NCBI GenBank assembly: GCA_037893245.1
Contig: JBAIAA010000314.1
Coordinates: 186,001 to 250,000 of the forward strand
Direction: 5' to 3'
Length of the DNA stretch: 64,000 nucleotides
Source: Crossaster papposus
Taxonomy: Eukaryota; Echinodermata; Asteroidea; Velatida; Solasteridae
Part shown: one piece after another, positions 1-64,000 of the stretch
Layout: each line of letters begins with the position of its first letter
How positions within the stretch are numbered: the stretch's first letter is position 1
The notes under the pieces: model-generated
The model's database searches: none
Told to the model about the DNA's origin: nothing
The model's input: the letters and a program-made list of their open reading frames with translations, nothing else
Made by a program: the position numbers and the translations under genes

Positions 1-1262
1 GGTTGATTTGTTATTGATTTTCAAAGATTAAAGCAATTACACCTTTAAGATGACGTCACGTGACCCCTGATGACGTAACCATGACGTATTTCTGCGAGAC
101 ACGAGTTTACTATAGGGTTTTCACCTGGGTGTTAAGTTTTATGGAAATACGACTTTGTTTTTCGTTAAAAGTGCTTTGAATTGTGCAAACAACGTTTACA
201 AAATCTATGGGATTGGATTCTGCGTAGCCGAGAGCCTGTTTACCTACCTGTTGCACACGGCGCCCTTCCCCATAGGCAATTTGATGACGTCATCCTGTTT
301 CGCTTGTTGGCGGCTAGTGTCCTCTTGGGTGAGCGTACATTTGCATGCACGTACGATGTCAGTAGTAATACATTCGCTCAATGCATAGTACGCTATCAGT
401 GTATACGTACGTACATATACAAGCATGTACACCCCTATTATACGTGTGCCATGCACATATAAGGGGTCAATGCTTTATGCGCCTAGGCCAAAACGATTAA
501 ATTTCAAGGGTGCCGCAGGGTATGTCCAAGTTCGTTTTTTGCCCCAAAACACAGGGAAGTTCGAGAACTACTTTTACATTAACCTTTAGAGCAAAAATCA
601 AGATTGTATCCGTCAGGATTAATTTTTTAGGAATTTTCAAAGGAAAAGGAGTCTTTTCATTCTAACTTCCGGTCTGGTGACGTCATAATTTTCTCTTCCC
701 GTCAACTTGTTCCTAGCATGAAGCTGATTAAATACACCGGTTATAAAGTGATTTCAGCAAACTTCGCCACACACATCAACAGATTATTCATTTTAACAAT
801 TTTTCAAACTGCCGCTAGAGGGCGCTATAACATGTTTATGACGTCACCAATATTTTTTTTCAAAAATACATTGTAGCCAGACACTAACATCGTTGAAAGT
901 AAGTTCATATCATTTTTCACTTTCAAATTATGAGGCACTTCCGGTTTAGACCGGAAGGAAGGGTCACGTGATTTCACGCACACGAGATAAAATTAAGATC
1001 CTGGATTATTCTATCTATTGCCACAAAAATTAAGTTTCGGTCTTTTGCGGTTGATTTGTTATTGATTTTTAAAGATTAAATCAATTACACCTTTAAGATG
1101 ACGTCACGTGACCCCTGATGACGTCACCATTACGTTTTTCGGCGAGACACGAGTTCACTATAGGGTCTTCACCTGGGTTAAGTTTTATGGAAATATGACT
1201 TTGTTTTCTATTAAAAGTGACTGGCAAAAAAAACGTGTACAAAGTCTATGGGGTTTAGGTTA
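1..1262. repeat. Long-period direct repeat (about 1,048 bp offset), CRE-like sites
   Basis: The block at about 1-215 recurs at 1049-1262 with roughly 90% identity. Both copies carry GATGACGTCACGTGACC, the 'cgagacacgagtt' stretch and 'cttcacctgggt', so the unit period is about 1,048 bp and the repeat probably continues left of the window. The unit has several TGACGTCA or CACGTG words (for example near 48-60 and 1097-1110) and the intervening part has no credible coding frame. This could be one tandem duplication or the edge of a satellite; a single window end cannot decide. Confidence 0.7.
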
Positions 1263-1313
1263 CTAAAAGAAAAAAAGAAGAAGAAGCAAAAAAAAAATCA
1301 GAACAAAAACAAA

Positions 1314-1772
1314 GCTTTTCCGCTTTAAAGCGGAAAAGCAAAAAAAAGAAAAAAAAAAACTTTAACGAAAACAAAAGCTGTTTCGGCTGAAATGCCAAAA
1401 CAGCTAAAAAAGAAAAAAGAAAAAAAAAAAAAACTTTAACGAAAACAAAAGCTGTTTCGGTGAAAAACCGAAACAGCTAAAAAAAACTTTAACGAAAACA
1501 ATAGCTGTTTCGGCTGAATTGCCGAAACAGCTAAAAAAAAAAAAAAAAACAGAAGGAAAAGAAAGGGTTTTTCGCTTTTAAGCGAAAACCCCCCCCCAAA
1601 AAAAAAAAACAGAAGGAAAAGAAAGGCTTTTTCGCTTTTAAGCGAAAAAGCCAAAAAGAAAAAGAAAAACTTTAACGAAAACAAAAGCTGTTTCGGCCGC
1701 AATGCCGAAACAGCTAAAAAAAAAACTTTAACGAAAACAATAGCTGTTTCGGCTGAATTGCCGAAACAGCTA
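1314..1772. repeat. Cluster of perfect hairpins in A-rich spacers
   Basis: About eight short inverted repeats are separated by poly-A/AAG spacers and by the recurring word ACTTTAACGAAAACAA. Five are variants of AGCTGTTTCGG...CCGAAACAGCT (near 1376, 1449, 1503, 1687 and 1742). Three are variants built on CGCTTTAAAGCG or CGCTTTTAAGCG (near 1314, 1568 and 1626). The long minus-strand reading frame across 1436-1702 is only a translation of this low-complexity DNA and is not a gene. Confidence 0.8.
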
Positions 1773-1789
1773 AAGAAACAAAAACCTAA

Positions 1790-3370
1790 AATTGTATTAA
1801 ATTAAATTAAATTAAAATCATAATAAAAAAACGTTTAATATAAAAGAGATGAAGGTATGGAGGCACTTTCAAAAAGCCAAGGCTTGTATGAATGCCTTTT
1901 TATGTAAGAATATTGATTGACAATTATATTAAGCATGTTTGTACAACAAAAAACTAGGACAAGACAAACACCACAGACAGTTTTACTAGGACTTAAAAAC
2001 AACTGAATAGATTCCAAAAAAGAAAAAAAAGTAGCATAATTGACAAGTCAATATAAAGACTGTTGCAGAATAAACCAAAACAATAATAAGAGTAAAGACA
2101 AGAAAGAAGCTATATATGTCCCGCAATGAGAGATGAGTGACCGTTTAAATACAATCGTTTGAATTGACCCACAGACGGCTAGGTTTTTGTAACTAGACTG
2201 ATACTGTTCCAAGGTCGAGGTCGGTAAAATCGTATGGTGTCAAGTGAATATGAGGTGCGGATTTATGGTAAAAACAAATTGTGTTCGGGTGCTGGTGGAA
2301 TATTGATGAGTGTCATTAATAGATGTGAAGAATGAGAAAAAGGACCGTGGAATAAGTTATTAGTAAACTTGTACACTGTATGAATACACCAGTGTGGAGT
2401 TTATTAATGTCACTTAGAGTGAGTGTTTAGCTGAGTGAATAGTGGTACGGTATGTTCACGGAGATGAGAAGAAATTCTAATGGCTCGTTTTTGAGTAATA
2501 CATGTAGTTAGTGAGTGAAGTTTTTTGTTAGAGGTGTGCGCCAAAACAATGTTACAATGGGCCGATCCGGATTTGACCATAAGCCCCGCCCACCTTAGCA
2601 ACGGCATGGCGATGCCATTACCTCGGTCAAGTTGCACACACACGTACACGTGAACGTGTACATGTAGGCTAGGCGTACGTAGAACACGTACAACGAAAAT
2701 ATTGATTTAAACTTTAGGCGGGGACAAAATAACTATCAGTAAGCTAGCGGGCGAACTAAAAGGATGATCGTTATTTTAAGGAACGGTATCATGATGAACA
2801 GTACATGGAGGATGGTTAAGTTGCAGTTAGGGGAAATGAAGCATGCATGCATGTCAATTTATATGGACGGTGTACATGTAAGTGTTGCTTGGTAAGTCAC
2901 TACTGTTACTGGAATAAATCACGTATTTAAACAGGATTTAAACCATAGCCTAATTAATAGATGTAGATAATAGATATACATGTAGAGCATTACTATTAAC
3001 TCTACATAGGCCCCTATCCTACCTTAGACTGCACTGTCCTTGACCCTGTTTATCTTCTTGACATTCCCGCCGTTCACGTCACACGAGTTCAACGGTAATT
3101 CTCATTTTCGAGATTTGTTTTGGTATTTAACGGGAAAAAATGATGTCGTGATCCGAGTACCAGCGTGTTATTTACATATTTCATTACCATTTAATTTTAA
3201 TGCACATTTTGGACAATTTTTTTAAACTCCATACAGCCGTATTTTGATTGACAAATACGGTGCCTTTTCGTAACGAAGCCATTTGTTTGTGTACACGTTT
3301 CTAACCACATGTGAAAGTTTGACCGAGCTAATGGCGGACCACGCCTGTAGCAACCGTTGCTAAGTTACCT
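1790..3370. other. No gene recognised
   Basis: AT-rich sequence with a short TTAAA/TTAAATT run near 1797-1812 and only short unconvincing reading frames on both strands. I see no repeat structure, splice-flanked exon or recognisable protein motif. Confidence 0.5.
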
Positions 3371-3379
3371 GAACAAAAC

Positions 3380-5430
3380 TCGTAATCTTATTGGTCAATG
3401 CGCGCGTAGTGATTGACAGGCCGGATCGGTCCATAGTTGAGATAGGGAAGAATGAGAGAGTTGTAGAGAAAGACCATAGTAGCCTGGAAAAGAAATGGGC
3501 GGAGCTTGGCAAGGACCCCGGTATTATAGAGACAATTTTAGTGATAGATGAAATATGGTCAGACCAGGAAAGATTTTCATCAACAAGGAATTTAGTAGAT
3601 GAAACTCTAGATAAAAGAATGTTGTCCATATAGATACGAATGATGTCAGGGGAAGAATTTGAAAACGTTGAAAAAAACATATACAATGTATTTGGTTTTG
3701 GCATGATTCAGGGAAAGTTGGTTGGCAAATACAAGAAGAAACTTTGATGAGTTCAGAATTTAAGGAATCGATACAGTATACAAAATGTATACGTGGTTCA
3801 AGATTAGTGCCAAACTGCAAAATTGTTGTGTCGTCAGGAAAATGAGTAAATGAAAAAAGGCAAGAGGAGGAGTGTAAATCATTAATATAAAGTAAGAGGA
3901 GAAGAGGACCCAAAATAGAACGCCATGGCGGATGTTTTGATGGGACGAGTGAGAGTCATGAATAGAATTGAATTGTTGTCTTTCACTGAGGTACATGTAC
4001 CGGTAGCTGGAAAACCATTGCAGCAGAATACCTCTAAATCCATAGTAATCAAGTTTAGATAAGAGAATAGAATGATCATTAGTATCGAAGGCTTTCGATA
4101 AGTTGATAAAGATCCCAAAGGCCGACATCTTGTTAGTAACTGCATGGGTGAGTTTATCAATCAGCTGAATGAGAGCCATGTCAGTCAAATGATTAGCACG
4201 AAAGCCGTAATGTTGATCAGAAAGAAGATTGAAGCGAGAGTTGTTCAGATGATGAGACAATTGTACACAAGTCTTTCTACAAATTTTGAGAAACAAGGAA
4301 CAATAAATATGGGGCTGTAGTTATGAATATTGTTTCGGTCTCCAGATATGAATATTGTTTCGGTCTCCAGATTTATAGATGGGAATAACTTTAGCCATCT
4401 TAAGGTTTGATGGAAAAAAACCAGTGTGAAAGGAAAGATTGAAGATATACATGTAAGTTATCTGATGTCATCAAATCCACAACTCTTGCTGTTTTTTTGT
4501 ACTTTGATGACTTCAAAGCTGTTTGTCGGTGAACAGAAGAAAGATGTGCTATTGGGGTCATGTAGGTAATCAGTGAAATGAGTTAGTGGGTGAAATTTTG
4601 CCAGCCAATGTCGCACCAATGTTAGAGAAGTAATATTGAAGTAATCGGCAATTTCAGGTGGATTTGTGTAGGAACACTGTCCATCTGAAAATTCGTCCGG
4701 GAGATTATTAATCTTACGCCAGACATTCTTGATATTAGCTTTACTGGTGTCAAGCCTTTGAGCATAGTAATTCTGTTTAGTTGTACGGATGATAGCTGTC
4801 GGCTTATTGTGATCTATAGGCTTTATATTTACGCTCGTTGGCCGACGTTGGGTTATTTAGAAAACTCCTGTAAAGCCTGTTGTTATAATTACAAGAAATG
4901 ATGATAGACTGGTTGATCTAAGGTTGATTCCTAGATGATTTACCGACTGTTTTGACATGATATGGAAAATGGAGGTTGTAAAGGCTTCTGAAAACGGAAA
5001 GGAAAGTATTGTAAGCGGTGTCAGCTTGGTCGACCAGCTTGATACATGTACGGTACCTTACTTCAGTCTTTAATCTGGATGTGTCTGAAATGAAAGAATG
5101 TATAGTGTTTGTGTTAATTTCCCTGGTGATGTAAGTACGGTAGAGTAGTCTGGGGTGGTGCAAAGTTCTGAAAGCAATATGGAGTAATCTGAAAAAGAGG
5201 AAAATGATCCGTTATGTCAGAATAAAAAAAACCAGACGAAATATCATGGTCGTTGTTAGTAAGAATGTTTTTTAATAAAGTGGCACTAGGGGTGACGCGA
5301 GTGGGTTTGTCTATTAACGGCCAGAAACCATAGGAACAAAATGTGTTAACAAAGTCGTCCGTGGATTGATGTTCTGGTGAAAAAATTCAGGTTAAAGTCG
5401 CCCATTAGTAACACAGCTTCTTATCTGCAG
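3380..5430 (-). pseudogene. Decayed non-LTR retrotransposon (CR1/L2-like LINE), EN 3' end and RT
   Basis: Read on the minus strand, broken frames give, in order: an apurinic-endonuclease tail with GDFN (codons at 5393-5404); a linker with FPSNLKMAKVIPIYKSGD near 4390; the reverse-transcriptase palm with LSKAFDTNDHSILLSKL near 4050-4110 and the altered catalytic box FPDD near 3820-3845 (family form F-A-D-D); and a thumb-like region with STKFLVDENLSWSDH near 3590. Stops and frameshifts are frequent, so it is dead. The 5' end stops at a poly-G run at 5453. Order EN-RT and these motifs fit the CR1/L2/Jockey group; the exact clade is not resolvable by eye. Confidence 0.8.
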
Positions 5431-5452
5431 GCCTATTTGCAGGATTTGTCAT

Positions 5453-5473
5453 GGGGGGGGGGGGGGGGGGGGG
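5453..5473. repeat. Poly-G run (21 G), with a C14 run at 5686-5699
   Basis: Uninterrupted G homopolymer directly beside the broken 5' end of the LINE. A second run, of 14 C, lies about 210 bp downstream. Similar runs occur at 8433-8452, 25128-25160 and 46466-46484. Length in an assembly is likely to be unreliable. Confidence 0.95.
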
Positions 5474-5699
5474 TTGCGAATTTGTACTGATGGGACAAAA
5501 AATGCCTTGGGAAACTATATAACGTCGGTTTTGCGCCTTTTCATCCATTTTCATTCAGCCAAGTCCATTTTCGTGTGCCCCCAGTACCGTTATTTCTACA
5601 TCAAAATACCATTATTTACCCCGAAAAATGTGGACCTTTTGGTAATTTGGGGGGGTGCGTACGCACCCGTCGCACTCTCCCCCCTCCCCCCCCCCCCCC

Positions 5700-7500
5700 A
5701 CATTTGCGTACGGGCCTGAAAGTTATGGCGTTGAGACAGTAGTCAAAAGACCTCTAAAAATTATCTATTGAAGTACATGTACCAGGAGCCCTGTACACGT
5801 TGCCAACAATCAGGTTACTTGCACGGTTCCGGTGAATTACTATAAAAACACACGAATCTCACGAACAAAGAGTTCAAAATCTCCGTTGCTGTCATCAGCT
5901 TTGCCTGGTGGACTCACCGGTGATTCTAATTCGGGCAATTTTGCTGTGTTTTTTTACGTCCAGCTGGCATTTTGGAGATCTTGGCTTTGACCTTTTTCTA
6001 CTGGTTAAGGCCGCTTACTGAAGTTGACTAAGCGTGCCGGCCACGTTCTTTCTGCAGACTCCTGCAGACTTTTTTAACAAAAGAGCCCTTAGTTACCCGT
6101 CCTAGCACAGGCCAGAACGCTTCATTTAAATAACAAACAACGTGAATATACCCGATCTTCTGCAGACCCGCCGGGCCAGCTGGAGCGCTAGGGAGCTAAT
6201 TTAAATATGAATAGTTACGACGATGGCCGGTCAGTCTGCAGAATACCGACTTGCAAAACCGCAACTATTTTGATGGTTTGGCATACTGGCCCCGGATCAC
6301 GAACATGGCTGTTTTTCAAACATCAGCTTTGTCTTCGTTCTGCAGTTTAGCAATAGGCTTTAGCCTGATACAGAGCCGAAGCCAGGGATTTTGAAAACGG
6401 TCCAAGTACAAGTATTATTTATAAGTTAACGATCATGTTCGTTATTTGGAGGGCCCGGTTCACTATTATAAATATTAGGGAACAAAATACAGAATAGTTG
6501 ACCAAATAGCATACCAAACTGGTTATTGGCGACATTAAAAAGAACATGCATGCATGTCACGAACACGAATAGAGGGCATTGGTTTTAAATTGTTAAGAGA
6601 TATTATTTATTATTTTTAAGGGGGATTATTTTAGGGGATTAAGGAAAATGTATCCCTAAGCGAGTTTTTCGTTTTCACGAAGGGACTAATTGATATATGG
6701 CCTTTTTCTGTTTTCACGAACAGACACTGTTTAAATGATGCAAACTTTAAGAAACTTTGTGATTAATTTTGCAAAGATTAGAATCTCTTATTTCCTCTGA
6801 TACCTTTATCTTGCATATTCTATTCATCTTTATGTTTCAAACTGCTAAACGAAAAGAAAAAACTTTACGCGACAATATACACGAAACAGCCTATTTACAC
6901 GATTCGAACTTTCCAGCGATCTTCGCACGCATGCATTGCACAACTCGGAACTAAAAGCACGCAGGCCGTTTTCCATACCCCAGCCTAGGCCCTATACGGG
7001 CTCCATCACCATTGCCAAACTACAGGAACGAAGCCTCAATGGAGACGAAGTTGGGGTTTGGAAAATGGCCTCGGGAAATCCCCGCTGGCAAGTTGCTACA
7101 TGTAGCTAGCTACTGGGAACACGACGACAGTTTATGTATGCACTCTGAAAATGCAGATATGGGACGCACAACAAGTAATTTTAACGGACAATGTTTGTGT
7201 GGCACCACTTCCAGTACAGAAGTTTCCTCTCCAAGTTGATAAATTAAAGCAAATTAATTCTTCCCAATGCTGATGGTACGGTGCAAATCGTCGGTGTTTG
7301 TTGACACTGTAGCAGGCTTCTGGACGGATAATCAACGGTTGCTTATTATTCTTCCGTCCACGTTGTTCCTGGGCTGGCGACAACTAGCTGCATGCAGGAT
7401 TGTCGGACCATTTATTATACATGGTCTGACGAATTGTTGACATTCGCACAATCCGAAAGTATGCCACGTTAGGCCTGATTTAATATATTCATTGTGAACA
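5700..7500. other. No gene recognised
   Basis: Unique-looking sequence with scattered TACATGTA and GCATGCATG words. Short open frames on both strands (for example 7012-7239 +) show no recognisable domain and no splice context that I can support. Confidence 0.5.
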
Positions 7501-7503
7501 TCC

Positions 7504-8339
7504 GTTGCATTTAGTCAAGCCCTCAGACTCAAAAGGATTTGTTCTAACGACTATGATTTCTCCCGCCATTCACAGATACTGAAGAACAACTTGGTTGCCA
7601 GGGGTCACAGTTCCCGCCAAGTTCAACGTGCCATTGCCAGAGCCAAAGCCGTACCCAGAAATTTGGCTCTAAAGGTAAAGGCCCCCCAGGCTAATGCCAA
7701 ACCCATGATCCCCCTGGTGACTACCTTTCACCCCAGTCTCCCTTCCCTTCGCAAAATCACCAACGACAGCCATCACATTCTCCACACTTCAGATCGCCTT
7801 GTCCGGGCCATCCCCGACAGCCCTGTATTGGCCTATAGACGCCCTCAAAATCTACGAGACCTCATTGTTCGAGCCGAAGTTCCCAGCTTGGATGCATCTC
7901 CCCCCATCCAGCACGGAACTTTCAAGTGCAGCTCTAGATGTGTGGTCTGCCAGATCCACATTCAGGAGTCTGACTCCTTTTCTGGCCACTCTTCTGGTAC
8001 TACTCATAGAATTATTGGTAACATCACTTGCAGTACATCTAATGTCATATATCTCATCTCTTGCAGGTTTTGTGGAGTTCAGTATGTCGGAGAGACCAAA
8101 AATGCCCTAAAAAGCGTTTCTACGGTCATCGATCGACTGTCAACACCAAGAAACTGGATACCCCTGTAGGACATCACTTTAACCAGCCTAACCATTGCAT
8201 TTCTGATATGATTCTTCAGGGCATAGAATCACTTGGCCATCGGAAAGACTCAGTCCGCCTCAGCCGGGAGAAAGTCTGGATGAATCGTCTTCGGACTATT
8301 CAACCACATGGGCTTAACATCCAACTAGGAAATGATTAA
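7504..8339 (+). pseudogene. Penelope-like element PLE1: connector and GIY-YIG endonuclease, 5'-truncated
   Basis: This is the C-terminal part of a Penelope-like retroelement polyprotein. The frame opens upstream of the first ATG (SQALRLKRICS at about 7513, then LVARGHSSRQVQRAI), the usual stretch after the RT. It continues with RRPQNLRDLIVRAEVP, a cysteine motif (CSSRCVVC) and the nuclease start NVIYLISCRFCGVQYVGET, matching the GIY-YIG fold (family knowledge). A frameshift at about 8110 moves the rest into another frame: RFYGHRS, TPVGHHFNQPNH, WMNRLRTIQPHGLN, stop at 8337-8339. The RT itself is missing, as in a 5'-truncated copy. Endonuclease role: target-site nicking during retrotransposition. 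Confidence 0.85.
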
Positions 8340-8880
8340 CTTCTATTTTTTCTCCATTTGTCATCTGTTTCAGATTCATTCCTTGCCAGAATTTTGTTTT
8401 TGTTTGTTCTCACTTCTCTGGTTTTCCTCAAACCCCCCCCCCCCCCCCCCCCTCCTCATTACTCCTATTCATACTTATTTGTTAGTTCTTCCCTTTGATC
8501 TCCACCCTGGACCCCTTTCCTTGTGGCTTTACCCCTTCTGTTTTTGTTCCTACCCCACCTTTGATCCTACCCACACTGACCTCACCCTTTAATCCCTCAG
8601 CCTAATCCTCCTTTTGTTGTTTGTTCCATTGAACTCTGTGCTTTGTTTCTTTTGTGTTTTTTCAGCGTCCATGATGTGCATCATGCTGTATATTGCCCTA
8701 TATATGTTTGTTTCTTGTACACAGTCATTTAGTCTCTGAAGAAGATCTTGTTAAGATCGAAATATTAGGCCCTCTTAACTTATTTGATTTGTTTAATAAT
8801 GTTTATAGGAATTTTAGAAATACATATTTATTTTATAATTATAGACAGGCAAGGAAATATTATTTGTTAGGATGATTAGA
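8340..8880 (+). other. PLE1 3' tail with C20 run
   Basis: T/C-rich non-coding sequence after the PLE1 stop codon, including 20 C at 8433-8452. It ends near a hairpin (8736-8762) that resembles a hammerhead core. It is probably the element's 3' untranslated region; the exact end of the element is not visible. Confidence 0.5.
8732..8768 (+). ncRNA. Hammerhead-like hairpin with one extra base (degenerate)
   Basis: CTGAAGA (8736-8742) is followed by one extra A, then the perfect hairpin GATCTT-GTT-AAGATC (8744-8758) and GAAA (8759-8762). The arms GTCT before and AGGC after could form a short stem I. Layout and position (about 400 nt after a Penelope GIY-YIG stop codon) parallel the hammerheads at 26326 and 43661. 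The extra A between the core and stem II breaks the canonical G-C closing pair, so I regard it as a decayed or merely similar motif. Confidence 0.3.
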
Positions 8881-9040
8881 AAAACACACATGGCGACAAT
8901 GCTGTATCAGGTAGGAAAGGTATCTCTCAATTATATGACTGTTACCAGGGCTTCTGGGCCCCTTTTCCCCACCCTCATGTGGTGCAGCAGGGCCCTCCCG
9001 GGGTATACCTAATGCCCCGCACCCCTGTTACTATACATTT

Positions 9041-9205
9041 ATAAATACCTAGAAGAGTTGATGGCTTCTGATTGGTCGATTAATAAATACCTAGAAGAGT
9101 TGATGGCTTCTGATTGGTCGATTAATAAATACCTAGAAGAGTTGATGGCTTCTGATTGGTCGATTAATAAATACCTAGAAGAGTTGATGGCTTCTGATTG
9201 GTCGA
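9041..9205. repeat. 42-bp tandem repeat, about 4 copies
   Basis: The unit starts ATAAATACCTAGAAGAGTTG and ends ATTGGTCGATTA. Copies are virtually identical, so the array is young. The fourth copy stops at TGGTCGA. The copies are contiguous with no spacers, which excludes a CRISPR-like structure. Confidence 0.95.
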
Positions 9206-10026
9206 GACTCGATCACGTGGAGGGCATTATTTTGTAGTAATTTACCGGCTTTCAAGAAGATGCGAATAAATGTCCCCTAGCCAATGATTGGCCGAATGCA
9301 ACAGTTCTAAGGTAACTTGTAACAAGGACGCGTCAAATCTTGATACTGCGCGCTATAAATGTACGCGTAAAACGTTTGTATTTATGGTTGATAAACAAAA
9401 TTGAGAAATGTTATTCTAAGTCCAGCATATTTTGGGGTCCTGGTGGTACATGCATGCAAAACTCATGTTATTCAGGTTACATATAATTGTATAAAAGAGG
9501 TGTTATACAGAAAAAAACAATTCACATTGAATTATGGTTAGCAAAAATATCACAGATAAAAAAACTTACTTGAAATTTTGTACAAATTTGGGATCGGCCA
9601 AATTCAGCAGTCGCATCACTGTGTAATGTAGTGACAAACATACTACCGGCTGTTATGGTACAATTGGCATGTACATGTATTAACAATAAATTTCAATAAA
9701 AATATATAAATCCTGCTGAGAAACATCTGATCTTTATACCATTTTTTTAGACTTTTTATTCTTTGGTTAACAAAATACAGATCTATTTAAAGGAAATGCA
9801 AATGTATGTCTACTTGTGTAATTGTCACAAAATAATCTCCTGCCAACTGTAAAGTCTTTAAGTGATATACATGTACCTAGTTTTATGAATGCACATACAA
9901 TGTACATGTACATTTATTACAAAAGCTGTGTGCAATACAACTGTCAATAGTTTTTGGGGAAAAGTTTGCGCATTTTGTTGAATGAAGAATGAGAAATTTG
10001 CCTGTCGTCAAGTAACATACCGGTAC
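9206..10026. other. No gene recognised
   Basis: AT-rich intergenic sequence containing several TACATGTA/GTACATGTAC words (near 9675 and 9870-9910). No repeat structure or coding signal that I can support. Confidence 0.5.
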
Positions 10027-10034
10027 GTTATTTT

Positions 10035-10999
10035 CAGAGTTGTATTCGAGTCACCAAACATCGAGTCCGAGTCCCCCTTCCCGAGTCTGAGTTCCGAGTC
10101 ATACAGGTCGAGTCGCCATTAACTAGTGAAGTACCGCGAACGGTGTAAACAGTTCAATTTTTACAGCTTTCCTCTACTTTAATGAACTGTCTAGATCATG
10201 TACATGATTATGTCAAATAAACCATTGTCAAATAAACCAAGTTATTCGATCTACACTGTGACTCTTGGGTTGGAACCCATGACCGCGAATGTCTACTTTG
10301 AGTATTGTTGTACTTCACGCACACTCAGTCACAGCGTTTTACTTTTACATGAACAGCATAGCATAAGCATTAGCAGGACAAGCATCACTGATATAAGCGC
10401 GTGCAATATAGCTAGCAACACACAGGATTCAAAGCTATTGCCTGGAACAGCGCCAGTCTAGCAGTCTGTGCCTGAACGGATAATCCGGACAATCTCAATT
10501 TGCATTACGCAGTATCACCGTATGTGGACGCCGGGATACATGTTTTGATACATTGATTTCGCTAGTCAATATATCGGAAACTATAGTCTTTGGGCAAGAC
10601 GTCAGATATGATAACGTCCTCTCGCGGCGGCTGGTTATCGCGTATATCTATATCTAAAGTAACAACGTCTTGCCCAAAGACTAATCGGAAATATCGGAAG
10701 CCAACCGCACAGTACGTGCATTTCTAGAGAGATGCGTTGCGTCGCGTCGCGTCGGATCTGTGTGAACAATCTTTATTCCCTCTTAGTCTTGGTCAAACAA
10801 AAAGTGAGTTTCTTGTTAATAATAGTCTGAAAATAGTTGTTATGGTATTTTTTGGTCGAGCAGGTCGAGTCCAAGTCCGAGTCCACAAGGTCGAGTCCGA
10901 GTCCGAGTCACTTGTCATCGTGACTCGAGTCCGAGTCCGAGTCACGAAAAATGGGACTCGAGTCGGACTCGAGTCCGAGTCACGAGTCATACAACTCTG
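10035..10999. mobile_element. Non-autonomous hAT-like element with GAGTCC-rich ends
   Basis: Termini are CAGAGTTGTAT (10035-10045) and ATACAACTCTG (10989-10999), a perfect 11-bp inverted repeat of the CAG-N-G type typical of hAT elements. The element is flanked by an exact 8-bp duplication GTTATTTT (10027-10034 and 11000-11007), also the hAT size. Both ends carry arrays of GAGTCC/CGAGTC words (10045-10110 and 10860-10985), probably subterminal transposase-binding repeats. No transposase frame is present in the 965 bp. A separate foldback lies inside at 10585-10682. Confidence 0.85.
10585..10682. repeat. 98-bp foldback inside the hAT-like element
   Basis: Perfect 18-bp arms AGTCTTTGGGCAAGACGT (10585-10602) and its complement (10665-10682). 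The loop contributes further pairing (GATAT...ATATC and ATAAC...GTTAT). It could be a small inserted MITE; a target duplication is not evident. Confidence 0.75.
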
Positions 11000-11007
11000 G
11001 TTATTTT

Positions 11008-12546
11008 ACATTGTACATGCAGTATCTGTCTATAGATGTAACAAATTGCTATGAAACTAAATTACATGGTTGCAATTTAAATTGCAGTAGTCTTCCTGCA
11101 AAGAAAAATATCAACTTTGAAAGAATATTTAACAAGTTAGGCTAATAAAAAATCACGAATTTTACTTATCTTTTGTTTTATTTAAGAAACAAAATGTCTG
11201 TCCATGTGACAAACATGATTATTAAAGTCTGTCCATACATTGTGACCAAACGTTATGTCAGAAAATGTTTTTTATATGAGTTTTTTTATATAGTTGAACA
11301 GATAGGAAAACATTTATTCAGGTTTACAGGGCCCTTAATATTATCAGTTATTAAAAAGGTCTTCATCAATCAAACAAATTATAATTTGATACCGTCTTGT
11401 CTTTCTAAGTGGCATACGTTGTTTTCATGGTATCATCCTCCTATATTTTCTTTAGGAAGAATATAGTTGCTTTAAAAGTGAGCTAAATTTTAACATTGAA
11501 AGTACTAAAAATATGCTTAAACAAAAATTTACTGAATTTGTTTGTTTTGCTGAATGTGTTCGTTATGCTTTTTAGGGAGTGACAAATGTCTGTTCATGTG
11601 ACAAATGTTACAACTTAAGATTTACCTTTGATAACTTATTAACCAGTTTGCACCGGGTTTATTTTCAAGTTATTGAGACCACTGGGAGGATTATTTTTCA
11701 TAGAATTTTTTTTATTTGTTTTATTCACTAAATTATTCCTGTTTTCATAATGCAACTACTACAAGATGTCGACACTTAGTTTATTAGCACCGTTATTTAC
11801 ATGTTTTTGCCTAAATTCTGTTGCCTAGGGCATTTTTTTTCTCTGCAGTCAGGGTGTGATATTATGTCAACCGCTGCCCGCCATAAATTCTGACGCGTGT
11901 GTATACGTTATTCGTGGAACTACACACTACGCTAGTCGTGTTTATACCCATCCTCCATTCTTTTGGTGTAAATGCACGTCAACCGCAACAACCAATGAAA
12001 CCTTTGCAGCGTATACACACGTCCTCCGTGGAATTAAACTGCCTGACAGATTAACGCGTCATCCGTGGATAGTAAAAAAAAAATTCGGGCTTTGCTCGGG
12101 ACGTGTTTATTCGTCATCTGTTTTGAATCTCTGGAATATTTTGAGGATATACGTCCTCCTGTGCGAACTGGTTAAATATTGCTCGTTATTTCTGGACTAA
12201 CAATAAAGCATATAGAGGGAAGATATGTGCAAGTAAATGTATCATTTAGTGTGGACAGACCAAAATCAGTTTTAAGAGTAACTAACTTAAAACTTGTATT
12301 GGGTCCTTTCTGGGTGTTGTACGATACATAAACGTACTGAAAATCTGTATTGATACTGAATTGTCTAAAAGGTTTTGGGGCATAATGGGGAATCTTGGAG
12401 ACGGTTATTACAGTGAGATAGGTCCTACCGGTATATGTCATTTCCTGACATTCATTACAATCCACCATTGTTTGAAATCATTACCAGCTTGTTTGCTTTG
12501 GAATTCTTATTAATCTTATGTTCTATTTCTACTCTTTTTTCCCCAG
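11008..12546. other. Upstream OTC intron or flank; no exon recognised
   Basis: AT-rich sequence before the first recognised OTC exon. By analogy with the vertebrate gene a 54-nt exon should lie upstream. I searched for its G-Y-x-P-D type start and did not find it here, so the intron is probably long and holds the transposons to the left. A longer open frame at 11856-12200 (+) has no recognisable motif. Confidence 0.45.
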
Positions 12547-12696
12547 GCTAACACTGACATCTTTGTAACCAACGATCCTCTGGAAGCTTGTCAAAATGCG
12601 AACATTGTTGTCACGGATACTTGGATAAGTATGGGTCAAGAAAAGGAGAAAGCTGAGCGACTTAAAGCATTCAGAGGTTATCAGGTCACAAAAAAG
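12547..12696 (+). CDS. OTC: Ornithine carbamoyltransferase, antepenultimate exon
   Basis: OTC joins carbamoyl phosphate and ornithine to give citrulline in the mitochondrial matrix (urea cycle/arginine metabolism). This exon encodes 50 residues including [21 protein letters not shown] and [12 protein letters not shown], which I recognise as OTC (human: [29 protein letters not shown]). D-T-W-I-S-M-G is the ornithine-binding SMG-loop region. The acceptor is CCCCAG at 12541-12546 and the donor AAG|GTAGAG at 12697. The exon is exactly 150 nt and both flanking introns are in phase 0, as in human exon 8. No stop or frameshift; codon use looks normal. Confidence 0.95.
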
Positions 12697-13477
12697 GTAG
12701 AGTTGCAGAAGTAGGCTGGAAGGCTCTACCATGTACACCAGGCTTGGAAGCAATGAAGATCTTAAGTGAAATTGACCTATCACCATTTGCGAGTAACCAC
12801 TAACCACACCCCTTGTACAACTTTACACACAAGCAGCACATGGGTGTGATGCACAAAACGCGCAGTAGCTTATAATGGAGTTGTCTTGGATATTTCTGAG
12901 ACAACTGTTGTCACTGTGTACAGGCAGATTTCCGTGCACCCACTGATTGCGGAAAGGGGAAAAAAATCACTTTTCCATTTTCTAAATTACAGGATCTCCA
13001 TGACATATTTTCACCATGTTTACGAGGGTGTAGAAACTAACAACTTAATCATGAACAGAACAAATCATATTTATAATGCTTTTTTCAACTTTTTTATGAA
13101 ATAAGCATAATTCATCTATTTGTAGATAAAGTGTTGGGGCATTCTGGTATTCACATACGGCCGATTAATATACTTTGTTATTTTTTTGGTTTTCCCAAGA
13201 TTTGGAATAGAGCGTTATATATTTAACAGACGCTGTGATTGGATAATGTTTGTTATCGATGATGAGTTAATTACATTAACCCTAACCTTCCATAAATCTA
13301 TCAAAATCCACACCCCTGTTTTAGAGAATTTTGGCAGATTAAGGATAGGTACCTATAAAATTCAGCCATTTTTAGTTTGGTTTGGTGGTTCGGTTGCTGC
13401 ACTAATCTCCATTGAAATTGATTTTAGGGACGTAAAGACAGTCGGCTTTGATTTGATATGATTTCTGTGTATCTTAG
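12697..13477 (+). other. OTC intron (781 bp)
   Basis: Bounded by GTAGAG and ATCTTAG. AT-rich, with no repeat or inserted element that I can recognise. Confidence 0.85.
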
Positions 13478-13615
13478 ATGACGGAAGTAATGAATAAAGA
13501 CTGGACCTTCCTTCACTGCCTACCAAGGAAACCAGAAGAAGTTGATGATGAGATCTTCCACAGTAAGAACTCACTTATATGGCAAGAGGCTGAAAACAGA
13601 AAGTGGACTGTTATG
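13478..13615 (+). CDS. OTC: Ornithine carbamoyltransferase, penultimate exon (catalytic Cys)
   Basis: Encodes 46 residues with [18 protein letters not shown], the carbamoyltransferase HCLP signature whose cysteine contributes to ornithine binding, followed by [10 protein letters not shown]. Acceptor ATCTTAG ends at 13477; donor ATG|GTAAAC begins at 13616. The length of 138 nt equals human exon 9, and the phase is 0 at both ends. The first codon is ATG only by chance: it is internal, because the reading frame continues from the upstream exon. Confidence 0.96.
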
Positions 13616-14443
13616 GTAAACATTCAACTTGCTTATGAATTTACACTAATTACAGTTAACTCTTGTTAGTACCAAATCTGCTGGAACACACTAAACTGTT
13701 CATTAGACCTGGTTTCTCGGTTAAAGAACAATTTTTTCATTCATTGTGCATGTGTTTGTATACTGTAACGTCTAACACAAGAACTTGACTACAACTCGGG
13801 AAAAGCATTGCGTCAAAAAAAGTCTTGCGTCATCCCTCTTGCAACGGGTTTCTCTAGTTGAAAAGTGTCGGCAGGCCGGCACCGACGGTACACAGTTCCC
13901 TCCGAGGACTCTTGTTCGTCTCTGAACAAGGCGGTGAGCATCAGCAATCGGGGTTGGGCTGGCTCCGACTGCAGGGACTGGCTTTGACTGCTCTTCGACT
14001 GCACAGACTGGCTCTCCGACTGAAAGGACTGGCTCTCTAACTGCACGGACTGACTGGCTGCGTTTTGACTGGCTCTTTTGGCTCTTGGGCTGGCCCCGAT
14101 CTGGTTGGGCTGACTTCATCGACTCTTTGCTCTTGGCTGGCTTCCTTCAATTGGGCTAGCTTTGATGTACACGAATATGGCTCGATTACGAGGCGCATGC
14201 ACTAAAATGTGTACAATTTAGCTCCGACAGTTGTTTGTTTGTAATAACCAGAATGTTGTCTTGAGAGTTGACTGATAGACTCAAGGAGAGATTCCATTTT
14301 TATGCTTTTTAACTTTAATTCATTTTTACATGTAAGAATACGTGCCATAATGGTGGGTATCTGTAGTGAAGGAAGTGGCATTTTCTGTTGTGATACGAAC
14401 ACAATTTTTAGGCAATCTTTTTTTGTTGTTTGTCAATTTGCAG
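13616..14443 (+). other. OTC intron (828 bp) with GACTGGCT-type minisatellite
   Basis: Between 13930 and about 14150 the intron contains a degenerate array of GACTGGCT/CGACTG/TTGGGCT words. Frames read through this array on either strand are repeat translations. The remainder shows nothing recognisable. The intron ends in the pyrimidine-rich TTTGTTGTTTGTCAATTTGCAG. Confidence 0.8.
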
Positions 14444-14503
14444 GCAGTTCTGCTATCTCTTCTAACAGATCACGTCCACAAGACACCCAAGCCAATTTTC
14501 TAG
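14444..14503 (+). CDS. OTC: Ornithine carbamoyltransferase, last coding exon
   Basis: After the acceptor TTTGCAG the frame reads AVLLSLLTDHVHKTPKPIF and stops at TAG (14501-14503). This aligns position by position with the human C-terminus (AVMVSLLTD...QKPKF) and is exactly 60 nt, equal to the coding part of human exon 10. It is the short C-terminal helix and tail of the enzyme. A possible polyadenylation signal ATTAAA follows at 14522-14527. Confidence 0.95.
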   Translation, partial: AVLLSLLTDHVHKTPKPIF

Positions 14504-14521
14504 GATTGAAGACAAGGTTAA

Positions 14522-14527
14522 ATTAAA
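14522..14527 (+). promoter_or_regulatory. Candidate poly(A) signal of OTC
   Basis: ATTAAA lies 19 nt after the stop codon. This would give a very short 3' UTR; a later signal is possible, but the next 40-50 bp run into a MITE. Confidence 0.4.
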
Positions 14528-14567
14528 ATGATTTACTGAAGTAGGCCTACATTAACATGCTGTGTCC

Positions 14568-14897
14568 CAGTCCTTCTGATTTGAGACGTGCGATCGCACC
14601 CCCACACCATCGCATGCCTAAAAATTTCCTGAGAAGTGCTAATAATCGCACACCTAAATCCCACTGTACCGCACACTTCGGCATACATTTACGGCATAAT
14701 TATACAAAATAATTTGTTTTAAAAAGTATGTCAATAAAGAGAAAATGGCTTTACTGTAAACTAACCAAGATAAATATTATTAACAAAAATGCCAAGTATT
14801 GTTTAGTCTCGGGTTGGACCACAGAATCACACGCCTTGAAAATGTACACGCCTAGACAAATCCAGGTGTGCCTGTGATTTTCAAATCAGAAGGACTG
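14568..14897. mobile_element. MITE with CAGTCCTTCTGATTTGA termini
   Basis: Perfect 17-bp inverted ends (14568-14584 and 14881-14897) enclose 330 bp with no coding capacity. The inside shows repeated 'cgcacacc' and 'cacgcct' words near both ends. Flanks share GTGTCC at slightly different offsets, so a target duplication is possible but imperfect. It sits about 65 bp after the OTC stop codon, possibly inside the 3' UTR. Confidence 0.7.
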
Positions 14898-15530
14898 CAT
14901 GGTGTCCAAGACATCATTATCATGTGTGATTTTATGAAAACTGGTGGTTTATAATGCAGCTTTTAAAGAGAATAGATAATGTTAATTGCTGCAGTTGGTA
15001 TATATGTTAACATTAGTTTCATGTTTCATGTGAGAAATAACATTTGATAAAGACAACAATTACTTACTTGCTGTATGTCATTTACCGTATAAATGTGTAG
15101 AATATCTTGGTATTGATGAAGATTAGAGGGTCAGGATAAAGTCTCGCCAAAAGGCCGGGCTGTCCCAAATATTTGAATAGATGTTTGCCAGTTTTACATA
15201 TACAGCTGCGGTGTTATTACTCATAAAGGTACTAAGATGCCATTTTTTGGTTGACAGTAAGTTTTTTGTTGACACAATAATTAGTCGTATTTTAGGTGGG
15301 TAAATTCCTTGACAGTGAAACAGTACTTGGCGAAGAACATTCTCAGAGCCCATAATACCCATAGTTATATGCGCACACTTCGCATTTCAAGTATGATGTG
15401 GCTATCAAATAGTGAGGAAGGCAGCTACATTTAGCGTGTGTACAACTTGATATGCAAATTTCAACTATTTGGATATTCGGTGCAGTTTCGATTCATCGAA
15501 TACAGTTATTCCAAAATGGACAGCCCTCAT
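14898..15530. other. No gene recognised
   Basis: AT-rich intergenic sequence downstream of OTC. No coding or repeat structure that I can support. Confidence 0.5.
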
Positions 15531-15538
15531 CATCCGCC

Positions 15539-15704
15539 TATACCCAGCACGATATGTGGCAGAGGGGTACCCCCCCCTCTTATCCCTATACTTTATACGC
15601 ACTCAACACTATTGAAACCTAAAAGAAATTCCTGAGATTCCGGGAACACAATGGTCAACACAAAAAAGGGGGGGTTTTCTCTGCCGCATATTGTGCTTCA
15701 TATG
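15539..15704. mobile_element. MITE family A, copy 1, exact 8-bp TSD
   Basis: Starts TATACCCAGCACGATATGTG and ends in the near-complement ...GTGCTTCATATG. The conserved inverted core is AGCACGATATGTGGCAGAG, slightly decayed at this right end. It is flanked by the exact 8-bp duplication CATCCGCC (15531-15538, 15705-15712). The interior has C- and G-runs (GGGGTACCCC, AGGGGGGG). A second copy at 18514 shows the same end points, which fixes the boundaries. An 8-bp TSD suggests hAT (or Merlin) mobilisation. Confidence 0.88.
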
Positions 15705-15712
15705 CATCCGCC

Positions 15713-17289
15713 ATGCACTACAGTGGTAGTCTGGTGCTGGCTCACATAAAACCATGTATGTACATGTACTTGTACTGGTACAGTGGAACACCGCTATATT
15801 TAGTGAACAAGATCATGGGAGATTGTTTGGTATATCGATCGTTCGGTATAGCGATTTTCAGCCATCGTACCACCAGGTGCCCTCTTTAAAGAGATCGTAT
15901 ACGTTTGGTAATTACTCCAAAAATTAATGGCAATACAAACTAATTACTTGGTAAGAAGTACAGTAGCTTTGGATAGTATAATTCATTTTTAGAAACAATC
16001 ACAGGATATCTAAGGCAATAATTTTGCTGGATGCCTAGAATCATTATTTACTTTCAAATAAGTATAATATTTCTTTAATTCGGTAACAAAAATTGTTCAA
16101 TATCTGCAAATGGTGTATCCCACCTTTAAATCAAATCTTTTTTTTCTATTTACTTAAAAAAGTTACCAACTACATGTACATGACATGAAGGTATTCTGTG
16201 GTTGCCAAAAAAAATGCTTGCCAACTGAAATAGCAATTTGTTTGGGGGCAATTCCAATTCCACCTCTTCAGTCTCTGAATTCGGAAAATAAAATGTAATG
16301 GTACTGGTACACATGCTAAATATATATTATAATAAAGCCCTGCTGTTTTCCCTATACCTCTTGCGCACGGGACAAAATCATTTTAAAAACTTGTAAGTAA
16401 TACCTACAATAATTTCCGGGACTTTTCCGAAGACAAACAGGACAAATTCTGGAGAAATTTAGAGAAAATGTCAAATCTTTTTAAACTCCTGTACTTTTTC
16501 AATGGGCCTTTTTCTTTTGGAAACTGGTCTATAGAAAAGTCACACATCAGTGAATTCGACTTGTGACCGTAATGGTCTAATTAAAGGGGCTCGCTAAAAT
16601 TATTGTAGTTCTCTTATTTCTTGATCAATTTTCATGAAATAGGTATCATTTAAAAGCTTAAATAGAGCTCAGTAAGACTAAAACGGTACAAATTATGTGA
16701 TGTATACCTTAATAAACTTGCGATGATTATAAATTTGGTGCAATTTAGAATTTACGTAAATAGCTTTCCATAAGAAGTGGGCTTGGAAATTATGGCATAT
16801 TCTCATTGAGTGCTAAACTGTCTTCTGAAAGACAACAAACAACCACCAGATAGTAACCTATTTGCACTGCTGCTTTGCTCGGGCTCCAGAATCCATTCGG
16901 CCTATCGAAGCAAACTAGATCGGCCGAAGCAGTAGCTATAGAGAGTGCAGATATCGATTCTGCGGGACTAGCTCACGAGTTATAAAATCCGACATTTGCG
17001 CGTTGCACGTTGAAGTTGGATACTGAGAGTGGCGAGAGGGCGGATCGGCCTACATGTCGAGGCCTTGAAATATGGGAGTTATAGGGCAAGGAATACTACC
17101 TATAGTGCAGCGGCTAAGCACAACAATTGTGCACTTTTTGAGAAAAGCATGAAATTTCTAGCATAGTTAGTTTTTACCATAAGGTTTATTTTCAGATGTG
17201 GAGGGAAGTCAGATTTAACCTCTGATGACCGTTAGAGGTCAAATTCAAAATGGCCGCCAGTCTGCACCGGGTTTAATGTTCAAACGCGC
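15713..17289. other. No gene recognised
   Basis: AT-rich sequence with only short frames on both strands. One AAAATGGCCGCCAG word lies at about 17250, just outside the Academ-like terminus. Confidence 0.5.
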
Positions 17290-18513
17290 TTAATTTGGGA
17301 ACCAAACAGTGTGGACAAACATTTAAGACTGGGTTGCTGTAAAAATCAAAGATATTTTTAAAAAGGTGGCAGACTTCAAAAAATGGATTTTGGCAATACT
17401 CCATGTATGAGTAGGTATGGGTACACGAAATACAAAAATAGAAAACAAAATGATATTGGATGTTTGTTGCCATGGTAACGGCCAAAATAAGATTTCCAAC
17501 AAATTTTTCAATTTTTTACACTATTTAAGTAATGAAATATAGGTAAATTGGAAGCACTGGTACATCTAAAGGGGAAAGAGTAGAATTTTTTCTTTTACAC
17601 ATATTGCACAACCATGTTTACTCTTTCAGAAAATGATTTTAAAATGTAATGTGTGTGTTCCACTTTGGATCAAACCATTATTTCAAATAGGGGTGTTGTC
17701 ATCATTTTGTTTCATAGCGAAAAATGGGGTATTGAATTGGGCCATAAAGCCGAAAGTAGCACTTTGTGGATAATGCCACTTTCATAACTGGTAGATAAGA
17801 TACCAACCTACATAAACATGGAATAAAATGTTTTGGTATTTCAAGTAGGCGAAAACTGTGTTGCCGGAAAGTTAGCACTTTGGCTGGAAACAAACGCAAC
17901 AAATGGCCAAATAGTATACATTAAAGAAAGTCCTAATTGCCAAATTATATAACAATTTGGTCATATTTATAATAGAATACATAAAATGAATGTTGATATG
18001 AAGAGAACAAATACTTAAATGGCATTAAAGGCAGTCAGTGTTGCCAGAGACATGATTTTATGTGATTTTATGTAATAGTTAAGATACCGGTACATGGAAT
18101 TGGTAAGTGACTTTTTATATCAAACATTTTCTTTTGAACCTGGACTACAGTATTTAAAAATATAACAGTATAAATGGATACAAAATAAAACAAAGTTGCA
18201 ACACTGTTGCCTGTTACCCATCTATATTTCATCAACAAGTTGGCATTATATCAAGCATGTATAATGAAACATAACAATTTCAGGAATAAAACCAACATAT
18301 GTTTGAAAATTTATTTTTTCATTTGGCATTTTTTTACAAAATTATTGTCATATCTTATTGTTTTCATTGTTTAGCATTCCTTACACACGGCACCTGTAAA
18401 GGAGTTAAAATGTAGTAGTTTATGTTCTTTGAACTAAATACAATTGCTCAATGAATTGATCATCTGCTCAAAAAAGCTGACCACTGACTCAGAGAGTTTA
18501 TGTTTACATTATA

Positions 18514-18699
18514 TATACCCAGCACGATATGTGGCAGAGGGGTACCCCCCTATTATCCCTATACCTTATACACACTCAACACTATTGTAACCTAACCCAT
18601 CCCCCCTTGAAACCTAAAAGGAATTCCTGAGATTCCGGGAACACAATAGTCAACACAAAAGAGGGGGGGTTTTCTCTGCCACATATCGTGCTTCATATG
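18514..18699. mobile_element. MITE family A, copy 2, exact 8-bp TSD
   Basis: The same termini as the 15539 copy, with perfect AGCACGATATGTGGCAGAG inverted arms. It is flanked by the exact duplication ACATTATA (18506-18513, 18700-18707). It is 20 bp longer than copy 1 because of an internal CCTAACCCATCCCCCC segment. It sits inside the TTAA element and so inserted after it. Confidence 0.9.
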
Positions 18700-18829
18700 A
18701 CATTATATCCCCTGGCCCAGACATCTGTTTATATTAGATTCCCACTATACATGCTTGCACCTTGGGCTATAGTGATCACTCCTCACTGTCCTCAACACAT
18801 GCAGACTGGTAAATACTTGCTACTACATG

Positions 18830-19551
18830 TACATTGGGTCGTATGAATAAAAATTTGCAAATGCTATGAAGTACAAGCAAAAAGTAAAAACATTTACTTC
18901 GAAGTAAAAGCATTAAGGAAAAGCAAATGCTTCAATTCGTATGAATAGCATTTACTGGCTGAAATAGCAGTAAATGCTTTTTACTTCCAATTGATTTCAC
19001 AGCTGAATGGTTTATAACAATAGAGTCTGTCTTGTGTATACGATACACACCCACACAGAATGAAAACGGAACCTCAAGTTGCTGCTTTGCAGCCATGATG
19101 CCCTTTTCTGTCTCGGCAATATTGCAAGAAATTATCGGCCATCTAGTACGTCTCATTCCCTTCTCCAAAATCAGTACAGGTGCTTGTATTTTAATCCTAG
19201 ACAATCCATCTTCCATGTTCATACCTTTTCCTGCCTAACCACATATACAAAAGCTCATATTTTTCATATTAGTATTTCCTTCTCTTTTTTCAAGGTAGCC
19301 CCGACCCAACCTTGAACAATTACGAGTTAATACTGCAAATCTGAAGCATTTACTCATTTTTATTCATACCAAATGGAGCAAATACTAATATTCTAGCAAA
19401 TGCTGGAAATTGAACAGTAAATAATTTTAGTCTTTAGCAAATAGTTTCCAGTAAAATCTTTTGCTTCATTTTTATTCATACAGATTCCAGTAAATGCTTG
19501 AAAATTGGTAGTAAAAGCAAATGCTAGGTTATATGCATACGGCCCAATGTA
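18830..19551. mobile_element. MITE-like foldback with AAATGC-rich arms
   Basis: Ends TACATTGGGTCGTATG and CATACGGCCCAATGTA are a 16-bp inverted repeat with one mismatch. Both arms are rich in GCAAATGCT/AGTAAATGC words (18850-18990 and 19345-19535), forming a long imperfect inverted repeat. TACTACA occurs on both sides, but offset from the termini, so the target duplication is uncertain. The open frames inside have no recognisable domain. Confidence 0.65.
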
Positions 19552-20246
19552 CTACAAGAACTTGGAAGTGGTACCAGCAGATAATCCTGTAGCTTTACTG
19601 CTTTACATGTAGATCAAGTTCAACTGCTATGAACAGGCAACATATTGGAACAGTTGTATTTTATCTCAAAATATTCATAATTCTTTTTTAATGTTTGAGA
19701 ATGCTAAAAAAAGTGTAACTAAGGTCTATTACCTTCAACTTGATAGAAGTCTGCTGTGTGATCTTATATACAGAGACGATACTCTGAAATCAAAATGATC
19801 CACTGTTCAAATCATATACTTTATAAGTACTATCTGAGATACTGATATGGAAATTATCTCTATGTACTATTTCGGATATATGGAAGTATCTTTATGTATA
19901 GACTTTGTGCATACTCTACTCTGTGCCAAGGCAAGTAACGGATGTCCACAACATGGGGGTAAACTTTACATATAGTGTTTTGAGCTGTTTTATGGGGGAA
20001 ATGAGGCCATTTTATTTTAAACACTTTATCTGTGAATGAAATTTCAAATATGTTTTGGCATTGTTGCATCTTCCTGCGAGTCATCAATTGAGATGCTTTT
20101 CCAGCATGTCCAAATGTTATCATGCAATGTATACTTGTTATGCAAAATCTAGTGTATAAACTGCATATTAACAGACGCTCTATTGAATTTGAAGGTCATT
20201 GCAAATGTATGGCTAAAGCCTTTTTGAAAGACTTGTTCTACATTTG

Positions 20247-20395
20247 TTGCTGCCAATTATGTCATTGCCAATTATGTAACCGCCAATTATGTCATCGCCA
20301 ACTATGTCATCGCCAACTTTGTTATTACCAACTGCGTCATTGCCAATTGTGTCACAATGTCACTGCCAACTTTGTCACACAACTATGTAAATTGA
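20247..20395. repeat. 15-bp minisatellite, about 9 copies
   Basis: Degenerate repeats of GCCAATTATGTCATC. Because 15 is divisible by three, the plus-strand frame here reads a pentapeptide (C-H-R-Q-L), a by-product of the repeat and not evidence for a protein. Confidence 0.85.
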
Positions 20396-21370
20396 GTTGT
20401 TTTTACGAGTTTCGGTCTTTTAATGCTACTTTTCTGGCAACAGTGGCTTGTGATGCATGTTTATACAATTTAGAGTTATGTTTTTATACTTGTAAGTTGC
20501 TTTATTATATTTTGTCCTGATATTTTGTCAATCAGCATCATTGTTCAGCATGTAGAAAGTCATCAACCAGCATTATTTTCCATATATCTAAAAATATACA
20601 TTAAAACAACCAAAAAGCATGAAGTTTCTGGCAACACTGCTCCCCTGTACAAAAAATACCAAAACTTTTGTTTCTTTATTCTTACAGACCAGCATCTTAT
20701 CTTTCAATCTTGGAAGCAAAACATTCCTAAATATGCCACTTTCAGACATTTTCAGCAACCACCTCTATTTCTCAAAACACCCCTATATGAAATAATGGAA
20801 TCTTCCATTCACAATTAACTGTACTTGTATCAAGTGCATTTTTGGAAAGATTAAGGATGTATCTTTACCATATTGAGCTGAGAGGTAGGTAAACTGTTTG
20901 GTCTTTATACAGTGAAGCTCACAACCTTCGGTAATTTTTACTTATGAAAAGAGCTAAATTAGGTGAAATATGGTAACTTTCTATTTTCACCTGTTGCCAT
21001 GGCAACCAAAGTGTGGATTCAATAAATATTCTTTCTTTTTACACTTTGGATGAAGGCCTTCACATGTGCAAAGAATAAACAAAATCCATAAAAAAAATCT
21101 GCCACCACTTCTTTGATTTTTAGAGCAACTCAGTCTTAAGGTGTCATTTCAGACTAAATTGGGGATGCCAATTCATTTGGTGATATTTTTGAGATCGCCA
21201 GAACTCAAGAATATGCATTTATGCGAAGGTCAAGGTCAAATTACGTCAAAAAGTGAAATGTTGTTAAAACTTTGCCTCTATTTGGACACTTAAGGAATAA
21301 TAATTGTATACAATAAACATAATAGACCCATGTATAAAATTACTACCACTGTGATTATCCAGCCCAAAAT

Positions 21371-21721
21371 CTAACAGTCTCCAGAACAGATGCACAGTGC
21401 AGTGCATTTGGGTGCAGCTTTGGCACACTTGCAGCGTCCAGTGTACCCTTTGTTGCAGCTACAGTGTATCAATTCATGGCACGATTTTGATGCCTCAGGG
21501 AGAGTGGTCCAAAAAGGCTGCCACCCAGTTGTTTCCTTGGTCCAACCCCAGTCAGATGGCTCTGGCATCTCTGGATCCTTGGCCAATGTCTGGTTCCAAC
21601 AGTTGGCCTGGTAGCAAGTGCGCTTGATGTGCTGATTGAGTGCTGCCTGGGTTGGAGGAATGTTCTCTAGAGTTCTAGACGTTTGTGTGAAGAGCTGTTT
21701 CCTGGCATCATTCACGTCCAT
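21371..21721 (-). CDS. Academ-like transposase, C-terminal Cys-rich (CXC-like) part
   Basis: The frame contains QLFTQTSRTLENIPPTQAAL, then an aromatic/Pro stretch, then the cluster CSCNKGYTGRCKCAKAAPKC and CICSGDC. The C-x-C...C-x-C spacing is a zinc-chelating CXC/Cys8 type and probably binds DNA. It continues the nuclease-domain frame at 21763-22821 after a short break at 21722-21762. The same arrangement recurs in the second copy (58490-58900), so the modules belong together. Confidence 0.75.
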   Translation of the reverse strand: MDVNDARKQLFTQTSRTLENIPPTQAALNQHIKRTCYQANCWNQTLAKDPEMPEPSDWGWTKETTGWQPFWTTLPEASKSCHELIHCSCNKGYTGRCKCAKAAPKCTALCICSGDC

Positions 21722-21762
21722 GCTCTAACTGGTTCGGTCGTACATCAGCACCACAAATCGCT

Positions 21763-22821
21763 CTAGCAGTAACATTGATCCTTCACTGACCTCACTTGGC
21801 ATGCATAGTAGTTCACCTCTGCGAAAGACTTCCAAGTTTCCCAGGCAGTCTTCTTTCCTCTGCCAGCGAATGCAGATACAGTGTCACACCCTGTAAAGGC
21901 GTGCAAGATTGGGAGATTTAGACACTGTGTTGGATTCATTGTGGCAACCATTTCGTGAACAGCTATGTACCGAAAGCTTGACCCGACACCAAAGGCAACC
22001 CACAGTTCATCAGGAGCTGTATTGCTGAAAGACGCCACAGCCAGTACAACCACATCAGTATCAACGGTACGTATGGTTATCTTCTTACAACCCTTTTGCA
22101 CAGCATCTGTCACATGCAGAAGTAGATGAGTGTCAGCCTCTTCTTGCGTACATGGGGCAAGGCGAGCCAAGTACAACTCGGCAGGAGAGCAGAGTACTCC
22201 ACTTCCATCTGTTGCATACAGTTTCTTGCCCTGTGCTAGAGGAAGATGAACAGCTTGGCGTGACAGGAAAGCTAACAATTTCGTTTTGTTCTCATTGACT
22301 CGAAGGAAGTCCTTCCAGTTTTTTGGCAGCACAGTAGAAGGAGCAACCCTTTTCCTTGTGCCCTTTCCCCTTTTTTGTCTTGTTGAGGCTTTCAGGCTGG
22401 CAGGTAGGTATACATCCCAGACAAGGTCGATGCGGATGCTTTTCTCGAGTTGAGCAGAGATGTATGGTGCAAAAACTCTTTCCCCGTACTCTTGAAATGT
22501 TCTTGATGTTCCAGGGTTTAGCATTTGAACCACAGCTGCACCATCGAGAATAGTTGCATCAGCCAGAGGCGCACTATTGCTTTTGATCAGATCTGATTTC
22601 AGGCAGCGAAGTAGATCTGCTTCAACCCCAATCCGCATTTTTCCTCCAGTTGACAAAGCTGGCGGGGCTGCCTGGTTTTCATGGGAGAAGAAATTATCCA
22701 TGTCTCCATCCCGTGTCTGACAGGAGATGTACAACCTCGAAAAGAGACCATGGTCACTCTTCAGTGCTGCGAGCTGTGCCTTCTGCTTTGACACAATCTT
22801 GACGGGTGGCCTACTGTACAC
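21763..22821 (-). CDS. Academ-like transposase, XPG/FEN1-like nuclease region
   Basis: 352 codons. Residues about 227-265 contain EEADTHLLLH and IRTVDTDVVVLAV, which resemble the acidic XPG-I motifs (E-A-D and D-x-D) of FEN1/XPG nucleases. About 45 residues on, HAFTGCDTVSAFAGRGKKTAW resembles the helix-hairpin-helix that follows the active site in that family (G-x-D...G-x-G-x-K-T-A). This is motif reading, not a search. The family is multicopy in marine invertebrate genomes and this copy is flanked by TIRs, so it is most likely the transposase. The frame is intact but upstream pieces are shifted, so the gene is probably dead. Confidence 0.75.
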   Translation of the reverse strand: MYSRPPVKIVSKQKAQLAALKSDHGLFSRLYISCQTRDGDMDNFFSHENQAAPPALSTGGKMRIGVEADLLRCLKSDLIKSNSAPLADATILDGAAVVQMLNPGTSRTFQEYGERVFAPYISAQLEKSIRIDLVWDVYLPASLKASTRQKRGKGTRKRVAPSTVLPKNWKDFLRVNENKTKLLAFLSRQAVHLPLAQGKKLYATDGSGVLCSPAELYLARLAPCTQEEADTHLLLHVTDAVQKGCKKITIRTVDTDVVVLAVASFSNTAPDELWVAFGVGSSFRYIAVHEMVATMNPTQCLNLPILHAFTGCDTVSAFAGRGKKTAWETWKSFAEVNYYACQVRSVKDQCYC

Positions 22822-24335
22822 TGCTCAAGCCTTTCTGTCACAAACTTCGTGTACTGCTCCTCACCAAGGGTCTCGATCCTTCTCACCGTTTCAGCCACTT
22901 GGGTGTCTATGGTGTCGCTTGTGTCAATGACTAGTAGGTCTTGGCTGTGTTCTAGCAATGGATTCCCCATATCTTCCAGCACTGTCACATCCCTCAGGAA
23001 TGCTGCTTGTACTCCAGGTTGCTGGTCATGGTGATGGTGCCCAGTGTCACCAGCACTATCCTTTTGTTTTATGGCCTGTTTTTCAAACTCTGTGGTGATC
23101 CTGGTAATTTATGGGCCTGCTACCATCCAGCGTCTGAGTGCTCCTGGATTGCCAGTCAGTTCAATAGCCCCACCATTGCATTGTTTAGCTCGTGGCACTG
23201 GTCAAGTGCCATGGCAGAAAATTTGTTGCTGGTTTTGTGCACCACGACATTTCCAGACTTTAATTCTGCTAGGACATCTGGGTGTTTTTCAGCGAGAGTC
23301 GTCATGTCGCAGATGTGTACGGGAAGCCACCTGGAGTAGTGCGTGTGATCTAGGGCGAACATCCAGGGCATAATATGCGTCAGGGATTCCACGTACAGCT
23401 TGAAGTTACCTTCACGAAGTGACCTGATGTACCTCAGCAAGAGAAGCTCCAATGACAGGGTCTGAAGTCAGTAGTCAAAGTGAACACTGGCCTTTGCTCG
23501 CCGTATGCACCACTCCTCAAAAGGTGGACTATCTGGTTGCATGGCATCAGTATCAGTGTGCAGTCATTACTGTAAGCTTGTTGGAGGAGTGTATAAAGGC
23601 GTGTAGCTGTGACCTGTTGTGCTTGGCAGTTCTTGGTGACATTGTTGGCATGTATGAATGAATTTGCTGTTCTGAAACTTGCAATGTAGGCCTGTACCAG
23701 GTCGTTCGTCAAGCCACTGTCTTCCAACCAGTCTCCCAGCAACTTCAACGTGGCCATCTCGATTTCTAGACCACCGAACATGATCACATACATGTATTGA
23801 TCCTCTCCGTAATTGGCTGGCCAGGTCCACTAGACTTCTATTGCAAGAGCATACAGTGCTTGAAGACGATGTCTTGAAGAAACAGAGGTGTGATTGCGTT
23901 GATTGCTGCAGGTGGGACGACAGCTCTGTGCATGTGTGTCAGCGTGGTGGGCAGACCACGATATCCAGCTATCTATGGTAGACCTTTCAACAGCCATCAT
24001 GACTTTGCTGAGCCATACATACTCAAATTCCGTAGTAGCTGCAGCAGCCAGGTTGGAAGGTCTCACGAGACCTTGTACAGCTGGCGCACTGAAGTCCGTT
24101 GTCTTGAGGGCAGCTGGTGGCACAATTGTGTAGGCCGATGGCAGAGGTATCACTGACTTGATGCACTACAGTCAGTTTCACCGTGTGTGTTTAACGGATG
24201 CTGCATAAGCGAGATTCCGATGCCGTGAAAGGAATCTTTTGCAATTGCAGAGCTTGGATTGTGGTCGATGTTGTCCACAGCTCCTGTTGTAAACAGTCCA
24301 AGACGCAACTTTGGTGGGCACACTACATCTTCCAC
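22761..24335 (-). pseudogene. Academ-like transposase, N-terminal region in several frames
   Basis: Minus-strand pieces follow in order: VCPPKLRLGLFTTGAVDNID with PSSAIAKDSFHGIGISL (24335-24150); a middle piece (24153-23830); MFGGLEIEMATLKLLGDWLE (23793-23434); LLLLRYIRSLREGNFKLYVE with PWMFALDHTHYSRWLPVH and KTSNKFSAMALDQCHELNN (23452-23156); and ETVRRIETLGEEQ (22988-22761). The same blocks occur in the same order in the second copy near 60292-61029. Frameshifts separate them unless small introns exist; clear splice pairs are not visible. Confidence 0.7.
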
Positions 24336-24808
24336 CCTATCCAGTTTATTCTGTTTATTTGTTTTAATTATTAATCTGAAAGTGTCAAAATTGAGGCGAA
24401 GTTTCTCAAAATGTCACTTTGTTGACGTACTTTATCCTTGACCTTGACCTAAATGCATATCCTTGAGTTCTGGCGATTTCAAAAGTATCACCAAATAAAT
24501 TGGCATCCCCAATTTAGTTGAAAATGGCACCGTAAATGTTTTTCTACACTGTTTGGCTCCAAAATTAAGCGATCATAGGTCACGCAGGGCGCCCTCTTTA
24601 TTGTTTTGGAGCCAGCTCGGTTAGTTTACCCATGGTCTCGGCAATTCTACCCGCGTCAATTAAATCCAAGTGCGGACGGTGGGAAGATTAACCGATCGGA
24701 ATGTTACCCAAAGTGTTTATCTAGTGCGAACACGGCTTAACCTTTTTGTTATTTATTTTATTGTTATTGTTATTACCACCCCACATCACAGGCCTGTATA
24801 TACATGTA

Positions 24809-24980
24809 GACCGGCAATCGTGGACCGTCTTTCCTCTTTTGTTTGTACTCTGATGTTCGCCATCGTTTTCGGATGATCGCCATATAATTTGTACACGAGT
24901 TGAGATCGTGGACGTTGTGTCAATCGTGGACCCATTGTTTGCCTCCCAATTCTTTTGTCCGACGACCACGATTGCCGGTC
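24809..24980. mobile_element. 172-bp MITE with ATCGTGG-containing ends
   Basis: Perfect 15-bp inverted ends GACCGGCAATCGTGG (24809-24823) and the complement (24966-24980). The interior has AGATCGTGG and CAATCGTGGACC, the word family that fills the 28335-29010 array. No clear target duplication. Confidence 0.7.
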
Positions 24981-25123
24981 AATACAAACGCACACACACC
25001 CGCCCCACACAATAAAGCGTGTTGGGTGTGGGTGTTCACACACAAACATAAAAATACAAAGGCAAAGTTGTTTCATTTTCAGGAAGGCCATGCGACGCTA
25101 ATTTCCTATAGAAATACAGGGCT

Positions 25124-25160
<37 letters not shown>

Positions 25161-25504
25161 ACAATGTCCGTATGTGCGCGCTTCATCGTCTGTTTGATTG
25201 GATTTATCTATACGTTAGGAACAGGCAGTTTTGCAGCACGGCTGTGCCAATGGACATGTAGACAGTTGCTAACCCGTTGACACGCAATTTTCGCCAAGTT
25301 AAGCGATAGTGAAAACAACAACACGGCTTTTGGCCATCACAAAATAACATCGGCCGGGCTAGGCGCTGGAGGCCCTGGAGAGCAGCTTGGCTTGCCGCTG
25401 ATGTTCTCCCAGTGAAAGGCGATCCGGGCTCGTCTGATGGCGTGAGCGCTGAAAAGGTCGAAACACTGATCAAGAGACCGCTCCCACTCATGAGCCATTA
25501 GACT
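24981..25504. other. Non-coding, with a C33 run
   Basis: Contains an uninterrupted run of 33 C at 25128-25160, the longest homopolymer in the window. The rest shows no supported feature. Confidence 0.6.
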
Positions 25505-26062
25505 CTGCGTTGAAAAAAACAACATTGGACGCCAATTCTTGAATATCGTTAACGAGAGTTTTGTATGACAAACATGAAGTCAACTTTGGACGCTCACAAC
25601 AAAAATATAATGAAGAGGCAGGCACCAGAACCAGAAACCAAATAAAACCTTGCAACTGCAGGGTAAAGAATGAATGCCCCCCGGATGGAAAATGCAGAAC
25701 ACCAAACATCGTCTACCAAGCCACTGTGAAAACCAACACGAGTGAAGAGACGTATGTAGGCATATAACAAGCACCGAGTTTAAGCAAAGATTCAGAATAA
25801 ACCACCGAAAATCATTCAAGAAAGAAGCGCACATGAACCAGACAGAACTATCAAAACATGTATTAACGCTAAAAGACAAAAACACTGAATTCACAATGAA
25901 GTGGAATATCTGGAGCAATGCTTAACCGTACTCTAACATCAGTAAACGATGCAACTTATGCATGGAGAAATTCTATATTATCTGCCACCCAGAAATGGCT
26001 ACTCTAAACCAAAGATCTAAGCTAACTAGCGCATGCCGGCACGCGGCTAAATTCAAACTATA
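25505..26062 (+). pseudogene. Penelope-like element PLE2: GIY-YIG endonuclease fragment
   Basis: Broken plus-strand frames give NMKSTLDAHN, the cysteine motif CNCRVKNECPPDGKC, NIVYQATVKT...EETYVGI (nuclease start), then after a frameshift near 25764 RFRINHRKSFKKE and TELSKHVLTLKDKN, and finally [16 protein letters not shown] and TLNQR, with a stop at about 26060-26062. This is the C-terminal GIY-YIG endonuclease of a Penelope-like element from a clade different from PLE1. The RT is absent (5' truncation). A complete hammerhead motif follows 264 nt downstream on the same strand. Confidence 0.85.
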
Positions 26063-26325
26063 GTAAAGCACGCCAAAACCACACCCAAAGCGTAATGCTA
26101 GGCTGTGTCCGAATTGTTTGGCTGCGGCCAGCTTCAAGTTGCACGCGGGTCTATGGTAGTGACTGCAGCCACTTTTAAATGACTCGTGTGTGATGTCGAG
26201 CCGCGGCTTGGTAATTCAGACACTGCTTATATTTTCCCCACGCCCGAGTCATCGCGCAATCCTAGCACTTGTTTTTGCGTTCGCGAGTTCCCCTAACTTG
26301 GTGTACAAGTATAATGTTTCGAGAA

Positions 26326-26391
26326 CACCATTACAATTCCCTGACGAGTGGAGGTATCCACGAAACAGATTTGTCGGAATACAATATGGTG
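26326..26391 (+). ncRNA. Hammerhead ribozyme (Penelope-associated), plus strand
   Basis: Core: CTGACGA (26341-26347); stem II GTGGA/TCCAC around a GGTA loop (26348-26361); GAA (26362-26364); stem III ACA/TGT around GATT (26365-26374); cleavage base C at 26375 (triplet GUC). Stem I pairs ATTCC (26336-26340) with GGAAT (26376-26380), then an internal loop (TACA/ACAAT), then CACCAT (26326-26331) with ATGGTG (26386-26391). Every invariant core position is present. The bipartite stem I with internal loop is the layout used for tertiary contacts in natural type I hammerheads. Such ribozymes are known in terminal repeats of Penelope-like elements. Confidence 0.85.
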
Positions 26392-26483
26392 AACTAAAAC
26401 CTATCCTAGTTTGTGATTGATTTTGTACCGCTTCTTGTGTAAAGTAGAGCACTCTCTGAAGTTGAATCGGTTCACAAACACGT

Positions 26484-26545
26484 AATTATATATATATATA
26501 TATATATTTGTGTTTGTTGGGGTGTTTGTTTGTTTGTTTGTTTTC
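26484..26545. repeat. TA and GTTT microsatellites
   Basis: (TA)n at about 26484-26507 followed by (GTTT)n at about 26523-26543. Confidence 0.9.
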
Positions 26546-26878
26546 ATTTGTTCTTGGTGTCGTCCGAAGATAGAGGCTGAAATTCCTCTAAATATTTTCT
26601 GAGCAATGACATAACATAAGCTACGTTTCTGCCGCAGCCTGTCTCAGTGCAAGCCTTGAGGAGCTCCAGGCGCCTATGCTTGTGGACGTTCAATGCCGAT
26701 TTAGCCTGCAAGTGCAGGGGATATTTTCACGTGTCTTTAAAGGGGGGGGGGTGCTGCCGAATCGGCGCAAAAATAACAGAATGCGGCCGAGGCGAGGTTT
26801 TTTTAGTTTGTTCTTTTTTTTGTTTTTGTTTTTTGTTTTGTTTTTTTGTTAGAGGGCACGCCACAAGAATCTGTTCTA

Positions 26879-27905
26879 ATTTCATAAACGGTGATGATCA
26901 CCGGATTATTTTAGTCACGTACAACTATTGTACGGTGGCTAAAACAGAGAAGTGTGCGTGTGGATAAACTCCCGAGATTATCACAATTCATTAAGAAAAT
27001 AATCGGCTTTTTATCCAGCCGCGTACAAGTTCCTGCTAATAGTCGATGTTTAGTGGTCTAGCCGTACATCATTCTATTCACAGCGGATTACGTAATATGT
27101 TGAATACAAGGGCATATCTATCTTCGAAAACACGCACATCGCTGTGCTCTGCTGATCAGCTCAGTTGACACTAGTGGGAGAGTCGCCATGTCGAAAAAAC
27201 GAGCTGATAATTTTACACATGACCAGAAAATGGGTCTCATTTAGTGTGTGGTGAAAGGTAGGAAAACAGTTCTTCCGATACAAGAAATGGTAACTTATAC
27301 ACGAGATAAACAAGGCCCTTAGGACGATTACAATTTCTTTTGTTACTTAGACGTAATATGTCACCAACCATATAGCAAGGTTCCTTGCTCTATTATGAGG
27401 CTCCCTTTATGACTTTATTATTGAAGCAAATATATAGAGGATCAAACAAATAATATAAGATCAAACAAATATATATAGGACGAAACAATTATATAATAAG
27501 ACCAAAGAAATATATATAGGTCGAAAAAAATATATTATAAGGCCAAACAAAAATATATGGGTCAAAACTAAATATATATAAGACCAAACAAAAATATATA
27601 TATTATAGGACGAACAAATATATATAAGATCAAACAAATATATGGGTCGAACAAAAATATTATAAGACCGAACACATATATTACAGAGCGAAGAGTTTCA
27701 ATTTTATATAAAACGAAGCGCCACCAACGACGGCGGGTTGCAATATTTATAGAACGAAGCGAATCCCATATAAGGAAGAACAAGTGAATAAACTGAATTG
27801 CGATGATCACAGGAGTTTATCCGCACGCGCACTTCTCTGTTTTACCCAATGTACAATAGTTGTACGCGACTAAAATAATCCGGTGATCATCACCGTTTAT
27901 GAATT
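26879..27905. mobile_element. Non-autonomous element with ~115-bp TIRs
   Basis: Both ends read CATAAACGGTGATGATCACC inward and remain about 88% identical for roughly 115 bp (through GTACAACTATTGTAC and AAAACAGAGAAGTG). The TIR itself holds the palindromes GGTGATGATCACC and GTACAACTATTGTAC. The interior has a TA-rich minisatellite (27420-27690) and no transposase. A target duplication is not clear. Part of the same TIR sequence (GTACAACTATTGTACGGCTAG) recurs outside at 28298, hinting at nested or related copies. Confidence 0.75.
27420..27690. repeat. Degenerate TATATA/ACCAAACAAA minisatellite
   Basis: About 10 units of roughly 25-28 bp with consensus GACCAAACAAATATATATAGG; units vary in length and base. 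It fills the middle of the element at 26879-27905. The minus-strand frame 27568-27810 is a translation of this array. Confidence 0.8.
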
Positions 27906-28334
27906 TGGCCCGCTGTGTTCTACAGTTTAGCTCAGCTGACAACAGTATTCCGAACAGATTAGCGGACCTGGGTCATATCCGCTCCCCGGCGTTAAAAAGA
28001 AGTTAATAGGGGTTCTACGTCACCATTATTACGTAACTCGGAGACTATAATAGCGCTTGCCGCCCAGCAGGACCCATCCCAGCCGAGGGATCGGACGTAA
28101 TTGTTCTAGCGCGAAATTCAATTGTACTGACGTTCACGCTATTTTAGACATACAATGGCTAAACACGAGAGTTATAGATACACTGTCTGCTATGTCGGAT
28201 TTCTCGCCGAATCTGACACCTACATGTACTAGAATTGGTGAAAGCATTATGGAGAAATATGTGGACAACCAGCCACTACTTTACTAGTCAGGTTTCTTAT
28301 GTACAACTATTGTACGGCTAGACCGCTAATTCTG
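27906..28334. other. No gene recognised
   Basis: Short stretch between two repeat structures; contains GTACAACTATTGTACGGCTAG at about 28300. A short plus-strand frame 28057-28287 has no recognisable features. Confidence 0.45.
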
Positions 28335-29013
28335 GGTTCCGTCCCACTATCACGATTTGCGCCACGATTGAAATTGTGGTCTTAATCGTGGAGTAATCGT
28401 GGTGATCCTATCAGATCTTGTCAGATCTTGAGATCAGTCGTGGCAATCAGGTTGATCGTAGACAAAAATTTGAAGGTTCAAACATTTTCTACAATCAACA
28501 CGATTAATTTTCAATCGTGATCATCGCATCAGATTGTAATGGATTGTATCAAAACGCGACAGATCGCGACAGATCGCATCTAATCGTGCTTCCAAATCGT
28601 GGTGATCGGGATCAACCTTGGACAAGACAAACGTCACCTCTGTTGAGATGCGCTGCGAACTGATTGTGGGTTGTAGTCTTCACTCTGTAGAAGTTCAAAA
28701 AACAATGAAGTCCATGATCAGTCGGGCTGTATATATACCCGTCGGGGTCCAATCGTGGCTCAAATCGTGATCACTTTCGATCCCGATCGTGAAAGACATT
28801 GCGACCACAATCGTATCGCAACAGAGCGCATCGGTTCGTGATGATCGTATCGGAACTAATCGGAACGTATCGGAGCGTATCGGAACGTACCAGATCGTCT
28901 CGAATCGGGGACCCCGATCGGGCTGATCGTGTCAGATTGGGACCCAGTCGTACGTGGACTCAATCAGGACAATCCTATCGGAACGTATCTGATCGTATCT
29001 GATCGGGAAACCT
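28335..29013. repeat. GATCGTG/ATCGTGG word array, left part
   Basis: A dense degenerate array of ATCGTGG, GATCGTATC, GGAACGTATC and complements, not in strict tandem register. The same word family resumes at 34642-34765 immediately after the PIF/Harbinger element, so that transposon inserted into the array. No coding sequence. Confidence 0.75.
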
Positions 29014-29682
29014 GGGACCTTATTCACGAAGCATCCGCTATTACCAGGCCCGTAACAGCCTTATAGCGGATGGCCTAACGGATACATTAGAATTGCACTA
29101 CGCCATATTAACGAAAGGTTCCGTTTAGGTATCGGTAAAGTTGCGGAGCTCCGCTAATAATGGGGGTGTCGTTCAACGAGCTGCACGGGTGAATGAAGCG
29201 CCTGTGTGATTATGTAACAATTCATAAGAGCGTAAAATATAAATGTAGTTGAATTGTTATGAATCCAAAATACATATGGTAGCTGATTGCGGCCTACATT
29301 TCAAATTCTTGGCGAAAAAAATAACGAATTTCCACAGTACACTGGTTATTTTCTAAAACTAAGGAACGATTTCGTGAACTTCTTCTGTGAAAGGTATCAT
29401 ACCAATCTATTCCTTTTTTGGTAAAAAAACATGTGAAATTAAGGAGTTGAATTAAATCACCCAAAACATAATCTGATGATAAACAGCATTGTACGGGAAG
29501 GGCGGTATAATGAACAACAAATTATATTTAGCAAAATCACATCAATTAATTTCGTGCCAACGCGGAGCAATTTATATTTCATCTAGACTGTATATACCAT
29601 GGCCTATTGTCAAACAGATTTCGAGGGTGGTGTACATCTTACACTATCGGAAACAGCCTTCGATTAACACAATCCGGTTTGG

Positions 29683-30353
29683 AAGGTAATTCTGTCCCCC
29701 GGTAAAATTGTCTGGGGGGTCAGAATTACCTAGGTAAAAGTGTCCCCCTAAAGCCGTTAATTCTGTCCCCCTCCAGTTTATTCTGTCCCCTCGCTCGGTA
29801 CTGTTGTCCCCCAAGTGTTCCACACATAAGTGGTTATTTTGATGTTATTTCAATGAAAAGCCCACCTGGTATTTATTTATTATTTGGACTTCTCTTCCAT
29901 TCATCGATTTATCAAAATAAAAATAAAAATAAAAATAACTTTATTAATTAAATCAACCGATCTACGGGAATTCTGCGCGAAAGGGAAAATGGCAGTAATC
30001 AGTATTTTCCGACTTTTTGCACGCGTATATTCCCTAGCACGCTGTGTGGCAACACCTTAGACCACCTGTAAATTGTAGGACACTACACATCCTACAGTCT
30101 GCCACAAATGATGCACCATGAAGGGGTGAACCTGTACTACACTGGTTGTGGCGTCTCTTGGGTGCTAGACTTGTGACGTTGCACGGGACAAATTTACCAG
30201 GGGGACACGTTTAACGTTGGGCAGGGAGACAGAATTACCTGGAGGGGGACAGAAATACCTAGATAAATGTGTCCCCCCGGACAGATTTACCAGGTCACGG
30301 CCTGGTAAGTCTGTCCGGGGGGACACGTTTACCACGGGGGACAGAATTACCTT
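29683..30353. mobile_element. MITE with AAGGTAATTCTGTCCCCC termini
   Basis: Inverted ends AAGGTAATTCTGTCCCCC (29683-29700) and complement (30336-30353). Both arms are rich in CTGTCCCCC/GGTAAA words for about 140 bp. The centre (29830-30170) is unrelated AT-rich DNA. No transposase and no clear target duplication. Confidence 0.75.
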
Positions 30354-30630
30354 TCACATCGGCATCCAAACGAATTTACAGTCATCACAAACACATTTCG
30401 TGCAATAGTAAATAACCCTGAGCTTTATTTGTTACGATACTTTCACTGACGTCGACCATGTTATTTTGTAATGTGCATTACAGAAGGTGGTTGTCAGTGA
30501 ATTCTAAAGTACTTGAAGATCTGTCAAGAGACAATGCTACTTTCTGGATGACAGCACCATTTCACAAGTTTAGAGTTGCAACCAGCAAGATGCGATGGCT
30601 CCTGGATGGCAAAGTTCACACATACGTCAC

Positions 30631-32316
30631 CGTCACACCACGAAGTAACACTAATGTCACGTGATACGCGCGACCCCTTTCTGGCGTTTTCACGAAGTAA
30701 CGCAAAGCCCATAGCTATGGTGGCCCTGAAGGGACTACGCAGATCGTGAATATTGACGTCAATATTCACGACAAATTTCACGACTTTCCTCAAAGTCGCG
30801 AATATTGACGTCAATATTGACGTCAATATTGACGTCAATATTCACGACTTTCCCCAAAAGTCGCGAATATTGACGTCAAATTTGACGTCGATATTCGCGT
30901 CAAATTTCACGACTTTCCCTGAAAGTCGCGAATATTGACGTCAATATTCGCGACAAAATTCACGGCTTTCCTCAAAGTCGCGAATATTGACGTCAATATT
31001 GACGTCAATATTCGCGACTTTCTCCCAAAGTCGCGAATATTGACGTCAAATTTGACGTCAAATTTCTCGACTTGCCCCAAAGTCGCGAATATTTTGACGC
31101 GAATTTTTTTCCAGCAAGCTAGGTTTTGGCTAGTCTTGCTCCAAGACTGAGTTCTTCATTTGTCCGGGGCGCGCCGTCCGTTAATCCTCCATACTCCATA
31201 ACGGACTTATTAAGGGCGCCCTCGATTGTCAGAGAGATCAGTGGATTTGTTGACTACCGAATTATTATAAAATATATTACTTATTTGAAGGTAAATTATG
31301 ATTTTAGGCATCCAGCAAAATGATCGCGCAAGATATCCTGTAATTATTCCGAATTGTTTTCTTTATAAAACTAAATTCGCGATCACCAGACGGCGATCGC
31401 AAAAAACCCGAATACATGTAATAACAAGAATATTCAACTCCCCGACGGCGGTTGAAAACAAACGCAGTTTTTCGTGATTTTCTCGCCATCAATAAATTAT
31501 TGTAAAGGTCAGTTAAACAAGATTTACAATAAAATACAACCCCCAAAAATCCACCCATTCATGATAATTTAAGCATTTACCAATGGTGTATCCTACCGTA
31601 TCCTACCTATACCTTTAAAACAAATCCACTGATCTCTCGTGACAATCGAGGGCGCCCTCAATAAGCCCGTTTTCGGAGTATTGATGATTGATGAACTGCA
31701 TAGACAAACGGCGCTCCCCGGAACAAATAAAAAAATCAGTCTTGAAGCAAGACTATCCAAAACCATGGATGAATAAGAAGACAACCTAGCTTACTGGAAA
31801 AAAAATCGCGTCAAAATTTATGTCCGGTCGTCAAATTTGACGTCAAATTTGACGTCAATATTCGCGACTTGAGGCAAGTCGCGAAATTTGACGTCAAATT
31901 TGACGTCAATATTCGCGACTTTTGGGGAAAGTCGTGAATATTGACGTGAATATTGACGTCAATATTCGCGACTTTGAGGAAAGTCGTGAAATTTGTCGTG
32001 AATATTGACGTCAATATTCACGATCTGCGTAGTCCCTTCAGGGCCACCATACATAGCTAACACACATGGATAGCGTCGCTTCGTGAAAACTCAAAAATCA
32101 GATACGCCGTTTACGAGTTTTCACGAAGTGACGCTATCCGTGTGTATAAGCTATGGGCTTTGCGTTACTTCGTAAAAACGCCAGGAATGGCCCCGCGTAT
32201 CGAGTTTTCACGAAGTGACGCTATCCGTGTGTAGTAGCTATGGGCTTTATACTTCGTGAAAACGCCAGAAAGGGGTCGCGATTCAGCCATGACATTAGTG
32301 TTACTTCGTGGTGACG
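30631..32316. mobile_element. Foldback element with CACGAAGTAAC arms
   Basis: Left arm CACGAAGTAACACTAATGTC (about 30640-30659), continuing GCGACCCCTTTCTGGCG, faces its complement at 32280-32316. The right arm repeats ACTTCGTGAAAACG and ACGCTATCCGTGTG units twice. The element is itself split by the TGACGTCA foldback at 30717. Its right end abuts the C-terminal coding part of the Harbinger transposase. Confidence 0.7.
30717..32050. mobile_element. Foldback element packed with TGACGTCA palindromes
   Basis: Termini ATGGTGGCCCTGAAGGGA (30717-30734) and perfect complement (32033-32050). CATAGCT flanks both sides (30710-30716; 32052-32058, offset by one A), a likely 7-8 bp target duplication. Arms of about 370 and 250 bp are dense in AATATTGACGTCAATATT and GTCGCGAA. 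I count ten TGACGTCA sites in the left arm and six in the right. The inner 31117-31250 and 31610-31790 also pair (GAGGGCGCCCTC region). No transposase. Confidence 0.82.
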
Positions 32317-32319
32317 CTG

Positions 32320-34585
32320 TCTTGTAGGCCTTCTTCTGACACCGTAAACGGCTACCTTCGCTATGCAGGCACTGCCACCTCATTTTCATCTGCTAAATTG
32401 AAAAGTTCTCTCGATGTTCTGTCGGGTTCTTCGGCGATAAATATTGTATCAACGTTCTGCATCATCATCATCAGGCTGTGGTACCAGTGTTAGCAGCCAT
32501 GATCAAAGGCGGTACGCAGAATCGCCCAGAAGTTGACCATCGTTTGCAAGACCATTGGCAAGTTGGTGGTTGAGGCTTGAGTGAGTCCACATAAACGAAT
32601 CATGGGTCGAGCCTGGCCACTTGGCAACAATATTGGTGAACTTCTTCTGGTGGTGGCAACCCCCCTGGACATTTATAGCATGGTAGCTATGTCTGCATAT
32701 GTATAGGCACCGTCACGTGAAGTACATTTAATCTCGACAAGTGATCCATTAAGGCATCCTAAAACGTCTGAAATCCGACGATGACGTTCACCGTAGAAAC
32801 CTTCTTTGATAAGATTCTGACTGGCTACACTCTAAAAACAGATTGGTTAAAAGACCAACCAATCTAATTGGTTGACCCAATATTGGTTGTTTTTAACCAA
32901 TGTGTTGGTTAAAGCGTAACCAATGCGTTGGTTGTCCGTCAACCAGTCATATTGGTTGAAGGTATCAACCAACCTATTGGTCATTTATAACCAATATATT
33001 GGTTGTTCGTCAACCAGTCATATTGGTTGAAGGTATCAACCAATTTATTGGTCTTTTATAACCGATATATTGGTTGTCCGTCAACCAGTCATATTGGTTG
33101 AAGGTATCAACCAATCTATTGGTAATTTATAACCAATATGTTGGTTGTCCTTCAACCAGTCATATTGGTTGAGCTTGAAACCAAGGTATTAATCAATCTA
33201 TTGGTTATTCATAACCAATAGATTAGTTGGCCTTCAACCAGTCATATTGGTTGAGCTTGTATACAGCAACTAACCAATCAGAAGTGAGAAAATTTGTTTT
33301 GACAATAGTCGATGTTAAATTGTAGTATTTAGCCCCAAAATGAATTTGTTTGGCCATAATATGTAATTATTCAAACGATTCCATGATTAAATTTAGATTT
33401 TTGTGCAAACATAGTGAAAAATTCACATTACATTTTCTTTGCATTCAAATTTTGACTTTTTCATAAAAAACTAGCTGTGACTTCGTCGTGGACAAAAACA
33501 GCGAACTATAAAACTAACAACGGCAGTAGCTAAGTTTGTAGTAAGTGTTCAGTTAGTAATATCTAATAGGTTATTATTGTATGTATGCGTATTTGCAGTG
33601 TGTAATATGTAATAAGTTAATTCCATTGGTATTATTTCATTACGCAAGTTTGTCCACGTAGGAACCAATTACATAAAAACAACCAATATTATTGGTTGTA
33701 GCCTAACCATTATCAATTGGTTGAATGAACCAATATTGTATTTTTGAATTTGTTATAACCAATGCGATTGGTTGCGTGTTAACCAATATGAATTGGTTGC
33801 AGCCCTACCATTATGTATTGGTTAGTGCTATAACCAATATGGATTGGTTACGTGGTGACCAATACAAATTGGTTGGAGTCCTACCATTGTGGATTGGTTA
33901 AATTAACCAACATTGCATTGGTTGGTGTTATAACCAATATGGATTGGTTAAATAGGTAACCAATATCATATTGGTTATTTTAACCAATATTTTGGTTATC
34001 CACATATCTACCAACTGGATTGGTTGAAATCGACCAATATATTGGTTATTTTCAACCAATCTGTTTTTAGAGTGTATGTTCCTCGGAAATCGAATTATTT
34101 GTGGCGAAATTCTTTGAAGGACAGTTGCGACCCGGGTAACAATTCGAGAAGTTGACAGCTGACTAATTCCACTTAAATCTCCATTTGTTAATTGGATAGA
34201 AAATTCGGCGAAAAATCGGAGGGCTGTGATGATCTGCGTGGCGGGTATTGCATGTGACCTCTGTGTTGGATGTTCAACGTTGATCACGGATCTAATCTTT
34301 CACCTCCAATAGTACATGCCTTGGCATTCGATACCTCTTTATCAGTTCCACATCGTCGTAAATGTCCAGTGGCTGTAACCTATCACGAAATACTCGCTGG
34401 CGGCGAAGAGTACGCCTGTTTTCCTCCTCCAGCAGAACCATAAACACCAGCCATTTCATGTTAGCGCTATGCGGACTGTAAGCTTTTACGGAACGCTGGA
34501 GTTCCCGCAAAACAATTGCTCTTTGACAGACGTGTTTTGCAGATGCGCTATTATGCGGATACTTCGTGAATATGGCGCAAACCAT
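32320..34585 (-). pseudogene. PIF/Harbinger transposase, broken, catalytic D to N
   Basis: Minus-strand blocks in order: RVFRDRLQPLDIYDDVELIKRYRMPRH (34585-34292, shown in part as RDRLQPLDIYDD); THP-like helix block with TQRSHAIPATQIITALRFF and GISQLSTSRIVTRV (34287-34080); then, beyond a TA-flanked insertion, LIKEGFYGERHR and GCLNGSLVEIK (32825-32730); KFTNIVAKWPGSTHDSF and LLGDSAY after a frameshift; and RTRQNIERTF with MRWQCLHSEGSRLR to about 32325. The DDE first Asp (family form G-x-x-D-G) is Asn here (codon 32748-32750); the second Asp and the Glu region remain. Stops and frameshifts also disable it. Confidence 0.8.
32828..34074. mobile_element. ATTGGTT-palindrome element, TA target duplication
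   Basis: Termini CACTCTAAAAACAGATTGGT and complement, flanked by TA (32826-32827, 34075-34076). Removing the element and one TA rejoins the Harbinger transposase frame exactly (R-N-I-A-S), which fixes the boundaries and TSD. The interior is an array of ATTGGTT...AACCAAT dyads, including about four copies of a 71-bp unit at 32940-33235 and a second degenerate array at 33660-34060. The middle (33290-33650) is AT-rich. No transposase. Mechanistic class unclear; TA fits Tc1/mariner-type integration. Confidence 0.85.
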
Positions 34586-34641
34586 AACGGAGGCTTAACG
34601 GATCCCATTAAAGCCTGCGGATGCTTTGTGAATAAGGTCCC

Positions 34642-34765
34642 ATATCGTGACAGATTGTGTCACCTGAAATTGACCAATCGTGACTATATTGCATCCAAGA
34701 GCACCAAATCGTACCAGAACGTATCGACTCGCATCAACTCGTATCCAAACGTGAAATTGATGTCA
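34642..34765. repeat. GATCGTG/ATCGTAC word array, right part
   Basis: Continuation of the array at 28335-29013 on the far side of the Harbinger element (ATATCGTGACAG, AATCGTGAC, AACGTATCGACTC). Confidence 0.65.
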
Positions 34766-35159
34766 CTTCAATGTATATCTATTACACATCCCGCCATACC
34801 CGCATACCAAGTTTGAACCCAATCAGGCTTATACTTCCAGAGATATAGGGCATTAAACCTTTAATGTGACACCCAATGAATTTTCATGTGTCACGCCACA
34901 TTAAAGATCATTTTTTTCCAAAAGAACCTGAAAACAAATGTAAACATTGGTTTTCATGTTGAGTATATCTTAACGTTTCCAAAAATGTATAGCTTAGCAA
35001 ATCTACAAAAAAAGTGAACGAAACTTTCAACATGTACATTATGAACCTGACTATACCGTCTGCTGTTCAACAACAACGAGGTAAAGGCATAGCCAAGAGT
35101 TCTTACAAAGGTAAAACAAAACCTGCACTTAAGCGGATGCCTTAATATTATTCGCCCAC
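34766..35159. other. No gene recognised
   Basis: Sequence between the array and a small plus-strand frame, with no supported feature. Confidence 0.4.
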
Positions 35160-35454
35160 TCAGCAAGGCGATAATTCGCGCAACAATTCTGAAATTTGGC
35201 ATCATTTAACTGATAGTTTGATGACCAACATGCAACAAAGATTTGCCCATATGGCTTGGGCCATGACTGCCCATATTGCGGGGCTAACTAACCCAAAACG
35301 CAAAGCTAAAACTGAAATCAGTAAGCACCTGGGCAAAAAAGCAAAATTGTTGGAACGAAGTAGTGCAGAAGAAAATTCGGATGCACAAATCAATAATTTA
35401 TTGTTTTCTGCTAAAGAGTCACCAGCTGAATTTGACCCTTTCGATGAGGCCTGA
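35160..35454 (+). CDS. Unrecognised protein fragment, possibly DIRS-like ORF1
   Basis: An open frame runs through HLTDSLMTNMQQRF and NPKRKAKTEISKHLGKKAKL to SAEENSDAQINNLL and AEFDPFDEA, then stops. It is rich in Lys and acidic residues and has coding-like composition, but no domain is visible. The style (helical, basic linker, acidic segment) resembles ORF1 of DIRS-type elements, and DIRS-like RT lies beyond the other side of the BEL element. That is weak evidence. Confidence 0.35.
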
Positions 35455-35501
35455 AAAAAAGAAATAGCCACAAATCAAAATACATATCCTCGACCACAAG
35501 C

Positions 35502-37643
35502 ATTTGTGTGCACAGTCATTGCTGTTGTGGTTCATGCACATGTACATGTACTTTCTCATGGAGGCAGCCATGTTTGTTTGATCATGTGATCAGTTCACTA
35601 AAATGTCCAAACTTTAAGTGGAAAGTCTTTTTTGACAATGTAATACTTTGTTTTGACTGTTTTAAATTACGTTTGAATTACGTTTTACTTTGAGACAAAT
35701 TGTACAACTTAACTTTCCCACAATGCATTGCTTCTAGCACATGGCCTTATTCTATAATGATGTGCTCAGCAGATGAGCAGATGTCCAGGCAACGACTAGA
35801 GCTAGAGAATTGTATATGACAGTGTAAATATTAAGGATGTGTGGTTAACTGTAATCCAGAAGATAAGCAGTTCATACCAGGAAATAATTCTTAAAAAAAA
35901 AATTAAAAAAAAAAATTAAAAAGAAATAGAATTGTGAATTATGTTTTGTAGTAAAATAATGTGATAAGAGTACCAGTTTAGAATTATACATTTTTTTAAG
36001 AGTAATTCGCTAGCGAGGGGACGTGTCACAGAGTGATATTTATTTTAGTCGAAATTACTCTAAAAATAATAAACACAAATTTATATTCATGTGGCCTAAA
36101 TAATGGTTTTCGTGAAACCTACATTTGTTGAAGTAGAGAAACAAAATTGTATTTTCTTGGGGCCGCCACGCCCAAACATTTGTCAAACCATTGGACCATT
36201 TTAGAATGGTGTGATCCGCGTTAGTTGATATGTCATTGTTAGCACTTTATAAATTTGCATATATTTGAATAATGACTATTGGTTTAGTCATTTGAATGTA
36301 AATACCAACATTTTTCAACCGTTGTATGCGGTATTGCTAGGATGTTTCTTTGGGGTTTACAAGTAAACGAATTTAGAATGCTAGACGCATATGTCATTGA
36401 GATTCCGAGGAGAGAGCAGCAGCTAGCCTTGATGATGACTTGTATTACCTAGCTATTGAGAGCTTAAACATTGTACAAACTTGAGGCGTGGAGAGTTACT
36501 GAGAGCTCGCTGAAGGTACTGTGCGCCGTTACCCGTAGCACTAGTAAGCCAGGAAACATCCATATCCTGTAAGTTTATTTTTGTATAATATGACTTATTT
36601 ATTGCATTTTTGTATAAATCTATAAGGTAATAATCATAAGATTTAGGAAACCGAAAACAAACTAATGACCATTTTCGAGAAGCTTGTAAAACATGATTTA
36701 CTGTGTGTTGCAACAAATTTAAGAAAGTTTGTATGCGTCTGTAAGCCAAAAGAAATAATGATATCAAGAACACAATGTATAGTCTTTATATTTTGGGTAA
36801 GGTGGTTTTAAAATGGTAAAACTAGTATACTGGATGCAACCTCTAGTGGCATTTAATTTGGTTAAAATTCCAGGGTTCAAGGGTTGAGCTTGCACCTGAC
36901 CAGTAGACGGTATGGCCGGACCGCAGCGGCGGACCTGAAGACCTAACAGCGTCACTGGCCTAAGGGACTGATGAGCCATCAACACTACAGAGCCATATTT
37001 TAGTTTAGATTTTGATTGTATAATTTCTGTCAATAATTAGCGTTGTGAATTGAAAATTGGATATAGGAAGACGTCCTGAATGTTAATTGGAATTCTTGTA
37101 AATAAATTATAAATATTGTACAACCCGCCTCGACCAAAACAACTTTTCTGAGTGTCGGTGTTAAAGGGACTACCGAAGGTCAATCTCCCGGGTGGAGCTA
37201 CCCCGGGGATGTGACAATCATCCTAAGACTATTTAGCTCACCCACTACAGGCCGACGAGGTAAACATCGTATGTTGTAATATGTATTAATTTCACTCTTA
37301 CAAATACAGGGTTAAGCTTGGGAATAATGGTTTATTAAGTCAAGGTAATTGTGCCTTTATGTATACATGGAGTTTCGTAATGCATGTCATGTCATTTCCT
37401 TTAGGCATATTATAAGTCTCTTTGTATAATCCTTTGAGAAGACTAAATTTATCACGTTAACCTTCAAAATGTTGAGATCTATCCTTATTATGATTGTCAT
37501 TGTTATTTACTTGTCAGATCTCACGGTGTCCATTCATGGAATCCAGACTCCTGGTTCAATAACAACATTAAAGTCAGACATGACAGAGACATCAGTAAAG
37601 ATCGTGCCCGCCTACTTTTTGCTATGGTAGTTTGGTGCAGCTA
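35502..37643 (+). repeat. BEL/Pao 5' LTR-like copy, 5'-truncated and expanded
   Basis: It lacks the first ~160 bp present in the 3' LTR and has about 1.4 kb of extra sequence (roughly 35780-37212) between two blocks that are close together in the 3' copy. The shared last block (37215-37643) is about 95% identical. The extra segment includes a candidate solo LTR at 36024-37216. Confidence 0.7.
36024..37216. repeat. Candidate solo LTR of another retroelement
   Basis: Runs from TGTCACAGAGTG to CCCCGGGGATGTGACA: TG...CA ends with a 7-bp inverted TGTCACA/TGTGACA. The right part has an AATAAA-type signal near 37097 followed by a GC-richer stretch, as in Gypsy-type LTRs. No target duplication is visible, so this stays tentative. 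Confidence 0.35.
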
Positions 37644-37934
37644 CAGTGAAATCTCCACGCCATCCAGATGTAGATATTTCTTTAAGTGAAGCGTGGAAAA
37701 GAATGCTGTCGTCTTATTCACAGCCCATGATGAACGGAGTGAGGCTACTAGGCGAAGGACGAGCAGCAATGTAGGCAATCAGCATAGTCAAGAAACGGGG
37801 CTCGTAAGCACACACTCGCTAAGAACAGCGCGTGAACTAACACGTTTGTTTATGGTGTAAATCGAGGAGTTTCTTTTGTTCTTCTCGATAATTTCCTTTG
37901 TTTGTACTCCGAGCACATGAAATATCAGCAGGAC
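37644..37934 (+). other. BEL/Pao leader, first part
   Basis: Sequence directly after the 5' LTR, up to the TAA target site of the next insertion; expected to hold the primer-binding site. No coding frame. The leader resumes at 41787. Confidence 0.45.
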
Positions 37935-38619
37935 TAATAGTCAGGTGGCTTAGCAAATTTAACGTTACCGGCTGGACAAAAGTACCAAATTTGGCATGGA
38001 GTTTCTTTTCGACCTATCTATTGATTTTATCCGTGGAACCCACTTGATCGGTTCCAATTTTCCAAGATGGCGGCCAAAATCCAAGATGGCCGCCAGAAAC
38101 AAAGGAAATGTCATATATATCTGGCTGTAAAAATCGGAAATGAACAAATGAGGTGTCAATTCAGGTGTTTCCGGGGTCACTAAAACAGATGCTGGTCATG
38201 GCATGTTGCTCGGGTCACCCATTTCCAAGATGGCGGCCAAATTTTAAAATGGCCGCCAAATAAAAGGAAATTATACGTATATCTGACTGTGAAAATCGGA
38301 AATTAACAAATGAGGTGTCAATTCAGGTGTTTCCGGGGTCACTGAAACAGATGCTGGTCATGGCATGTTGCTCGGGTCACCCATTTCCAAGATGGCGGCC
38401 AAATTTTAAAATGGCCGCCAAAAAAAAGAAAATTACGTATATCTGACTGTGAAAATCGGAAATGAACAAATGAGCTGCCACATTTCAAAATGGCCGCCAA
38501 TACTACATTTAAGATATATGACAGAAATTTGTACACAGAGGTGTAAAATAATTGTTAGATTCAGCACAGCTGAATCTTATAAAGTGGTATGAATATGTTA
38601 ATGTGATGTAGGATGTGAC

Positions 38620-40790
38620 GGATTAACTCCGACAAAACTGGCGGTCAAAACTGGCGCTTCTTCCTGCACCAGCTTGCCGTCCAAATAGGTGTTCCTTGGT
38701 GATGGCTAACCTAATCCCTATATCTGGCGGAAAGCCTATGCTTCCTCTCAGGATAGCTCCTTGCAGGTTTCCTAGAGTGTCACACCGAGGGAGTGGCCCT
38801 AGCAAGTCCACAGCAACTTTCTCCATGGGCTCGACCACCAAATACTGTTTGAGCGGGGAAACTCTTTACTCCTCCCACACAGCTCGCAACATCTAGTCTG
38901 ATAAATGGCCTCACACCCGCGGTCATTCCGAGCCAATAGTATCGCAACTTGACCTTGACCTTGACCAAAGTCTTATTGACCCCTAAATGGCCACTCGTCT
39001 GACCACTCGTCCGGCCACCATGCAGCTCCTGAAGTACGACCTTTCTAAATTTCTCAGGAAATACTAGTCGCAACCTCACGGACTTCCCATCGCCGGACTC
39101 CCAATTTCTAGGACACCGTCCTGCACCTTCAACTGATCCCAAGAGAACCAGAGAGTCTTGTGTGCCGAGGAGGCGCCCGACTCCTTTGCCCTGATCATCC
39201 AACCAATACTTCCGTCACCAAGTTGACCCTCTCTGACTGCATCCTTAGGCAATTGTGGTTGAGCAAAGATGCCCCTCACCCTCGCCTCTGGGATCGGCAC
39301 GTCAGAGTCAGCCTCATGGCGACCATCGCCAACCTCACTGATCGTTGTCACCTTGGCCTTATTCGAAGCCTCAACGGTCTCTGGCGCTTCATCAGCGTCA
39401 GCACGACCACACTGTTTGCAGGCCTTCCGGGACAACCCATCAGCATTTCCATGCTTTCGCCCAGGTCTGTGTTGAATCGTCAAATCGCACTCGCTGATCA
39501 CTTCCAGCCACTTGGCAAGCTGATCCTCGGGGTCCTTAAAATTAAGCAACCACCTAAGAGCAGCATGGTCGGTTCGGAGTAGCACCTTCTGACCATACAG
39601 GAACTGTCTAAACTTCCTGAGGTAGACAACTCCCGCCAGAAGTTCTCTCCGGGTAACACAGTAGTTCCTCTCTGCCTTGCTGAGTTTGCTGAGTTTTCTT
39701 CCCCATTATAGATCTGAGACAAAACTGCCCCAATCCCATCCCCACTAGCATTTGTATCTAAGATGTAGTCGTTATCAGGAACGGGGTTTGCCAACACCGG
39801 TGCTGTCTGCAGCCTCTGCTTAAACTCAACAAATGCCTGTTGGAAGGCATCTGTCCACTGGAACTCACGCGACTTTTCAGTCAGCGCATGCAACGGTGAA
39901 GCAACCTCTGCAAATCCCCGGACAAACTTCCGATAATAGGAAGCGAGGCCCCAAAAGCTTCGAACTTCCTTAACACACTTAGGTGTTGGCCAATTGGCCA
40001 CGGCCCGAACCTTCTCAAGGTCGGTAGCCACACCTTCAGGCGACACAATATGTCCCAAATAGCCCACTGATCTCTGAAACAAGAAGCACTTACTATATAG
40101 GCTTCAACTTTAAACCAGCTCGCCTCAACCTGGAGAAGACGACTCACAGTCGTTCAATCTCCTCTTTCACAGTCGTTCAATCTATTCTTTCACAGTCTTG
40201 CCAAACACAATGACATCGTCCAGGTATATCAGCAGGATGTCCCACTGAAGACCTGTCATCACCCTCTTCATCAACCTTTCAAATGTCGCAGGGGCGTTGC
40301 ACAGACCAAAGGGCATGCAGCGCCAGCTGTATAAACCGTTCCGCACTACAAAGGTTGACTTCTGGTTGGCATCCTCATCGAGGTCGACCTGCCAATACCC
40401 GGACGCTAAATCGAGAGTGGAAAACCACTCTGCACCCACCAACGCATCTAGTGTCTCGTCTATACGAGGGACAGGGTAAGCAGTTTTGATTGTTACCTTA
40501 TTCAGACCCCGATAGTCGACACAAAATCGCTTAGTTCCGTTCTTTTTTCCGGACTAACACAACATTTGCAGCCCAGGGACTATAGGATGGCTCGATAAAC
40601 CCTCGCTTCTTCAAATCTCCAACCTGCCTCTTTATTGCCTCCTGGTTACACAAGGGATGGCGCCGAGGCCTCCCTTTGATAGGCCTCGCATCACCCGTAC
40701 TGATGTGGTGCTTCAGAAGAAAATACATCCTGGAATCAGGCATGCTTTCACCTCCTCATGATATTCCTCAGCGAGGTTGATCTTACTACG
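38620..40790 (-). pseudogene. Ty3/Gypsy pol fragment: RT, RNase H, partial integrase
   Basis: Minus-strand blocks in order: RT entry with ISTGDARPIKGRPRRHP and LKKRGFIEPSYSPWAANVV (40743-40531); palm with WFSTLDLASGYWQVDL, PFGLCNAPATFERLM and catalytic IYLDDVIVF (40442-40182); RT/RNase H junction YLGHIVSPEGVATD and RSFWGLASYYRKFV, with TDAFQQAFVEFK and the altered LDTNASGDGIGAVLSQ (40082-39498); LLRTDHAALRWLLNFK and QHRPGRKHGNADGLSR (39585-39400); integrase zinc-binding HHCC region LGVNKTLVK (about 39000); and the first Asp block MEKVAVDLLGPLPRC (38841-38790). It then ends, so the integrase core is truncated. Frameshifts throughout; no LTRs in the flanks. Confidence 0.9.
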
Positions 40791-40829
40791 GTCGTATTAT
40801 ATCATGCAGGTAACTTGGCAAGCCTCCTT

Positions 40830-41290
40830 AAACCTCACACCCACGACTCTCACCCGGCACCACTACCGAGTCAACCTCAACTGTCGCAATTGTGCCCACA
40901 GTAATTCTTTGGGTACTTGATCAGGTACTTCTTCTAGCATTGACGCCACCCACCGAACTGACTAGAAATGGCGCAAAAGGCCCCAGAAGTCGCAAAAATG
41001 AGCTACGGCGATTGGTCACAACGCGCTAATTATCTATGCAGTTACCGGGCAGAAGCTCTTTGAACCGGTAATTTGTTGCTTAACCCTGATCATGCAGCCG
41101 TGCGTTGATGATTGGCTGCTGCGCCATGTATCACGCAGTATGAGCGCGTGATCCTACATGAGCAATATATTTTTAGACTAACTAGACGTGCACACGAGCC
41201 GGCATATAGGCCCTACCCAGTTCCGTTACAATACATTGAATTGAAAAATTGTAGATACAATTCCTGAATACTACCAGTATGTACTTAACA
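40830..41290. other. No gene recognised
   Basis: Non-coding sequence between the Gypsy fragment and the right arm of element B1. Confidence 0.45.
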
Positions 41291-41789
41291 GTGACAATGG
41301 GTATTTTTTGTTATATTGGCCGACATCTTGGAAATGGGTGACCCGAGCAAAATGCCATGACCAGCATCTGTTTCAGTGACCCTAGAAATCCCGGAATTGA
41401 CACCTCATTTGTTCATTTCCGAATTTCACAGTTATATACGTAATTTCCTTTGTTTTAGTGGCCATTTTGAAATTTGGCCGCCATCTTGGAAATGGGTGAC
41501 CCGAGCAACATGCCATGACCAGCATCTGTTTCAGTGAGCCTGGAAACACCTGAATTGACACCTCATTTGTTCATTTCTGATTTTTACAGCCAGATATGAC
41601 ATTTCCTTTGTTTCTGGCGGCCATGTTGGATTTTGGCCGCCATCTTGGAAAATCGGAACCAATCAAGTGGGTTCCACGGATAAAATCAATAGATAGGTCG
41701 AAACGAAACTCTATGCCAAATTTGGTACTTTTGTCCGGCCGGTAACGTACGTTAATCCTGAAAATTGTCGCTAAGCCACCTGACTATAA

Positions 41790-42344
41790 TGTCATGCGAA
41801 CTTTGCAAAAGGAACTATATCATATGCAGAGCCTTGTAAAAAACAGTTGGTTATTGATGGTTTGATAACATAATGTTGTGCATGTAATATCTGGAGTAGA
41901 GCCGGTACATTTAAAAGGTCAGCTATGTAAACATTAATTTCTGCTCTTTGTGTGCTGCATATAGTGTGCAAATATCACTCGCAATTTATTGTGCACTTTA
42001 TAATGTTGAATACTTTGAAATATTAATATGTTGTTGGCTGATCGATATCCCCTGATTGCTCAATTTACACGTATATTGTCTGATTAATCTTTGGCCCTAA
42101 TTGTGTATTGTTGCATACATTTACAAGTGCATTGACTTGTTGTGTAAAATGCATTGCAATTCACCTGAGGTTTGTTATCACAAGTGTTATAGGAGAACCG
42201 ATGGCTTGTAAAACACAGATTAAATGTCACGTAATTTTGGAAATTGTTGTATTTTTATCTTGCATATGGCATTTTGTAAGCAACATTGATCAGTCATTTG
42301 TTGACCCCATTTCCTTAAAGTTCTGTCATTTCTGAGTTCCCGCA
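41790..42344 (+). other. BEL/Pao leader, second part
   Basis: AT-rich sequence preceding the gag ATG at 42345; no supported feature. It belongs to the BEL element by position. Confidence 0.4.
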
Positions 42345-42960
42345 ATGTCGAGTAACGAACTGGAGGATCAAGCTAAGAAGTTGGAAGACGAAATTGAATA
42401 ATCTACTTCAGCCCTAGAGTCAGTAGATACTCATACCGAAAAAATCTAAATTCTAAAGGATGTCAGCAGCAAGCAGGAAGAACTCTTCAATCTAAACAAG
42501 CCTTCCGAGAGTGATACCCGGAAAAGCAGCAAAACAAAACACCTCGCAACCAAGAATTAGACAAAGTCAAAAAGAAGGAAAAGTATTCGCTCACAAGTAC
42601 GAGTTGTGGAAGGAACGCAGTAGAAATGCAAAACTGAAGTTCAAGAGTTACTGCACAGACTTCACACTTGAAGAAGTATCTTCGTTATATTGCACATCAC
42701 CCGAGATGAGGTGATTGGTGCATATGAAGCTTGTCGACAACTTGACCCCCAGAACAGGAAATGCGCCGCCGGGTCGACACATGTTCAGCTATAACAGAAC
42801 AGATTCTGAAGGAGGTTGTTGCTGAAGGGGGTTGTTGCTAAAGATGTTGCAGACACTGCACATTTTTCCAATGAGTTAAGACAGCTGCTGCACACCGATG
42901 GCAACGCATCTATTTTCTCATCGAAAGCATCAATAGTGTATGCTGTTATGTTGCAATTAT
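42345..42960 (+). pseudogene. BEL/Pao gag, N-terminal part
   Basis: Frameshifted blocks: MSSNELEDQAKKLEDEIE (coiled-coil start at the ATG), SSKQEELFNLNKPSESD, then RDEVIGAYEACRQLDPQNR and DTCSAITEQILKEVVAE, then FSNELRQLLHTDGNASIFSS. The A-Y-E...R-K...D-x-C-S-A-I-T-E-Q pattern is one I associate with BEL/Pao gag N-termini. The sequence stops where the TIR element B2 begins (42965), and gag resumes after it at 50804. Confidence 0.65.
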
Positions 42961-43660
42961 AGGGAGTGAACCTTTCATATAGAATCTTGAAACTGGTACC
43001 TATTGACTTCTTTAGATCACATAGGATTCAAAACCACCTGTTTCCATTTTTTTCCAGCATGGATACGCACTAAATCCAAGATGGCGGCCATTTAACACGA
43101 TAATCGCTTAATCGCCAACTATTTTGGACATTTGTAATGGATATAGTTGTCCAGTATATCGTTTTATAGGTTTTTTGGTCACTGAATTCATTGAAGTATT
43201 ATCATCAATAACAAAACGCATAAAGTGAATAATCATCCAATATGAGGTATAATTGGCGCCATGATGTGGCATGGCACACCCATAAATACCCAATGAATGG
43301 TACACAAATATTTTGGTTATAATAATGTATATTTGTTTTTTAGCAAAATAAATCTGTCCTGATCGTTCTATGGAAGACTGCATGGCATGAGCCATAATAA
43401 TGTAACCACAGGAATGTATGCATGGGTGCAATCTGCCATGAAATCAGAGTTGACCGGTTGAGAGAACGATGGCGCTTTCCCATTCAGTTACATTTCTTCT
43501 CTGGTGACTTGTATGGCTTAAATAATCGTGATTTAGTCTATGCCAAATTATGTTCGTAATAAATGAAATGGGCGGACATAATAGACTGGATGACCGTTGT
43601 AGGTTTAGGTAAATCAAATGTGATTTGTTTTTGGGGTGCGAGAAGAGGATTGTGTTCGCA

Positions 43661-43731
43661 AATCCTCTTGTAAGCAAGAGCATGCTTTCGTGCCTGCTGT
43701 CGTGGCACTCGTCAGTTGCATATGGGTGATT
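43661..43731 (-). ncRNA. Hammerhead ribozyme (Penelope-associated), minus strand
   Basis: On the minus strand, reading down from 43719: GCAA (stem I, 43719-43716), CTGACGA (43715-43709), stem II GTGCC/GGCAC around a 9-nt loop (43708-43690), GAA (43689-43687), stem III AGC/GCT with an AT loop (43686-43679), cleavage base C at 43678 (triplet CUC), and TTGC (43677-43674) closing stem I. An outer AATC/GATT pairing (43731-43728 with 43664-43661) can extend stem I beyond an internal loop. All invariant core bases are present. The very short palindromic stem III is typical of minimal Penelope-associated hammerheads. It lies about 110 nt after the PLE3 stop codon. Confidence 0.82.
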
Positions 43732-43828
43732 CCAGGAGGAATCGGTAATAACTCGCAGGGTGTGTGGGTTTAGTGTGGTCCAATCAATTATCGTGAATTG
43801 GAAGTGTTTGGAACATAGCTATATGTTT

Positions 43829-44897
43829 TTAGTTGGTTCCGTGTTGTTCCTCTAGTAAAGAGAGCAGTATGTTGAGGGTTTCATCATTTTCAGTAGGTTC
43901 TTCAAAGCCCGAGTCGGATGGGAGTGGTTTGAGCACTTGTTTTTGTTGTTGTAACTTGGCTCGTAATAGTTTTTCCCGGATGTTCTGGGCTTTTCGGAAG
44001 GCAATGAATGGGAGTTTGGGAAATATTTCCGAGAGTATATTTTATTTCCTTGGATTAAGTTCCAGTGTTTGTTTACTGCTTGATATATGTCACGGTGGTT
44101 TATGGCTGGGTTGTATGTAGTGGAGAAGACAAGTGGAATTTGTTTGGATTTGTCTTCAACCTTGGTTCTGTGTATCAATCTTGTTCTGTCGGTATGCGAT
44201 ACTTTGGTTGTTGATTTTTCAATTTCAGTGGGGCTGTATCCTCTTTTGACTAGTTTCTCTGAGAAAGATTTGACTTTGTTTTGGTAATCATCCTCGTTGG
44301 TGGTGTTTTTAGCGCATCGGAGTGTTTCTCCGTAGATGAACGCTTTGAAAACGTGGGGTGGGTGGGATGGAGATATTAGGTTTCCGTTAGTTTTGTGTAG
44401 ACTTTGGTGTCTATAGGATTCCTGTTTTTCGGAAACGATCTCCTTTGAAGATGGTTAAGTCAAGGTAGTTGATGGATGATTCAGAGGCTTCGTATGTGAA
44501 CTTTAGTGTTGGGTGCATCTTGTTTATTTCTGTGACGAGATTTTTGAATTCGTCCAGAGTTCCATTGTAGATGACCATTATGTCGTCTCTATAACGCCAC
44601 CATGTTAGGATGTTATCCGCTTTTCGGGTTATTTTTTTCGAAATCGTGTAGGGTCATATCACATATTTCAGGGCTTGATGTGGAGCCCATTGCACAACCA
44701 ATTTTCTTTGAAAAAAACCAACTTGTTTCCGAATTGAAAGCAGTTTCGGCCGAGGATGAGTTCCAGAAGTTTGTGGACATAGGTTGATGGTGGCTTTGTG
44801 ATGGTATAGTTGTGGTTGGTATTTTTTTTATGGCATTGCATACACAATCGATTGCTTTCGTTTGTCGGAACAATTGTGTACATGGAAACGTCTATGC
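43829..44897 (-). pseudogene. Penelope-like element PLE3: RT palm and C-terminus
   Basis: Minus strand from the insertion edge: SIDVSMYTIVPTNES (RT motif A), FFSKKIGCAMGSTSSPE (motif B region), then WWRYRDDIMVIYNGTLDEF (catalytic Y-x-D-D, about 44600-44545), NYLDLTIF, and the connector VFSTTYNPAINHRDIYQAV. A second frame reads FIAFRKAQNIREKLLRAKL and ends after LEEQHGTN at 43829-43852. Unlike PLE1 and PLE2, I see no GIY-YIG domain between the connector and the stop codon, so this lineage may lack a C-terminal endonuclease. Confidence 0.82.
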
Positions 44898-44900
44898 TAG

Positions 44901-47900
44901 TAGGCCGTCAGCTGAGTGCTCAAATTCGTTCGTTTCATTCCAGCAAGAGTGGGTCTAAATTTTCTGAACAGTTCCAAATAAATAAATGACTCTAGATTAC
45001 TAGAAAAATAGTTCTCCATATTTCATCCTGCAGTTATTTAATAATCCTGCTGTAAAGAGCGAACTATTTTGGCAACAGGGAAGTTTAACGACGTAATGCG
45101 CAACGTTACAAAAATCCGTTCGCGAATGACGCAATCGCATCACGTGTTACGAATTGTCTAATCCCACACCAACTCGTCGATCCGTGCAAGGTCGACGGTC
45201 ATGACATGACCTACATTTGACATCAAACATGGCGACGTCTAGTGTAGACGGTACGTCAAAGTCGACCGATGTAAATGCATGAAATGTGACTAGAGTAAGG
45301 TGTTTCATGCTTGTTGAATCCGTAAAATGTGAAAAAGTGAAGACCCTTACAAAGATCAATTTACTTCCTGTGCCAAAGAGTGACTTAATTTTAGCGGCAG
45401 AGCTCGTGAAATCACCGGACAATCCCAAAACATGTGGGCCTGTCGTTACGCATACGATTTGCATTGGTAAATGCCTGGGCCCTGCCGCACTCGCACACAG
45501 TCCGACCTGGTGTACATTTGTTTACAAAGTATAACACGCCTGAATGCTGCCATGGCTTCATCCCCGAAAATCCCCTGGGCAAGATCAAAATCGTCTTCTG
45601 AAAATGCTGGACACGATGAAAGAGCTTCAAGTTCGGAGGTATTGCTTTTTAAACATGGAAAATGAATCTCGGACATTAGCTGCTAAGTGCTACAACAAGC
45701 AGAAATATCTGATGGAGGTAGTTATTTGTTGTATTCATGTTAATTTATGTAGGTTGTATATTGTTTGACTTGCATGTGCTATCTTAATGGTCATCTGGTA
45801 TAAATATAAAAATATTAACAAACCAATAGCCAATATCTTATAATAAATACAAAACTTGCTATTTTGTATGACAGTCGACTGTCGCACGTACGTCACTTGT
45901 CCAGCGAACGGTTTTCATCAGATACTCACCTGTCTATATTACTTTTTCTTCTATGCAGAACTGAAGTTGAAGAGATTATCCTCAGCACTCTGCTTCCACA
46001 AACATTTCCCCAAGAAACTAATGCACAAGATTGTCTACATTGCTACTTTAATTGTCAGCTAAATGTCGAAAATCTGGAATCTTCAGACGGAACTTCAACT
46101 TCAAGTGGAACTTAAGAGTCACAAACTGCAAAGCGAGAGAGATGATGTATCCTGTTCGTATGCTTTTGCTGGCCAGCATTCTATAAGAGCTTCATTTATC
46201 ATACAATGCAGGTTTGAAATTTATATTTATGATTTATCATGCAATTGCTAAGATATCTGCAGTATTTGCTTGTATTTCTTTCCTGAATCCCACAATTTTA
46301 TTTTGTAAGTATAAGGTTGTGTTGCAGTCATTTAGTTGGCACTCTGCAGAACACAAAAGTTGGGTCTGGGTACTTAGTCTGTCTATCATGGGTTGAATTT
46401 TTTTTGAGACAGTGAACAAAACTATGCTGATTAAAAAAGATTAATAACAGAGGTAAAATATGTGTGGGGGGGGGGGGGGGGGGGTGGGGGGTGCAGGAAA
46501 ATTCAATTGTTGGTACATTGGCCACCCCATCTTTTTGTCACGGGGAGGGGGAGCATTGTCACCCATTATTTGCAGGAAAATTCCACTGAGTGCTTGGAAA
46601 TACATGTAAGTGTATGTAATTAACATTCATTATTATGTTTCTATTATGTATAGATTTGACCGTACATAATACGATTAAAGATATCCCTGCCATGACTTGT
46701 CCTTGGCCACCAACGTCAGATGAGTATAACTCTGGAGTTGCAAGAATATTTATTTCTTTGGAACTTTTCCACTAAATGGTTTGGTGTATTTGGGAAACTG
46801 AAGTGCCAAGCATTACAACCTGCGCAGGTGTAAAATTTTAAGATAAGATCAATCGTGTCCTTGTCTGAATGCAGAGCTACCATGTCCAGATCTGTGCAAA
46901 TGCGCAAATTGCACCAACTTTACAGAGGTAGCTGTTTAGTTTTAGGCAAGGGTGACTTGTAGCATAAACGTTGATGTACAGTTATTAGGAAATTTGTTTT
47001 GCAGTTCTGGTTAGATGAAAATAAACTAAATTAAATTATCAAGAAGCCCAAAACATTTATATTTTACAACTATCCTTCTGTTAATTAATTTAAGGCCAAT
47101 TCAGTACTATAAAGAATGCATTGAGTGCAATTAAAGGCTAATCATGTGAACGTTGACACTACGCTTGCCACTATGAGCCAACACGCTCTTTTAAAAATTA
47201 ACTGCTACAAAACAGCACTAGTTATTTTCCTTTTGTGGATACATGACAAGTCCTCAAAGCCGTACAATTTTGTATTTTGGCACAAAACACTTTCATACCC
47301 AGATGGCCGGGTCAAGTGTGTAAACAATGGCTCTTTCCTGGAATTTGTATACTAAACTCGGAATTCTGACAGTCCTTTGATTAATAATTGTAAGCCTGTT
47401 TCATTTACAAGCACATTTTTTTTTTCAATTTGTTACAAGTACATGCAGTGTTTTTGTCAAGGGGTACATCTTTTCTGTTTTTATGTTTGTTCTTCTGCCA
47501 ACTGAACATGTTATTGTTTTAAAGCCTAAATGTTAAAGCCTATATATGTTTACCGTTTAATAATTTAGATTATAATGACATATTTTTGTGAGAGCAAGGC
47601 CAGTGCTGATGTCCACCAGAAAAAAATTTCGGATAAGAATTTCTCAGATACAGATGCAAATACAAAGGTCTTGTTGCTGTTTTGCTGTGTTATAAATTTT
47701 CAACAGATACATTTACATAAAACAATTGTTCTTTACTATACGATTTCACATGTTGTTTTTTTCAAAATCGGAAATGCCAAAGCAAGACCTCGGACCGCAA
47801 CAGTGTTTGCATTGTTAATGTCCTAAGTATGTGGCACGGCACAGCCCCTATAACATGGCGCACCTTGATTGTTCGGCTCCATAGTGCCTAATTTTAAAAT

Positions 47901-48433
47901 TAAATTTTACAGCTTGTGAAATTTTCTCAACCTGTAAACATTCCTGTTCATTTTAAGTTTACAAAATTAACACATTTATTGTTAGTGTGATTTTCTGAGT
48001 GCGCCACGTTTAAGGGGAGTGGTGACGATTTTGTGTCCAATTTCCGGACAGCACTTTTTAGGGGTATTTCGGACTACATTTCATGAAAATAAAATTGTTA
48101 ACAAAGATTCAAGAGCACGTAGTATGAAGGCAAATGTTCCAGTATTTAGCTCCATAAATTTAAGTTCTATCAACAAAGAGGTTCGGAAACACCGCACCAG
48201 AAAAGTCGAGGGATACGTCAAGAAAGTGCGCCACGATAGGGGACCCGCTGTACATAATAATGGCCAACTTCGATGGAGTGTAAACAAATAACTGCAGCAT
48301 TATTATTGGAGAACTTTTAACATGATGTTTGTGATGTTATTAACCTCGCATATATGCATTACAAAAGTAGACTCAGTGTTGCTGGAGCGAAACGCAATTT
48401 ACAGCCTGTTTTTAAAGTTCAGCTGACTGCCTA
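44901..48433. mobile_element. TIR element C (3.5 kb, TAG TSD) splitting the PLE3 RT
   Basis: Ends TAGGCCGTCAGCTGA (44901-) and complement of TAGGCAGTCAGCTGA (to 48433), with weaker similarity continuing about 60 bp (TTCCAGCAAGAG/CTCCAGCAACAC). Flanked by TAG (44898-44900, 48434-48436). Removing it and one TAG restores the PLE3 frame exactly (N-A-L-I-A-S-I-D-V-S). The interior has several modest frames (for example 45286-45534 + and 48019-48291 +) with no recognised transposase domain, and a G19 run at 46466. Confidence 0.85.
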
Positions 48434-49480
48434 TAGCGATGAGAGCATTTTGTGAGAATGTTTTTCCTTCTAGTTTGCGCAAAATGTCTGCGGTGTCGCG
48501 GACATATGTGGATTGCGCGGTTACAATTGGAAGGAGAAAATAGTCTATTCTTAAAATTTTGGCTGTAGGACTTGTGCAGCCACTTATGATTGGTCGTCCA
48601 ACAAATGGTTCTCCCCTTGGTGGAATTTTGTGTATTTTCAGGAGAAAATACATTGTTGGACAGAGTATTTTCAGAGTATTGGTGTCGATGTGTTGGTTGT
48701 TTTTTCATTTGTGTTGTGAACCATAGTTGTGGTTTGATGGGTAATATCCTGGCCCTGTTGGGTGTAATAATGGGACTCAAGATGGCGGTAACCCACTTGT
48801 AAATAGTCTGTTTGGTTCATTATACATATGCCTCTACCTTTGTCATATGGTTTGACTACGATGTCGGGATGTTTTTTGAGGTTGTTTATGGCGGAGAGTT
48901 TTTGTTTAGTCAGGTTCCTTTGTTGTTTTCCTAGCCTTATGTGGGCTATTTCGAATTTGGTGGCTTCCAGGTATTCTTCTAGTATTGCACTAGGTGTTGA
49001 TTTTGGATGCCAATTGGATGGTGGGTTGAAAGAATGTGTTTTGGAGTGTTTGTTACGCATTAGGAAAGCAACTCGCAGTTTTTGATTGAATGTATTTATT
49101 TCACTCACGAGTGTTGTGTTTAGTAGGAGTAGGGACGAAGTTGAGGCCTTTTCCTAAAACAATTTTCTCGGTATGCGATAGTGTTGCTTTGGATAGGTTT
49201 GTTATAAATGACTCGCATTGTTCTGTTAATAGTTTGTGTTGTTGTTGATTGGATTTGGCTTTTTTGCTTTTGCATTTGCAAGAGAAGATTTGATTTTAGT
49301 TGGCTAAGGGATCTCTTTGTTTCTTTATTACATTTTCTTCTTGCCATGGCTATCCTATGCGGAAATTTTATTTCAATATGAAATTTTTTTTCGGATGGTA
49401 GGGCACAATGTAAACAAGAACAACGGTTTTGTCTCTGTTGAAAAGTTGTGGTGGTCTTGAAAAAGACCATTTGGTTTGAT
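48434..49480 (-). pseudogene. Penelope-like element PLE3: RT N-terminal region
   Basis: Minus-strand frames give TEKIVLGKGLNFVPTP (near 49170), INTFNQKLRVAFLMRNK, LEEYLEATKFEIAHIRLGKQ, PDIVVKPYDKGRGICIMNQ (49108-48671), then YFLLKIHKIPPRGEPFVGRP and VRDTADILRKLEGKTF (48653-48440). These are the Penelope RT N-terminal and fingers motifs in the right order. Frameshifts lie near 49110 and 48660. The frame continues at 44897 once element C is removed. Confidence 0.85.
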
Positions 49481-49487
49481 GAGATTT

Positions 49488-50120
49488 TTAGCAGGGATGT
49501 TTCCTCTTGATGCCTCTTGATTGTCGGGGCCTTGTGAAGAAACTTAGCAGCTGTTGTGCTGTTTGGTGGTCTTGGCCTTGGTATTCAGCAAGCTTTTCCT
49601 GATCAGCTCGTCTTGAGTCGGTGTATGTCGCCTCCGCCAGGTCGAGTTGATGTTCGTACTCTTCTAGTGCGACTTTTGTGAAGAGTAGCGATGTTCGGCT
49701 TTGCAGTTTATTCCAACGTTCTGTGAACGATTCTTGAAGTTTCACCGATCGTTGTGGTCTTGGTTGCCTTATTCTGATTTCCAGGTATGGAGGTGGTCTG
49801 GAGGTCTCTAAGTGTCGGGACAAAGATTTTATTTGTCGAGCGATGTGATCCTTTGCAAAAGTCAAATTGTTGATCTTTACTGCTAAGGTTTTCACTTCTT
49901 TGAACTTTGTCGCTGGTAAACGGTGAGAGGCCGGTGGTGTGTTACTTGATGTTGATGGGCGGGGTTGGTCGTCTAGTTCTAATGATAGAAGTAGAGACTC
50001 ATCGTCGGTGCCAAGTGGTGTGCGTTGCCCGCAAGGTATGCTTGAAACCGAACTGTATGGAGACGGAGGCGGCTGGCTGTACTTGCTCTTGCTGGATTTG
50101 CTTCTGCTGAGTTTAGACAT
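49488..50120 (-). CDS. PLE3 upstream ORF, coiled-coil-like protein (about 210 aa)
   Basis: An open frame with Ser/Pro-rich N-terminus (MSKLSRSKSSKSKYSQPPPS), a helical middle (KEVKTLAVKINNLTFAKDHI; LQESFTERWNKLQSRTSL; LEEYEHQLDLAEATY) and a basic C-terminus (RPRQSRGIKRKHPC). I chose the ATG at 50120; upstream in-frame ATGs to 50186 lack the charged character. It precedes the RT frames on the same strand, as the first ORF of some Penelope-like elements does. No GIY-YIG signature is seen. Function unknown; nucleic-acid binding is plausible from charge. Confidence 0.6.
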   Translation of the reverse strand: MSKLSRSKSSKSKYSQPPPSPYSSVSSIPCGQRTPLGTDDESLLLSLELDDQPRPSTSSNTPPASHRLPATKFKEVKTLAVKINNLTFAKDHIARQIKSLSRHLETSRPPPYLEIRIRQPRPQRSVKLQESFTERWNKLQSRTSLLFTKVALEEYEHQLDLAEATYTDSRRADQEKLAEYQGQDHQTAQQLLSFFTRPRQSRGIKRKHPC

Positions 50121-50269
50121 TATGAACATCTGATGACTAATAACGTGGCAGATAACTAGCATCCGGATACATGTATAATTGAGCATTCAATTTGATATGT
50201 GTATGAACACCATTTTGTTTTCCCCATGTTTGTTAGATACATAACATGCCTAGGTAAATTTCCATAACA

Positions 50270-50700
50270 CAAGTATGTTGATAAATGGTTTGATTTTTCT
50301 GTATATGGTGGCCACCATCTTGGACTTATTGTACGACATTAATGAAAACATTCAAAACTTCTTAAAGTAACATACTTGGTAGAAAAGAATATTGTAATCA
50401 CAAAAATGTCCTTAGCTTATCATTATACATGTATGTAAATAAATGGTTCAGATATAAAAATATCGTATTTTTTCGAAATTTGGTGGACGCCATCTTGGAT
50501 GTTGTCAATGGATATGAATGAAACATTTGAAGACAGTCTACTTCATACAACCAGATGTAGATACAAATATATTGTAATCAAAAGCATGTCCATAATAAGC
50601 TTATTATTGTGCATATAATGAATACGTTGGTTCAAATTTAACGATTTATTGCTTTTTCGTTATATGCTGGCGGCCATCTTGAATTTTGCCACTGGACATA
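50270..50700. repeat. ~190-bp subterminal tandem units with CCATCTTG words
   Basis: Three diverged units, each with GG(C/T)GGCCACCATCTTG-like words, an 'atgaaaacatt' stretch and ATATTGTAATCA(C/A)AA. They form the inner part of the right arm of TIR element B2. Confidence 0.7.
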
Positions 50701-50803
50701 AATTAAAAAAATGGAAACAGATTGTTTTGTGTTCAGTGTGATCATAGAAAGTAAAAAATCACAAGTTTCCAGATTCTATATGAACCGTTCACTAAATAAC
50801 ACA

Positions 50804-52080
50804 ATGACATACACTACAAGCCGAGCATCGTCTTACCTGTCTGGAAGTCCATCTACTAGGCGGGCAAAGGCTGCTGCTGAATTAGCTGCTCTGAAGGCAG
50901 AAATGAAAATACTGGAAGTCCAATTTGATGTATATGACCAGGAGTGCAAAAGTAGTCGAGAGGATAATTCTGGAGGTGACCCTCTTGATGAGCCACACCC
51001 TGGGTCAACTGAGGTAAACCAGGAGGCACAAAAAACACAACCAAGGCCAGTCAAAGCATCAGAAGGTGGTAACGTAGCAGCTCTTGCCCAGGGTCTCCGA
51101 GACTGTATGTCGATGCAGAAGTTGCCTCTTCTGGAGCCCAGTGTATTTACGGGAGACCCAATCCGTTATGTCGAATGAAAAGCCAGCTTCAAGGCACTCA
51201 TAGAGTCAAAGGCTATCTCCACACCAGAGAGGGTCTACTACATAAAGCAATACTTGGGTGGAGAAGCACTAAAGACTGTGGAAGGGTTTTTCTACAGCAC
51301 TTCAGAAAAGTCATATGAGGGAGCATGGCGATTACTCGAGGAGCGATATGGGCACCCCTTCAAGGTTCAGAAAGCTTTTCGAGATAAATTATCGAAGTGG
51401 CAAAAATAGGCCCAAAAGATGCAAACGGTCTGCAGCAATTTGCAGACTTCCTTAAAGCATGTAAGGACGCCGTTCCCCATGTTCTTGCACTGAGGATACT
51501 CGACGACTGGGAGGAGAACCGGCGTCTGCTCTCCAAGTTGCCAGATTGGGCTGCAGCTCGTTGGTATCGGCAAGTCACACAGAAGCTTGATGACACATAC
51601 GATTACCCTAGTTTTGAAGAATTTGTGGAATTTGTACGCAAGGAAGCCCGGGTAGCGTGCAATCGTATCTCATCGTTGCATGCACTAAAGTCAGTAGATA
51701 CATCGGAGCCAGAGGAGACACGAGGAAGTTGGAGAAGAGCCAACCGAGGCAGAGGCACAGCGCAAGCAGTAGGATCAAATGAAGTCTACAAGAAAACCAA
51801 GGAAGGCCAGGCACCATTTAAGAGTACGTTCCAGCCAAAAGAATGCCAGTTTTGTAAGAAGGCGGAACACCACACAAGTAAATGCCCTTGCTTCAACACC
51901 AAGTCTCTTGTGGACTAAAAGAAGTTAATCCAAGAAAATGGATTGTGCTTCAGATGCCTCAAGAAAGGTCATTTCTCCAGGGATTGCCGACGAAAGTTGA
52001 CGTGTGACAAGTGCAAGAAAAGGCAGCTCACACTCATGCATGATAATGCACTGGTACGAGTGATTATCCCAATCATATAA
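50804..52080 (+). pseudogene. BEL/Pao gag, C-terminal part with zinc knuckles
   Basis: Blocks: RASSYLSGSPSTRRAKAAAE and LAALKAEMKILEVQFD; MQKLPLLEPSVFTGDPIRYV; then, after an in-frame TGA at 51176-51178, FKALIESKAIS, YIKQYLGGEAL, GAWRLLEERYGHPF; then LPDWAAARWYRQV and YPSFEEFVEFVRKEARVAC; and two knuckles, CQFCKKAEHHTSKCPCF (C-x2-C-x4-H-x4-C type) and CFRCLKKGHFSRDC. This is capsid/nucleocapsid for retrotransposition intermediates. Several stops and frame changes make it non-functional. Confidence 0.85.
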
Positions 52081-52124
52081 AAGAAGTCACCAGAGGAGGA
52101 ATCCAAAGAAGTTGCAGTGGTGTC

Positions 52125-53500
52125 GTGTGGTGTCCAGATGGAAAGTGGATGGGGAACTTCAATGATAGTCCCAGTTTGGTTTTCGTCTGTCGATTCCCCT
52201 TCGATGGACGTTCTGACATATATGCTCTGCTAGACACTCAGAGCGACTGCACATTCAAATTAGACAACACAGTCAGTATTATCGCGGCTCGTTGTGAGTC
52301 AGTACGACTCAAACTTGCTACGATGGCTTCGGCATCCATCATGATAGAGTGCAGTGCAGTTACCAACTTAATAGTCAGAGGCATGCATTCATCTAACCGA
52401 ATACGAATTCCTAGGGCATACACCAGGGAGTTTATCCCAGTCAACAGGTCCACCATCCCTACTACAGACACTGCAAGAAGATGGTCAAACCTTGAAAAGA
52501 TAACTCATGAGATGGCGCCTCTACAGAACTCCGAGGTTGGAATGCTCATTGGTTACAATTGTCCACAAGCTTTGGCACCACGAGACACCATAATTGGACA
52601 AGATGATGAACCATATGCCGTCAAGACAGATCTTGATTGGACCATCGTGGGGTATGATGATTTAAGTGCCAATAGTTATGCCACAAGTGTCTGCCATCGA
52701 GTTTCAGTGAGGGAAGGCCCATGTATAGCTCCTTCAAAAGTAATACGAGCATTGGAAGCCGATTTCTCGGAAAAATTCATGCGGAGAAGATTGTATCCCA
52801 AGAAGACATCCAGTTTCTTAACATCTTAGAAACCAGCATCTTGAAGACCAGCAGTGGCCACTGCACGATGCCACCTCCCTTCAGAAATGGCAAGCCAATG
52901 CTGCCAAACAACAAGAAGACGGCTGTAGTACGTCTCGATCATCTAAACAGGAAGTTCGGCACCAACCCGAAGTACCATTTTGACTATAAGAAGTTTACGG
53001 GAGATATCATAGAAAAGGGTGATGCTGAGAAGGTTGTGAGGCAAGGAGAGGAAAGAAGGGTTTGGTACATGCCACATCACGGAGTGTATCACCCTCCGAA
53101 GCCTGGGGAAATCAGAGTAGTATTTGATTGCTCAGCGCGATATGCCGGAATTTCACTGAATTGTCATCTTCTTACCGGGCCTGACCTGATCAACAACTTG
53201 ATGGGGGTTCTACTCCGGTTTAGAGAGCATCCTATTGCCGTTATGTGTGACATTGAGAGGATGTTTCATCAATTTCTTGTCAATGAAGAAGACCGTGATT
53301 ACTTACGGTTTCTATGGTGGGAGAATGGCGACCCGAGCGATGGGCCACGGGAGTACCGCATGGAAGTTCACCAGCAGAAAAGTCATGGAGGCCATTCCGG
53401 TAGATGAATGTGCCGCCGGAGTGAAAGATGTGGATCTCAGCCGGAGAGGGCTCTTGGCACGCAATGGTGTGTTGAGGCAGATATGTTAAACTTTCACATT
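52125..53500 (+). pseudogene. BEL/Pao protease and reverse transcriptase, with deleted YVDD region
   Basis: Protease: IYALLDTQSDCTFKLD (about 52217-52264), with the catalytic D-T. Linker: LIGYNCPQALAPRD, DLDWTIVG. RT: frame shift at about 52730-52830, then MPPPFRNGKPMLPNNKK, GEIRVVFDCSARYAGISLN, TGPDLINNLMGVLLRFR, and motif A AVMCDIERMFHQF. Just after YLRFLWWENG...PREYRM (about 53360) the sequence jumps to KVMEAIPVDECAAGVKDVDL, so the motif B-C region with the expected Y-V-D-D is missing. RT would be catalytically dead irrespective of frameshifts. Confidence 0.87.
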
Positions 53501-54230
53501 TAAGCCAAGGATCAGTCACTAACGAGTCGGGGAATCCTGTCGACTGTTGCCTCCATCTATGACCCTCTCGGGTTTCTGGCCCCATTTGTACTCATTAGCA
53601 TGGGAATGCTCTAGAAAATGTACAATAATGGAGTGGACTGGGATGATCCACTTCCTGATAAGTTGCACCCACGGTGGGAGAAGTGGAAAGATGCCTCGTC
53701 AATCTGAAGCAAATCCAGATACCCAGGTGCTACAAGCCAAATGACTTTGGGACGGTCACTGCCGTGGAGCTCCATCATATGATTGTAGTGATGCTAGTAC
53801 AAGTGGATATGGCCAGTGCTCATATTTGCGATTTATTGACAAGGATAAGATGCATTGCACACTGATATCGGAAAAGGCTCGCGTTGCTCCAGTCAAAATA
53901 GTCACCATTCTCCGCCTCCAGCTGACGGCTGCGGTGGTGTCAGCGCAGATAAGCCACATGTTGTAGGAGGAATTAGAACAGGTCATCGACAGAGAATACC
54001 ACTGGACAGACTCTAATGTCGTCCTGGGATATATATACAATGAGGCAAGACGGTTTCATGTATTTGTGGCCAACAAGGTAACAAAAATCAGTCAGTTGCA
54101 CTATGTATCGACAAAGTTGAATCCTGCTGATCATGTCTCCCGAGGAGTCTTTGCCAAAGACTTGCTGAACCTCGAACTGGATCAGAGGCCCAGAATTTCT
54201 GTGGAACGAGGATCTGGTGATTGCAGAGGA
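53500..54230 (+). pseudogene. BEL/Pao RT-RNase H region
   Basis: Broken frames include SIYDPLGFLAPFVL-like residues (about 53545-53600), a D-A-S-like RNase H start near 53795, LTAAVVSAQISHM near 53925, HWTDSNVVLGYIYNE near 54000, RFHVFVANKVTKI, and LNPADHVSRGVFAKD near 54120. The order is that of BEL/Pao RNase H. No intact frame. Confidence 0.75.
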
Positions 54231-54589
54231 ACCAGTCCGTGAACTTGGCGTCGGTGATCCAGAGGTGAAGAGCGTGACGTCCCTCCAAAGTACAGTTGCA
54301 CCAGAGTTATTTGACTGGGAGGATCGCCTGTCTCGCTTCTCAGATTGGTCACAGGCTTTAGGAGCTATGGCACGTATAAGACGTCTGAATCAGAAAGGGA
54401 AAGATAACACCCTTTCTACCGAACAAGAACGACAAGAGGCAGAAAGGCACATCGTAAAGTCGGTCCAGCGGCAAGCCTTCCCACAGGAAAACCAATCGTT
54501 GAGTAACTCGAACAGAGTCAAGGCAACCAGTAAAATCTGCAACCTGAATCCATTCCTAGACAGTGACGGCATTCTTAGAGTCGGATGAC

Positions 54590-55790
54590 GTCTGAGAAAT
54601 GCAGAAGTTCCAGACAGCATTAAGCACCCTGCCAAGAGACGGTAATTTGACGAGGCTGCTCATCTCGCACTTCCATGCTAAGGTGCAACACCAAGGAAGG
54701 GGAATGACCCTTAATGAAGTTAAAGCCAGTGGATACTGGATAATTAGAGGGGTCAAAGTAGTTGCCACGCACATCCATGTGTACAACATGTCGCCACCGG
54801 CGGCGCCCAGTTGAAGAGCAGAAGATGGCCGACCTTCCGGAAGATAGAGTAGAACCTTCCCCACCATTAAAATTTTGCGACATCGACTGCTTTGGGCCGT
54901 TCACGGTCAGGGAAGGCAGGAAGGAACTTACGGAGTCTTGTCTACATGTATGTGCTTGCGTGCGGTGTACATTGAGAAGGTAAATGACATGACAACTGAT
55001 AGCTTCATCAATGCACTTCGATGCTTTATTGCTCTGAGAGGTCCTGTACAGCAATTACGTTCGGACCAGGGATTCAATTTTGTTGGAGCCAAAAATGAAT
55101 TTCGAAAAGCATTGACGGAACTGGACATTGAGAGAGTTTAAGTTTTCTTGGCAAAGCATCAATGTCAGTTTGTCATGAATGCTCCACACGCGAGTCATAC
55201 TGGAGGCGTGTGGGAGCGCCAAATCAAAACGGTCAGAAGTGTTCTATGGTCCATAATTCATCAGTCTCCAGGTAGACTTGATGCCACAGCCTTGCGTACC
55301 TTTCTCTATGAAGCCATGGCCATAGTGAATAGTCGTCCGCTCACGACAGTCAATTTAAATGATCCTCCGAGTCCTGAACCTCTTACACCTAATCACCTTC
55401 TAACCATAAAGTCTACAGCAGCCTTACCACTTCCTGTGGTAAAGTTGCGAAAGTTTGTGAAAGAGGCCTGTACATCAGGACACGCTGGAGACGGGTTCAA
55501 TATCTGGCTGAGCAGTTTTAGGGAAGATGGAGGAAAGAATACCTCTCCTCTATCACTTCACGTCAGAAGTGGAACACACCAAGACGAAACGTGAAGGTGG
55601 GAGACGTGGTACTGCTAAAGGACGAAGAGGCCCCTCGGATGGAATGGCCATTGGCTATTGTGATTGAAACAACAGAGACTGAAGATTGCCTTGTCAGAAA
55701 AGCCCGAGTACTGGGAAGCTGGACAAGGAAGGGGGACAAGCACCCAAGCGACCAATCCAAAAGCTAATTCTCCTGCTTGAGGCAAAGTAC
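54590..55790 (+). pseudogene. BEL/Pao integrase and C-terminal tail
   Basis: Zinc-binding region: LISHFHAKVQHQGRGMTLNE, YWIIRGVKVVATHI (54650-54780). Core: IDCFGPFTVREGRKE (first Asp, about 54885), RSDQGFNFVGAKNEFRKAL (second Asp, 55058), and ASHTGGVWERQIKTVRSV (Glu, about 55215). Then EAMAIVNSRPLTTVNLNDP and PLTPNHLLTIKS (55310-55415), and VKVGDVVLLKDEEAPRMEWP (DUF5641-like tail, about 55595). DDE spacing looks right but frames shift several times. Confidence 0.88.
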
Positions 55791-56011
55791 AATGGTAGAT
55801 GGATTACCCTTGTGGCCAGATCCACCCACTCACTGTTTAAGATGCCATTAGCGTAACCCCATTAAGGCATTTCTTGATTTTGCTAGTTTAATGAGTTTGT
55901 TGTAATCATAGTTTCTAGTTGAATGTAGTTTTTAAATTACCATGATTTACTCTAGCTAGTTAGTTCATAATCTTTGCAGTATTGTCTTGCCATAGTTTGA
56001 GATCATTGGTA
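55791..56011 (+). other. BEL/Pao 3' untranslated region
   Basis: Non-coding AT-rich sequence between the integrase tail and the polypurine tract. Confidence 0.55.
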
Positions 56012-56023
56012 CTTTGGTGGGAG
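56012..56023 (+). promoter_or_regulatory. Polypurine tract of BEL/Pao element
   Basis: TTTGGTGGGAG immediately precedes the TGTAACGG start of the 3' LTR. This is the expected position and composition for the plus-strand primer of an LTR retrotransposon. Confidence 0.6.
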
Positions 56024-57088
56024 TGTAACGGAATGTAACACAAGTCCCTTTTTTATTGGCATTGTTTCTTTATAATATATTAACTACTTACCTACTGGTA
56101 GGGCCTAGAATTTATAAAGGAAGTTTAATTTTAATATAGGTTTCTCACCTCGGTATTTGCTGCCCACTCTGTGCTGTTTGTGTGCACAGTCATTGCTGTT
56201 GTGGTTCATGCACATGTACCTGTACTTTCTCATGGAGGCAGCCATGTTTGTTTGATCATGTGATCAGTTCACTAAAATGTCCAAACATTAAGCGGAAAGT
56301 CTTTTTTGACAATGTAATACTTTGTTTTGACTGTAATTACGTTTTACTTTGAGACAAATTGTACAACTTTTAACTTTCCCATAATGCATTGCTTCTTGCA
56401 CATGGCCTTATTCTATAATGATGTGCTCAGTAGATTACTGTGCCGATGATAAATTAATCCACATTTTTCTGCAACCATCCTAAGACTATTTAGCCCACCC
56501 ACTACAGGCCCACGAGGTAAATATCGTGTGTTGTAATATGTATCAATTTCACTCTTACAAATACAGGGTTAAGCTTGGAAATAATTAGACTTGTTTCGTC
56601 CGTGAAATTTAGTCGAAATTCATCGGCACGGCTGGTTTAAGACTAGTAACGTGCCAAGTTGCGAGAGATCTAACTTCAAACTCTGCAAATTGGGGACGAG
56701 GCAACCGCAACGTCCCCCGTGTATATACCGAGTGGACCGCTTATTACCGACTTCGCACCAAGTCTAGGAAATAATGGTTTATTAAGTCTAGGTAATTTTG
56801 CCTTTATGTATACATGGAGTTTCGTAATGTATGTCACTTTCTTTAGGTCATATTATAAGTCGCTTCGTATAATCCTTTGAGAAGACTAAATTTATCACGT
56901 TAACCTTCAAATTGTTGAGATCTATCCTTATTATGATTGTCATTGTTATTTACTTGTCAGATCTCACGGTGTCCATTCATGGAATCCAGACTCCTGGTTC
57001 AATAACAACATTAAAGTCAGACATGACAGAGACATCAGTAAAGATCGTGTCCACCTACTTTTTGCTACGGTAGTTGGGTGAAGCTACA
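56024..57088 (+). repeat. BEL/Pao 3' LTR
   Basis: From TGTAACGGAATG after the polypurine tract to ...AGCTACA, where similarity with the 5' copy ends. It contains a 181-bp MITE (56586-56766) absent from the 5' copy. Without it the LTR is about 0.87 kb. The last 92 bp are included in a downstream tandem duplication. Confidence 0.72.
56586..56766. mobile_element. 181-bp MITE in the 3' LTR, exact 9-bp TSD
   Basis: Ends TAGACTTG and CAAGTCTA, flanked by the exact duplication GGAAATAAT (56577-56585, 56767-56775). The 5' LTR copy has the uninterrupted sequence (GGGAATAATGG), which acts as an empty site. A 9-bp TSD suggests Mutator-like mobilisation. Confidence 0.85.
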
Positions 57089-57448
57089 TACTGATCAAGC
57101 CCATCAGGTGAGCACAGACGACAATAGTGCTGCACAAGCAAACCCATTTGTAGCGAGTAGACTGAATTGGTATTTCCCACAATGAAGAACAATAACATCA
57201 GATTTTCTATACTTGACATAGTTCAATAACAACATTAAAGTCAGACATGACAGAGACATCAGTAAAGATCGTGTCCACCTACTTTTTGCTACGGTAGTTG
57301 GGTGAAGCTACATACTGATCAAGCCCATCAGGTGAGCACAGACGACAATAGTGCTGCACAAGCAAACCCATTTGTAGCGAGTAGACTGAATTGGTATTTC
57401 CCACAATGAAGAACAATAACATCAGATTTTCTATACTTGACATAGTTC
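56997..57448. repeat. 224-bp tandem duplication across the LTR/flank junction
   Basis: The segment from GTTCAATAACAACATTAAAG to CTTGACATAGTTCA occurs twice, head to tail and essentially identical. It joins the end of the BEL LTR to flanking DIRS-like sequence, so it arose after the BEL insertion. Confidence 0.93.
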
Positions 57449-57799
57449 AGGGATTACACATTGAACACTCCTATTCAAATAGAAATGCCAAAAAAAATTG
57501 AATTAAGCCCTAAAGAATGACATGTCAGAAAACCACAAATGACAAAGAACAGTTTGTTTCGAACATATTTGTACGACCAAAAAAGGATAGATCTTATAGA
57601 ATGATCGATAACCTGAAATCTGTAAACCGATTTTTAAAATACCATCATTTTAAGATGAAAACATTGCAGTCCGCCATTAATTTAATGAGGACAGACTACG
57701 TTACATGGCATCCGTTGACTTACGAGAAGCTTACTACACTGTACCCAATGCACTAGAACACAGATAAATTTGGAAATGTTCATGAAGGGACACCTTCAT
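57089..57799 (+). pseudogene. DIRS-like RT, 5' part
   Basis: Frames include ILDIVQGLHIEH-like residues (about 57425-57460), I-E-L-S-P-K-E near 57500, then FVSNIFVRPKKDRSYRMIDN, KYHHFKMKTLQSAINLM (57545-57690), and AYYTVPNALEHR (57730-57765). This is how I remember RT of DIRS-type tyrosine-recombinase retroelements. It stops at the Academ-like insertion (57800) and resumes at 61590. Confidence 0.65.
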
Positions 57800-60700
57800 G
57801 CGGATATGTGAAATAATTCTGGGATTTGGGGTACAAGCATGACAGTTGGCACACCTCTATACATTGGACTAAAAGAATATTTCAGGATTGGACCCACCTG
57901 AAAAAGGCCTTTGTCAGGATTGGCGGCCATTTAAAAAAAATGGCGGCCAAAACACATAAGCAACATAAGGAATGTTGTAATAATAAACTCAAATGCACGT
58001 ATTGCTCCGTTTAACCTTGCAGTAGCATAACCTTCCATAAACAATTTCTACATACTACAAGAATACGTTTTGAGTCAGCAATATGCAAAGTTCGACTCAA
58101 TTTAATGACAAAATTGTGGTTTTGGGTCCGAAATAGTGCGTGAACGCAAAAGCGACATAGAAATTGTGTAGTTATTATAAACTTATATGCTTTAACTGAT
58201 TCCGATGTAACTTTAGAATGCTACAAAGTACACGTAATTTCTATGCACTACCAGACTAACTGGTGACTTTTAAGGTTTCGCACATTTTTAAGACTGTCAA
58301 GTTATATGCTTCTGCATCTGAAGGTCCTGCTAGGTGTGAATGTACATGGAAGTGATTAAATAATATTCTTCATCTCAAAGTCTTAAGGCACACAATAAAT
58401 GTTTGCTACCCCAACTTATATGACACACTGCCGAGTCAGCATTTTTCGTGAGGACGCCATGACAGTTATGTAATGAGTGTTTCTACAGGTCACAGCCTTG
58501 GCCTCCCCACTGACACAATTAAGGCAGTACATCTTAGGGCAGCCTTCCTGCAGGTGCACCTTCCTCTACAGTCTTTCGTGCATCCACACCGAATAAGTTC
58601 CCTTGATGATGTGCTGGCTTCAGGTAGGGTTGTCCACAGTGGTCTCCAGTTGATAGGGTCAGTCCGTCCCCAGTCCTCGGGTGATGGCAACTGTGGTGCA
58701 TCTTCAGTGGCCTGTCCCCAGCAATGCCCTCCTTGGTATATATCCCTCTTGATGTGCTGCACCAGGGCAGCCTTATTTGGTGGGGTGGCTTCCATGGTGC
58801 GCCCTTTCTTTGTGAACATTTCTTGCATAGCCTCATCAATGTTCACCATGCTGCTGGTTCGACCATAAAGGAGGATGGTGAACCGCTCAAGGACAACCAC
58901 ATCCTCATCAGTGAGTTGTGTTGTTCCTCATGACAGGGACAGAAAAGTTGCCGTGACATCCTCGTTTGCTTTCCACATCTCACAGGCCGTCTTCTTTCCC
59001 TTCGTTCCAAAAGAGGACACTGTGTCACATCCGGTGAATGCATGTAACATTGGCAGAGATTTAGACTTGTTAGGTCCCAGTGACGTGGCGATCTCGTGAG
59101 CAGCTATGTACCGAAAATGTTTTCCAGTCCCAAACGTCACCCACAGCTCCTGGGTGTCCGTGTTGGTTGCTGCTGCCGGGGCCAGGATGACTACATCGGT
59201 GTCTACTGTCCGCAGGAGGACTTTTTTGGTAGCCCTCATTGACGGCATCTGCCAGGTGCAGTATCATGCGCGTGTCTGCCTCTTTATGATTACAAGGCGA
59301 TAGATGACTCGTGTCTCGTGGGAGGCTGCACTTGACAGCTTTTCCATATGTAGTGATCACCTGCTTATCTGTCTCCAAGTGAGTGAGGTGCTCTGCCAAG
59401 AATGTGAAGAGTTCTATTTTGTTGGCATTGATCCGCAGAAACCGCTGTCAGTTCACTGGAAGATTGGTTGGCCCATCTACTCTTCTTCGGATTCCCGTGC
59501 CACGCTTTGCTCTGGTTTGGTTCTCCTTGTACTGGTTCCAGACTATATCAACACGTCTGGCATGTTGTAGCTGACGCTAGACGTATGGCAGGACTACCTT
59601 TAGTGCATATTCGTCAAAGGTCTTGGCAGCCACTGGCTTCAGCATGTTGACCACCATAGCCCCATCTACAATGGTGACATCAGTGTCTGGGGCAACACCG
59701 TGGACTTCTGTACAGCGCTCCAGGCAATCCATGAGATCAGCCCTCGTTCCAAGCTGCGATAAAAACGGAGGGCATGCCTGGTTTTCGTGGCGGAAGAAGT
59801 CTTGTAGGTTGCCACCCCTTGACTGACAGGAAGTATAGAGTCTTGAAAAGAGAAAACAGTCACTCTTCAGGGAAGACACTTGAAGACCTGTGTTTGACGT
59901 TTGTTAAGACCTCTCTTTAAGGGGGGCGGCTGAAGAGTAGTAGCTTGTTCGTCTTGACTGGTTCTGATATGGCTGTTGATCCAGCAGTCGATCAGCCACG
60001 TAGGTCTCGTATTGTTGTTTTCCTATCTCCTCAGCCTTCCGAACTAGAGACACCACAGCCGAGTCGACGATGTTCCTTGTGTCCCGTCTTGGGAGGTCAG
60101 TGGAGTTTTTTTAGGATTGGATTGCCCATTTCCTTCCTGACTTTAATGAGTCTTGTGACATGCTGTCCAAATGTCACCTGAGAACTCTTGGTCTGTTCAA
60201 GGTGCCGTGTTTCCAGAGACCTCTTGTGCTTTCTATCCATGGATGCCTCAAATTCAGTGGTCATCCTCATCAGTTCCGGACCCGCAACCATTCAGCGTCT
60301 CAGGGCTTCAGGGGATTGAGTCAGTCCAACAGCACGTACCAGCGTCACTGTATTGTTTTGCTCGTGGGCTTGGTCCAGTGCCCTGGACGAGAATACTCTG
60401 TAGGTTTTGCGGACTATAAAGTTGCCCATGAAAAAAATTGCAGCAATCTCAGGGTGAGCCTTCGTCAGATTCACCATGTCCCGAATGTTAATTGGCAGCC
60501 GCCTCGCATGGTTAGTATAATCCAAGCTGAAGAACCATGGTGCCAGCTGTGTCAAACAGTCCTTGTAGAGAGTAAAGTTTGCCTCTCTCAGTGACCTGAT
60601 GTAGCTTAAGACGAGGAGCTGCAGCTGCAGAGCTGTGTACCAAAACATGAAACTGGGGGATCTCTCAAGTCTTTCCACTACACATGTCATCGAACGACTG

Positions 60701-61589
60701 TGCTGTGCCTGGTTTTTGTGACATGAGATACCTTCAGGAAAGAATCTGCAGTGCCTGGTGATGCCACTTTGGCCTGAACGAGGGCCTCCACCCAGCCAGA
60801 TAGAGTCCTCTAGCCAGTCTACTATCACCCTGAGTGCCAGCATCTCAATGTGCAGTCCTCCCAGGACTATGATTAACTGGTCTTCTCCATGGCTTGCTGG
60901 CCAGTTATACTGTATCTGTTGGTGTAGAGTGGCTGGTCTAGTGTAATTACTGGGACTTGGTGAGTTGCCGAACAACTTACTTGATAACATCCACGGAATG
61001 CCGTACCATGGCAAAAGATTTGGAGTCATCAGGAAAGAGAGGCAGCAGTGTTGTAATAGCCGGGGACACTTAATGGGTCAGTCCACTCTCAGGCAGGGGG
61101 TGAAAGGGGATATACAACTAATGTAAACTGAACATAAGGGCTGATAATTCTACTAAAGTTTAAGAAAAGCAAAACAAAAGGAATGAGAATGGTCGAGAAA
61201 ATTAAAAATAGGGGCAAGCAAAAGGGGACCCTAGTAATACATCTGCACACAATGAAAAATGAAATACAACCGTATATTTTGCCGAGCCAGCAATTACAGC
61301 ATTGAAAAGGGGGTGGGGGAGGGGGGGGGTGACAGTTTGTTTTTTTATGTAATACTTATAGGAAATTACCTCTAAAAAGAAATTTGTTTGCATTACATTA
61401 CAACATTCCCTATGTCACTATGCGTTTTGAAGGCCATTTAAAAATAAATGGCCGCCAATGCCGACACAGGCCTTTTTCCAGGTGGGTCCAATCCTGAAAA
61501 CATTATTTAGGCCAAGGTCTGGAAGTGTGCCAAATTTTATGCTTGTACCCCAAAACCCACAATTGGGTGTATTTACTGCACATATCCGC
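57800..61589 (-). mobile_element. Academ-like DNA transposon 2 inserted in DIRS-like RT
   Basis: Inverted ends GCGGATATGTG (57800-57810; complement 61579-61589). The arms stay similar for about 200 bp, through GGGGTACAAGCAT, TTTCAGGATTGGACCCACC and GGCGGCCATTTA. The minus strand encodes the same transposase modules as the element at 17294, but the TIR sequences of the two elements are unrelated, so they are different families. Flanking TCAT/TAAT could be a 4-bp duplication with one change, the size expected for Academ. The DIRS-like frame continues on both sides. Confidence 0.78.
58490..61029 (-). pseudogene. Academ-like transposase 2, broken
   Basis: Minus-strand blocks in order: LGGLHIEMLALRVIVDWLE, LLVLSYIRSLREANFTLY, LAPWFFSLDYTNHARRLP, KTYRVFSSRALDQAHEQNN (61029-60292); FSRLYTSCQSRGGNLQDFF with VDGAMVVNMLKPVAAKTFDE (59879-59577); KEADTRMILHLADAVNEGY (about 59290); LLRTVDTDVVILA and HAFTGCDTVSSFGTKGKKTA (59248-58928); and VVLERFTILLYGRTSS, then the Cys-rich CGCTKDCRGRCTCRKAALRC (58900-58490). 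Nuclease acidic residues are retained but frames shift at least three times. Confidence 0.75.
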
Positions 61590-61835
61590 CGGACTAATCA
61601 GTATACTTGCCTTCCTAATGGACTTGCTTGTGCTCCCCGTGTATTCACAAAGCTTATGGAGCCCATTTACTCCTACTACCGAGCTAAAGGTTTTAAATTG
61701 GTATAGCTTAAATTGACGATTCACTTTTGTTTGGTGATACATACCAGCATTGTTGCACAAATGTCAAAGCAATAACTAGTCTTGTCCAAGACCCTTGTGT
61801 TATTTCGGCGCCTGCGCGCGCGCAGATTCGTTAAC
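61590..61835 (+). pseudogene. DIRS-like RT, 3' part
   Basis: Continues the frame interrupted at 57800: QYTCLPNGLACAPRVFTKLM (about 61599-61660), SYYRAKGFKLV, then in shifted frames IDDSLLFGDTY (catalytic D-D block, about 61715-61745) and LVQDLGFVI-like residues, after which a repeat begins. Confidence 0.7.
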
Positions 61836-62395
61836 GTCGTGCTCTTTTTCAAACCCTGGCTTCGTGTGTTAGCTGGCAAGCAATTCTTCACTTTAACCTT
61901 AGTTTTCGACGATTCTCCCTCGCTTTTCCGAGAGATCCAATCAGCGACCGAGTTTGAGCCTCATCATGAATTATTCATTATACACAAAAGATATGACTTT
62001 GTGTCAAATAGCTATATTAAATTACTAGAGAGCTACTAGCTCGATGTACAAAGTGATACGAGCTGGACGAATCCTAGTCTAGTCCTAGACCCTTGTGTTA
62101 TTTCGGCGCCCACGCGCGCAGATTCGTTAACGCTGTCTCTTTTTCAAATCCCGACTTCGTGTGCGTTGGTGTCTCACGCATGCGTAGTTTACATAATGCA
62201 GCTGGATCCATACTCGCACTGGAGCCGACGTTTGACAAACGTACATGATTTTGGATTCCCCAATGGGTCTAGCACTAGTTGGCAATCAATTGTTAACTTT
62301 AACCTTAGTTTTCGACGAATCTCCCTCGCTTTTCCGAGGGATCCAATCAGCGACCGAGTTTGAGCCTCATCATGAATTATTCATTATAAACAAAT
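61790..62395. repeat. Direct repeat pair (about 205 and 305 bp)
   Basis: Copy 1 (61790-61995) and copy 2 (62088-62395) share GACCCTTGTGTTATTTCGGC, GCGCGCAGATTCGTTAACG, TTTAACCTTAGTTTTCGACG, CCAATCAGCGACCGAGTTTG and CATGAATTATTCATTAT. Copy 2 has about 100 bp extra in the middle. It could be a short interspersed element; no polymerase III boxes or tail are obvious. Confidence 0.75.
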
Positions 62396-62399
62396 ATAA

Positions 62400-62560
62400 G
62401 ATACTGTGTGTGTGTACACAAGACAGTGTACATGTACAACATTGTACATTAATGTACATGTATGTGATGGTGACTGTATGCACGTGCATTGCGCGAAATG
62501 TGCAGACTTTTAATAGCATTGTACATGTACGTGTGTCCGATCTTCCGGGGCATGGCAGTG
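62400..62560. repeat. GTACATGTAC-rich stretch
   Basis: At least six overlapping GTACAT/ATGTAC words (62424-62530), forming several short palindromes. The same words are scattered elsewhere in the window. Confidence 0.7.
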
Positions 62561-62777
62561 CAAGCTAGCTACAGCCACCGGTACCGTACCGCGGGTCTGC
62601 CCGCTGCAGCATCGCTATGTTATGGTGCTTCAGCGCGGCGCGGTTTTTTTGTATTCCAGTGTATCGAACGTACAGTACGTCAGTATTAGCCTCAAATCTA
62701 GCGAGGTCGTGCTTCATTTTGGCAAACAGTTAATTACCTGCAAAAACTACCTTTCCCTGAAATAAAAGGGGAAATTT

Positions 62778-63280
62778 ATGGTGGCTCTGCATGGAGGGAC
62801 ATAAAAGTCGTGAATTTGTTTGCGAGTAGTTGTGAAACTATTCGCGACTTGTCGTGAATTTATTCGCGACTGGTTGTTAATATTTTTGCGACTGTTCGTG
62901 AATATTTTTGCGACTAGTCGTATAATTCGTGATTATTAGTGAATATTTTCGCTACTAGTACTACTACTAGTCGCGAATTTTTTTCGCGACTATTGAAAAT
63001 ATTGACGACTATTCGCGAAAAAATATTTACGACTAGTCGCAAAAAACAAGTCGTAACAAATTCAGGACTCAAATTTGCGACTTGTCGTTAATTTTACAAA
63101 TAATTTCACAACTAGTCGTGACAAAATTCGCGACTAGTCGCAAATTTTGTCACGACTAGTTGTGAAATTATTTGCGACTAGTTGCAAAAATATTTACGAC
63201 CAGTCGCAAATAAATTAACGACAAGTCGCAAATTTGTCGCAAAAATGTTCACGACTTTTGATATCCCTCAGGGCCACCAT
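62778..63280. mobile_element. Foldback element of the ATGGTGGCC family, CTAGTCGCGAA interior
   Basis: Ends ATGGTGGCTCTG...AGGGA and ...TCCCTCAGGGCCACCAT match the termini of the element at 30717. The 503-bp interior is almost wholly made of GACTAGTCGCGAA/TTCGCGACTAGTC words facing each other, a near-continuous inverted repeat. It lacks the TGACGTCA sites of the larger member. The flanks share AAATT at offset positions, so a target duplication is uncertain. Confidence 0.78.
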
Positions 63281-63299
63281 ATAAATTATGTCCCACTGA

Positions 63300-64000
63300 A
63301 GCCAGATATGCTACGGATCGCCCCGGATCGCCCCGGATGACCCCGGATGAAACTACGTTTGATCCGGGGTGGTCCGGGAAGGCAATCAAAAACAAAGTGA
63401 CATGTTCCCCGATCCTACTACGGTTCTACTACGGTTTGACTACGGTTCTGCCACGAATGGGCCCGGATCACCCCGGTTCAAGCCTGTTTTTCCCCCATGA
63501 CCCCGGATGGTCACGGATTCACTACGGTTCCGCCACGGTTTCACTACGGATGCGCCACGGTTCATCCCGGATGTGCCACGGTTCACCCCGAATGATCCCG
63601 GATACACTACGGTTCATCCCGGTTCATCCGGGAAATACCGTGGTGACACGTACGTAGTGAATCCGTGGTGATCCGTAGTGGAACCGTAGTGGAACCAACT
63701 CCCGTTTCATCCCGGATAAACACGGTTACACTACGGTTACGCTACGGTTTATCCCGGATACACTAGGGATCATCACGATCGCACTACGGTTTCACTACGG
63801 TTCTTCGCCGCCCCTCTCCCTTCCCGGATGGCCCCGGATCACTCCGGATGCTAGATGCTGATCCAGGGTGACGCTCGACTTCCCGGACTCACTACGGATG
63901 TCCCCGGATGGTCCCGGATGCATGGCCCCGGATAGTCCCGGATAGTCCCGGATTATCACGGTTTGACTAAGGTTCCACTCCGGATGACCCCGGATATGAA
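63300..64000. repeat. CCCCGGATGA / CACTACGGTT word array, continues past window
   Basis: A degenerate mosaic of CCCCGGAT(G/C), TCCCGGAT, CACTACGGTT and GCCACGGTT words, mostly in one orientation. A short inverse patch (AGTGAATCCGTGGTGATCCG) lies at 63650-63700. The plus-strand frame 63337-63657 is a translation of the array. Same general style as the GATCGTG array at 28335. Confidence 0.8.

Follow-up and report, generated by a model that had tools for sequence, protein, structure and literature searches.

Minus-strand positions 43672–43721 of the window analysed here, a stretch of 64,000 nt (C314:186001-250000, contig JBAIAA010000314.1, from an assembly of 1.02 Gb), hold what is, judged by its sequence, a genuine small hammerhead of the type known from Penelope-like elements (PLEs); we infer that it cleaves. 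We consider it probable that this ribozyme lay in the 3′ UTR of an endonuclease (EN)-less, two-ORF PLE that came to lie within a unit bounded by terminal inverted repeats (TIRs), was amplified in trans and is now decaying as cargo. Ribozymes of this kind are already known from retroelements; the present one is probably for the most part the cargo of a DNA transposon that is moved in trans. The initial annotation of this region had proposed a hammerhead of Penelope type immediately downstream of a Penelope-like reverse transcriptase (RT), with a short stem III prone to dimerization, and this is supported. Its interpretation as a PLE hammerhead stands, but the container with its TIRs and target-site duplications (TSDs), the missing endonuclease and a histone-type stem-loop had been overlooked (Table 1).

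Table 1. Features of the ribozyme, the PLE and the enclosing unit (window coordinates).
Feature	Position	Strand	Basis or remark
Hammerhead motif, type I layout	43672..43721	minus	Predicted cleavage between 43678 and 43677; sequence, descriptor scan, simulated windows
Stem I, GCAA/TTGC	43719-43716 / 43677-43674	minus	Sequence
Core CTGACGA	43715-43709	minus	Sequence
Stem II, GTGCC/GGCAC, 9-nt loop	43708-43704 / 43694-43690	minus	Sequence
Core GAA	43689-43687	minus	Sequence
Palindromic stem III, AGCATGCT; 8 bp in dimer	43679-43686	minus	Sequence, fold prediction
C17	43678	minus	Sequence
9-bp hairpin directly 3′ of the ribozyme	43643..43669	minus	Holds the competing strand in predicted folds
124-nt structured domain round the ribozyme, closing stem TGCGAG/CTCGCA, two side hairpins	43634..43757	minus	Folding against shuffles
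PLE 3′ end	43456	minus	Five ends in L055 and L056, copies without TIR ends
Broken RT ORF of EN-less PLE (PLE3), with frameshifts and one large insertion	43829..49347	minus	Motifs, relatives
RT motifs	KPYDKGRG 48853, LLKIHK 48650, GRPIISG 48599, IDVSMYT 44892, RYRDD 44596; stop 43829	minus	
Insertion in RT, own inverted ends GGC[A/C]GTCAGCTGA	44901..48433		Comparison of loci; 3.5 kb
Histone 3′-UTR-type stem-loop, GGTCTT-TTTC-AAGACC-ACCA	49428..49473	minus	Rfam RF00032, pattern
ORF1, 210 aa, predicted long helices	49488..50120	minus	Model mean pLDDT 68; one relative
Whole mobile unit, 7883 bp, CAA/CAA 3-bp duplication	42934..50816	minus	Ends and TSD
5′ TIR, begins TAGTGTATG	50705..50816	minus	Copy comparison
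3′ TIR, ends CATACACTA	42934..43053	minus	Copy comparison

On the minus strand, the core, the stems and the cleavage point are as first annotated, and together they make up a type I hammerhead, with a CUGANGA ... GAA core, an H17 other than G, and stems I, II and III. Our descriptor scan of the window returned two such motifs, 26341 (+) and 43715 (−), and a looser pattern (CTGAYGAG ... CGAAA) retrieved the same two only, with 0.06 expected. Among 1500 simulated Markov windows with the neighbour-base frequencies of the real one, the geometry of the 43715 motif never appeared and a laxer geometry appeared twice, whilst allowing the stem III loop to extend to 59 nt produces one or two chance motifs per 100 windows. 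The covariance-model search that the initial annotation had suggested as a check does match the motif to RF00163, yet the score of 19.7 bits falls under the Rfam gathering score of 34, a threshold that represents a curator's cut-off and not a biological feature. The possibility that the two hammerheads of the window are copies of one element was discarded after blastn found no match between them. As a separate observation, the predicted minimum of the 26341 (+) motif is the hammerhead fold, with an extended stem I, and a motif that resembles it, with a different 3′ part, occurs in another locus (L052) beside a strong RF00163 match.

The 3-bp palindromic stem III given in the initial annotation proved impossible in a monomer, because only a 2-nt loop would remain; a monomer can form 2 bp closed by a CAUG loop, and two molecules together can form 8 bp. 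Predicted folding of the monomer places the hammerhead 2.4 to 6.3 kcal/mol above the minimum and never at the minimum itself. For the 67-nt stretch alone, a non-hammerhead minimum of −15.5 kcal/mol is predicted, as against −9.2 for the best hammerhead, the competitor being a downstream CAAGAG strand, which is predicted to pair with the cleavage site unless it is held in the natural hairpin at 43669-43643; once this hairpin is added, the gap between hammerhead and minimum narrows from 6.3 to 3.1-4.0 kcal/mol. Among predicted dimers, the double hammerhead represents the minimum when only the 50-nt core is folded (−30.0 vs 2 × −11.6 kcal/mol) and ties with the minimum in the 91-nt form, which includes the hairpin (−50.0 vs −50.1), whereas for the 124-nt domain and the 67-nt form it exceeds the minimum by 3.7 and 6.6 kcal/mol, respectively. 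The very short stem III and the dimer layout of small PLE hammerheads are hence both present, the dimer by prediction and best in the 50- and 91-nt forms. As for the 124-nt domain, its folding is stronger than that of shuffled sequences (z −4.35, with none of 500 shuffles as good), yet −4 is also reached by 5 out of 150 stretches drawn at random from this window, which is rich in repeats, and removal of the 3′ hairpin leaves a z of only −1.66.

The stop codon of the RT lies on the same strand ~108 nt upstream of the motif, in agreement with the ~110 nt annotated initially. Its RT motifs stand in what we take to be the Penelope order. One search gave seven relatives of the RT that are 55-61% identical to it, and another gave three at 56-58%; in one relative (P0010), the C-terminus falls at nearly the same place as in PLE3, at an end that could be the edge of its contig. 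For ORF1, a single relative (P0008) was found, 56% identical over its length. By pattern search, no GIY-YIG pattern occurs near PLE3 or in 13 of its copies, and the only match in the window, at 8044, is on the strand opposite to PLE3. There, VIYLISCRFCGVQYVGET forms a GIY-YIG-like motif, presumably of PLE type, in an ORF at 7591-8169 (+) with no hammerhead beside it. Pfam scans of the RT pieces, ORF1 and the relatives yielded nothing above the cut-off, and because PF28514 and PF26215, with which relatives are labelled in the protein database, are absent from these scans, we derive no name from these labels. No relatives were confirmed among viral contigs, prokaryote contigs or phages, and no solved structures matched two RT pieces. 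The large insertion in the RT is dispensed with in 15 of 20 loci, where 48434 is joined to 44900, and two loci (L012 and L013) carry ~1.45 kb of other sequence at this site; as these two have flanks in common, they are probably one duplicated locus. With PLE RT motifs and an ORF1 upstream of them, PLE3 has the make-up of the two-ORF EN-less PLEs, a published type as presented in the relevant part of PMC6431247.

Between the two ORFs, a stem of the histone 3′-UTR type begins 19 nt past the ORF1 stop. A lax-threshold Rfam search of the whole window matched RF00032 at 49473-49428 with 31.1 bits (gathering 34, E 5.9e-5; 1.5e-7 in a short stretch), and the pattern GGYYYU-UUYN-ARRRCC-AC occurs once in the window without a mismatch, where 0.06 occurrences would be expected if one mismatch were tolerated. 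The predicted folding of this stretch does not in itself stand out (z −1.31). Across 20 loci, the stem-loop is exact in 15, carries one change in two and finds no match in three, with L013 and L026 being without the stretch. Among the papers listed in our search of the open literature, none reports a histone-type stem-loop in Penelope or any other retroelement. Tentatively, and with more doubt than confidence, we suggest that the EN-less PLE made two poly(A)-free 3′ ends, one by the histone-type stem-loop on the ORF1 message, which might couple that message to S phase, a time at which an EN-less RT would find free DNA ends, and the other by the dimeric hammerhead on the RT transcript, before it lost its mobility and became the cargo of a DNA transposon.

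TIRs, fixed ends and full-length copies characterise those non-autonomous DNA transposons that generate 3-bp target-site duplications. ORF1, the RT and the ribozyme all lie inside a unit of this appearance, 42934-50816, which shares with such transposons the TIRs, the fixed ends, the 3-bp duplication and the full-length copies and differs from them in having a PLE as cargo and in its ends, TAGTGTATG...CATACACTA. Among 20 loci, the 5′ end (window 50816-50821) was found in 17 and the 3′ end (42925-42945) in 18. Both ends are clean in 13 of 15 tested copies, 12 of which are flanked by an exact 3-bp duplication and one by 4 bp, as compared with 0.67 exact 3-bp duplications expected from mismatched pairs; the CAA/CAA of the window copy comes in addition. 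Of the 13 copies in which both ends are present, 11 have a unit length of 4.0-4.4 kb and the other two (L012 and L018) one of ~7 kb, and in four copies the inverted repeat between the two ends spans 126-159 nt at 70-73%. No transposase was recognised inside the unit. Inverted ends combined with a fixed-length duplication are those of a TIR DNA transposon, and therefore what carries the ribozyme in the window is to be regarded as a TIR unit and not as a PLE of the pseudo-LTR (pLTR) type. The pseudo-LTR arrangement that the initial annotation had envisaged is not supported: no hammerhead copy was found in the window 5′ of PLE3, and at most one hammerhead is present in each of the 10-kb loci L009-L028. 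Degenerate subterminal repeats of ~180 bp with CCAAGATGG motifs occupy 50263-50690, and a similar-looking unit is seen at 37928-41797 of the window, where inverted 160-bp CCAAGATGGCGGCC arrays flank an ORF with an RT_RNaseH_2 match.

The PLE also has an end of its own. In L055 and L056, where a search for the exact end words revealed no TIR ends, five ends terminate at the position that corresponds to 43456, one flank being common to two of the five, and each comes after TTCTCTTAACC or a close variant of it, the window having CTCAACC. The 5′ starts of these copies match 43886, 43883, 43696 or 43552, and the copies stand in part head to tail; in L055, partial PLE 3′ ends lie at 4443-5096 and 6102-6738, partly head to tail with a unit of ~243 bp. 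A common 3′ end with variable 5′ starts is the signature of the PLE itself, the 3′ end being situated 222 nt past the cleavage site. This signature, including the partial tandems, is seen in L055 and L056 and not in the window copy, and it agrees with the shared 3′ ends, differing 5′ starts and partly head-to-tail order of PLE copies as described in the pertinent part of PMC11167929. Speculatively, base pairing of the terminal TAACC in L055 with telomere-like GGTTA is conceivable; the window itself contains none of the five telomeric repeat patterns sought.

The ribozyme surroundings have further copies in the genome, comparison with which the initial annotation had proposed as a check. A 201-base query over the ribozyme produced at least 41 matches in the 1.02-Gb assembly including the window (at least 40 further ones), 40 of 1075 candidates having been scored, and loci of ~10 kb (20), 0.4-2.3 kb (18) and 10 kb (2) were read. 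The alignment comprises 40 rows, namely the window, 37 loci once and L042 twice, with matches missing the middle of the query being dropped. The ribozyme is intact in 23 rows and broken in 17: five of the latter have a common A6G, seven lack G12 in a shared A-run and are joined by a near variant (L032), and four are single cases. Among the matches listed, the 3′ TIR lies beside all five A6G rows and seven of the eight rows of the G12-loss group. Mean divergence in the 40 rows is 0.0325 for the ribozyme, 0.034-0.084 for its neighbours and 0.048 for the catalytic positions, so a ribozyme more conserved than its flanks is not what these rows display. For this copy, the idea that conservation proves function finds no support, with catalytic positions varying like their neighbours and two groups sharing dead cores. 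The 40 rows diverge too little for compensatory changes in the stems to show, and no covariation is seen among them. Fisher tests of constraint (p 0.004-0.14) are not taken as proof, because their outcome is driven mostly by the fast segment 43829-43758.

The divergent rows, L042 (two rows, L055 locus), L044 (L056 locus) and L046, have an intact ribozyme in four of four cases, and for three of them (both L042 rows and L044) the TIR ends are absent; this evidence on the retro lineage consists of four rows, two of which come from one locus. Their changes are confined to loop II, H17 (C to A) and the outer edge. L037 has the same A at H17 and a broken stem II. In none of 13 copies is the RT frame uninterrupted, and the longest open frame has 378 aa vs ~660 expected; this set leaves out L012 and L018 for their long insertions, and L010 and L019 have no clean 3′ end. 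Frameshifting indel states number 21 common to at least two copies and 60 private, some of them in base runs where the alignment is uncertain. Given the broken RTs, the shared frameshifts and the shared dead cores, the copies therefore probably multiplied after the loss of the RT and, in two groups, after that of the ribozyme core.

Our preferred reading combines these observations as follows. In the living PLE, the hammerhead would cut the RNA of the element in its 3′ UTR, as the predicted folds suggest, and most likely it would do so as a dimer, in which the palindromic stem III links two ribozymes and the hairpin downstream possibly keeps the competing strand away. One PLE copy would then have been enclosed in a TIR unit, the ends and 3-bp duplications of which are directly observed, and the composite would have been multiplied by a transposase in trans, an enzyme that we infer from the fixed ends, the duplications and the broken RTs. 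The work of the ribozyme would most likely belong to the PLE, in the predicted dimer form, and in the TIR lineage the ribozyme would be cargo, whose decay is visible in the groups with common dead cores.

Could the TIR unit instead be driven by the RT? In that case, the PLE RT would make cDNA, an integrase would insert it via the TIRs with a 3-bp duplication, and the hammerhead would trim the RNA. The RT motifs do lie between TIRs in the copies read, and so, in most loci, do ORF1, the stem-loop and the ribozyme, but the lack of any uninterrupted RT among 13 copies, frameshifts common to several loci, dead ribozymes beside TIRs, and TIR-less PLE copies that end at 43456, inside the unit, make this unlikely. 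A chance look-alike without function is less credible still: the unfavourable monomer fold, the Rfam score under the threshold and a core no more conserved than its flanks over 40 rows would fit it, but the motif is placed at the 3′ end of a PLE, its geometry is missing from all 1500 simulated windows, and the ribozyme is intact in every one of the four rows of the divergent lineage.

Also unlikely, to about the same degree as the RT-driven unit, is a retrozyme-like role, in which the ribozyme would act for small circular RNAs derived from short tandem units. Animal retrozymes, as portrayed in part of PMC7229834, consist of repeats of 150-450 bp that stand in tandem and bear type I hammerheads, and the layout of the present hammerhead and the head-to-tail unit of ~243 bp in the relative L055, ending at 43456, are reminiscent of them. 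This unit, however, starts at 43696, in the loop of stem II, and therefore contains no whole ribozyme; tandem units of such a size, each with a whole hammerhead, were not found, the window copy is single, no 10-kb locus of L009-L028 holds more than one ribozyme, and the element at issue is large and protein-coding.

Among known systems, the small PLE hammerheads, which may act as dimers (Cervera & De la Pena 2014; Lunse et al. 2017, cited in PMC7761336), are similar to ours in the type I layout, the very short stem III, the adjoining Penelope RT and the predicted dimer. As far as their account in that source extends, ours differs in being a single 3′ copy with no pseudo-LTR pair found, in its 9-nt loop II, in the 9-bp hairpin directly downstream, and in H17 being A in the related lineage. 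With Terminons and telomere-associated EN-less PLEs (PMC6431247, in part), PLE3 shares the absent EN, more than one ORF and a 3′-side hammerhead, but it is nested in TIRs, its hammerhead is 222 nt from the 3′ end, and the window is devoid of all five telomeric patterns. PAc, a Poseidon PLE of Anolis, likewise has a PLE hammerhead, in its case over the ORF start and accompanied by a GIY-YIG endonuclease, unlike the PLE in the window. According to the relevant portion of PMC11167929, PAc cleavage was observed only when protein was supplied, and the hammerhead was not needed for in vitro insertion. These data agree that, in vitro, insertion can do without a PLE hammerhead, and that such a hammerhead may need the help of protein. 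In the corresponding part of PMC7761336, PLE hammerheads are described as having no known role.

Elsewhere in the genome, the best 74 of 117957 first-look candidates were scored against RF00163, and at least 72 of these exceed the cut-off with 37.6-45.3 bits, on C251, C338, C353, C258 and other contigs. They are spaced by ~2.43 kb on C338 and C353 and by 3.6 kb on C251, and such regular spacing suggests tandem elements with canonical hammerheads. In 14 control genomes, RF00163 gave weak matches in 11 and none over the cut-off.

If the histone-type stem-loop did work within a retroelement, it would couple an EN-less RT to the timing of replication. The family as a whole could be a natural experiment, in which the lineage that seems to move as DNA loses the ribozyme and the few divergent copies with retro-type ends keep it.
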